From the IMG/VR virus record IMGVR_UViG_3300033179_000006, positions 1 through 31,331 of that record: a stretch of DNA of 31,331 nt, one strand, 5' to 3'. Origin of the DNA: a virus. The notes beneath the pieces were generated by a model. The model worked only from the letters and a program-made list of their open reading frames with translations. It ran no database searches and had not been told where the DNA came from. Made by a program: the position numbers and the translations under genes. The first letter of the stretch is position 1; every line of letters starts with the position of its first letter. This document shows, one piece after another, positions 1-31,331 of the stretch.

Positions 1-57
1 GTCAGGCGAGCCACTCATCGGGAATGCCGGGCCACCATCCTTCAGAACGGCGCTCAT
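1..57 (-). CDS. Phage hypothetical protein, N-terminal fragment
   Basis: Only the first 19 codons are in the window; the gene runs off the left edge. It starts MSAVLKDGGPAFP. The GGPAFP motif near the N-terminus recurs in small uncharacterised proteins of many tailed phages, which is my basis for calling it real. Its ATG at 55-57 overlaps the TGA of the upstream gene in an ATGA junction, so it belongs to the leftward operon driven from the promoter at 902-930. Function unknown. Confidence 0.6.
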   Translation of the reverse strand, partial: MSAVLKDGGPAFPMSGSPD

Positions 58-470
58 GCTGCACCCCCTGCCTTGGCGGGAGCGCGACCGGGCTGCATTC
101 CGTAGTCCTTGCGGAACAACGCATCCATGGCCCCGTCCGCAAGCTCTCGCTGGTCCGGATAGACCTTGTCGGCATATAGACGCTCGGCGATCTCTTTCCA
201 GGCAGCCGCGCGGCGCTCCAGAAGCTGCGCATATTCCAGCGCCACTACTTCGCACTGATCGTTGAAGTCGCCGGCGCGCTCGGCCGCCTCAACCGCGAGG
301 CGTTCGTCAGACGCGATGGCCTTTGGGTGTGCATCCTGCCGGCCGATGTTCCGAATGGCGTTGCGCAGGTTGATTGCACTGCCGCGAAGGACAGGACTCG
401 CGCCCGAATCGAGGGTGAAACTGGCTAGCAGCAAATCTGCCTGCTTTAAGGTATCGAGAAGGATTCCCAT
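54..470 (-). CDS. Phage hypothetical protein, 138 aa
   Basis: I do not recognise this 138-aa protein. It looks soluble and helical, rich in Ala, Glu and Arg, with no signal peptide or membrane segment. Residues from about 60 onward (AERAGDFNDQCEVVALEYAQ and following) look amphipathic. It is second in a leftward operon: its start lies three bases after the stop of the 474-860 gene, and its stop overlaps the next start. Co-transcription from the operator-controlled left promoter suggests an early-left accessory role, but no function is visible. Confidence 0.75.
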   Translation of the reverse strand: MGILLDTLKQADLLLASFTLDSGASPVLRGSAINLRNAIRNIGRQDAHPKAIASDERLAVEAAERAGDFNDQCEVVALEYAQLLERRAAAWKEIAERLYADKVYPDQRELADGAMDALFRKDYGMQPGRAPAKAGGAA

Positions 471-473
471 GGC

Positions 474-860
474 TCAGTCCCCCGTATAGCCGCGCGTGGT
501 GCGCGATTCGACTTCAGCCAGGGAAAAGCCCGGAGATTGCTGCGCAGCAATGCGAAGCTTTTCGACCAGCCCGGTTTGCGCGCCAGCGGCAACGCCGAGG
601 CGGGCGAGAGCCTGCCTCCACGCGGCTTCGCTGCCGAAGATCAGCGCTGCCGTGGCGGGCTTCATGTTGCGGATGTCCTGCAGCCGGGTCCGGAGTTCGG
701 CCATGGCGTCCTCAGCGTCGATCAGGGCATCGCTGGCGGCACAGGCAGCAATGTCGGCACTGACGCGGGCGACTTGCGTCGCGCTGGGGCCGAGGGCCTG
801 GGGGATGAGGCGGGCCGGGTATTGGCCGTTGGTGCGGGTGAGGCTGGATTGGCGAGACAT
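474..860 (-). CDS. Phage hypothetical protein, first gene of the left operon, 128 aa
   Basis: The reading frame is open further upstream, but I place the start at 860 (MSRQSSLTRTNG) because GGGAGAA precedes this ATG at good spacing. A longer version would begin inside the promoter and operator at 902-936. The 128-aa product is soluble, with an Ala-rich helical centre (about residues 30-60) and no motif I recognise. It is the promoter-proximal gene of the leftward operon and should be repressed by whichever protein binds the operator at 920-936. Function unknown. Confidence 0.75.
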   Translation of the reverse strand: MSRQSSLTRTNGQYPARLIPQALGPSATQVARVSADIAACAASDALIDAEDAMAELRTRLQDIRNMKPATAALIFGSEAAWRQALARLGVAAGAQTGLVEKLRIAAQQSPGFSLAEVESRTTRGYTGD

Positions 861-901
861 TTTGTTCTCCCGGTTGGCGCCGTGATCGGCGGCATGGGAG
901 A

Positions 902-930
902 AAGATACAGCCAGTAGCATGCTACGTCAA
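902..930 (-). promoter_or_regulatory. Left early promoter (PL-like)
   Basis: Read leftward, TTGACG (plus coordinates 930-925) and TATCTT (907-902) are separated by exactly 17 bp, close to the sigma70 consensus. The transcript would start near 895 and run into the gene at 860. A perfect operator overlaps the -35 box and spacer, so occupancy should block RNA polymerase. Confidence 0.75.
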
Positions 931-936
931 GTAGCA
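914..936. promoter_or_regulatory. Operator at the left promoter: perfect TGCTAC-N5-GTAGCA plus an extra half-site
   Basis: Positions 920-936 read TGCTAC GTCAA GTAGCA, a perfect 6-bp inverted repeat with a 5-bp centre, 17 bp in all. A further half-site GTAGCA (914-919) abuts it, making GTAGCATGCTAC a 12-bp palindrome. The same motif recurs in the repressor/Cro intergenic region (1917-1966), which identifies it as the operator of this phage's switch. Confidence 0.75.
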
Positions 937-970
937 AATCCGGGGATATTTGTAACAGTGCGGTTTGAGC

Positions 971-1004
971 CGAGAAAAGAAAAAGCCCGCTCAAGGCGGG
1001 CTTT
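971..1004 (-). terminator. Rho-independent terminator of the repressor operon
   Basis: A perfect 9-bp stem, AAAGCCCGC (982-990) with GCGGGCTTT (996-1004), closes a 5-nt loop. Read leftward it is followed by a T-rich run (TTTTTCTTTTCTC). It lies 18 bases past the stop of the HNH gene and before the left promoter, so it separates lysogenic transcription from the left early operon. Confidence 0.85.
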
Positions 1005-1021
1005 GGATGGGCAGTTCGAGG

Positions 1022-1294
1022 TTATTTTCGGCACATTCGCGCCTCGCGTTGCGTTTTCTTTTTATGGTCCACCACGGTCAGCCATTGCATGTTCTCAGGC
1101 TGGTCAGCGCCGCCACATTTAAGCGGGATGATGTGGTCGACCTGGTAGCCAGGGCAGGGGCCGCGGTGTCTTTGCGTGGCCGGGCAGGCTTGCTGTCGCT
1201 GGAAGTCCGCACGCGCCGCACGAGAGCGCGATGCGGCATCGGCCTGGATCGGAGCTGCGAGCGCCAAGCAGAGAAAGATGTGCAGCGCGTTCAG
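1022..1294 (-). CDS. HNH endonuclease with probable signal peptide
   Basis: A 90-aa HNH nuclease of the ββα-metal family. The motif is visible as VDHIIPL (Asp53-His54), ENMQW (Asn68) and DHKKK (His77). Four Cys (37, 47, 60, 88) could pair as disulphides. The N-terminus (residues 6-15 hydrophobic, then QADA) looks like a signal peptide with an AxA cleavage site near residue 20, implying export. It has no positively charged n-region, which weakens that. No ATG suits the start. I chose a CTG at 1294-1292 that overlaps the TGA of the upstream gene in a CTGA junction, with AGAGGA upstream. An open frame continues to 1609, but that extension has no HNH-related content and overlaps other genes. It is last in the repressor operon, so it is likely expressed in lysogens. 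Confidence 0.7.
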   Translation of the reverse strand: MNALHIFLCLALAAPIQADAASRSRAARADFQRQQACPATQRHRGPCPGYQVDHIIPLKCGGADQPENMQWLTVVDHKKKTQREARMCRK

Positions 1295-1500
1295 ATCCGC
1301 GCGTTCCTCTGCCGTATGTATTGGGCAACCGACTGTTTTGGCCGCCTCCGTTCCAGATAGAAGGCGCCTTCGGCGAAGGCCCCGGAGAGAATGAGGAACA
1401 GCAGCGCGCCCAATATCTGAAAGTGGAGTAAGCAGGCGATGGCGGCGAGCCCAGAGGCAAGCGAACTGATGCCAAGAAGCATTATCAAGATGGTGCGCAT
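1291..1500 (-). CDS. Small two-helix membrane protein, 69 aa
   Basis: A 69-aa protein with two hydrophobic stretches (about residues 3-25 and 28-46) and a basic C-terminal tail (RRRPKQSVAQ). This fits a small inner-membrane protein. GGAGGCGAC before the ATG is a good ribosome binding site. It lies 11 bases after the repressor and overlaps the HNH gene start, so it is expressed with both. No family recognised. Its place in a lysogenic operon beside an apparently exported nuclease fits a superinfection-exclusion role, which is inference only. Confidence 0.7.
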   Translation of the reverse strand: MRTILIMLLGISSLASGLAAIACLLHFQILGALLFLILSGAFAEGAFYLERRRPKQSVAQYIRQRNARI

Positions 1501-1511
1501 GTCGCCTCCGT

Positions 1512-1892
1512 TTACTTCGTCCGCAATCGAGATCTCGATGCTTTGAACCGTCGCACCTTCGGCGGCGGTTCGTGTGGCGCGAAACTGACCCCCTTGCTTT
1601 GCAGGGCATTGGCCATCTCCGGATTGTTTCCCTTCATCTTCGGGATCACCGGCATTTCAAAGAGAATTTCTCCCGGATCGGCGCCGAGTTCCTCGCAAAT
1701 TGTGAAGAAAGCCTCAAGCGTGATCGGCCGGCGCTTGTTGAGCCAGTGATTTACGGCAGCACGTCCTTTGGACTCGTCCTCGACGCCATCTTTCTTGAAA
1801 ACAGCAGCAGCCAAGTCCGCATCCGTTTTATCGGATTGCTTCTTCTTGGCCTTGAGCCGCTCGTTCCATTTACCCCAGTCCATGACTGACAT
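1512..1892 (-). CDS. XRE-family repressor (CI-like position), 126 aa
   Basis: A helix-turn-helix DNA-binding protein. Residues about 5-75 look like an XRE/lambda-repressor fold, including GRAAVNHWLNKRRPITLEAF and the typical ending EELGADPGEILF. The C-terminal 45 residues are basic and Pro-rich. The S24 autoprotease domain of CI-type repressors is absent, so RecA-stimulated self-cleavage is unlikely. It is transcribed away from the Cro-like gene at 1969 across an intergenic region with repeated operators, the classic repressor position. I chose the start at 1892 (MSVMDW); a second ATG lies three codons later (MDWGKW). Neither has a clear Shine-Dalgarno sequence, so the start is uncertain by a few residues. 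Confidence 0.75.
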   Translation of the reverse strand: MSVMDWGKWNERLKAKKKQSDKTDADLAAAVFKKDGVEDESKGRAAVNHWLNKRRPITLEAFFTICEELGADPGEILFEMPVIPKMKGNNPEMANALQSKGVSFAPHEPPPKVRRFKASRSRLRTK

Positions 1893-1916
1893 TTTATGGT
1901 CGATCACAAAACAAAA

Positions 1917-1966
1917 TGCTACAGGGGGTTGCATTGCTACCCGTTTTTCTGCTACCGTACGTATCA
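1917..1966. promoter_or_regulatory. Operators between repressor and Cro genes (OR-like)
   Basis: Two imperfect copies of the 17-bp operator are present. At 1917-1933 the halves are TGCTAC and GTTGCA around AGGGG; at 1950-1966 they are TGCTAC and GTATCA around CGTAC. Each has one mismatch in its right half. A lone half-site TGCTAC lies at 1935-1940. The set lies within the 76-bp divergent promoter region, so binding would affect both the repressor and the Cro-like gene. Weaker copies here and a perfect copy at the left promoter suggest graded occupancy. Confidence 0.7.
1929..1958 (+). promoter_or_regulatory. Possible rightward early promoter (PR-like)
   Basis: TTGCAT (1929-1934) and TACCGT (1953-1958) are 18 bp apart, a modest sigma70 match. 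Transcription would begin near 1965, almost at the ATG of the Cro-like gene at 1969. That agrees with the lack of a Shine-Dalgarno sequence there. An alternative -10 box, TATCAT (1962-1967), would start transcription inside the gene. Both overlap operators. Confidence 0.4.
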
Positions 1967-1968
1967 TT

Positions 1969-2208
1969 ATGGAAAATCCTACTGTTGTGGACGACCCGAA
2001 AGTCATCGGCGCCGAGCTTGAAAAAGCTCGCCTGGGTCGCGGTTTGAGTCGCGCTCAGGTCGGTAAAGAAATCGGGGTATCTGAAGGTATGGTTGGCCAC
2101 ATTGAGCGCGGTGATCGCAGACCATCCCCGGAGACCGCTAAAGCCCTGGGAAAGCTTTATGACATGGATCGTGCTCGCATTCTTCCGGACGTTTTCGGCC
2201 CCGACTGA
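1969..2208 (+). CDS. XRE-family HTH regulator (Cro-like position), 79 aa
   Basis: A 79-aa single-domain helix-turn-helix protein. The HTH core is about residues 20-60 and includes LSRAQVGKEIGVSEGMVGHI followed by ERGDRRPSPET, a standard XRE pattern. It is divergent from the repressor at 1512-1892 and shares its operator region, so it is positioned as Cro, first gene of the rightward early operon. The frame is open upstream but runs through the promoter and the antisense of the repressor, so I start at 1969 (MENPTVV). No Shine-Dalgarno sequence precedes it, and the mRNA may be leaderless. Confidence 0.8.
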   Translation: MENPTVVDDPKVIGAELEKARLGRGLSRAQVGKEIGVSEGMVGHIERGDRRPSPETAKALGKLYDMDRARILPDVFGPD

Positions 2209-2347
2209 CATGTTGATTTCCCATGACAGCGCCATGAGCCTGCGCGCAAATATGACATGCCGCAATAGGCCAAACGGCATAAGTGTCGATATTTCAACGC
2301 CGCATCGCAGCAGATGCGCTGCCGAAAGTGCCCATCCCTTTGTCTCC

Positions 2348-2394
2348 GCGACGGTAATCCCTCCGGCCTTCTCCTCCCTGAGGCCGTCCGTCGC
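2348..2394 (+). ncRNA. Structured leader RNA hairpin between Cro-like gene and early operon
   Basis: GCGACGG (2348-2354) pairs perfectly with CCGTCGC (2388-2394), with an inner GGCC/GGCC pair (2365-2368 and 2382-2385). It lies directly before the terminator-like hairpin at 2397-2425, so the two form a tandem structure in the early transcript. The remaining bases 2209-2347 show no convincing gene. A cis-acting antitermination or attenuation element is possible, but unproven. Confidence 0.4.
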
Positions 2395-2396
2395 TT

Positions 2397-2430
2397 GCCC
2401 CGGGCGACATCCTCCCGCCCGGGGCCCTTT
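2397..2430 (+). terminator. Terminator-like hairpin downstream of the Cro-like gene (tR1-like position)
   Basis: GCCCCGGGCG (2397-2406) pairs with CGCCCGGGGC (2416-2425) in a perfect 10-bp, very GC-rich stem with a 9-nt loop. It is followed by CCTTTATT, a weak U-run. Its position after the Cro-like gene matches lambda tR1. Full early expression would need readthrough or antitermination. Confidence 0.55.
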
Positions 2431-2449
2431 ATTCCACTCGATCTGATCC

Positions 2450-2629
2450 ATGTACGCCGATCCCTCTCACAAGCACGTCCAAGTCACCAAGCTGCGCTTC
2501 ACTGCCGCTGAGCTTGCGCTGCTGCGCGCTGCCGCTGAGCAGTCGAAGCTACAGCCTGCTGCATTTGCCCGGGAGGCAATCCTCCGCAGCATTGCCTCTA
2601 TCGTCGCGCCCTCGACTGATAACCGCTGA
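2450..2629 (+). CDS. Small ribbon-helix-helix-like protein, 59 aa
   Basis: A 59-aa frame starting MYADPSHKHVQVTKLRFTAA. The layout of a short basic β-strand (VTKLRF) followed by two Ala-rich helices, the second with AFAREAILRSI, resembles ribbon-helix-helix (CopG/MobC-like) DNA-binding proteins. The start lacks a clear Shine-Dalgarno sequence. It ends seven bases before the next gene. The assignment rests on overall pattern only. An early regulator is plausible. Confidence 0.55.
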   Translation: MYADPSHKHVQVTKLRFTAAELALLRAAAEQSKLQPAAFAREAILRSIASIVAPSTDNR

Positions 2630-2635
2630 TAACAA

Positions 2636-3001
2636 ATGAAATCACCCATTATCAAAGGGCAGTTGACCCTCAACTTTGAGCCGGGCCTGACTGAGCGCCA
2701 CCGCTCCCTGCGGGACTGTGTTGCCACCGGGGTCTACCAGCGCGGCCTGACCCGTGTGGCGATCGACTTGGATGTGGCGCCCTCAAATCTCTCCGTGCAG
2801 TTGAGCGAGAGCCCGGAGCGCAAGTTCTCCATCGAGGCCTTCGAGCTTTACCTGGACAAGACCGGTGACCGCACTCCGATCTATTACTTGGTCGAGAAAT
2901 ACTTGGCCGACAAGTCCGTGGTGAAAGAGGCGGCACTCGCGCGCTTGGCGCCGCACCTTGCCGAGTTGATGCCGCTTCTTCAGCAGGCTGGCCTCGTATG
3001 A
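2636..3001 (+). CDS. Phage early regulatory (CII-like position) DNA-binding protein, 121 aa
   Basis: A 121-aa protein with a probable helix-turn-helix at about residues 35-60 (YQRGLTRVAIDLDVAPSNLS). It is followed by a segment (FSIEAFELYLDKTGDRTPIY) typical of phage regulators in this position. The family resemblance is from memory of similar early-region proteins. It lies just downstream of the Cro-like gene and leader, as CII does in lambdoid phages. Its stop overlaps the next ATG (ATGA). Targets are unknown. Confidence 0.6.
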   Translation: MKSPIIKGQLTLNFEPGLTERHRSLRDCVATGVYQRGLTRVAIDLDVAPSNLSVQLSESPERKFSIEAFELYLDKTGDRTPIYYLVEKYLADKSVVKEAALARLAPHLAELMPLLQQAGLV

Positions 3002-3093
3002 AACGCCTCTTCCACCTCCTCCTCGCCATCGCCGCCACGGTCGAATGGCTGTTTACCCCTGAACCCGACCACGACCTCCGGGCGCTTCCATGA
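2998..3093 (+). CDS. 31-aa membrane microprotein
   Basis: A 31-codon frame beginning MKRLFHLLLAIAATVEWLF, a basic start then one hydrophobic helix, ending in an acidic Pro-rich tail. It is joined by ATGA overlaps at both ends to the regulator before it and the RNA ligase after it. That arrangement supports translation of an otherwise easily missed gene. It may anchor in the inner membrane. No function recognised. Confidence 0.55.
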   Translation: MKRLFHLLLAIAATVEWLFTPEPDHDLRALP

Positions 3094-3635
3094 TCGAATT
3101 CGAACCCTTTGCCAAGATCGCGCGCCTGACCCGCGAATGTACCGTCACCGAAAAGATCGATGGCACCAATGCCAGCATCTTCATCGGCGAGGACGGTTCG
3201 TTCCTGGTGGGCTCGCGTACGCGCTGGATCACGCCTGAGGATGACAACTACGGCTTTGCCAAGTGGGCGCATGCGAACCGCGAGGAGTTGGTTAATGGTC
3301 TCGGGATAGGCCATCACTTCGGCGAATGGTGGGGCCAGGGCGTGCAGCGCAACTACTCGCAGACCTCAAAGCGGTTCAGTCTGTTCAATACCTCGAAGTG
3401 GGGCGAGAGTCGCCCTTCTTGTTGCGACGTGGTGCCGGTTCTTTACAACGGCGTCTTTGATGAATTCGGCGTCTGCAAGGGCATCAAGGCCGCGCTCAAG
3501 CAATTGACCGAGCAGGGTAGCGCAGCGGCGCCCGGCTTCATGAAGCCCGAGGGCATCGTGATTTTCCACCATGCCGCGCATCTCTACTTCAAAAAGACGC
3601 TCGACAAAGACGAGGAATGGAAAGGGAAGTCATGA
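3090..3635 (+). CDS. RNA ligase (T4 Rnl2-like nucleotidyltransferase)
   Basis: A 181-aa ATP-dependent RNA ligase-type protein that would seal nicked or broken RNA through a lysyl-AMP intermediate. Motif I is EKIDGTNAS, with the nucleotidyl lysine at Lys22. SRTR (42-45) follows, GEWWGQG (78-84) fits motif III with Glu79, KPEGIVIF (152-159) fits motif IV and YFKKTLD (166-172) fits motif V. The length matches a minimal catalytic domain without a C-terminal module. No polynucleotide kinase or phosphatase partner is adjacent, though a HAD-like protein is encoded at 9697-10188. Repair of tRNA cut by a host anticodon nuclease is a known role of such phage enzymes; here it is inference. Confidence 0.85.
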   Translation: MIEFEPFAKIARLTRECTVTEKIDGTNASIFIGEDGSFLVGSRTRWITPEDDNYGFAKWAHANREELVNGLGIGHHFGEWWGQGVQRNYSQTSKRFSLFNTSKWGESRPSCCDVVPVLYNGVFDEFGVCKGIKAALKQLTEQGSAAAPGFMKPEGIVIFHHAAHLYFKKTLDKDEEWKGKS

Positions 3636-3838
3636 ACCTGTTCCTGCAATACCTGCCGCAAATCCTCGGCTGCATCCTCGCCGCGCTCGCCGCCGGCGGT
3701 CTGGTATGGCTGTGCCACGCCGCCATGATGATGAGCAGCGCGTGCATGGAAGGGCTCACCGCAGTGATGGAGCAGCCGCTGGGGTACTTCGAGCACCCCA
3801 TGCCAAGCGAGAAGCTGCGGCGGGTGCCATTGCAATGA
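3632..3838 (+). CDS. Small single-pass membrane protein, 68 aa
   Basis: I start at ATG 3632, which overlaps the RNA ligase stop (ATGA). The product has a hydrophobic segment at about residues 8-32 (LPQILGCILAALAAGGLVWL) and a mostly polar C-terminal half. It is a probable inner-membrane protein of the early operon. An upstream in-frame ATG at 3617 would add five residues, but the coupled start is preferred. Function unknown. Confidence 0.65.
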   Translation: MNLFLQYLPQILGCILAALAAGGLVWLCHAAMMMSSACMEGLTAVMEQPLGYFEHPMPSEKLRRVPLQ

Positions 3839-4110
3839 AGCGCAATCAGCCAGTCGTCATGCCCGAAGGATGGACGCGGGAAGTGCCCGACTACGCCAAG
3901 AATCATCTGTTCATCGGCTCGCCTGGAGCAGATGGCGGGTTCGTCACCGTGGACTTCACCAACCGCTGTTACCGCTCCGGCATCAACACCGGCCGCACGT
4001 TTCGCCTGGGCGGCATCTATCAGGGTCTCTGCTGGAGACAGCGTCTCGAACAGGACGCGATTGACTGGCTCGCCCGGGTGATGTCGGAACGGGAGACGCG
4101 CACGGCATGA
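3835..4110 (+). CDS. Phage hypothetical protein, 91 aa
   Basis: A soluble 91-aa protein, ATGA-coupled at both ends. It is rich in Trp, Tyr and Gly, with DGGFVTVDFTNRCYRSGI in the middle suggesting a small β-sheet, and a helical C-terminus (QDAIDWLARVM). The frame is open further upstream in the antisense of neighbours, but the coupled ATG is the natural start. No family or function recognised. Confidence 0.7.
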   Translation: MKRNQPVVMPEGWTREVPDYAKNHLFIGSPGADGGFVTVDFTNRCYRSGINTGRTFRLGGIYQGLCWRQRLEQDAIDWLARVMSERETRTA

Positions 4111-4388
4111 GCAAAATCGTTCGCCTCCTCGATCGTGAACCGGGCCAGAAAGCGCAACTCGAAGTTGCCGGCTTCATCATCGACAGTGATATCCCGCCGC
4201 CCCTGAAACTGGGTGCGATGAAGGCCGCTCTGCGCGAGGTCATCGGCGCGCTTGAGATCGGCCAGAGCTTCCTGGCGCCCCAGGACTACGACCGCGCCGA
4301 AATCTACCGTGTCGGCAAAGAGTTCAAAGACCGGCTTTTCTCAGCCAAGAAAATGACGAATGGCACTCGGGTTTGGCGCGTCGAATGA
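4107..4388 (+). CDS. Phage hypothetical protein, 93 aa
   Basis: A 93-aa soluble protein with mixed charge. Residues 18-58 (EVAGFIIDSDIPPPLKLGAM and following) read as an αβ segment, and the C-terminus is basic (FSAKKMTNGTRVWRVE). The ending FKDRLFSAKKMTNGTRVWR resembles small phage DNA-binding or regulatory proteins, but I cannot name a family. It overlaps the genes on both sides by four bases and belongs to the early operon. Confidence 0.65.
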   Translation: MSKIVRLLDREPGQKAQLEVAGFIIDSDIPPPLKLGAMKAALREVIGALEIGQSFLAPQDYDRAEIYRVGKEFKDRLFSAKKMTNGTRVWRVE

Positions 4389-4921
4389 GCCTGTCCGCCC
4401 ACCAATCCGCCCAGATGAAGTCCGATGAGTGGCTGACGCCGCCTGAGATCCTGCGTCAGCTCGGTGACTTCGACCTTGATCCCTGCGCGCCTCTTGTCCG
4501 CCCCTGGCCCACGGCCCGCCTGCATTACTGCAAAGCCGATGACGGCCTCGCACGGCCCTGGCTTGGGCGCGTCTGGCTGAATCCCCCCTTCGGCCGCGAG
4601 GCTGTGAAATGGCTGGAACGCTTGGCGGAGCACGGTGATGGCATTGCCCTTTGGGCGGCGCGCACCGAAACCGCTGCCTTCTTCGATTTTGTCTGGGGGG
4701 GGGCGCATGCGGTCCTCTTTCTCCGTGGCCGGCCGCACTTCCATCAGATAGACGGCAAGCGCGCGTCCTTCAACAGCGGGGCACCGATCTGTCTCATTGC
4801 CTACGGCACCCGCAATGCCATGGCATTGGAGGACTGCGGCTTGGATGGACATTTCGTCTGGCTGCACCTGTGCTCGCAGGACAAGAGCACGCGCGGCAAA
4901 GTACAAGCGGAAGCCGCGTAA
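4385..4921 (+). CDS. Phage Dam-type DNA N6-adenine methyltransferase
   Basis: A 178-aa protein of the phage DNA N-6-adenine-methyltransferase family, which transfers a methyl group from SAM to adenine in DNA. Motifs seen are DEWLTPPEIL (14-23), FDLDPCA (29-35) and the catalytic NPPF (66-69), preceded by VWL. The length fits the family. The start at 4385 is ATGA-coupled to the previous gene. Methylation probably protects phage DNA from restriction or marks it for regulation. A run of nine Gs (4695-4703) lies inside the gene in frame, after codon 103. A one-base slip would truncate or alter the C-terminal third, so expression could be phase-variable. Confidence 0.88.
   Translation: MSLSAHQSAQMKSDEWLTPPEILRQLGDFDLDPCAPLVRPWPTARLHYCKADDGLARPWLGRVWLNPPFGREAVKWLERLAEHGDGIALWAARTETAAFFDFVWGGAHAVLFLRGRPHFHQIDGKRASFNSGAPICLIAYGTRNAMALEDCGLDGHFVWLHLCSQDKSTRGKVQAEAA
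4695..4703 (+). repeat. Nine-G homopolymer inside the methyltransferase gene
   Basis: The tract spans codons encoding Trp-Gly-Gly-Ala. With nine Gs the reading frame is open. I noticed no other G run this long in the window. Poly-G tracts in methyltransferase genes are known slippage sites in several bacteria. Confidence 0.9.
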
Positions 4922-5121
4922 TGCTCTCCTGCACCAGCTCCCGCTGCGGCTACCTCAACACGGCACCAACGCCGGCGCCGCGCAAGTGCCCCTACTGCGG
5001 CAACCCGCTGGCGCACCTCCCCACGCTCGGCCGCTACGGCCGGCGCGCCGATGAGATGCATCCCGCGCAGCGCCAGGAACTCATGGGCGCCGATGCCTCG
5101 CCTTTCCGGAGGCCGGCATGA
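4921..5121 (+). CDS. Zinc-ribbon protein, 66 aa
   Basis: A 66-aa protein whose N-terminus carries two cysteine pairs: CTSSRC (4-9) and CPYC (25-28). That is the layout of a small zinc ribbon. The rest is basic and Pro/Arg-rich. The ATG shares its A with the TAA of the methyltransferase gene (TAATG). It probably binds nucleic acid or protein through the zinc knuckle. The exact role is not recognisable. Confidence 0.65.
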   Translation: MLSCTSSRCGYLNTAPTPAPRKCPYCGNPLAHLPTLGRYGRRADEMHPAQRQELMGADASPFRRPA

Positions 5122-5495
5122 GCTTCCATGTCCCCGAGCGCTTCCGCTTTACCGGCGTGCATCGGCTCGCCAGCGATTCCTCCTGGGGAAACAATGGCGC
5201 CTTTTTCTGCAAGCTCAAGCACAGCCAGATTGTCAAGGTGATCGCTTCTGATGGACTCGGCTGGGAGCATGTCAGCGTCAGCCGTGATGACCGCATTCCG
5301 ACATGGGACGAAATGTGCCAGGTCAAGTCCCTTTTCTGGGACGACGAGGACGCGGTCATGCAACTCCACCCGCCGCAAAGTGATTGGGTGAACAACCACT
5401 CCAAGTGCCTGCACCTCTGGCGGCCGGTCGGGCTGGAGATTCCATTGCCCCCATCGATTCTGGTCGGGCACAAGTCCATCGGAGTGCTGGCATGA
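5118..5495 (+). CDS. Conserved phage protein (DUF7694-like), 125 aa
   Basis: A 125-aa protein with segments I recognise from a widespread phage/prophage family: GWEHVSVS (48-55), PTWDEMC (61-67), LFWDDEDAVMQLHPP (72-86) and YVNNH-like DWVNNHSKCLHLWRP. The family is annotated only as a domain of unknown function and commonly sits in early regions. It is ATGA-coupled on both sides. No catalytic motif is evident, but the conserved Trp, His and acidic residues suggest a binding or enzymatic pocket. Confidence 0.75.
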   Translation: MSFHVPERFRFTGVHRLASDSSWGNNGAFFCKLKHSQIVKVIASDGLGWEHVSVSRDDRIPTWDEMCQVKSLFWDDEDAVMQLHPPQSDWVNNHSKCLHLWRPVGLEIPLPPSILVGHKSIGVLA

Positions 5496-5683
5496 GCGCC
5501 ATTCCGCAACCCATCACCGCAGAGGCCTTGCGCCAGCGCGCCAATGCACAGGCCAAGGCTGCCATTGATGCCCACCGCTCCGGCGACGCCGCCGCGGTCG
5601 ATCAGCACCTGAAGGAAGAGCGGCGCCTGATCGCTCAACTTCGCGAGCAATTTCCCGCTTTTGATCTGCGGAACCAGAAGTAA
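5492..5683 (+). CDS. Small helical phage protein, 63 aa
   Basis: A 63-aa, almost wholly α-helical and charged protein (ALRQRANAQAKAAIDAHRSG), possibly a short coiled coil. The ATG at 5492 overlaps the stop of the previous gene. The gene ends 17 bases before the replication gene. No family recognised. Confidence 0.65.
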   Translation: MSAIPQPITAEALRQRANAQAKAAIDAHRSGDAAAVDQHLKEERRLIAQLREQFPAFDLRNQK

Positions 5684-5700
5684 CCGAGGGCAGCAATTAC

Positions 5701-6387
5701 ATGTCAGGCGACTGGATCAAGATGCGCACCGATCTTCGGCGCAGTCCGCAAGTTGTCCGCATCGCGTCCGCATTGAAAGCGGACAGGCTTCGCATCATTG
5801 GCGCGCTGCATGCCGTTTGGTGCCTTGCAGATGAGCAAACCGAGGACGGTACGCTGGACGCGTACAGCTTTTCCTTGATTGACGAGGAAATCGGCTGGCA
5901 GGGCTTTTGCCAAGCCATGGCCGATGTTGGCTGGATCGAGCAAAACGAAAAAGGCGTTTGTTTTCCGGAGTTTACGAAGCATAACGGGGCCAGTGCGAAG
6001 CGCCGGGCGCAAGAGGCCGACCGCAAAAGAGAGTCCCGAGCGTCCGCATTACCGTCCGCATCAGATGCGGACAAAAAGCGGACCAGAGAAGAGGAGAGAA
6101 GAGAAGATAAAGACACTGAGTCGGCAGGCTTTGATGCCTTCTGGCAGCTTTACCCGAACAAGAAAAGCAAGGGCGCAGCGGAAAAAGCCTGGGCCAAGAT
6201 CAAACCGGACGAGCAGTTGCAAGCCCAGATTTTCGAGGGTGTGCGGCGGGCCAAGACTTCGGTGGACTGGCAAAAGGACGGCGGCCGCTACATCCAGCAC
6301 CCGGCGACCTGGCTGAACGCCAAGGGATGGCTTGATGACACCGAGCCCGGCCTGTTCTCGGGGCAGGTGGAGGGCGCTGCGATATGA
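5701..6387 (+). CDS. Replication initiator / primosomal protein (lambda O or DnaT-like)
   Basis: A 228-aa protein of the phage replication-protein type. The N-terminal part (1-105, starting MSGDWIKMRTDL) looks like a winged-helix DNA-binding domain. Residues 105-140 are a charged linker. The C-terminal part starting FDAFWQLYPNKKSKGAAEKAW, with YIQHPATWLN, is typical of proteins that load DnaB helicase. It probably binds the phage origin and recruits the helicase encoded at 6854-7789. The gene itself contains eight iteron copies (5744-5784 and 6042-6083) and a purine tract, as lambda O contains ori. A GAGGG about 12 bases upstream serves as RBS. Confidence 0.8.
   Translation: MSGDWIKMRTDLRRSPQVVRIASALKADRLRIIGALHAVWCLADEQTEDGTLDAYSFSLIDEEIGWQGFCQAMADVGWIEQNEKGVCFPEFTKHNGASAKRRAQEADRKRESRASALPSASDADKKRTREEERREDKDTESAGFDAFWQLYPNKKSKGAAEKAWAKIKPDEQLQAQIFEGVRRAKTSVDWQKDGGRYIQHPATWLNAKGWLDDTEPGLFSGQVEGAAI
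5744..5784 (+). repeat. Origin iteron cluster 1
   Basis: GTCCGCA at 5744-5750 and GTCCGCAT at 5755-5762 and 5766-5773 are spaced at exactly 11 bp, one helical turn. AAGCGGAC at 5777-5784 is an inverted copy with one mismatch. The three direct copies fall in three different reading frames of the host gene, so selection is on DNA rather than on protein. Confidence 0.8.
6042..6083 (+). repeat. Origin iteron cluster 2
   Basis: GTCCGCAT at 6042-6049 and 6054-6061 is followed by inverted copies ATGCGGAC (6065-6072) and AAGCGGAC (6076-6083), with 11-12 bp spacing. The centre GTCCGCAT-CAG-ATGCGGAC is a perfect 8-bp dyad. The cluster lies in the linker-coding part of the replication gene, directly before a purine-only tract. 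Confidence 0.8.
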
Positions 6388-6866
6388 CGCGTCCCATCGG
6401 CGCCAAGCCCATCTTGGAAATGCGTCTCAACGGGCAACGGCCAGCACTGCCGGTGCTGGTCTCCCTGATCGGCCGCCTGTCGGCGTTCGACGGGCCGCTG
6501 GTGATCGCCGACCCCGAGGTCGCCTACGACTGGACCTTCCTCGCCGGTTTGGAAACGCATGTCTGGCTGCGCGAAGGCGTCGGCGCGCGCCGCACCCTTC
6601 TCGCCCTGGCGGCGCACGAAGCCTCGCTCCTGCAGGTCTGGGATGTGGACCTGAAAAAAGGCGCCTGGGTGATGGCCGACACGCCCGCGGCGGATGCGCG
6701 CATGGAGGAGGCCCTGGAGAAGCGGAACGCCCGCCTGATCCGGTCTACCTGGCAGAAGCGCTACGAGGGCCCCGGGGTGGCCATCTGGCTCTCGCCCTGG
6801 GGTGAAATCATGAACGAAGAATACGCGCGCGGCGCCGCGCACCTGGAGGTTCCATGCAAGTCGTGA
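6384..6866 (+). CDS. Phage hypothetical protein in the replication module, 160 aa
   Basis: A 160-aa soluble protein, ATGA-coupled to the replication gene and overlapping the helicase gene by 13 bases. The segment VLVSLIGRLSAFDGPLVIAD and later EKRNARLIRSTWQKRYEGPG suggest an αβ fold, but I see no catalytic motif. Its position between initiator and helicase suggests a helicase-loading or accessory replication role. That is inference from context. Confidence 0.65.
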   Translation: MTRPIGAKPILEMRLNGQRPALPVLVSLIGRLSAFDGPLVIADPEVAYDWTFLAGLETHVWLREGVGARRTLLALAAHEASLLQVWDVDLKKGAWVMADTPAADARMEEALEKRNARLIRSTWQKRYEGPGVAIWLSPWGEIMNEEYARGAAHLEVPCKS

Positions 6867-7789
6867 AGGATTCCATCGACATCAGCCGCTACATGCAGCC
6901 GGAGGATGATGGAGAAGTCGTGTTTCCTGCGTCGAATTGGCTCGGCGAACACCTCTCCCTGGTCCGATCCGGCGGTGTGATCCGCAAGACCGGCTCGAGG
7001 ATGGGCTGGGCCAAAACCCACGAGTTCTTCCGGTTCGTGCCCGGTGGCGTCAGTTTGTGGCTCGGCATCAGCGGGCACGGCAAAAGTCTGGTCACATCCC
7101 AGGTGCAACTCGACCTGATGATGGCCGATGAACCCTGCGGCCTGGCCTCGCTCGAAATGAAGCCCCTCATGACCCTGGACCGGATGTGCCGGCAGGCTTT
7201 CTGCGGTTCCGATATGGGCGAAGACTTCGTTGAGCGCTTCCACAACTGGACCGATGGCCGGTTCTGGATTTACGACCGCCACGGCAACACGCCTTGGCAG
7301 CGAATCATCGCTTGCGGCCGCTACATGGCCGGCCAAGGGGTGAAGCATTTCTTCGTTGATTCGCTGATGAAGTGCGTCAAGGGCGAGGACGACTACAACG
7401 GGCAGAAAGACTTCGTCGCCGAGATGTGCTCGCTGGCCGAAGAAACCGGCATGCATTGCCACCTCATCCACCACAGCCGGAAGCTGGACGACGAGACCAA
7501 AAAGCCCGGCAAGTTCGACGCCAAGGGCTCCGGCTCCATCACCGACCAGGTCGATAACGTCATCACGACCTGGCGCAACAAGACCAAGGAAAAGCTGCGG
7601 GAATCCGGCAAGGACTACGACCACAAGGCGCCGGATGTCGAACTGATCATCGACAAGCAGCGGCACAACGGTGGATGGGAGGGGAAGTTCCTGTTCTGGT
7701 ACGACGGGAAATCAATGCAGTACCTGCCGAGCCCGCACGCCGAGTTGGTCAAGTACTTCCCGGAATCGTTGGTCGAGGAGCCGATCTGA
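6854..7789 (+). CDS. DnaB-like replicative helicase (RecA-fold ATPase)
   Basis: A 311-aa RecA-fold ATPase. Walker A is GISGHGKS (71-78), the catalytic Glu is in SLEM (99-102), Walker B is HFFVDS (165-170) and a sensor-like HLIHHSRK follows (203-210). The conserved tail GSGSITDQVDNVITTWRN is typical of phage DnaB/KaiC-like helicases. It is shorter than host DnaB and lacks the N-terminal primase-interacting domain. It probably unwinds phage DNA at the fork after loading by the 5701-6387 product. It could alternatively be a recombination ATPase, but the neighbourhood favours replication. Confidence 0.85.
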   Translation: MQVVKDSIDISRYMQPEDDGEVVFPASNWLGEHLSLVRSGGVIRKTGSRMGWAKTHEFFRFVPGGVSLWLGISGHGKSLVTSQVQLDLMMADEPCGLASLEMKPLMTLDRMCRQAFCGSDMGEDFVERFHNWTDGRFWIYDRHGNTPWQRIIACGRYMAGQGVKHFFVDSLMKCVKGEDDYNGQKDFVAEMCSLAEETGMHCHLIHHSRKLDDETKKPGKFDAKGSGSITDQVDNVITTWRNKTKEKLRESGKDYDHKAPDVELIIDKQRHNGGWEGKFLFWYDGKSMQYLPSPHAELVKYFPESLVEEPI

Positions 7790-7971
7790 TGGGCCGCAAA
7801 TCCACCCACAACGCCATGCCAAGGAACGGCAAAAGCTTCGACTCCTGGCACAAGCACCCGCAACTTCCGCCGCGCGACTACCTGCCGGAAAAAGTGATCG
7901 CTGCCCGGAAGCGCATCGAGGATCTGAAGATGGCGCGCGAGATCGGCGTGCCCCTCTCCGAAATTCTTTGA
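7789..7971 (+). CDS. Small basic phage protein, 60 aa
   Basis: A 60-aa, strongly basic protein (MGRKSTHNAMPRNGKSFDSW) with a helical C-terminus (EKVIAARKRIEDLKMAREIG). Its ATG overlaps the helicase stop (TGATG). It probably binds nucleic acid or a replication partner. No family recognised. Confidence 0.6.
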   Translation: MGRKSTHNAMPRNGKSFDSWHKHPQLPPRDYLPEKVIAARKRIEDLKMAREIGVPLSEIL

Positions 7972-7982
7972 AAGGAACGAAC

Positions 7983-8882
7983 ATGAAATTCTGGATCATT
8001 CGCAAGTTGGAGCGTCCATGGAATGGATTGCGCGTCATGCTCGATTCTGGGACGCCTGACACAGACTACCAGCATGCGATCAAGCGTTGCCATCTGTTGA
8101 TTTACTGGCGCATGTGGTCGCTGGCAATCCTGCTGCCAGCCCTGATCCGGCCGTGGGAAGTGCTGCATGAGAGCGTCACATGGATCGAAGGCGTCAGGAC
8201 GCCAGACCCCGCCGGTGGTTGCTGGTCGGAATGGTTCGAGCGCGAGTACGGTTTCAGCGTCGACCGCGAGGCCTTGCATTTGCATTTTGGGCCGCAGACG
8301 CACGACAGCAACACGACGAAATCAAAGGTCTATTTTCTGCCCTGGGCTGCTCGCCGGTTCGTGCGCTTCAGCCTCTACCACCTCGACGGCCAGCACCACT
8401 TCACAGAACTGGAACGCGACACCAGGCGCCTGCAAAAGGCGGCGCGCGTCGCTGGTACCTGGCACGACTCCTATTCGAGTCAGCGGAAAGCCGAAGACGC
8501 TGTCCAGAAAATCAGTTTCGCCTTCCAGGACTACGACCTGGAGCATATCAACGCCCGTTGCCACATCGATGAGCGGGAGTGGCGCGCCGGCGAGGGCTGG
8601 TTCAAGTGGCTGTCCCTGTTGAAGAAACCGACTATTCGCCGCAGCCTGTCCATGGAATTCGACCGTGAGGTCGGTGAGCGCAAAGGTTCCTGGAAGGGCG
8701 GCACCACTGGTCATTCCATCGAGATGCTGGTCGGTGATTCTCCGGAATGGGCCTTCCGCCGTTACTGCGCCGCCAATCGCCTGCACTATCTCTGCCGGGT
8801 GCCGAACGAGGCGTTCCGCGAGAATGCGCCGGCCGCTGATGTAACGCAGCACTGCGCGAAAGATAGCTATGTGCCCCACTGA
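7983..8882 (+). CDS. Conserved phage protein of unknown function, 299 aa
   Basis: The start at 7983 (MKFWIIRKLERPW) has a good GAAAGGA binding site; the frame is open upstream but only as antisense noise. The middle and C-terminal sections carry motifs I recall from proteins in many alpha- and betaproteobacterial phages: FLPWAARRFVRFSLY (about 119-133), EREWRAGEGWFKWLS (about 198-212) and KGSWKGGTTGH (about 237-247). No catalytic function is established for them. The conserved Trp, His and basic residues could form a nucleic-acid binding or enzymatic site. It sits between replication and nuclease genes in the early operon. Confidence 0.75.
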   Translation: MKFWIIRKLERPWNGLRVMLDSGTPDTDYQHAIKRCHLLIYWRMWSLAILLPALIRPWEVLHESVTWIEGVRTPDPAGGCWSEWFEREYGFSVDREALHLHFGPQTHDSNTTKSKVYFLPWAARRFVRFSLYHLDGQHHFTELERDTRRLQKAARVAGTWHDSYSSQRKAEDAVQKISFAFQDYDLEHINARCHIDEREWRAGEGWFKWLSLLKKPTIRRSLSMEFDREVGERKGSWKGGTTGHSIEMLVGDSPEWAFRRYCAANRLHYLCRVPNEAFRENAPAADVTQHCAKDSYVPH

Positions 8883-8967
8883 CTGGCTCGCCATCGTCAA
8901 GGAAATCTCGGGCGCCATCGTCATCTTGGGCATCTTCTTCGCGATTGCTTGGGCGGTGCGCGGATGA
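8869..8967 (+). CDS. 32-aa membrane microprotein
   Basis: A 32-codon frame, MCPTDWLAIVKEISGAIVIL followed by a hydrophobic run ending AVRG. It has one transmembrane helix. It overlaps the end of the previous gene and is ATGA-coupled to the next. Two hydrophobic microproteins in succession suggest a membrane-acting pair. Function unknown. Confidence 0.5.
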   Translation: MCPTDWLAIVKEISGAIVILGIFFAIAWAVRG

Positions 8968-9188
8968 TCGCCCAGCTCGGAATCGCTCTTTTCGGCGTCA
9001 TCGGCATATGGCTAAGCCAGGACGCTAGCGCCGCCCGCCGCAAATGGGCCTGTATTTTCGGCATTGTTGGCCAGCCATTCTGGTTCTATGCCACGTGGAC
9101 CGCGGAGCAATACGGCATGTTTGGTCTCTGCTTTCTCTACTCCTACGCCTGGGGTAAGGGCGTCTACGTGAACTGGATCAAGAAATGA
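8964..9188 (+). CDS. Small multi-helix membrane protein, 74 aa
   Basis: A 74-aa protein with probable transmembrane stretches at residues 1-17 (MIAQLGIALFGVIGIWL) and 30-65, rich in Trp, Phe and Tyr. The second stretch holds FGIVGQPFWFYATWT. It is coupled by ATGA to the microprotein before it and to the RuvC-like gene after it. I have seen similar phage proteins with this GQPFWFYATW signature, but no function is known. It is probably in the inner membrane. Confidence 0.65.
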   Translation: MIAQLGIALFGVIGIWLSQDASAARRKWACIFGIVGQPFWFYATWTAEQYGMFGLCFLYSYAWGKGVYVNWIKK

Positions 9189-9685
9189 AAATCCTCGCCA
9201 TAGATCCTGGCACGACCCAAAGCGGCTGGGTGCTCACCGAAGACCAGCGTGTCCTGGAAAGCGGTATCTCCGAAAACCTCGGCATTCTCGGCATCGTCCG
9301 CGACCAGCCCCGGGACGGCCGCCGCCTCGCCATCGAGATGATCGCCAGCTACGGCATGCCAGTCGGCAAGGAGGTCTTCGAGACCTGCCTATGGATCGGC
9401 CGCTTCATGCAGGTCTGGCACGATCCGGAAGCGGTGACCCTGGTCTACCGCAAGGACGTGAAGATGCACCTCTGCGGCTCCCCGCGCGCCAAGGACCCGA
9501 ACGTACGGCAGGCACTGATCGATCTCTACGAGCCCACCGGCGGCGGGAAGACACCGCAAATCGGAACGAAGGGCCAGCCCGGCCCGCTGTATGGCGTCAG
9601 CAGCCACGCTTGGCCTGCGCTGGGCGTCGCGTTGACCGCATATCACCGTTTCGTGCCGGCGGCGCTCGGCGCGCAGCCATTCTGA
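9185..9685 (+). CDS. RuvC-like Holliday junction resolvase
   Basis: A 166-aa RNase H-fold nuclease. The opening AIDPGTTQSGW (5-15) gives the first catalytic Asp (Asp7). LAIEMIASYG supplies a Glu (Glu51). SSHAWPALGVA (139-149) sits where the last acidic residue lies, but with His141 instead of Asp. It probably cuts branched DNA from replication and recombination before packaging. It is coupled to the genes upstream. The substituted residue may mean altered metal use; such substitutions occur in phage versions. Confidence 0.75.
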   Translation: MKILAIDPGTTQSGWVLTEDQRVLESGISENLGILGIVRDQPRDGRRLAIEMIASYGMPVGKEVFETCLWIGRFMQVWHDPEAVTLVYRKDVKMHLCGSPRAKDPNVRQALIDLYEPTGGGKTPQIGTKGQPGPLYGVSSHAWPALGVALTAYHRFVPAALGAQPF

Positions 9686-9696
9686 CTGGAGCAGCG

Positions 9697-10188
9697 ATGT
9701 CCTTCCGCCCCATCCTCAGCCTCGACTTCGACGGCGTCCTCCACAGCTACACGACGCCCTGGAAGAACGCCCGCACCATTCCGGACGAGCCAGTACCCGG
9801 CGCGCTGGAATTCCTGGTGGCGGCGCAGGATGCCTTCCAGGTCGCCATCCACAGTTCCCGGTCCCATCAATGGCTCGGCCGCGCCGCGATGAAGCGCTGG
9901 CTGCGTGGCCACCTGGTCGCGGCCGCTGGCACCAGCTATGACGATTGCGCCACCTTTCTCCGTGATCACATCGCCGAGAGCATGTTCGCCGATCCGTGGG
10001 CGGATGAAGCGGCCGCCACGGTGCGCCGGATCGTGGGGAAGATCAGCTTTCCCCTGTTCAAGCCGCCGGCGACCGTGACGCTGGATGATCGGGCCCTGCA
10101 ATTCACTGGCGACTGGCCGGACCTGAAGGTGCTGCAACGATTCAGGCCTTGGAACAAGGTGCGGCGAGCCGTTGGGGAGGCGGTATGA
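9697..10188 (+). CDS. HAD-like phosphatase
   Basis: A 163-aa haloacid dehalogenase-fold protein. Motif I is SLDFDGVLHSY, with nucleophile Asp10 and acid/base Asp12. Motif II is IHSSRS (51-56). Motif IV is TLDDRAL with Asp130-Asp131. Such phage HAD proteins dephosphorylate small molecules or polynucleotide ends. The RNA ligase at 3090-3635 lacks an adjacent end-processing enzyme, so a 3'-phosphatase role is conceivable. That is speculation. The RBS GGAGCAGCG precedes the ATG. Confidence 0.75.
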   Translation: MSFRPILSLDFDGVLHSYTTPWKNARTIPDEPVPGALEFLVAAQDAFQVAIHSSRSHQWLGRAAMKRWLRGHLVAAAGTSYDDCATFLRDHIAESMFADPWADEAAATVRRIVGKISFPLFKPPATVTLDDRALQFTGDWPDLKVLQRFRPWNKVRRAVGEAV

Positions 10189-10499
10189 AGGAAGCTGAAC
10201 TCCGCCAACATGTTCTCTGCAACATCTGCGGTCACAGGATTGGCGAATCCGGCCTTCCCCTGTTCTGGCGCGTCACGGTCGAGCGCTTCGGGCTCGACAT
10301 GGCGGCCTGCCGGCGCCAGCAGGGTCTCGGCCTGCAACTCGGCGCCGTCCTGGCGGCCGTCATGGGGCCAGACGAGGACTTGGCCAAGCCGATGTACGAG
10401 AAACCTCTGGTGCTCACCGTATGTGAGAACTGCTGCACGGAAAACACCTGTATCGCCCACTTGGCGGAAGTCGCGCCACAACCGAAGGAGCCAGCATGA
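10185..10499 (+). CDS. Zinc-binding phage protein, 104 aa
   Basis: A 104-aa protein with two Cys pairs, CNIC (12-15) near the N-terminus and CENCC (80-84) toward the end, plus Cys90 and His92. This is the layout of a split zinc site. The middle (GLGLQLGAVLAAVMGPDEDL) is helical. It is coupled by ATGA on both sides. A nucleic-acid or protein binding role is likely. No family name can be given. Confidence 0.65.
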   Translation: MKEAELRQHVLCNICGHRIGESGLPLFWRVTVERFGLDMAACRRQQGLGLQLGAVLAAVMGPDEDLAKPMYEKPLVLTVCENCCTENTCIAHLAEVAPQPKEPA

Positions 10500-10747
10500 G
10501 CCAGATGACCCCCGAACAGATCCACGCCCTCCACGCCAAGATCGGCGCCAACCTCAACGAGATCGCGGCCTGCTTCGTCCCGGACGCCAAGATCACGCTT
10601 CTCGTTCGTTTTCCTGCCAACCCAGACGCCGACATGGTGATGACGCAGGATGAGCTCGGCCTGGCGATCGAATCGCTGGAGCGGCAGAAATCCAAGATGG
10701 GCATTCCGCCGGCGAACGAGCCGGTTTTCGAGCAAACCCCGCACTAG
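10496..10747 (+). CDS. Phage hypothetical protein, 83 aa
   Basis: An 83-aa soluble protein. A helical N-terminus (PEQIHALHAKIGANLNEIAA) is followed by a β-hairpin-like part (AKITLLVRFPANPDADMVMT), and the rest is helical. The phrase KITLLVRFP is common in small phage early proteins. ATGA-coupled to the zinc-binding gene. No function visible. Confidence 0.65.
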   Translation: MSQMTPEQIHALHAKIGANLNEIAACFVPDAKITLLVRFPANPDADMVMTQDELGLAIESLERQKSKMGIPPANEPVFEQTPH

Positions 10748-10756
10748 GAGATCACC

Positions 10757-10951
10757 ATGAATCAAGTCAGTGACAAGCCGTCGGAGCAAAGAGAACAAGC
10801 CGATACGACCGAACAACTTTCCGAGTTCGACAAGATGAATCTCCGGGTGCGTTGCCTCGAACTGTCCAAAGACATATCCGGCAACATGGATGTCGATTCA
10901 ATCCTGAAAGGCGCGAAAAAGCTCCTCAGGTTTGCGCAAGAAGGTAGGTAA
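10757..10951 (+). CDS. Small acidic phage protein, 64 aa
   Basis: A 64-aa protein with an acidic, Glu/Gln-rich N-terminal half and a helical basic end (SILKGAKKLLRFAQEGR). The ATG has a GGAG site at good spacing. Its codon use is more AT-rich than its neighbours', by eye. No family recognised. Confidence 0.65.
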   Translation: MNQVSDKPSEQREQADTTEQLSEFDKMNLRVRCLELSKDISGNMDVDSILKGAKKLLRFAQEGR

Positions 10952-10952
10952 A

Positions 10953-11171
10953 TTGGCCTTCGAGCGTCCGGTTCCGCAAGACTTCTCGCGCCTGATTGCC
11001 GAGCTTCAGGCCCGCGGGATCAGCTTGCGGCAGATCGGCATGGACCTGGGCGGGTTGAGCAAGCACACCGTCTATAGCTGGGCCAACGGGGCGGTACCGA
11101 ACCATCCCGATGGGGAGGCGTTGCGCGCCCTGCATTCCAAGGTATGCGGGACTTCGACGGAGCCGGCGTAA
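10953..11171 (+). CDS. Helix-turn-helix protein at the end of the early operon, 72 aa
   Basis: A 72-aa DNA-binding protein. Residues about 12-48 (LIAELQARGISLRQIGMDLG followed by GLSKHTVYSWANG) form a clear helix-turn-helix. No ATG fits. I chose TTG at 10953, two bases after the previous stop, with AGGTAGG in front. A TTG at 10932 would give 79 aa. It is the last gene before the AT-richer gap and the late operon, so it is the best candidate in this window for a late-gene regulator. That is inference from position. Confidence 0.65.
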   Translation: MAFERPVPQDFSRLIAELQARGISLRQIGMDLGGLSKHTVYSWANGAVPNHPDGEALRALHSKVCGTSTEPA

Positions 11172-11309
11172 AGGTCGCCCTAACCACAGGCACCAGCCCG
11201 GCCCGTTGATCTTAAACGCAAAATATCTGCGCATCGTTTGAGATATCAAACCGCAGCAGAAAAAATAAGCGATATATAGACAGTCATTCCGCAACGGAGT
11301 GACCTCGCC
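11172..11309 (+). promoter_or_regulatory. AT-richer regulatory gap before the late operon
   Basis: This 138-bp gap separates early and late genes and is visibly AT-richer than its surroundings. It holds an imperfect dyad: CTGCG (11227-11231) and GTTTGA (11236-11241) pair with TCAAAC (11246-11251) and CGCAG (11252-11256), with a 4-nt bulge. TATATA (11273-11278) could be a -10 element, but no good -35 lies 17 bp upstream, which fits an activator-dependent late promoter. GGAGTGA (11295-11301) is the binding site for the next gene. Confidence 0.45.
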
Positions 11310-11528
11310 ATGCGCAACCCCAAGGGGTTTCAAGCACACCAGTGCTGCCCGCCGACCCACCGGCAAGTCCCCAACATCACCGGGGATTACGACTTCGACG
11401 CCGGCCTGGTACGCAGCAAGAACACGGACCTCGCTGCCAAGTTCCGCAACCACCTCGCCGGCGGTGGCCCCGGTTATGGCCCGCTGACCGCCTACGACGG
11501 CTACTCGAACTATTCCGGGGACTCCTGA
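11310..11528 (+). CDS. First late-operon gene, hypothetical, 72 aa
   Basis: A 72-aa soluble protein, Gly/Asn/Tyr-rich at the C-terminus (GGGPGYGPLTAYDGYSNYSG) with His-Cys-Cys near the N-terminus. It is unlike any regulator or enzyme I know. The GGAGTGA site and its position directly after the regulatory gap make it the first late gene. It ends in a TGATG overlap with the next gene. Confidence 0.65.
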   Translation: MRNPKGFQAHQCCPPTHRQVPNITGDYDFDAGLVRSKNTDLAAKFRNHLAGGGPGYGPLTAYDGYSNYSGDS

Positions 11529-11845
11529 TGTGTGGAGCGCTGATTGCCGCTGCTGGTCCGGGCGCGATCTTCAGCGCTATGAGCCGCTTCGGTGCACTTC
11601 TGACCCCACAACCCAAGGAACTCCCCATGGACGATAGCCAACTCGACAATCTCTACAAGCAGCACGTCAGCACCAACCACGCCGCTGGCCTGCGCGCCTG
11701 CTTCGAAGCCGGCTGGAACGGTGCCATGGCGCAGAAGGCGGCCGAGGCCAACGATGCCCCCGCCAGTACGCCCACCATCGAAACCAACGACCAGGGCGGC
11801 GAGAATCCTGGCCTGGTGCGCACCAACGAGGACGAAAAGGACTGA
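11528..11845 (+). CDS. Phage hypothetical protein upstream of terminase, 105 aa
   Basis: Two starts are plausible. ATG 11528 overlaps the previous stop and gives 105 aa with a hydrophobic first 25 residues (MCGALIAAAGPGAIF). ATG 11627 (MDDSQLDNLYKQH) has a clear AAGGAA site and gives 72 aa. The C-terminal part, common to both, is acidic with a conserved-looking AGLRACFEAGWN. Function unknown; it lies directly before the terminase genes. Confidence 0.6.
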   Translation: MCGALIAAAGPGAIFSAMSRFGALLTPQPKELPMDDSQLDNLYKQHVSTNHAAGLRACFEAGWNGAMAQKAAEANDAPASTPTIETNDQGGENPGLVRTNEDEKD

Positions 11846-11846
11846 C

Positions 11847-12305
11847 ATGCCCGCCGGTCGCCCGTCCTCCTACAAGCCGGAATATGCCGCGCAGGCGCTA
11901 TCACTCTGCAGGCTCGGTGCGACCATCAAGGACCTAGCGGATTCGTTTCACGTCTCGGAATCGACCGTCGACAAATGGCGCGTCGACTACCCGGAATTCT
12001 CAAGAGCCCTAAAAGAAGGCAGGGAAGAATCGGACGCCAAGGTTGCCGACCGGCTTTTTTCGCGCGCCATGGGCTATTCCCACCCGGATGTGCACATCGC
12101 CGTGCACCAGGGGACGGTCATCAAGACCGAGATCACGAAGCACTACCCGCCGGACACGGTCGCCTGCATCTTCTGGCTGAAGAACCGCCAACCGGCGAAG
12201 TGGCGTGACGTCCAGAAGATCGACCACTCCGGCGCGATCGGCGGCTTCCAGCTCACGATGGACAAGGCCGCCGACCTTGTGAAGAAGATCAAGGGCGAGG
12301 AATGA
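11847..12305 (+). CDS. Terminase small subunit
   Basis: A 152-aa DNA-recognition subunit of the packaging motor. It opens MPAGRPSSYKPEYAAQALSL, a frequent start of phage small terminases, followed by a helix-turn-helix (ATIKDLADSFHVSESTVDKW). A helical oligomerisation region and the phrase FWLKNRQPAKWRD, typical of this family, come next. It would bind the pac/cos site and regulate the large subunit, whose gene overlaps its stop by four bases. Confidence 0.88.
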   Translation: MPAGRPSSYKPEYAAQALSLCRLGATIKDLADSFHVSESTVDKWRVDYPEFSRALKEGREESDAKVADRLFSRAMGYSHPDVHIAVHQGTVIKTEITKHYPPDTVACIFWLKNRQPAKWRDVQKIDHSGAIGGFQLTMDKAADLVKKIKGEE

Positions 12306-14650
12306 GCGAGTTCCACAGCCTCCCCCTGCAGAAGCTTCTCCCGGCCTGGGATGAGTTCGATGGCTGCCGGACTGACCTGGCCGCGATCCGGGCCCTGTGT
12401 CTTGTTGACCGCTACTACCTGCTGGTACGCATCCTCGGCCGTGTCGACATGCTGCACCCCTGGGTCTACGACCGATGCCGCGAGGTCGAGGAATCGCCGG
12501 ATGGCCATCTTGACCTCTGGGGCCGCGAGCACCACAAGTCCGGGATCATCACGCAGGGCGGTGCCATACAGGAAGTCCTCAAGGACCAGGAAATCCGTAT
12601 CGGCATCTTCAGCCACACCAAGGGCATCGCCCGGAAATTCCTGTCGCTGATCAAGCGCGAGCTGGAGAGCAACGTCATCCTGAAGGCGGCGTTCGAGGAC
12701 ATCCTCTGGTCGCAGCCGGAAAAGGAGGCGCCGGGCTGGTCGCTTGATGGCGGCCTCATCGTGAAACGCAAGAGCAACCCGAAGGAAGCCACGATCGAAG
12801 CCCACGGCTTGACCGACGGGCAGCCGACCTCCGCGCACTTCCCGCTCATCATCTACGACGATGTCGTGACTCGGGAAAGCGTGAACACCCCGGAGCAGAT
12901 CAAGAACACCACCGAGGCCTGGGAGCTTTCGGACAACCTCAGCACCATCAACGGCCGGAAATGGCACGTCGGCACCCGCTACAGCTACGCCGACACCTAC
13001 GAAGAGATCATGAAGCGCGGCGCCGTCGTGCCGCGGCTTCGGCCGGCCACGGATGACGGCACCATCACCGGAAAGCCCGTCTACTTCCCGCAGGCGGTCT
13101 GGAACGCGAAGCTGCTCGCCCAGGGTGAATCGACAATCGCCTGCCATGGTGCTGGTGCCCCGGTGCTAATGGCGGACTGGTCCTACAAGCCCATTGAAGA
13201 TGTCCGTGTCGGTGATTTTGTTGTCGGGTACGAAATTGGAGTCGGTAAAGGGCAGTGCGCTCTCCTGGTGCGTACCGAGGTCGTGGCCATCAACTGCCAG
13301 CAAAAGGAGTGCTTTGAATACACCACTGAATGCGGTTCGGTGGTGCGATGTACCGAAGACCACAAATGGTGGACGAAGCGTAGCGGCACGGACGGCCACA
13401 GTGTGTATGCGGCGCTGGGCTCCATGCGCAAGCGTGACTTGAAGCGGCTGTACCGAGTGTCCGAGCTACCGGAAGTCCTGGCCCATGAGCAAGAGCTTAA
13501 GTGGCAATACCTTGCTGGAATCATGGACGGCGAGGGCACTGTTGGGCCAAGCGGGCAGATCGTCATCACCCAGAGCGGTCAACACAACCCGGAGGTTCAT
13601 GCTCGTATCGGCGAGGTATTGGAAGATCTCGGCCTGAAGTATTCCAAATACGAGCGATCGCCTCACGGTAATAGCAAGGGTTCCACGCTGTTCATCCTGA
13701 AGGGTGGCCGCGACATGCGCCATCGCTTCCTACTCAATGCCAAGCCGGCCAAAGCCCGCGCGCTCACGGACTCTTTGTATTGCCACATCGGCGGCAAGAG
13801 CCGGACCAAGCCAGAAAAGGTTGTCTCTCGTCGAAGTCTCGGCACTGTGCCGGTCTACAACATTCAAACCATCACCGGCAACTACATCGCCTGGGGTTTT
13901 GCTTCCAAGAATTGTCAGATGCTGCAGAACCCGCTCGCTGGCAAGCAGCGCATGTTCAACGTCGAGGATCTCCAGACCTACGAGATCCGCCCCAATACGC
14001 TGACCTGCTACGTCCTCTGCGATCCGGCCCGATCGAAGAAGAAGGACAGCGCGAACACCGCCATTGTGGTGATCGGCCTGGACTACGCCGGCAACAAGTA
14101 CCTCCTCGACGGCTTCAACCACAAGATGGACCTCCAGGAGCGCTGGGAGAAGTTCTCCGGGTTGTACTGGAAATGGCGTCACGTCCCCGGTATCCAGTCC
14201 GTGCGCGCCGGCTACGAGAAGTTCGGCGCCCAGTCCGACCTCGACTACTTCGGCGAGCGCATGAAGGTCGAGCGCCGCAGCTTCGAGATCGTCGAACTGG
14301 CTTGGCCCAGCGATGGCGACGGCTCCAAGGTGGACCGCGTCCAGCGTCTCGGTCCCGACTTCCGTGGCCACAAGTTCTTCCTCCCCTACGCCACGCGCGA
14401 CGAAGCCCTGACCCGGAACCAGCAGAAGATCGCCGGCACCGGCCACGCCTACCGCATCGCCCGCCCGATCAAGCGCAAGGACGGGGAGGGCGCCATCTAC
14501 AACGTCGGGGAACAGTTCAAGGTGCAGGCCCACTACTTCCCGTTCGGTGGCCTAAAAGACCTGGTGGACGCCGCCTCCCGCATCTACGACATGGAGCCGA
14601 CGCCGCCGATTGTGGTGGACGAGCGTTCGCTCGAGCCGGAGTTCACGTGA
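12302..14650 (+). CDS. Terminase large subunit, interrupted in frame by an intein
   Basis: The 782-codon frame encodes a packaging ATPase/nuclease (residues 1-280 and 538-782) with an intein (281-537). ATPase features are the P-loop-like GREHHKSG (74-81), Walker B LIIYDDVV (182-189) and VGTRY (223-227). After the intein comes CQMLQNP (538-544), the conserved linker motif. The RNase H-fold nuclease then follows, with YVLCDPARS (first acidic residue Asp574) and a late LKDLVDAASRIYD. Splicing would give a 525-aa protein, normal for this family. Without splicing the ATPase and nuclease would be split by 257 residues, so splicing appears essential. The start is ATGA-coupled to the small subunit. 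Confidence 0.92.
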   Translation: MSEFHSLPLQKLLPAWDEFDGCRTDLAAIRALCLVDRYYLLVRILGRVDMLHPWVYDRCREVEESPDGHLDLWGREHHKSGIITQGGAIQEVLKDQEIRIGIFSHTKGIARKFLSLIKRELESNVILKAAFEDILWSQPEKEAPGWSLDGGLIVKRKSNPKEATIEAHGLTDGQPTSAHFPLIIYDDVVTRESVNTPEQIKNTTEAWELSDNLSTINGRKWHVGTRYSYADTYEEIMKRGAVVPRLRPATDDGTITGKPVYFPQAVWNAKLLAQGESTIACHGAGAPVLMADWSYKPIEDVRVGDFVVGYEIGVGKGQCALLVRTEVVAINCQQKECFEYTTECGSVVRCTEDHKWWTKRSGTDGHSVYAALGSMRKRDLKRLYRVSELPEVLAHEQELKWQYLAGIMDGEGTVGPSGQIVITQSGQHNPEVHARIGEVLEDLGLKYSKYERSPHGNSKGSTLFILKGGRDMRHRFLLNAKPAKARALTDSLYCHIGGKSRTKPEKVVSRRSLGTVPVYNIQTITGNYIAWGFASKNCQMLQNPLAGKQRMFNVEDLQTYEIRPNTLTCYVLCDPARSKKKDSANTAIVVIGLDYAGNKYLLDGFNHKMDLQERWEKFSGLYWKWRHVPGIQSVRAGYEKFGAQSDLDYFGERMKVERRSFEIVELAWPSDGDGSKVDRVQRLGPDFRGHKFFLPYATRDEALTRNQQKIAGTGHAYRIARPIKRKDGEGAIYNVGEQFKVQAHYFPFGGLKDLVDAASRIYDMEPTPPIVVDERSLEPEFT
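13142..13912 (+). mobile_element. Intein with single-motif LAGLIDADG homing endonuclease
   Basis: A 257-residue intein occupies residues 281-537 of the large terminase. It starts at Cys281 (block A: CHGAGAPVLMADWSYKPIED, then VRVGDFVVGY). Block B contains TEDH (351-354), and it ends VPVYNIQTITGNYIAWGFAS-Lys-Asn537 before Cys538 as the +1 residue. The endonuclease motif is YLAGIMDGEG (403-412); I see only one LAGLIDADG motif, so it probably works as a dimer or is reduced. The penultimate residue is Lys instead of the usual His. The DNA looks more AT-rich at third positions than the exteins, fitting later acquisition. Confidence 0.92.
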
Positions 14651-14823
14651 GCGACAGCAACTGGAAGCCGACGCACCAGTCGTTCTGGTCCTGGGCCCGT
14701 GACCTCGATGGGCGCGGTCAGGCCATGGGCGACACCACCAACGTTGCCGATCTCCGCTCCGAGGAGCAGAAGCGGAAGGCGTTTGAATCCGATCCCCGCA
14801 ACTTGGAGCCGTCATGGACTTGA
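14647..14823 (+). CDS. Small phage protein after terminase, 58 aa
   Basis: It starts with GTG overlapping the terminase stop (GTGA) with GGAG upstream. The 58-aa product (VSDSNWKPTHQSFWSWARDL) is charged and soluble, with a predicted helix in ADLRSEEQKRKAFESD. No family recognised. The overlap at both ends supports expression. Confidence 0.6.
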   Translation: MSDSNWKPTHQSFWSWARDLDGRGQAMGDTTNVADLRSEEQKRKAFESDPRNLEPSWT

Positions 14824-14993
14824 TTCCTCCTTCCATCATGGTCTGCCAGAACGCGGCTTGTTTGGCTCGTCTCTCGGAGCCTTTCGCAGTAGCCGAAGTC
14901 CGGGAGATTTGCGTGGTCTGCATAGACCCCGAGTTCAAGAACGGCGTCGGGTCTGTCTGCAAGCATCCTTGTCCGCCGGTTAAAGGCACCTGA
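14814..14993 (+). CDS. Cysteine-rich small protein, 59 aa
   Basis: A 59-aa frame starting MDLIPPSIMVCQNAACLARL with a GGAG site just before it. Six cysteines (11, 16, 33, 36, 49, 53), with CVVC in the middle and CKHPC at the end, resemble a small metal-binding knuckle. It overlaps the previous gene by ten bases in another frame and the next by TGATG. Its codons look less GC-rich than neighbours'. Function unknown. Confidence 0.55.
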   Translation: MDLIPPSIMVCQNAACLARLSEPFAVAEVREICVVCIDPEFKNGVGSVCKHPCPPVKGT

Positions 14994-15181
14994 TGGCCAC
15001 GCCCCCGATCCCCCCCGAACTCGGCACCAAGGTGACGACGCGATCGATCAACTGGCGCTCCCTCGTGCTCGAGCAATGGGGCGACCAGTGGACCGTGCCG
15101 GACACCGCCTACCAGATGGGCAACGGAGCGAAGTTCGAGAGTACCGACCAGTACAACACCGGGATTTACCGACGCACATGA
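14993..15181 (+). CDS. Small phage protein, 62 aa
   Basis: A 62-aa soluble protein beginning MATPPIPPELGTKVTTRSIN, Pro-rich then Trp/Gln-rich (LVLEQWGDQWTVPDTAYQMG). It shares bases with the stop of the previous gene (TGATG) and the start of the next (ATGA). No domain recognised. It may be a structural accessory. Confidence 0.6.
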   Translation: MATPPIPPELGTKVTTRSINWRSLVLEQWGDQWTVPDTAYQMGNGAKFESTDQYNTGIYRRT

Positions 15182-15420
15182 GCGCATCCAAATTCTTCTA
15201 CGGTCTCGCCGCCGCGCGCCAGCCGCTGTATGAGCGGAAGCAGACTGTCCTGGATACCCAGGAAAAAGTGGACGAGGCCAACAAGCACCTGCGCATGATC
15301 AAGGTGCGAGAGGGCGCCTGGTATCGCCTTGGCGACGTCATCTACTGTGATGTGCCGCTGCCGTTCACGCCGCAGCGCATCATGCGCGACACCCTCCTGC
15401 TCGACACGGTTCGCGCATGA
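15178..15420 (+). CDS. Phage hypothetical protein, 80 aa
   Basis: An 80-aa protein (MSASKFFYGLAAARQPLYER) with a helical N-terminal half carrying a charged segment (KVDEANKHLRMIKVREGAWY) and a β-rich end (DVIYCDVPLPFTPQRIM). It is coupled by ATGA overlaps on both sides. Not recognised. Confidence 0.6.
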   Translation: MSASKFFYGLAAARQPLYERKQTVLDTQEKVDEANKHLRMIKVREGAWYRLGDVIYCDVPLPFTPQRIMRDTLLLDTVRA

Positions 15421-15824
15421 AGATCGTCCGCGGCTACCCGCCGAACTTCAAGCAGATCGCCGCCGCTTTCCCCGACGCAAAGGGCAAGGGCGTGATCTTC
15501 ACCTATGGCGACACCGTCTACAACCCGACGGGCCCATCGCTATCGCGCGGCCTGCAGGCGCATGAAGCCGTGCATGTCGAGCGCCAACTTGCCTTTGAGG
15601 GTGGCGCTGCGGCCTGGTGGACCAACTACATCGCCGAGCCGCACTTTCGCTTCACCGAGGAATTCCAGGCCCACCTCGCCGAGTTCAAGGCATGGCGGCC
15701 GAACCGTATCGCCGGATCGCGCGCCGGCGCTCTGCATCAGATCGCCTTGCGCCTGAGCGGCCCGCTGTACGGCCGTGTCATGGATTACGGAAGTGCCAGC
15801 CGCCTGATCCTGGAGGCCGCATGA
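15417..15824 (+). CDS. HExxH-containing phage protein (possible zinc metallopeptidase fold)
   Basis: A 135-aa protein with HEAVH (about residues 49-53), an HExxH signature. It is followed after about 27 residues by an acidic helix (FTEEFQAHLAEFKAW) that could supply the third zinc ligand. This is the minimal zincin pattern, seen in small phage putative peptidases. It lies between terminase and portal, where some phages encode a head maturation protease. The protein is short, so this could be an inactive fold or a metal-binding structural protein. Confidence 0.6.
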   Translation: MKIVRGYPPNFKQIAAAFPDAKGKGVIFTYGDTVYNPTGPSLSRGLQAHEAVHVERQLAFEGGAAAWWTNYIAEPHFRFTEEFQAHLAEFKAWRPNRIAGSRAGALHQIALRLSGPLYGRVMDYGSASRLILEAA

Positions 15825-16174
15825 TCCCCTACCTCGTCACCGCCGAGAAGACCCCGGACGCCGAGAACGCGCAGATGGAGCTGATCGCCCAAATGGCCGC
15901 CCAGCTCCTGGCCAAGCACTACCCCAATTACTGGTGGATGGTGGGTTGGATGCCGGGCTTGGCCCTGTGCATCAAGCTCCGCATCATGGCGCCGGACCTC
16001 GCCCTGCAACAGCTCATCGACAACCACGGCTTCACCGTGGACTGCGCCAAGGCCGGGAGCATCAGCGAGATCGAGAAGGCCGTGAAGGACGGCGGCGGGG
16101 AATGGCTGGAGCGTCTCGGGCTTCCCCGGAGCGCCTGGAAGGGCGATATGCCTGTGGCGCTGGAGACTGCGTAA
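15821..16174 (+). CDS. Phage hypothetical protein before portal, 117 aa
   Basis: A 117-aa mostly helical protein (MIPYLVTAEKTPDAENAQME) with a conserved-looking middle (LLAKHYPNYWWMVGWMPGLA) that is aromatic and hydrophobic, then helical repeats. ATGA-coupled upstream and directly followed by the portal GTG. It may be a minor head or scaffold-related factor. Similar proteins lie next to portal genes in other podophages, but I cannot name a family. Confidence 0.65.
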   Translation: MIPYLVTAEKTPDAENAQMELIAQMAAQLLAKHYPNYWWMVGWMPGLALCIKLRIMAPDLALQQLIDNHGFTVDCAKAGSISEIEKAVKDGGGEWLERLGLPRSAWKGDMPVALETA

Positions 16175-18217
16175 GTGGCCGATCCCCGCATCCCCGCTGA
16201 AGGCCGGCGCCTGCCCGGTGGCGACCTCATGAACAGCGAGGACGCCCCGGAGACCATGGGCGCGCCCGGCGACGAGGAGCCCGAACAGGAGCAGGAGACC
16301 GAGCCGCAGCAAGAAGCGCCGGCGGTCAACTGGCTCCAGCTCGGCCGCGAAGCCTACGAGTTCAGCACCTCCTACGTCGATAGCAACTATCGCAAGAAGT
16401 GGGAAGACGCGATCCGAGCGTTCAACAACCAGCATCCGATGGATTCCAAGTACGTCAGCCCGGCGTACGCGAAGCGCAGCAACGTCTACCGTCCGAAAAC
16501 CCGGTCGGTGATCCGCAAGAACGAATCCGCCGCCGCCGCCGCCTTCTTCTCCAACCTCGACACCACCGACATCCAGGCCGAGGACCAGAGCAACAAGGCC
16601 CAGGTGGCGAGCGCGGTCGTGCTCAAGGAACTGCTCCGCTACCGGCTGGAGAAGTCCATCCCCTGGTTCCAGATCGTGCTCGGCGGCATCCAGGACGCTC
16701 AGACCGTCGGCACCGTTGCGGCGCGCCCGTACTGGGACACCGACGCCGACAAGCCATGCGTCGATCTGATCCCGATCGAGAACATCCGCTTCGATCCCGG
16801 TGCCTCCTGGGTGGACCCGGTGGAGACGTCGCCCTACATCATCGAGCTGATCCCGATGTTCGTTTGCGACGTCAAGGAGATGATGGACAACGGCCACTGG
16901 AAGAAATTCGGCAACGGCATGATCCGCCAGGCCGCCCAGACCAAGGCCGACAGCACCCGTCTGGCTCGAAACAAGGACCGCGAAGACCCGCAGGATGGTG
17001 ACGGCCGCTCCATCGCCGACTATGAGGTGGTCTGGATTCAGCGCCACATCCACCGCCGCAAGGGTCAGGACTGGTTGTTCTACTTGCTCGGTGATGTCGC
17101 CATGCTCACCGATGTCGTCCCCCTGGAGGAGGAAGTTTTCCATGGCAAGCGCGACTACGTCATCGGCTGCGCCATCCTGGAAACCCACAAGGTCATGCCG
17201 TCTGGGGTTCCCGAACTCTCCGCCGGCCTCCAGGACACCGCCAACGAGATCGTCAATCAACGCCTCGACAACGTCAAGTTCGTCCTGAACAAGAAGTGGT
17301 TCGTCAAGCGCGGCAAGAATGTCGACCTCGCCAGCCTGGTCCGCAACGTCCCCGGCGGCGTCACCATGGCCGATGACCCGGAAGCGGACATCAAGGAGGT
17401 CAACTGGCCGGATGTGACGCAATCTGCCTATGCCGAGCAGGACCGCGTCAATGCCGACATGGACGATCTCCTGGGCAACTTCAACCCCGCCGCGGCGCAA
17501 CTCACCCGCAAGGGCAACGAGCCCGGCAAGGTCATGCAGCTCATGGCCGGGGCCGGGTCGCCGCTGACTGAGTATCTCCTCCGCACCTATTCCGAGACCT
17601 TCGTGCAGAAGGTGCTGCGGCATCTGGTGCTACTGGAGCAGTACTACGAGACCGACCAGGTCATCATCGCCCTGGCGGCGAAGCGCGGCGAACTGTTCCA
17701 GAAATTCGGCATCGATCGGGTCACCGACGAACTGCTGATGCAGGAACTGACTGTCCGCGTCAACGTCGGCATGGGTGCCACCGACCCCAACGCCAAGCTC
17801 CAGAAGTTCATGTTCGGTGTCCAGGGCTACCAGCAGATCGCCACCGTCAACCTCCAGTCCAAGACCGGGCTGAACATGCTCGCGGTCTGGCAGGAGATTT
17901 CCGGTTTGATGGGGCACCAGGATGGCACCCGCTTCGTCCAGCAGGACGATCCCGAAAAAGCCCAAATGGCCGCCCAGATCCAGCAGATGCAGCAGACCCT
18001 GCAACAGGCCGGCATCAAGCTCAAGGACAAGGGTGACGAGCGCCAGACCAAGGAGCGCATCGCCCACGAGAACAACGTCACCAAGATCGCGATTGCCCAC
18101 AGGGACAACGCCGCCAAGGTCACCGTGCAGACGCTCAGGGACCACAACGACAACCGTCGTGCCCTGGCCCAGTTCGCCGCTCCCCTTCTCATGCAGGAGA
18201 TGAGCAATGCAGCTTGA
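16175..18217 (+). CDS. Portal protein
   Basis: A 680-aa portal protein forming the dodecameric ring through which DNA enters and leaves. Evidence includes NVYRPKTRSVIRKNESAAAA (about 108-127), followed by a long αβ body, the phrase ELSAGLQDTANEIVNQRLDN and a coiled, Gln-rich C-terminus (QIQQMQQTLQQAGIKLKDKG). GTG 16175 follows the previous stop directly; ATG 16229 (MNSEDAPETMG) is an alternative that removes 18 residues. The first 60 residues are acidic. Size and neighbours fit a podovirus portal with a C-terminal barrel extension. Confidence 0.85.
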   Translation: MADPRIPAEGRRLPGGDLMNSEDAPETMGAPGDEEPEQEQETEPQQEAPAVNWLQLGREAYEFSTSYVDSNYRKKWEDAIRAFNNQHPMDSKYVSPAYAKRSNVYRPKTRSVIRKNESAAAAAFFSNLDTTDIQAEDQSNKAQVASAVVLKELLRYRLEKSIPWFQIVLGGIQDAQTVGTVAARPYWDTDADKPCVDLIPIENIRFDPGASWVDPVETSPYIIELIPMFVCDVKEMMDNGHWKKFGNGMIRQAAQTKADSTRLARNKDREDPQDGDGRSIADYEVVWIQRHIHRRKGQDWLFYLLGDVAMLTDVVPLEEEVFHGKRDYVIGCAILETHKVMPSGVPELSAGLQDTANEIVNQRLDNVKFVLNKKWFVKRGKNVDLASLVRNVPGGVTMADDPEADIKEVNWPDVTQSAYAEQDRVNADMDDLLGNFNPAAAQLTRKGNEPGKVMQLMAGAGSPLTEYLLRTYSETFVQKVLRHLVLLEQYYETDQVIIALAAKRGELFQKFGIDRVTDELLMQELTVRVNVGMGATDPNAKLQKFMFGVQGYQQIATVNLQSKTGLNMLAVWQEISGLMGHQDGTRFVQQDDPEKAQMAAQIQQMQQTLQQAGIKLKDKGDERQTKERIAHENNVTKIAIAHRDNAAKVTVQTLRDHNDNRRALAQFAAPLLMQEMSNAA

Positions 18218-18482
18218 CCCCAACGATCCCATCGTCAGGAGCGCGGTCTTCGGCAAGCAGGTCGAGGACTTCATCGAGGGTGACGTCGGCAAGCACATCG
18301 TACGGCGCGCCGAGTCCGAGGTGGAGGAGATGCTCGACCAACTGAAACGCGTCTCCCCTTGGCGCTGGCGTCGCATCGGACAGCTTCAGGCACGGATCGC
18401 CGCCTTGGAAGGCATCCAACAATGGCTGGCCGACGCAATCGTTGACGGACGCCAGGCACTCAACCTACTCGAAGGAGATTGA
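18207..18482 (+). CDS. Small phage protein between portal and scaffold, 91 aa
   Basis: A 91-aa helical protein (MQLDPNDPIVRSAVFGKQVE), with charged helices and WRWRRIGQLQARIAALEGIQ in the centre. It overlaps the portal gene by 11 bases. Comparable small helical proteins occur in the same place in other podophages, without known function. It may assist portal or scaffold assembly. Confidence 0.7.
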   Translation: MQLDPNDPIVRSAVFGKQVEDFIEGDVGKHIVRRAESEVEEMLDQLKRVSPWRWRRIGQLQARIAALEGIQQWLADAIVDGRQALNLLEGD

Positions 18483-18484
18483 CC

Positions 18485-19402
18485 ATGTTCTCGCACATCA
18501 AGCGTTCCCTGATCGCCCGTGGCTACTGGAAGGACCGCGACGAGGAAGACGTCGGCGGCACCGGCGGTGAGGAAGAGGTCGTCGGCGAGGGCAACCCCCA
18601 CGACGACGCCCGCGCCCGGCTTGTCCAGGGCCACGATGAGCGCATGGACGAGGCGAGTGACTTTCGTGACGTTGAAGAAGGCGAACAGGCGGACGTGGCC
18701 GCCGAAGGGGCTGAAGAGGAAGAATCTTCGGCCGCCGAGGAGCCGAAGAAATTCAAGATCAAGGTCAACGGACAGGACGTCGAACTGACCGAGGCCGAAC
18801 TCATCGAGCGCGCGCAGAAAGCCGACGCTGCCGACGAGAAGTTCCAGGAAGCGGCGCGCATGCGTCGCGAAGCCGAAGAATTGCGGGGCGCCGAGGAACG
18901 CCGCCAGCCACCCGAACAGGGCGCTGGTGACGACCTCGATCCCGTGGCGCTTGTCCGCGCCATACAAATGGGCACCGAAGAAGAGGCTGCTGAAGCGTTG
19001 CGAAAGGTCATGAAACAGCGTCCATCCCTTGAGGCCGACGCCAACGTGATCGACGACCGCATCCGCCAAATCCAGGCATTCGAGCGTTACAAGACCGAGT
19101 TTTCGGACATCTTCAACGATCCCGACCTGCAGCAGATGGCCTTCGCGCGAGACCACGCCTTGGTAAAGGCGAAGGACACCAGTTCGTACTGGGATCGGTA
19201 TTCGAAGATCGGCACGGAACTCCGCGCCAAGTTCGGGAAAAAGCCCGATACGGCCGCCGAGGACAAGGTCCAGCGCAAAGCAGAGGTCGTCACGCTGAAA
19301 CGGGCCAACGCCCGGCAGGCGGCGCCGGCCGAACCCGATCAGGAAGAGAGCCCAAGCGCGGTGATCGCCAGCATGGCGAAAGCGCGGGGCCAAACCCAGT
19401 AA
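18485..19402 (+). CDS. Capsid scaffolding protein
   Basis: A 305-aa, highly charged, mostly helical protein: acidic and Glu-rich in the first 100 residues, coiled in the middle (AEEPKKFKIKVNGQDVELTE, then EAELIERAQKADAADE), and basic at the end (EVVTLKRANARQAAPAEPDQ). This composition and the place directly before the major capsid gene are typical of scaffolds that shape the procapsid and then leave. I start at ATG 18485, with GAAGGAG seven bases upstream; an in-frame TTG at 18479 is less likely. Confidence 0.8.
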   Translation: MFSHIKRSLIARGYWKDRDEEDVGGTGGEEEVVGEGNPHDDARARLVQGHDERMDEASDFRDVEEGEQADVAAEGAEEEESSAAEEPKKFKIKVNGQDVELTEAELIERAQKADAADEKFQEAARMRREAEELRGAEERRQPPEQGAGDDLDPVALVRAIQMGTEEEAAEALRKVMKQRPSLEADANVIDDRIRQIQAFERYKTEFSDIFNDPDLQQMAFARDHALVKAKDTSSYWDRYSKIGTELRAKFGKKPDTAAEDKVQRKAEVVTLKRANARQAAPAEPDQEESPSAVIASMAKARGQTQ

Positions 19403-19414
19403 AGGATATTCAAC

Positions 19415-20386
19415 ATGGCAGGGCAAGTATGGGCTGTTAACAGCCTCGGCGGCTTCATGTACAGCCGCCAACTCTCGAACGTGTTGCGCATGGCGGTGCA
19501 GCCGCTGGTGAAGTTCCGCCAGTTCGCCGACGTGCGCGACGCCTCCCAGCAAGGCAAGCGCAAGGGTGATCTTTTCACCTGGGACGTCTTCTCCGACGTC
19601 GCAACCCCCGGCGGTGTGTTGACCGAAACCAACACCATGCCGGAAACCAACTTCACGATCACTCAGGGCACCCTGACGATCACGGAGCTGGGAAACAGCG
19701 TCCCGTACTCCGGCAAGCTGGACAACCTCTCCAAGTTTCCGGTGATGGAGCTGATCCAGAAGGTGCTGAAGAACGACGCGGTGAAAACCTTCGACCGCTC
19801 GGCCTGGTCGCAATTCAACCAAACCCCGCTGCGCGCCGTCCCCACCGGCGGCACCGACACTGCGGCGATCGTGCTGACCACCAACGGCACGGCGACGCTG
19901 ACCAACAGCATCGCGTTCAACAACAACCACGCGAAGTCGATCGTGGACGCGATGAAGGAACGCAACATTCCGGCGTACATCGGCGACGACTACTACTCGC
20001 TGGCCTGGCCGACGACCCTGCGCTCGTTCAAGAACAACCTGGAGACGATCCACCAGTACTCGGATACCGGCTTCAAGCTGATCATGAACGGCGAGATCGG
20101 CCGCTACGAGAACTGCCGATACGTCGAGCAGACCAACATCGTCAAGGGCATCTCCACCGACGGCATCTCCGGCACGGCCTGGTCCAACGCCAAGTCGGAC
20201 TGGATCTTCTTCTTCGGCAACGACACCGTGGCGGAAGCCATCGCCGTGCCGGAAGAGATGCGCGGCAAGATCCCGACCGATTACGGTCGCTCCAAGGGCG
20301 TCGCCTGGTATTACCTCGGCGGCTTCGGCATCGTCCAAACCCTCGCTTCCAATGCCCGCATTGTGAAGTGGGATTCCGCTGCCTAA
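19415..20386 (+). CDS. Major capsid protein, N4-gp56-like HK97 fold
   Basis: A 323-aa coat protein. The start MAGQVWAVNSLGGFMYSRQL, a core with DLFTWDVFSDVATPGGVLTE, and the ending GIVQTLASNARIVKWDSAA match the N4-gp56 family of major capsid proteins (HK97 fold). It would form the icosahedral shell on the scaffold encoded just upstream. The gene starts from ATG 19415 with AAAGGA nearby. The length is somewhat short for this family. I expect the highest expression in the operon, with a strong binding site before the next gene also visible. Confidence 0.85.
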   Translation: MAGQVWAVNSLGGFMYSRQLSNVLRMAVQPLVKFRQFADVRDASQQGKRKGDLFTWDVFSDVATPGGVLTETNTMPETNFTITQGTLTITELGNSVPYSGKLDNLSKFPVMELIQKVLKNDAVKTFDRSAWSQFNQTPLRAVPTGGTDTAAIVLTTNGTATLTNSIAFNNNHAKSIVDAMKERNIPAYIGDDYYSLAWPTTLRSFKNNLETIHQYSDTGFKLIMNGEIGRYENCRYVEQTNIVKGISTDGISGTAWSNAKSDWIFFFGNDTVAEAIAVPEEMRGKIPTDYGRSKGVAWYYLGGFGIVQTLASNARIVKWDSAA

Positions 20387-20395
20387 GGAGGAATC

Positions 20396-20857
20396 ATGTC
20401 ACTGCAACCCACCAAGAACCAAGCCTACGACGCGGCCCTGTACCAGTCGACCCGCTACCGCCAGGCCCTGGCTGTCTCCGCCGCCGGCTCGGGCGGCACC
20501 TTCGGCCGCTACGTCGCCCGCGGTGACGAGCAACTGCTGTCGATGGGCGCTTTCCAAGTCGTCGCCGGCACCTCGACCTACACCACGACCGACACCGTCG
20601 GTGGCGTGGTTTCCACCAACACCACGACCGCCGCCACCCTGGTGACGCCGTTCCGCGTGTCGGGCACCGCCACCACCACCGGGGCCACGTTCCGCGTCGG
20701 CGCCGGCATCACCCACAACTGGTCCAGCTTCGGGACCGGCGGTGTGGCCTTGGTCGCTGGCGATGTCATCTACATGACCAACGGTACCGACGCCACCGCT
20801 ACCAGCATCCCCGAGCTGGAGTTCGGGTACGCCACCCTGGCCAACGTCAGCGCCTAA
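20396..20857 (+). CDS. Probable capsid decoration or accessory protein, 153 aa
   Basis: A 153-aa Ser/Thr/Gly-rich β-protein (MSLQPTKNQAYDAALYQSTR, later TATTTGATFRVGAGITHNWS). AAGGAGG sits just before the ATG, a very strong site. Its composition and position directly after the major capsid gene resemble capsid decoration or head-fibre-type proteins. No enzymatic motif is visible. The specific role is inferred. Confidence 0.65.
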   Translation: MSLQPTKNQAYDAALYQSTRYRQALAVSAAGSGGTFGRYVARGDEQLLSMGAFQVVAGTSTYTTTDTVGGVVSTNTTTAATLVTPFRVSGTATTTGATFRVGAGITHNWSSFGTGGVALVAGDVIYMTNGTDATATSIPELEFGYATLANVSA

Positions 20858-20866
20858 GGAGCCATC

Positions 20867-21307
20867 ATGAAAATGAGCAAAAGCGGCAGCATGGTCGGTC
20901 GCATCAACACCGCGAAGATGACCACCAACGACGGCGCGCGCGTGCCCAAGAGCAAGGAGGCGGCGAAGCAGGAAGGTATCCTCGACCGCAACACCAAGCT
21001 CTCCAACACCGACGCGTTCGAGCAGTACCGCAAGGGCGGCGCCGCCATCAACGGCGCCATCGAGGGCATGGAGTCGATCCAGAAGGGCGTCAACCTCGAC
21101 GACCCCGGCTTCGATGCCAGCGGCGACTGCTTCGTGAAGAAGGGTACCCCCTACGGCGAGGCGGCGATGTTCAACCAACTCCCCCCGGGCCCCGACATCA
21201 ACGACCAGGCCTACGCCGACATCAACGACATGCCCCTGCGCACCTACCAAGGCGGCGTCACCTTCCCCGGTGATACCCCGTGGCCGGTGCGCGACATCGA
21301 GGAGTAA
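20867..21307 (+). CDS. Phage head-region hypothetical protein, 146 aa
   Basis: A 146-aa soluble protein with a basic N-terminus (MKMSKSGSMVGRINTAKMTT) and an acidic, Gly/Pro-rich rest. It follows the decoration gene with an AAGGAG site. It could be a minor head protein or spacer. No motif allows a function call. Confidence 0.65.
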   Translation: MKMSKSGSMVGRINTAKMTTNDGARVPKSKEAAKQEGILDRNTKLSNTDAFEQYRKGGAAINGAIEGMESIQKGVNLDDPGFDASGDCFVKKGTPYGEAAMFNQLPPGPDINDQAYADINDMPLRTYQGGVTFPGDTPWPVRDIEE

Positions 21308-21314
21308 GGCGGTT

Positions 21315-21338
21315 TCCCCGGGGCAACCCGGGGATTTT
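21315..21338 (+). terminator. Hairpin with GNRA-type loop after capsid genes
   Basis: TCCCCGGG (21315-21322) pairs with CCCGGGGA (21327-21334), a perfect 8-bp stem closed by the tetraloop GCAA, followed by TTTT. It lies between head genes and could be a weak terminator or an mRNA stabiliser that sets capsid transcripts apart from downstream ones. Confidence 0.5.
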
Positions 21339-21354
21339 CCCCAAAGGAAAGAAC

Positions 21355-21705
21355 ATGCGCGAAATCCTGACCGACAAGTTCCAAATCACCGTCCCGGCAA
21401 AAGACGAGGCCGGCGAGCCCTGGGCCAGCGTGGCCTCCACTCATCGCACCTACCCGATCCGTGACCCGGCGCGTCTGCCGCCGCCGCAGATCGATTCCCC
21501 GGTCGTCGATAACGACCAGATGCCTCTCGTGACTTCCGGCGAGACCGATGTCACCAAGGACTCCAACCCCGAGGCTTTTCGTCGTGGCTTCACCAAACAC
21601 GACCTCGGCATGGTGGACGACCAGTACACCGGCGAGCACGTCGACCACTTCTACGGCGACGCCGGCGGCTTCGTCGAGCGCAACAACTACCTCGATCGGA
21701 ACTGA
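21355..21705 (+). CDS. Phage hypothetical protein, 116 aa
   Basis: A 116-aa acidic, extended-looking protein (MREILTDKFQITVPAKDEAG), with a C-terminal DDQYTGEHVDHFYGDAGGFV motif rich in acidic, His and Tyr residues. GGAAAG lies before the start. No family recognised. It is the first gene after the hairpin, in the late operon. Confidence 0.65.
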   Translation: MREILTDKFQITVPAKDEAGEPWASVASTHRTYPIRDPARLPPPQIDSPVVDNDQMPLVTSGETDVTKDSNPEAFRRGFTKHDLGMVDDQYTGEHVDHFYGDAGGFVERNNYLDRN

Positions 21706-21707
21706 AC

Positions 21708-21884
21708 ATGGCAGCCGTGAAACCGGAACTCAACCGTTCACTGCCGTATGCCCGCGTCTACGGGCATCGGACGGCGACGTATGAGCAGGCCGGCAGACTC
21801 TACGACGCCCGCGGCTGCCGCATCCCCACCGAAACCGCGTATCGCGAACGCACCAAACCGAAGGAAAAGCATGTGGCGGCCTGA
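21708..21884 (+). CDS. Small basic phage protein, 58 aa
   Basis: A 58-aa basic protein (MAAVKPELNRSLPYARVYGH) with many Arg and Tyr. Its ATG follows the previous stop by two bases. It overlaps the start of the methyltransferase-glycosyltransferase gene by 14 bases in a different frame. Similar small proteins occur in phages, but the role is unknown. Confidence 0.55.
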   Translation: MAAVKPELNRSLPYARVYGHRTATYEQAGRLYDARGCRIPTETAYRERTKPKEKHVAA

Positions 21885-23439
21885 CGATCCCCAGGGCGGT
21901 GAATCCCTGAAAATCCGCTGGGAAATCGTGCCCTTCACCCGCGGTAAGGTCCTCGACATCGGCTGTGGTCCCGTCAAGCCCTTCGAGCACTTCATCGGTC
22001 TCGACAACAACGCCGATGCGGGCCTCTTCGGCATCCAGGCCCGTCCCAATATCTGGATCAAGGATGCCCGTGACCTAGCCCAGTTCGCCTCGGCACAGTA
22101 CGACAGCGTCTTCTCCTCGCACCTCCTCGAACACATCGAATACGCCGATGTGCCGGCAGCCCTGAAGGAATGGTGGCGCCTCATCAAGGTCGGCGGATAT
22201 CTCGTCCTGTATCTGCCGGATGAGGACCAGTACCCGAAGGTCGGCGAGACCCATGCGAACCCCGACCACAAGTGGAACGTGAACTTTGACCGCGTCCTCC
22301 AGGCGATGCGCAAGATCGGCGGCTGGGACCTGATCGAGTTCCAGAAGCGGGACCAGGGCCAGGAGTACAGCCTCTTCTTCGTCTTCAGAAAGATCCACGG
22401 CGACAAGCAGCGGCAGGGGTGGAAGACTCCGAAGCCGGAAAAGACCGTCGCCGTGATCCGCTACGGCGCGTTCGGCGACCTCATGCAGGCATCCTCGATC
22501 TTCGCCGGCCTCAAGGCCCAGGGCTACCACGTCACGCTCTACAGCACGCTGCCGGGCGCCGCCGTGATCGAGAATGATCCCAACATCGACCAGGTCATCC
22601 TTCAGGACAAGGACCAGGTGCCGAACCATGAACTCGGCGCGTTCTGGAAATACATCGGCCAGAAGTACGACCGCGTCGTCAATCTTTCCGAATCCGTCGA
22701 GGGAACGCTTCTGGCCCTTCCCGGCCGGATTCAGCACGGCTGGCACCCCATGCTGCGTCACCGCATGCTGGACCACAACTACCTCGAGTTCCAGCACGAC
22801 ATCGCCCAGGTTCCCCACAAGCCGCAGATCAGGTTTTTCGCCAGTGACGACGAGAAGAAGTGGGCGCGCCGGGAGCGGGCCAAGATGGGCACCTTCACCG
22901 TGCTGTGGGTGCTCGCCGGGTCGTCGGTGCACAAGACCTGGCCGTATGTGGACAACGTCGTCGCCGCCCTGATGCAGGCCCATCCCGGTATCCATGTCGT
23001 GTTCTGCGGCGGGCCCGTGGAAAAGATGCTCGAGGCCGGCTGGGAAAACGAGCCAAGGGTCCACAAGACCTGTGGCGTCTGGAGCATCCGGGAGACCCTG
23101 GCCTTCCTCGACCAAGCCGATGCTGTCATCGGGCCGGAGACCGGGGTTCTCAATGCGGCCTCCTGCCTCTCGATCCCGAAGATCGTCTTCCTCTCCCATT
23201 CCACACACCAGAACCTGACGCGCGACTGGGTCAACGTCTATCCCCTGGCGGCCGAGACCCTGACCTGCAAGGGCCGTGGCGAGAACGAGGCGCCAGCCTG
23301 TCACCAGCTCCACTATAGCTGGGACAACTGCAACCGCGAGGAGGCCGGCGTCGCCTCCTGCCAAGCCGCGATCCCCGCTGATCGGGTTACCGACATCCTG
23401 AACGTCATCCTCGACGCCCATTTCAAGAAGGCTGCATGA
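21871..23439 (+). CDS. Fused SAM methyltransferase and GT9 (heptosyltransferase-like) glycosyltransferase
   Basis: A 522-aa two-domain protein. Residues 1-175 are a class I methyltransferase: motif I VLDIGCGPVKPFEHFIGLDN (27-46), then a conserved DSVFSSHLLEHI (78-89). Residues 190-522 resemble GT9 glycosyltransferases such as ADP-heptose:LPS heptosyltransferases: VAVIRYGAFGDL with Asp203, AGSSVHKTWPYV with Lys355, CGGP, and the donor-binding GPETGVLNAAS (421-431). It would modify a sugar acceptor and methylate something, perhaps the same glycan. A methyltransferase-GT9 fusion in a virion operon is unusual. ATG 21871 overlaps the upstream gene and is preceded by AAGGAAAAG. Substrates cannot be told from sequence. 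Confidence 0.82.
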   Translation: MWRPDDPQGGESLKIRWEIVPFTRGKVLDIGCGPVKPFEHFIGLDNNADAGLFGIQARPNIWIKDARDLAQFASAQYDSVFSSHLLEHIEYADVPAALKEWWRLIKVGGYLVLYLPDEDQYPKVGETHANPDHKWNVNFDRVLQAMRKIGGWDLIEFQKRDQGQEYSLFFVFRKIHGDKQRQGWKTPKPEKTVAVIRYGAFGDLMQASSIFAGLKAQGYHVTLYSTLPGAAVIENDPNIDQVILQDKDQVPNHELGAFWKYIGQKYDRVVNLSESVEGTLLALPGRIQHGWHPMLRHRMLDHNYLEFQHDIAQVPHKPQIRFFASDDEKKWARRERAKMGTFTVLWVLAGSSVHKTWPYVDNVVAALMQAHPGIHVVFCGGPVEKMLEAGWENEPRVHKTCGVWSIRETLAFLDQADAVIGPETGVLNAASCLSIPKIVFLSHSTHQNLTRDWVNVYPLAAETLTCKGRGENEAPACHQLHYSWDNCNREEAGVASCQAAIPADRVTDILNVILDAHFKKAA

Positions 23440-24392
23440 CCACTTCAGGCGTCTACGTCCTCAGCGTCTCCGGCGATGAAATCATCCGCCAGGCGATGCT
23501 CGACCTCGGCAAACTCGGGGAAGGTCAGATCCCCAGCCCCGGGGAGACCGTGGACGCCCGTCTCCGCCTCAACATGATGACCCGGCAGTGGATGGGGAAG
23601 GCTGACTTCGCCCCGGGTCTCAAGATGTGGACGCGCCAGCGCGCCGACCTCTTCCTCTCGAACTCGACAGGACAGTATGCTCTCGGCCCATCCGGGGACA
23701 ACTGGGCTACCACGAGCTACAGCCGTACCACCACGGCGACCGCCAACGCCGCCGCAACAGCGCTTCTGGTCAGCTCCATCACCAATGCCTCCGCCGGCGA
23801 CTACATCGGCGTCGTCCTTGATTCCGGGGCGCTGTTCTGGACGACGATCAACGGCGCCCCGGCGGGCAGCACGATCAATCTGGCCTCCGGCCTGCCGAGC
23901 CGGGCGAGTTCCGGCGCCACGGTCTTCAACTACACGACCAAGGCGCAACGTCCCGTCAACATTGAGACCGTGGTGCTCCGGGATTCGACGAACAGTGACA
24001 CCCCGATGAATCTGATGACGCTGCAGGACTACGAATTCCTGCCGTCAAAAGTCGATCCGTCGTTCATCTCCGACCCCACGGGCATCTACTACGAGGCGCA
24101 GCTCACCAACGGGGTCCTCTACACCGATGTCGCCGGCTGCTCCGACGTGACGAAGCGACTCCACATCGTCTATCTGCAGCCGATCCAGACCTTCGTCAAC
24201 CCGCTGGACACCCCGTACTTTCCCGAGGGCTGGTACCGGGCTTTGGTCTGGGGCCTGGCCAAGGAAATCGGGCCGATGTTCAACGCGACATTCACCAAGG
24301 ACATGCAGGACAACTACACCACCGCTCTTGCCCTGGCCCGGGAACAGGACGGCGAGACCAATACTTTCTACTTCCAGCCGGGGAACGATTGA
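23436..24392 (+). CDS. Head-tail adaptor / tail accessory protein, P22 gp4-like
   Basis: A 318-aa protein of the P22 gp4-like family, which binds below the portal and seals packaged DNA. Supporting signs are the N-terminus VSGDEIIRQAMLDLGKLGEG, a LRLNMMTRQWMGK helix (about 48-60), and the end region WYRALVWGLAKEIGPMFN. The middle (about 90-160) is a Ser/Thr/Ala-rich β-domain not found in the short P22 protein, making this version larger. ATGA-coupled to the gene before it. Confidence 0.75.
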   Translation: MTTSGVYVLSVSGDEIIRQAMLDLGKLGEGQIPSPGETVDARLRLNMMTRQWMGKADFAPGLKMWTRQRADLFLSNSTGQYALGPSGDNWATTSYSRTTTATANAAATALLVSSITNASAGDYIGVVLDSGALFWTTINGAPAGSTINLASGLPSRASSGATVFNYTTKAQRPVNIETVVLRDSTNSDTPMNLMTLQDYEFLPSKVDPSFISDPTGIYYEAQLTNGVLYTDVAGCSDVTKRLHIVYLQPIQTFVNPLDTPYFPEGWYRALVWGLAKEIGPMFNATFTKDMQDNYTTALALAREQDGETNTFYFQPGND

Positions 24393-25810
24393 AGCCCATC
24401 CCCCTCTTCGGCTCCGCCACCGCGAGCAAGTCACTCACCGTGACCTCGCAGCGGCGCCTCAACGTCTACTACGAAATCCGTCAGGATCAGGACCAGACGA
24501 AGATCGCCATCTATGGGACCCCGGGAACGGAGATTTTCGTCAACGTCGGCAGCACGCCGGTGCGCGGCTCCTATGTCTTCGGGACCCTTCTCTACATCGT
24601 CCAGGCCGGCCGTCTTTATAGCATCAACAACTCCGGCACCATCATCAACCGGGGGACACTGAACACCACCTCCGGTACGGTCTCCATGTCGGACAACGGT
24701 ACGCAGCTCCTGATCGTGGATGGGACCAACGGGTACACCTACACCCCGGGAACCACCACTTTTGCCCAGATCACGGATGTGAATTTCCAGAACGGGGCGA
24801 CGACCTGCGACTTCCTCGGCGGGTTTTTCGCCGTGGAGCGGCCCGGTACCGGGCAGTACTACATCAGCAAGAGCTATGACGGCACGGTCTGGACGCCGGC
24901 CCTGTTCGCCACCGCCGAATCGAACACCGACAATCTTGTCGCCGTGCAGTCCTACCTCACGTTCTGGCTGCTGTGGGGGGAAAAGACGATCGAGCCCTGG
25001 CAAAACGCCGGGCTCTCACCATTCCCCTTCGCGCCGATCCAGGGCGCCGTGATCAAGTACGGCCTCGCCGCGAAATTCAGCCGTGCCCCCTTGAGTGGCG
25101 GCATCGCCTACCTGGCGAAGAACGATGAAGGCTCCCAGGTTGAGGTCCGTCTGTTGACCGGACTGGCCGATGCCCTGATTTCCGATCCCGACACCACCAA
25201 CCTCATCAACTCATTCTCGACGACCGCGGATGCGATCGCCCTCAGCTACAAGCTCGATACCCATTCCTTCTACCAGATCAACTTCCCGACCGCTGGCCGG
25301 TCCCTGCTATACGACGCCTCGACCTCGATTTGGTCCGAGGTGCAGACCGGTGTCGCCTTGACTGGTCGGCACATCGCCAATCAGAGCGTCCACTTCAACA
25401 ACAGCACCTACGTCACCGACTACAGCGCCGGCAACATCTTCAAGATCAACCCGAACGTCTACACCGACAACGGGACTGCGATCAAGCGCCAGATCAGGAG
25501 CCGGCACATCCGCCAGGACGGCAACCTCTTCACTGTCGACGAACTCACGGTCGAGATGGAGACCGGTGTCGGGCTTCAGGCCGGCCAGGGCTCGGACCCG
25601 CAGGTCATGATCCAGTACTCCCATGATGGCGGCCGGACCTACGGTATCGAGCGCTGGTTCGGTCTCGGGAAGGTCGGTCAATACCTGATCCGTCTCGTCT
25701 CCCGGCGCTGGGGGCAGTGCCGGGATGGCGTCTATCAGATCACGATGACCGATCCGGTGAAGTTTGTCATCACCAAAGCCGAGGCCGTTCTTCGGCCAGG
25801 GAGGGGTTGA
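24389..25810 (+). CDS. Packaged DNA stabilisation protein, P22 gp10-like
   Basis: A 473-aa protein matching the P22 gp10 family, which forms the tail hub beneath gp4. It opens MKPIPLFGSATASKSLTVTS and has a long β-propeller-like body, with ADAIALSYKLDTHSFYQINF and LTVEMETGVGLQAG characteristic of the family. It starts with TTG overlapping the previous stop (TTGA). Order and identity of this pair support a short, P22-type tail. Confidence 0.8.
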   Translation: MKPIPLFGSATASKSLTVTSQRRLNVYYEIRQDQDQTKIAIYGTPGTEIFVNVGSTPVRGSYVFGTLLYIVQAGRLYSINNSGTIINRGTLNTTSGTVSMSDNGTQLLIVDGTNGYTYTPGTTTFAQITDVNFQNGATTCDFLGGFFAVERPGTGQYYISKSYDGTVWTPALFATAESNTDNLVAVQSYLTFWLLWGEKTIEPWQNAGLSPFPFAPIQGAVIKYGLAAKFSRAPLSGGIAYLAKNDEGSQVEVRLLTGLADALISDPDTTNLINSFSTTADAIALSYKLDTHSFYQINFPTAGRSLLYDASTSIWSEVQTGVALTGRHIANQSVHFNNSTYVTDYSAGNIFKINPNVYTDNGTAIKRQIRSRHIRQDGNLFTVDELTVEMETGVGLQAGQGSDPQVMIQYSHDGGRTYGIERWFGLGKVGQYLIRLVSRRWGQCRDGVYQITMTDPVKFVITKAEAVLRPGRG

Positions 25811-26064
25811 TGCCGACTCCAACCGAATTCAATGGTGACATCGTGCCCGGACAGAAGCCTACGGCAACTTTCTTCGGCTGGGCGAAGACGATTTTTCTCG
25901 TCGCGTTTGCCGCGCAGCAATCCGGCACTACCGCGAATCGCCCCCTGAAAGACCTGTGGGTTGGACGACCGTATTTCGATACCTCCCTCGGGGCAAAAGG
26001 GAAACCGATTTGGGTCGACAAGACCGGTGCCGCCTGGGTGGACGCGACTGGGACCAATGTATGA
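25810..26064 (+). CDS. Small tail or virion protein, 84 aa
   Basis: An 84-aa soluble protein (MPTPTEFNGDIVPGQKPTAT) with a hydrophobic centre and a C-terminal β-segment (KPIWVDKTGAAWVDATGTNV). The last part resembles short C-terminal repeats of phage tail-associated proteins. TGATG overlap with the gp10-like gene and ATGA with the next. Function unknown. Confidence 0.6.
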   Translation: MPTPTEFNGDIVPGQKPTATFFGWAKTIFLVAFAAQQSGTTANRPLKDLWVGRPYFDTSLGAKGKPIWVDKTGAAWVDATGTNV

Positions 26065-26486
26065 CGCACATCACTCGTTTCGAAAGCAACCCCATCTCCA
26101 CTGTCACCGCACCCTATGGTGATAGCGGGTTCGAGCACGCCCCCATGGCTGATGTTGCCACCAGCATCTCGGTCATCGAAAACACCTGCATCGTGATGAA
26201 TGTCTTCGCGAAGGCCGGTGATTCCGCCCCAGGACATCGTCACCATTTCAGGCATCAGTCTCTCCTGACAAACGGGCGGGTCCGTGTCTGCGTCGATGGT
26301 GTCACGACCGAGTACAGCGCCCCCAAGATCATCATCATCGAGAAGAACAAGACCCACCAGTTCACCGCTCTTGAGGACGGTACCGCGCTCTGGTGCGTCC
26401 ACGCCGCGCGCGACATCGAGGGCGAAGTTCTCGACGCCGATGCGCCTGCCGATACCCCAATGCATCCGATTTCGAAAGGCCTGTGA
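26061..26486 (+). CDS. Cupin-domain protein, 141 aa
   Basis: A 141-aa protein with a cupin core: GHRHHFRHQSLLTNGRVRV (residues about 58-76) fits the metal-binding motif 1 of cupins (several His), and KTHQFTALEDG (about 97-107) the second, with His99. Such small cupins bind metal and often sugars or small ligands, or act as isomerases or epimerases. In this position, among tail and ejection genes and downstream of a glycosyltransferase, a sugar-related role is possible, but not shown. Confidence 0.7.
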   Translation: MTHITRFESNPISTVTAPYGDSGFEHAPMADVATSISVIENTCIVMNVFAKAGDSAPGHRHHFRHQSLLTNGRVRVCVDGVTTEYSAPKIIIIEKNKTHQFTALEDGTALWCVHAARDIEGEVLDADAPADTPMHPISKGL

Positions 26487-27493
26487 TGAAACACCACTTC
26501 AGCCCATCCCAGGCGCGCGCGCTTGCCGCTGAATTCCCGATTGGCGATGCTTTTGGCGGCCCTGCCTTCGGTGAGAAGTCGTTTGTCGGCTTGGCGATGG
26601 GCGCCGCTTCACTGGTCGGTGGGATGATGAGCGCCGATGCCGCCGGGGATGCGGCTTCCACCCAAGCCAATGCCGCCCAGAACGCCGCCGGCATGTCGAA
26701 CCAGGCCACGATGGCATCGATCGCGGAACAGCGTCGCCAGTTCGACCAGACGTCGTCGAACATGACCCCGTACATGGATACGGGGCGCGCCGCCCTCGAC
26801 AAGCTCTCCGGGATGTTGGGCCTGAATGTCAGCCATACCGCTACCCCGTCCTTCAGCGATCCCGCCACCCGCGAATACATCTCGCAACTGCGCCAGCGCT
26901 TCCCAGACCTGCCGGACGCATGGCTGCCGAACCAAAAGGACCTACAGCAGTTCATCGACGCCAATCCGAAATACAACGGTGGCGGCAAAACCCAGTCTTC
27001 GATGGAAGACATCATGAAGATGGACCCCGGCTACCAGTTCCGTCTCGGCCAGGGCACGACCGCGCTCAACAACTCGGCCGCCGCCGGCGGCATGCAGCTC
27101 TCCTCGAACACGATGCAGAGCCTGATGGGCTACAACCAGGACTACGCCTCGGGCGAGTACGACAAGATCCTCAGCCGCCTCTCCGGTGTCGCCGGATCGG
27201 GGCAGAACGCGGCCGGCAATCTAGGTTCCTTGGGTGCCACTACCGCGGCGAGCATCGGCGCTACCGGCATGTCCGGGGCCAACACGGCCGGCAACTACCT
27301 CACCCAGGGCGCCAACGCCACGGCGGCCGGCACGGTGGGTAGTGCCAATGCTCTGGGTACCGGGTTGAACAACGCCTACTCGAACTACATGAACCAGCGC
27401 CTGATGAGCCAGCTTTTCACGCCATCCGGCAACCCCAATGCCGTGACCTCGTTCCAGATGGGCGGCCCCGATGGTTTCGGCGGCATGGGTTAA
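26486..27493 (+). CDS. DNA ejection / internal virion protein, 335 aa
   Basis: A 335-aa Ala/Gly/Ser/Gln-rich protein. A hydrophobic segment at about residues 32-47 (FVGLAMGAASLVGGMM) and the phrase MDPGYQFRLGQGTTALNNSA (about 181-200) are signatures of small phage DNA-transfer proteins (P22 gp7-type position). The C-terminal part is a Gly/Ala/Asn repeat. It would be packed in the virion and help DNA cross the envelope. TGATG overlap at its start. Confidence 0.75.
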   Translation: MKHHFSPSQARALAAEFPIGDAFGGPAFGEKSFVGLAMGAASLVGGMMSADAAGDAASTQANAAQNAAGMSNQATMASIAEQRRQFDQTSSNMTPYMDTGRAALDKLSGMLGLNVSHTATPSFSDPATREYISQLRQRFPDLPDAWLPNQKDLQQFIDANPKYNGGGKTQSSMEDIMKMDPGYQFRLGQGTTALNNSAAAGGMQLSSNTMQSLMGYNQDYASGEYDKILSRLSGVAGSGQNAAGNLGSLGATTAASIGATGMSGANTAGNYLTQGANATAAGTVGSANALGTGLNNAYSNYMNQRLMSQLFTPSGNPNAVTSFQMGGPDGFGGMG

Positions 27494-27503
27494 GGAGAAC
27501 GAG

Positions 27504-28955
27504 ATGGCTATTGATCCCAGCATCCCCCTCCAGGTCCAGACCCCGGCGCCCTATGACGCCATCGGGCAGACGGCGAAGGTTCTCCAGCTCAAGCAGATGC
27601 AGGCCGCCGCTGATGCGGCGCCGATGCAGCGCGAGATGGCGTCGCTCGACCTCAACACGAAGCAGATGCAGAACAAGCAGTTGCAGCAGAATTTTGCGGA
27701 TGAACAGGCACTGAAAAAAGCCTACGTCATGGGGCCGGATGGGAAACTCGACCGCCAGGCCACGCTCGCCAATGTCGTCAAGATCAATCCCGCGATCGCC
27801 CCGAAACTCACCGAGGAATGGACGAAACAGGACGCGGCGCAGACCAAGATGATGCACGACTACGTCCAGTCCGCCGGGCCGATCTCGGCCGGCCTCCTCG
27901 GCAAGTTCCAGAAACTCAGCGCGGAAAAGGGGGAACAGGCCGCCTGGGCGGAGTTGCAACCCGAAGTCCAGTCCAGCGCCGCTCAACTGAAGCAGATGTT
28001 CCCGAACATGCCGGGCCTCGATCCGTCAAAGGTGACGCCCCAGACGCTCGCCCAGAGCGCGGGGATGTGGGACAAGTACCAGGAACACCAGATGAAGCAG
28101 GCAAGCCCGCAGAGCGCCGAGGGCAAGATCAAGCAGGATGTCAAGAGCGGCAATCTCTCGGCTCAAGAGGGCGAGCGTGCGATCAACAAGAAGGACTACA
28201 TCCGGCCCATCATCAACGTCAATGCCGGCGGTGCGGATGCCGGTCGGTTGAGCAAGACCTACGCTGAAGACCCGGAGTACTCCAAGCGCGTCGACTATTG
28301 GGCCGACGTTCTCGCCAAGGGCGGCACGCTGCCCCCTCGATTCGCTCAGTCCGGCGCCGGCAAGAAAATGATGCCCGACATTCTGCTCCGCGTGCCGACG
28401 ATCTCCGACGGCGCGGATTCCCTGCTTGCCAACCAGGTGCAACTCGGCGGCGAGAAGGCCGGCGCGCGCACCGCGGCCACCCGGGCGGCAAACGTGCAGA
28501 TCGCGGCGGATGAGGCCATCAATATGATGCCGATCCTGCAAAAGGCGTCTGACGAATTCAAACGCACCGGTTACCAGCCGATCAACAAGGTGATCGCGTC
28601 GTACCAGGACGGTACCGGAAGCGTCGAATCGCGCAAGTTCGGGGCGGCCCTGAACACCTTCATCAACGTCTACGCACGCGCGGTTTCCCCAAGCGGCGCC
28701 GCCACGGTAAGCGACAAGGAGCATGCCCGCGAGCTGCTCTCCCGAGCTGACTCCCACGAGCAGTTGATGGGCGTGCTCGGCGTCATGCGGCAGGAAATGG
28801 ATGCCGCCTTGAAGTCGCCGGAGCACGTTCAAAAGGCCCAGCGCGAGCGCATGACCGGGAAAAAGGGCGAGTCCAAGCCCGATGAAAAGCCGCTGCGCAT
28901 GGACGACAACGGCAACGCGCGGCCCGCCGCTAAGGCCGGAGACTTCTTCAAATAA
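27504..28955 (+). CDS. Internal virion / ejection protein, 483 aa
   Basis: A 483-aa, Gln/Ala/Lys-rich, helical protein. The start MAIDPSIPLQVQTPAPYDAI is followed by a coiled region and a helical rest. AAGGAG before ATG 27504 makes that start clear. Composition, size and position between two ejection-type genes support an internal virion protein role (P22 gp20-type position). No enzymatic motif is visible. Confidence 0.7.
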   Translation: MAIDPSIPLQVQTPAPYDAIGQTAKVLQLKQMQAAADAAPMQREMASLDLNTKQMQNKQLQQNFADEQALKKAYVMGPDGKLDRQATLANVVKINPAIAPKLTEEWTKQDAAQTKMMHDYVQSAGPISAGLLGKFQKLSAEKGEQAAWAELQPEVQSSAAQLKQMFPNMPGLDPSKVTPQTLAQSAGMWDKYQEHQMKQASPQSAEGKIKQDVKSGNLSAQEGERAINKKDYIRPIINVNAGGADAGRLSKTYAEDPEYSKRVDYWADVLAKGGTLPPRFAQSGAGKKMMPDILLRVPTISDGADSLLANQVQLGGEKAGARTAATRAANVQIAADEAINMMPILQKASDEFKRTGYQPINKVIASYQDGTGSVESRKFGAALNTFINVYARAVSPSGAATVSDKEHARELLSRADSHEQLMGVLGVMRQEMDAALKSPEHVQKAQRERMTGKKGESKPDEKPLRMDDNGNARPAAKAGDFFK

Positions 28956-31081
28956 TGGCCTACGATCTCGAAGCCGCGCGTAATGCCGGTGTCCAGGACG
29001 CGGACATCGCGGAGGCGCTTTCCAAGAAGCTCCGCTACGACCTCACCGGTGCCCGTAAAGCCGGTGTGCCGGATGCCGACATCGTTTCGGCGCTGGTGCA
29101 GCGCGAGAACTCGACGAGTCCGAGGGTTCTGAACCGGCCGCCCACGGTCAACGACATCCCCGGAGCGCCGCCCCAGAGGCCAAAAGAAGAGCCGAAGCAG
29201 CGTTCCATGCTGGAATCCTTCGGTAACTACATGGCCGGTCCCTACGAGGCCGCGGCCAGCATGGCTACGGCCATCCCCGCGCAGTTGGTGGGAAACACTG
29301 TCGGCCTGGTCAAGGGCGTCACCGGGGGTAAATACGGAACGCCAGAGGGCGCCCGTGAGGCGGCAGCGACCGCTGACCGCGTTTCTCAGGGCCTGACCTA
29401 TTCGCCGCGCACGGAAGGTGGGAAGAGCGTCCTTGATGCCGTGGGAAAAGTCATCGACGAGAGCAAGATCGCCGGGCTGCCACCAACCATTCCGGCGCGG
29501 ATGCCAGCGGCGGCTGCGGTCAAGCCGTCTCCCAAGATCGCCGCGGCCGCTACCGCTGAACAGTGGGTCAAGGCCAATACCGACCTCGACTGGTCGAAGC
29601 TTTCGCGCAGCGTCCGCGACCGTCTCGTTGATTACGCCGAGGACGCCACCAAACTCAAGGACCTCGACCCCAAGGCCGTGCAGCGCCAGGTCCGCGCCGG
29701 CAGCCTTCCGGAACCCGTCAAACTCACCCAGGGTCAAGCCGAGCGTAACCCCGGGAAACTGCGCGCCGAGGAGAATCTGGCCCAGACCGATTCCGGTACT
29801 CCCATTCGGGAACGGCAGATGGACCAGACCGAAGCCTTGACCCGGAACCTGGATATCCTCCAGGGCAGGACCGGCCAGCGCGCCACCGGCGAACAGGCCG
29901 GGGTGAAGTTGGCAGAGAAGCGTCCCAAAGGCGACACGACCGCCCCTGAAGGCGCCCTGGCGATGGCGGACCGCAAGTCCAGGGAGAACGTCAGCAAACT
30001 CTACAAGCAGGTCGAGAAATCTCCCGAAGGACAGATGCCGGTTTCTCCTGGGCCGATGATCGAGTGGCTGACCAAGAACGGCGCCAAGGCCGCCTCTGTC
30101 CCGGAAATCAAGTCGATCGCCGATACGCTGAAGAAATTCGGCGCCGTCGAGTTCGATGAAGCCGGCAATGCAAAACCACGCCGGGACCTCACCATCAACG
30201 AGATGGAGGAAGTCCGCAAGACGGCGGTTCAGCTCGCGGAGCAGGGGAAGCCCTCCGGCGCTCTGATGGGAGAACTCAAGGGCGTCATCGACAAGGCCAC
30301 CGAGGCCGCCGGCGGCGACATGTACAAGGCCGCGCGCGCCGCGCGCAACGAGCACGCCATGAAGTTCGAGGAGCCCAAGGCAATCGCCCAGCTCATCGAG
30401 GAGAAGTCCCGCACCGACCGCAAGGTGGCTCTGGAGGATACCTGGGACAAGACGGTTCGTGGCGGTTCGATCAAGGACCTCCAACGCGTCCGCGACACCC
30501 TGCTTGACAACAGCGACCGCAGGGTCCGGGACGCCGGTCGCAAGGCCTGGCGGGACATCGCCGGGCAGACCGTGGAGTACGTCAAGGAAAAAGCACTTTC
30601 GGGAGCCACGGATCAGCGCGGCAACGTCAACATCTCCGCGCCGAAACTGAAGGCCGCCCTCGATGACATCGGCGACGCCAAACTGAAGGTGATCCTCGGG
30701 GAAACGGCAACCGCCGAACTCCGCAAGCTAGCGGATGTGGCTATCGACACAAAAACGATGCCTCCGTTCAAGGGCGGCTCCACCACGGTCCCCAACGGCA
30801 TGGCCCTGCTCAATGTTCTCGACAAGGCCATGGGGAAGATCCCGATCGCCGGAAAGATCGCGCAGGGCGGCGCCCGCATGGCCAGCAAGGCCTACCGCGA
30901 AGGGCAGGCCGCCCAGGAAGCCAAGAACGCGACCTCCAGCTTTCTCGACCGCATGGCGCCGCGCCAGCCCGTCTATACGATGGACCAACTCATTGACCAG
31001 GTCGTCCGACCGACTGCCGGGAGTTTGCCCGCTGCCGGGCCAGGAATGCTTCCCGCCCCCCTGGAGAACCGCCGCCAATGA
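28955..31081 (+). CDS. Large internal virion / ejection protein, 708 aa
   Basis: A 708-aa helical protein. The N-terminus carries two tandem 25-residue units (residues 3-27 and 28-52), each with YDL-x2-AR-x-AGV-x-DADI. A Pro-rich linker follows, then long charged helices and a C-terminal Gly/Ala/Lys-rich section. It is third of the ejection group, in the P22 gp16 position, and probably reaches the periplasm or membrane during infection. It starts with a TAATG overlap and ends in ATGA with the next gene. No lytic transglycosylase motif was recognised. Confidence 0.7.
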   Translation: MAYDLEAARNAGVQDADIAEALSKKLRYDLTGARKAGVPDADIVSALVQRENSTSPRVLNRPPTVNDIPGAPPQRPKEEPKQRSMLESFGNYMAGPYEAAASMATAIPAQLVGNTVGLVKGVTGGKYGTPEGAREAAATADRVSQGLTYSPRTEGGKSVLDAVGKVIDESKIAGLPPTIPARMPAAAAVKPSPKIAAAATAEQWVKANTDLDWSKLSRSVRDRLVDYAEDATKLKDLDPKAVQRQVRAGSLPEPVKLTQGQAERNPGKLRAEENLAQTDSGTPIRERQMDQTEALTRNLDILQGRTGQRATGEQAGVKLAEKRPKGDTTAPEGALAMADRKSRENVSKLYKQVEKSPEGQMPVSPGPMIEWLTKNGAKAASVPEIKSIADTLKKFGAVEFDEAGNAKPRRDLTINEMEEVRKTAVQLAEQGKPSGALMGELKGVIDKATEAAGGDMYKAARAARNEHAMKFEEPKAIAQLIEEKSRTDRKVALEDTWDKTVRGGSIKDLQRVRDTLLDNSDRRVRDAGRKAWRDIAGQTVEYVKEKALSGATDQRGNVNISAPKLKAALDDIGDAKLKVILGETATAELRKLADVAIDTKTMPPFKGGSTTVPNGMALLNVLDKAMGKIPIAGKIAQGGARMASKAYREGQAAQEAKNATSSFLDRMAPRQPVYTMDQLIDQVVRPTAGSLPAAGPGMLPAPLENRRQ

Positions 31082-31331
31082 GGCTACTCATCATCGACAC
31101 CGATGGCGTCGGTCTTGCCTTGGCCTGGCGCGCGGCCCAGGCCGGGCATGAGGTCCGCTGGTACGTGAAGCCGAAACCCAGCAACAACCCGGATGCCGGG
31201 AAGGGTTTCAAGGGCGTCGAGCGGATCGAGAACTGGGTCGGCTCCATGAAGTGGGCGGATCTCGTTTTCTCGACCTCGAACGACGACTATCTCAAGCGCC
31301 TCGACTTCTTCCGCTCCAACGGGGCCATGGT
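31078..31331 (+). CDS. PurD/ATP-grasp-like protein, N-terminal fragment
   Basis: The first 84 codons are present; the gene runs off the right edge. MRLLIIDTDGVGLALAWRAA, AGHEVRWYVKPKP and WADLVFSTSNDD resemble the N-terminal Rossmann-like domain of phosphoribosylamine-glycine ligase (PurD) and related ATP-grasp proteins sometimes carried by phages. Only the N-terminal domain is visible, so the ATP-grasp call is uncertain. It is coupled (ATGA) to the ejection gene, an odd place for nucleotide metabolism. Confidence 0.5.
   Translation, partial: MRLLIIDTDGVGLALAWRAAQAGHEVRWYVKPKPSNNPDAGKGFKGVERIENWVGSMKWADLVFSTSNDDYLKRLDFFRSNGAM

Follow-up and report, generated by a model that had tools for sequence, protein, structure and literature searches.

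Origins of replication located inside initiator genes are already known in phages. Lambda ori lies in gene O, where iterons bound by the initiator are found mid-gene and an A+T-rich region that opens easily comes after them; downstream of O is the gene for the step of helicase loading (PMC7466680). In phage SPP1, the initiator gene 38 contains oriL, made up of direct repeats together with an unwinding element, and the loader and helicase genes come after it (PMC6316719). For the lactococcal phages Tuc2009 (Rep2009) and TP901-1 (ORF13), the origin lies within the replisome-organizer gene and is bound by the product of this gene (PMC8965321). In the RepA/origin modules of the Vibrio PLE satellites, the DNA-binding domain of the initiator covaries with the origin (PMC8263062). 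The Rac prophage carries an active origin named oriJ (PMC3945230).

The DNA analyzed here, called the window in the following, is a stretch of 31,331 nucleotides that constitutes one complete IMG/VR virus record. The original prediction placed an iteron-based origin inside its replication gene. This is supported by local dyads, sites conserved among relatives, a weak tract, the initiator family to which the product belongs, a helicase gene, and a layout like that of Tuc2009, the Rep of which is annotated as 'contains origin of replication'. We estimate at roughly 86% the probability that gene 5701-6387 encodes a replication initiator and contains the replication origin; binding, opening and replication are inferred from sequence. 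The features are listed in Table 1.

Table 1. Positions in the window of the initiator gene, its iteron sites and neighbouring elements
Feature	Position	Strand	Basis or remark
Replication initiator gene holding the proposed origin	5701..6387	+	ORF and PHROG profile matches
Winged-helix domain, codons 1-92	5701..5976	+	AlphaFold2 model, pLDDT mostly 90-98 over residues 11-90
Weak extra site GTGCGCAT	5722..5729	-	22 bp before cluster 1; exact GTCCGC here in L005 and L113
Cluster 1 iteron GTCCGCAA	5744..5751	+	
Cluster 1 iteron GTCCGCAT, exact	5755..5762	+	Gene nt 55, kept in 44/79 GTCCGC-class relatives
Cluster 1 iteron GTCCGCAT, exact	5766..5773	+	Gene nt 66, kept in 59/79 GTCCGC-class relatives
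Cluster 1 iteron GTCCGCTT	5777..5784	-	Convergent with 5766 site; core at gene nt 79, kept in 58/79 GTCCGC-class relatives
Predicted basic helix, codons 98-115 (R101, E105, K109, S112, R113), candidate specificity helix	5992..6045	+	pLDDT about 70, in both models
Cluster 2 iteron GTCCGCAT, exact	6042..6049	+	
Cluster 2 iteron GTCCGCAT, exact	6054..6061	+	
GTCCGC-N7-GCGGAC dyad of cluster 2	6054-6072		19 bp
Cluster 2 iteron GTCCGCAT, exact	6065..6072	-	Convergent with 6054 site
Cluster 2 iteron GTCCGCTT	6076..6083	-	Ends just before purine tract
Stretch of lowest duplex stability, candidate DNA unwinding element	6081..6149	n/a	Nearest-neighbour profile, lowest 0.2% of window
Purine-only tract AGAGAAGAGGAGAGAAGAGAAGA, proposed unwinding element	6085..6107	+	23 nt, (AGAGA)n-like; encodes REEK-type peptide
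C-terminal domain, codons about 141-215	6121..6345	+	tblastn and partial PHROG matches; exchangeable module in relatives
DnaB-like helicase gene, downstream of initiator	6854..7789	+	Pfam DnaB_C 6e-7, AAA_25 3e-7; PHROG_5482, PHROG_239, PHROG_19

The initiator gene and its repeats

The gene is an open ORF of 687 bp. Its 228-aa product matches two PHROG profiles of replication initiation proteins, PHROG_9474 (E 5.9e-58, residues 3-216) and PHROG_2509 (E 6.9e-55, residues 1-143). A Pfam search with this protein gave no family at E 0.1 or better, Phage_rep_O (the lambda O protein family) included, and the protein is thus not of the lambda O family. The parallel that had been drawn with lambda ori in gene O therefore holds for the layout but not for the protein family. 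The N-terminal phage replisome organiser family (Phage_rep_org_N, PF09681) is not matched by the window protein, and two of 90 relatives match it (best E 2.9e-4). No solved structure similar in sequence to the initiator was found. A fold search with the initiator returned nothing at E < 0.001; RepA_N and DnaD weakly resemble it, among many winged helices. The N-terminal domain aligns with the Rep-DNA complex 5kbj (Z 5.5, rmsd 3.2, 82 aligned) and with DnaD 2vn2 (Z 5.0), and unrelated winged helices score alike. In the AlphaFold2 model, a long charged helix (residues 123-150) precedes the C-terminal domain. The DnaB-like helicase encoded at 6854-7789 is likely loaded at the proposed origin, and the next downstream ORF of at least 180 aa encodes a DnaB-like helicase or a DnaC-like loader in eight of the ten relatives sampled. 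A 160-aa ORF without Pfam or PHROG match is located between the initiator and helicase genes of the window (6384-6866).

All eight GTCCGCAT-like sites of the original prediction are found where it had put them, inside gene 5701-6387. The three direct copies of cluster 1, described as exactly 11 bp apart, do start at this interval, at gene offsets 43, 54 and 65, and hence occupy three reading frames. Likewise present are the cluster 2 dyad and, after it, the purine-only tract of 23 nt. The orientation of the cluster 2 sites is ++--, and the sites at 6042 and 6054 are separated by a step of 12 bp instead of 11. What is conserved is a core, GTCCGC(A), rather than the whole 8-mer. An exhaustive count gave six exact copies of GTCCGCAT in the window, five in the initiator gene and the single other one, noticed before, at 1815. 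GTCCGC occurs 31 times on both strands of the window, and the eight copies in the initiator gene all fall within the two clusters. An equal density elsewhere would have refuted the prediction; this is excluded, as GTCCGC reaches 11.6/kb in the gene versus 0.75/kb elsewhere, about 15-fold lower. Over the whole window the 8-mer with at most one mismatch is not enriched (45 seen versus 38.7 expected), so that the enrichment is purely local to the initiator gene.

The initiator gene was also shuffled among synonymous codons, its protein and codon usage being kept. GTCCGC, with eight copies in the gene, had a mean of 2.9 in the shuffles, and eight or more were reached in 5 of 5000. For GTCCGCA (six copies versus 0.86 expected), the count was reached in none of 5000, and any 6-mer at eight copies was seen in 2 of 1000. 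The claim that protein coding cannot explain the repeats is thus borne out, since synonymous shuffles fall short and three reading frames are occupied.

Conservation of the sites and of the purine tract

Motifs at the start of the protein and at the helix served to retrieve related genes, so that more distant designs are under-sampled. After removal of near-duplicates (90% identity), 191 of the 301 genes collected remained, 182 of them with the helix motif. The linker of these 182 relatives carries GTCCGC (79), GTAACG (59), GTCACG (19), GTCTAC (9; GTAGAC when read in the orientation of the other words) or something else (16). The spacing is common to all four classes: direct sites are 11 bp apart and convergent ones 13 (12 and 14, respectively, in the GTAGAC class), and divergent pairs are at 10, or 11 at most. 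Most often, the distance from the last site to the tract is 2-3, or else 13-14, one more repeat step. A distance of 2 means that one base lies between; this is the case in the window, with the core reaching 6083 and the tract beginning at 6085. Faecalibacterium phage FP_Lagaffe (L350) and Microcystis phage Mae-JY24 (L358) carry repeats that fit none of the four classes. In Mae-JY24 (886-1710), the word AACCGTT occurs four times, with 11-bp spacing in part, and a CCAGAG tandem comes after it.

The same site positions are found in phiPSA1, epsilon15, Klebsiella BUCT711 and IMG/VR loci, at about 45-58% protein identity over the matched part. Loss of the repeats in relatives, which would have spoken against the prediction, is excluded by this persistence, together with conservation at the codon level. 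Frozen cluster 1 codons in the relatives are Ser23 (TCC in 61/61), Ala22 (GCG in 28/28) and Arg29 (AGA or AGG in 46/46), unlike Arg elsewhere, which is mostly CGN. A search for the dyad GTCCGC-N7-GCGGAC in 1.21 Mb from 30 related records gave 48 copies. Of these, 47 are in the initiator gene, for the most part at its nt 66 or around nt 345; the reversed pattern, used as a control, has no copy in the same records. Three records have no dyad, and two of them, the records of L278 and L291, come from relatives whose word is different. Eight of the 18 GTCCGC copies in the epsilon15 sequence examined, and 7 of 27 in that of phiPSA1, fall in the initiator gene. Cluster 1 is absent from one large clade (L009/L012 type), which means that it is not essential in general. 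The sole dyad outside an initiator gene lies at position 19266 in the record of L187 (G025), about 0.8 kb downstream of the gene.

It could be supposed that protein sequence and codon bias produce the repeats incidentally and that these have no function as DNA, and the sites do overlap protein motifs found family-wide (VVRIASAL, SASDAD and REEKRREE). We consider this next to impossible: the copies are in three frames, the codons at the sites are frozen, and in relatives whose amino acids differ there, the layout is filled with other words. Chance or codon usage as the sole cause was ruled out by the synonymous shuffles and the frozen codons.

The purine tract was found in 166 of the 182 relatives, and its first 18 nt read AGAGAAGAGAAGAGAAGA in 116. 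Inside the tract, 402 of 403 Arg codons are AGA, versus 228 of 3188 in the remainder of these genes. In 139 of 165 relatives, the least stable 40-bp segment of the gene starts between -10 and +40, counted from where the tract begins.

GC skew had been suggested as a check. The window shows no turning point at the initiator gene, and this test gives no support for an origin there. Such a result would be in line with the sites being an operator array for the initiator or for another phage regulator, the true origin being elsewhere. Initiators often repress their own genes, and two arrays, one of them near the gene start, would suit autoregulation. However, an operator array could do without a conserved weak tract of purines at a constant distance, the initiator gene is followed by helicase or loader genes, and the same layout in Tuc2009 is a reported origin. 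Autoregulation by cluster 1 would in any case be compatible with an origin in the gene. An operator array with a distant origin thus appears to us very unlikely, and an origin inside the initiator gene remains our preferred reading.

Some related loci differ in the repeats they carry. The initiator genes of L006 and L007 (gene at 3001-3930) are related, with 78% protein identity, and are devoid of the (AGAGA)n tract. The former contains 18 copies of TTCTCGA and the latter 14 copies of TTATCGA in largely corresponding places, some being within a repeat-made wing insertion (LLDS/LIDS peptides). In L010 (1222-2064) and L021 (3001-3888), the winged-helix domain has an insertion of about 24 residues, most of it encoded by GTTACG/CGTAAC copies, as though repeats of the origin had been added within this domain.

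The iteron word and the residues of helix 98-115

The N-terminal columns most informative about the word are 105, 109, 112 and 101, with a corrected mutual information of 1.43, 1.14, 1.05 and 1.04 of 1.63 bits. In sequence order they are i, i+4, i+8 and i+11, i.e. one face of a helix. The signature of GTCCGC is R101, D/E105 and K109; that of GTAACG is T105, V109 and H112; that of GTCACG is A105 and Q/K109; and that of GTAGAC is mostly E101, with K105, Q109 and W112. Word classes and informative columns were derived from the same data, and the helix is itself modelled with no more than moderate confidence. Outside the class-defining set, a Paenibacillus phage with the helix KERKRKSR has six GTCAC linker sites, a number reached in 0 of 2000 shuffles, and a Vibrio phage with the helix ERKRKSR has GTCACA-type sites. 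The C-terminal domains of the relatives form 28 families, which show no correspondence with the word: several word classes are found within the large families.

The tree of the winged helix (residues 1-92 alone), which is weakly supported, has 18 changes of the word, versus about 70 if shuffled. A strict independent-pairs test restricted to well-supported branches gave two pairs, too few to judge, and contrasts were consequently taken on the best tree, whether branches were supported or not. In 17 independent contrasts, the residue matches the word in 100% (105), 99% (109), 92% (101) and 88% (112), the best winged-helix column reaching 67%. That the word tracks these four positions better than the winged-helix columns points to a specificity helix that would have been re-paired with its origin many times. 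Residue 113 probably also changes with the word. T105/V109 helices with R or K at this position go mostly with GTAACG (before TAACG: 238 G, 49 C and 3 A), and those with A or S go with CTAACG (16 C and 2 G). The A/S proteins are few and related to each other, so that few events are represented.

We regard it as rather probable, with ample room for doubt, that in a large family of phage initiators the word is read by a single re-programmable recognition helix located just after the winged helix (residues 101, 105, 109, 112 and 113), and that the word in its own gene is replaced whenever the helix changes, the spacing and the (AGAGA)n tract remaining fixed. Alternatively, the origin is right and specificity resides in the winged helix, helix 98-115 following the word through recombination beside cluster 2. 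The codons of the helix directly adjoin cluster 2, and in the L009/L012 clade, which has no cluster 1, exchange of a helix-plus-cluster-2 cassette would suffice. Joint transfer of the helix and cluster 2 by recombination can explain part of the association. Columns 31, 51, 55 and 59 of the winged helix are also informative, partly because cluster 1 overlaps those codons. However, for neighbours with a winged-helix identity of at most 0.45, the helix predicts the word in 83%, whereas segment 75-94, which is just as close and contains the wing, does so in 20%. A single helix face for the informative positions does not favour the winged helix either. In the clades that have cluster 1, this distant cluster carries the new word too, and winged helices that are 70-83% identical are paired with different words. 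Specificity in the winged helix thus seems unlikely to us, though less so than an operator array, and recognition by helix 98-115 is retained in what follows.

The initiator would bind the iterons through helix 98-115, beside the winged-helix domain. Because of the 11-bp phase, initiator molecules are proposed to align on one DNA face along the array, and convergent site pairs are perhaps bound by dimers. Binding at cluster 2 would strain and open the adjacent purine tract, and a DnaB-like helicase would be loaded on the opened strand, probably via the C-terminal domain. Cluster 1 may provide extra initiator-binding capacity, or it may serve autoregulation of its own gene.

Significance and comparison with known origins

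The origins of this family, its word set and the one-helix correspondence were not found in the openly licensed literature; subscription papers may describe part of this. As far as could be checked, the match between word and helix is undescribed. From the sequence alone, the origin can be predicted precisely in many phages and prophages, such as epsilon15, phiPSA1, Xanthomonas phage CP2 and Rac. The relatives would also constitute a natural series in which specificity changed jointly in initiator and origin, in no fewer than about 17 independent contrasts. Partner switching of an essential protein-site pair could thus be tested with existing natural proteins. This would be a strong case of a DNA signal that dictates the amino-acid sequence of the protein reading that signal. 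If the reading of a re-programmable recognition helix is true, the REEKRREEK-type peptide of these phage replication proteins would be a translated origin element.

The Rac prophage of E. coli K-12 is of particular relevance. Its ydaU gene (L354, 801-1589) carries GTAACGC six times, in two arrays, together with a T/V-type helix and the purine tract AGAGGAAGAGGAAGAGGAAGA. YdaU being a family member, we can predict that oriJ lies in ydaU; no literature placing oriJ within this gene was found.

Compared with lambda, in which the iterons are longer and of different sequence, the window has a purine-repeat tract that is not simply A+T-rich, and a second array in the codons of the winged helix. The repeats of SPP1 are unrelated to those of the window, and SPP1 has a second distant origin, oriR; no such second distant origin was found in the window. 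The layout of the window is also that of Tuc2009 Rep, in which four CAACCA repeats about 11 bp apart in the linker are followed by a purine-rich tandem, and of ORF11 of r1t, a relative of Tuc2009 and TP901-1, where GGAACC occurs four times in the linker at steps of about 11 bp, again before a purine-rich tandem. A word search in ORF13 of TP901-1 did not reveal an 11-bp array. These lactococcal origins differ from the window by their repeat words and by N-terminal domains without detectable Pfam kinship, and, in contrast to the family described here, no re-pairing of word and helix is known for them. Covariation of initiator and origin is shared with the PLE satellites, but there the origin is outside the gene, the iterons are about 30 bp long, and it is the whole domain that changes rather than one helix.

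Follow-up and report, generated by a model that had tools for sequence, protein, structure and literature searches.

The large terminase (TerL) gene of IMGVR_UViG_3300033179_000006 is interrupted in frame by 257 codons that very probably encode an intein of class 1, splicing in cis and containing a one-repeat LAGLIDADG homing endonuclease, from a phage lineage specialised in the linker between the ATPase and nuclease domains of TerL. In what follows, the window is the whole stretch of 31,331 nucleotides that was analysed.

The interrupted terminase frame and its uninterrupted relatives

The TerL reading frame (12302–14650 of the window, plus strand; 782 codons encoding 782 residues, with the stop at 14648–14650) lies directly 3' to the gene for the terminase small subunit (11721–12305, plus strand; phrog_309, E = 1.1e-53), whose stop overlaps the TerL start. 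Residues 1–280 form the N-extein (12302–13141, plus strand), which matches phrog_38, terminase large subunit (E = 9.7e-27), and is assigned to the ATPase domain because the model of a related TerL, that of locus L004, matches solved TerL ATPase domains. The C-extein (13913–14647, plus strand), which comprises the end of the linker and the nuclease domain, matches phrog_5573, likewise terminase large subunit (E = 0.0021), and nuclease folds align to residues 284–503 of L004. The match to phrog_38 and the structure of the L004 homologue thus identify the exteins as those of a phage large terminase, with both ATPase and RNase H-like nuclease domains present.

Between the exteins lies the insert (13142–13912, plus strand; TerL residues 281–537), which runs from Cys1, whose codon begins at 13142, to Asn257, which is residue Asn537 of the frame and whose codon ends at 13912. 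The translation and the clade alignment place Lys256 before the terminal Asn257 (13907–13912, plus strand), and the +1 residue, as seen from the translation and from the junction in relatives that lack the insert, is Cys538 (13913–13915, plus strand), the first residue of the motif CQMLQNP. The initial annotation had described just such an intein, with a Lys-Asn C-terminus and the Cys of CQMLQNP at +1, and its borders proved exact to the codon. An NCBIfam model for intein-containing Rv2578c spans the entire insert (residues 1–257; E = 1.2e-13), and the Pfam models Hom_end_hint and LAGLIDADG_3 also match it, both below their gathering cut-offs (19.2 bits against a cut-off of 22.5 for LAGLIDADG_3). 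No other large terminase was found among the 20 other frames of the window scanned with PHROGs, the record being a fragment, and it is reasonable to suppose that packaging depends on splicing of the intein. Elsewhere in the window, positions 3090–3635 match a phage RNA ligase (phrog_548, 9.2e-30) and positions 9391–10188, more weakly, a phosphoheptose isomerase (phrog_1238, 7.1e-7).

As the initial annotation had proposed, we compared the frame with TerL alleles in relatives. The N-extein, used as a query against viral contigs, found 22 TerL loci, and 21 of these align contiguously over the junction with the insert absent, L025 being too short to judge. In L004, whose TerL is 66% identical to that of the window, the empty site reads ATISCQMLQNPLAG, and the TerL site of a Nevskia MAG (L033) is also empty. 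Chance or misassembly of the insert was ruled out, since homologues with and without it were found at the same codon.

The model of the L004 TerL (pLDDT 81, pTM 0.56, so that domain orientation is unsure) found its best whole-length structural match in the TerL of PhiV-1 (8dgc_E, Z 19.5). The junction falls between residues 274 and 275 of L004, in a stretch (271–286) over which pLDDT is below 50, and it is flanked by the alignment of the solved P74-26 ATPase domain to residues 28–279 and by that of the G20c nuclease domain to residues 284–503. These alignments uphold the placement of the site between the two domains, as had been claimed initially. The linker is also empty in the TerL of L050, which is 62–63% identical to that of the window; an intein of the clade described below lies between GTRY and SYAD instead (L050:2393–3187, record G004). 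Record G004 also contains a free-standing 217-residue LAGLIDADG ORF with one motif (L173:786–1439).

Splicing residues and the missing histidines

We modeled the intein with AlphaFold2 from 71 aligned inteins. The model (mean pLDDT 94.6, pTM 0.90) predicts a Hint domain and one LAGLIDADG repeat; the Hint fold resembles that of the Ssp DnaB intein (1mi8, Z 17.3 over 132 residues, 2.1 Å), and Foldseek matched the model to PI-SceI (1vde, E = 1.7e-8). The N-terminal splicing region, with its border set from the model and its Hint strands, comprises residues 1–112 (13142–13477, plus strand). Within it, the segment GSVVRCTEDHKW (13334–13369, plus strand), whose Thr71 and His74 are conserved in the clade, is named block B here, in the standard naming of intein blocks. 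Blocks F and G (13853–13912, plus strand) end in TGNYIAWGFASKN and contain no His. The block names are as used in the available text of Kelley 2016 (PMC5050341).

Cys1, Thr71 and His74 of block B, Asn257 followed by Cys538, and the predicted Hint fold are the features that assign the intein to class 1. Two features that are typical of that class without defining it are absent: the penultimate His, replaced by Lys256, and the Asp and His of block F, where the window has Asn240 and Gly246. Indeed, the translated intein has no His in its last 24 residues. Kelley 2016, in the text available, counts forms with penultimate Gly, Lys and Ser as class 1 and describes class 3 by a position 1 without a nucleophile together with a block F Cys and the WCT triplet (PMC5050341). 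Class 3 was ruled out by Cys1 and by Asn240 at the block F position, where there is thus no Cys. Given Asn240 for Asp, Gly246 and Lys256 in blocks F and G, splicing could be slow or partial. We consider that the intein probably splices constitutively and also homes.

Two alignment-based scans, together with phage and plasmid matches, yielded at least 101 full-length relatives, the window intein included; the sample was seeded with the family of this intein and consists of the matches listed, so that the proportions of Lys are not representative of inteins at large. Left out of this set were 45 of the 146 loci, namely the 22 TerL loci found with the N-extein, L032, L033 and 21 partial matches. 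The 101 listed relatives end in HN (50), KN (38), SN (9), RN (2), QN (1) or AN (1), and all have Cys, Ser or Thr at +1. A tree of the 96 distinct inteins among the matches listed, five identical ones having been removed, is divided by a split with support of 100/95 into sides of 40 and 56 rows. The penultimate residue is His in all 40 rows of one side, whereas in the 56-row clade that contains the window intein it is Lys in 36, Ser in 9, His in 7, Arg in 2, Gln in 1 and Ala in 1 (again among the matches listed). The split persisted when the last alignment columns were removed (SH-aLRT 96). A recent loss of His in the window phage was ruled out by the predominance of non-His residues in the clade, also with those columns excluded; the penultimate Lys is not a decay peculiar to the window TerL.

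The 56 members of the clade share the pattern TxTGNYxAWGxASKN. Among the matches listed, Cys1, His74 and Asn257 are present in all 56 and Thr71 in 54, and Asn247 is found in 54 of the 56 against 1 of the 40 on the His side. Gly246, at the position of the block F His, occurs in 46 of the 49 clade members with a penultimate residue other than His and in 1 of the 7 with His, and 33 of the 36 Lys members have no His in their last 24 residues (blocks F and G), both counts being among the matches listed. Four of the 56 listed members (L046, L051, L054 and L068), and no others, have an Asp at block F position 240, and all four have His256; these form one small clade, so that the co-occurrence of Asp240 and His256 amounts to one event. 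According to the available text of Kelley 2016, the penultimate His helps Asn cyclisation, the block F His has been suggested as a stand-in where it is absent, and penultimate Lys, Gly and Ser have been reported in mycobacteriophage class 1 inteins (PMC5050341). A literature search on penultimate lysine in inteins gave no paper under that wording. The new point is that, as read from the aligned sequences, the putative stand-in in block F is mostly missing in the clade of the window.

The initial annotation had proposed that the replacement of His by Lys renders splicing slow or conditional and could thereby time packaging; on this view TerL would mature late. The authors who described the TerL inteins of Microcystis phage Mic1 propose such inteins as biosensors (PMC7156551, in the part available), and residues at the penultimate position are reported to modulate splicing (PMC5050341, likewise in part), yet a timing switch is highly improbable here. 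Lys is the commonest penultimate residue of the clade (36 of 56 among the matches listed), also in inteins of portal and other proteins, and is thus an inherited state rather than a tuning of the terminase. The portal site, CRLFY or CRLLY, is common to L027, L028, L057, L060, L062, L064 and L065. The PORT inteins of cluster C1 mycobacteriophages (Pio gp94 and Shnickers gp90) belong to the same clade, with 34% full-length identity to the window intein, and like it have one LAGLIDADG motif, an ASKN end and Cys at +1; unlike it, they are inserted in the portal protein, in phages of actinobacterial hosts. The RDF intein of mycobacteriophage Bethlehem (gp51) is, like that of the window, a class 1 intein without penultimate His, and it splices fully, although its penultimate residue is Gly and its host protein is a different one; in this, the one phage intein lacking the penultimate His that was tested there, changing that Gly to His slowed splicing, with more than 5 h needed for about half (PMC5050341, available text). 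The same text has all five tested terminase inteins splicing readily, and Pham3880-g was the only one whose precursor could easily be seen. Finally, empty TerL alleles are common, so that a need of the phage for a timing switch is not visible. Given the clade norm and the effect of His in the RDF intein, we set the proposal aside in favor of constitutive splicing.

The linker of TerL as a site of insertion

We compared the joined exteins of all 96 inteins with a TerL profile built up from 17 empty TerLs. Among the matches listed, 33 of the 56 clade members lie in a recognisable TerL, 30 of them at the ATPase–nuclease linker, and the +1 position, in L004 numbering, is 275 in 22, 274 in 7, 273 in 1 and 222–224 in 3; two of the 40 listed rows of the His side were recognised as TerL, both at other places. 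On the tree, the linker site takes only 2 changes, so that the linker inteins come close to one lineage, and the register takes at least 6. Two registers, one residue apart, are in use (by L043, L049, L052 and L055, for example, against L034, L035 and L053), the upstream one having Ser at +1 and mostly Ser, Ala or Gln before the Asn. At register 275 the penultimate residue is Lys in 16 of 22, His in 4, Ser in 1 and Arg in 1, and at registers 273–274 it is Ser, Ala or Gln in 7 of 8 (all among the matches listed). The association of register with Lys (16 of 17 against 1 of 8 among the matches listed, Fisher 1.3e-4) is represented on the tree by 4 independent pairs, with which significance is unreachable; Lys goes with 275 in 2.7 of these on average and never the reverse. 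For the association of Lys with Cys at +1 (raw counts of 30 of 36 against 2 of 11 among the matches listed, Fisher 1.5e-4), the independent tree pairs are too few.

We tentatively put forward, as a possible reading, that the clade is a distinct catalytic branch of inteins, mainly in environmental phages, that would splice without a C-terminal His, Lys, Ser or Arg before the Asn and a GNY block F together taking the place of the penultimate and the block F His, and that would include a TerL-linker sublineage whose two registers keep Cys, Ser or Thr at +1, Lys being usual with Cys, and Ser, Ala or Gln with Ser.

Among the papers listed in literature searches, none, judged by its title and the opening of its abstract, describes inteins at the TerL ATPase–nuclease linker. 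The mycobacteriophage large-terminase inteins TerL1-a to -e, TerL6-f and Pham3880-g, like that of the window in host protein, include five that were tested and spliced, and all seven sites lie in the ATPase domain, whereas that of the window lies in the linker motif before the nuclease (Kelley 2016, PMC5050341, in the text available). The DirtMonster terminase intein, which by our reading is of the Pham3880 kind, is preceded by SSPY and followed by SKIGKF and has a penultimate His. The Mic1 inteins are also in TerL, with control of packaging proposed by their authors (PMC7156551, available part); as we read the translations, the two lie elsewhere than that of the window, one ending HN before TPKGYG and the other SN before CDALRY.

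We examined the inteins of nine phage and plasmid records from the databases, and of these only that of MW202554 (uncultured podovirus ctLwi270) lies at the linker; it occupies the same TerL residue and, like that of the window, has one LAGLIDADG motif and a basic residue before the Asn (Arg-Asn). It differs in that its intein is 25% identical to that of the window and in that TerL coding ends 39 residues past the intein, with the nuclease in a separate downstream ORF. The locus (L002:1426–3963) consists of an ATPase–intein ORF, then a 62-residue ORF, then a 229-residue nuclease-domain ORF, and this split TerL may reflect either a real terminase of two genes or an error in sequencing or assembly. 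Such an arrangement, and the low model confidence of the linker itself, would fit an intein that cleaves rather than splices and so frees the ATPase and the nuclease as two paired proteins. We regard this as highly improbable: +1 Cys, Ser or Thr and the terminal Asn are kept in all 101 listed relatives, ligation requiring both and N-cleavage alone neither, and the C-extein of 39 residues occurs in MW202554 only, of the 30 linker-site members among the matches listed. Splicing in cis is the reading that we retain.

The predicted endonuclease and the spread of the intein

The LAGLIDADG domain (residues 113–215; 13478–13786, plus strand), with its border set from the model, is predicted to be one complete alpha-beta-beta-alpha-beta-beta-alpha repeat with the motif on its first helix. 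That motif, LAGIMDGEG (residues 124–132; 13511–13537, plus strand), is alone in the sequence, as had been noticed initially, and is conserved: among the matches listed, all 56 clade rows have exactly one such motif, with Asp129 and Glu131 invariant. Homodimeric LAGLIDADG enzymes have this layout, with one complete repeat. Since the model has one complete repeat, the nuclease would not be half of a two-motif enzyme, and we infer that it acts as a homodimer. The single complete repeat and the one motif in all 56 rows ruled out a nuclease of the two-motif type whose second motif has degenerated. A homodimeric nuclease would favour a pseudo-palindromic target; at the empty site of the window, with the target position assumed, the best pseudo-palindrome had 6 of 11 pairs and was matched by 70% of control stretches. 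The domain might instead be a relic that serves splicing only, half of a former two-motif nuclease that has lost DNA cutting, and the missing palindromic signal at the empty site fits this, as does the report that the two TerL inteins with demonstrated DNA cleavage, those of BAKA and Bethlehem, both have two motifs (PMC5050341, in the text available). We think such a relic unlikely in view of the single motif and the invariant Asp129 and Glu131 throughout the 56 listed members and of the completeness of the predicted repeat, homodimeric LAGLIDADG enzymes being established (PMC3943268, available part). A homing endonuclease is the reading that we prefer.

Evidence as to how the intein has spread points in two directions. 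Its codon composition is alien to that of its host gene, GC3 being 0.673 where the exteins have 0.864 and 0.906, and of 207 stretches of the same length taken from other frames, 5 have a value as low. Occupancy among close relatives is mixed: L004, the nearest TerL, is empty, whereas L034 and L035, with TerLs 59% and 62% identical to that of the window, are occupied at the same site by inteins 57% and 54% identical to its own, both ending SKN. In L050 and L123 the inteins are 65% alike and the TerLs 52%. Meanwhile, intein and TerL distances are correlated (Mantel r 0.45, 0 of 2000 permutations; 26 of the 30 linker rows, four being excluded for short flanks), so that ancient vertical inheritance, and not homing, may account for much of the distribution; some global alignments of distant TerLs were poor (one pair with 0% identity), and the pairwise differences were used for the correlation alone. 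Saturation of dS in most cases left few pairs for which dN/dS was informative. Taken together, mixed occupancy, the GC3 of the intein, the L050/L123 pair and the distance correlation make both descent and movement likely.

At E 1e-3 the intein has matches in 155 of the 50,697 records of deposited phages, and 151 of these are Mycobacterium or Gordonia phages. A search of 398 bacterial genomes gave one full-length relative, which lies at another site of a phage-type terminase; in this terminase-like protein (L147:1252–3636, in genome G093, likely from a prophage) the intein ends HN and is followed by TTFEML, and about 15 kb off on the same contig lies a second, weak match. The mycobacteriophage protein CindyLou gp262 (L026:904–2721), listed as hypothetical, carries a clade intein ending SSN, and some of its orthologues are annotated as "HNH endonuclease" despite the LAGLIDADG motif in the insert. 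A helicase-like ATPase of Vibrio phage 13VV501A (L032:1652–4153) has two intein-like inserts, both ending HN, which begin at residue 37 (in the P-loop) and residue 284.

We propose that Cys1 would form the N-terminal thioester, assisted by Thr71 and His74 of block B, and that Cys538 would then receive the N-extein. Cyclisation of Asn257, proceeding without a penultimate or block F His, would yield a 525-residue TerL with the conserved CQMLQNP motif restored, and the role of His would probably be filled by Lys256 or by the setting of Gly246, Asn247 and Tyr248. The released 257-residue intein would dimerise and cut intein-less TerL genes at the CQMLQNP motif, and these would acquire a copy of the intein through repair.

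The window intein belongs, as a well-conserved member, to a widespread and under-described clade of phage inteins, and its real interest lies in its missing histidines and its linker site. With 36 Lys members, 33 of them without either His, and 7 nested His members among the matches listed, the clade makes the replacement of His testable by two-way residue swaps. The TerL linker motif before the nuclease is a recurrent home of inteins, and the single-repeat nucleases of about 100 residues found within them would, if active, be handy small meganucleases.
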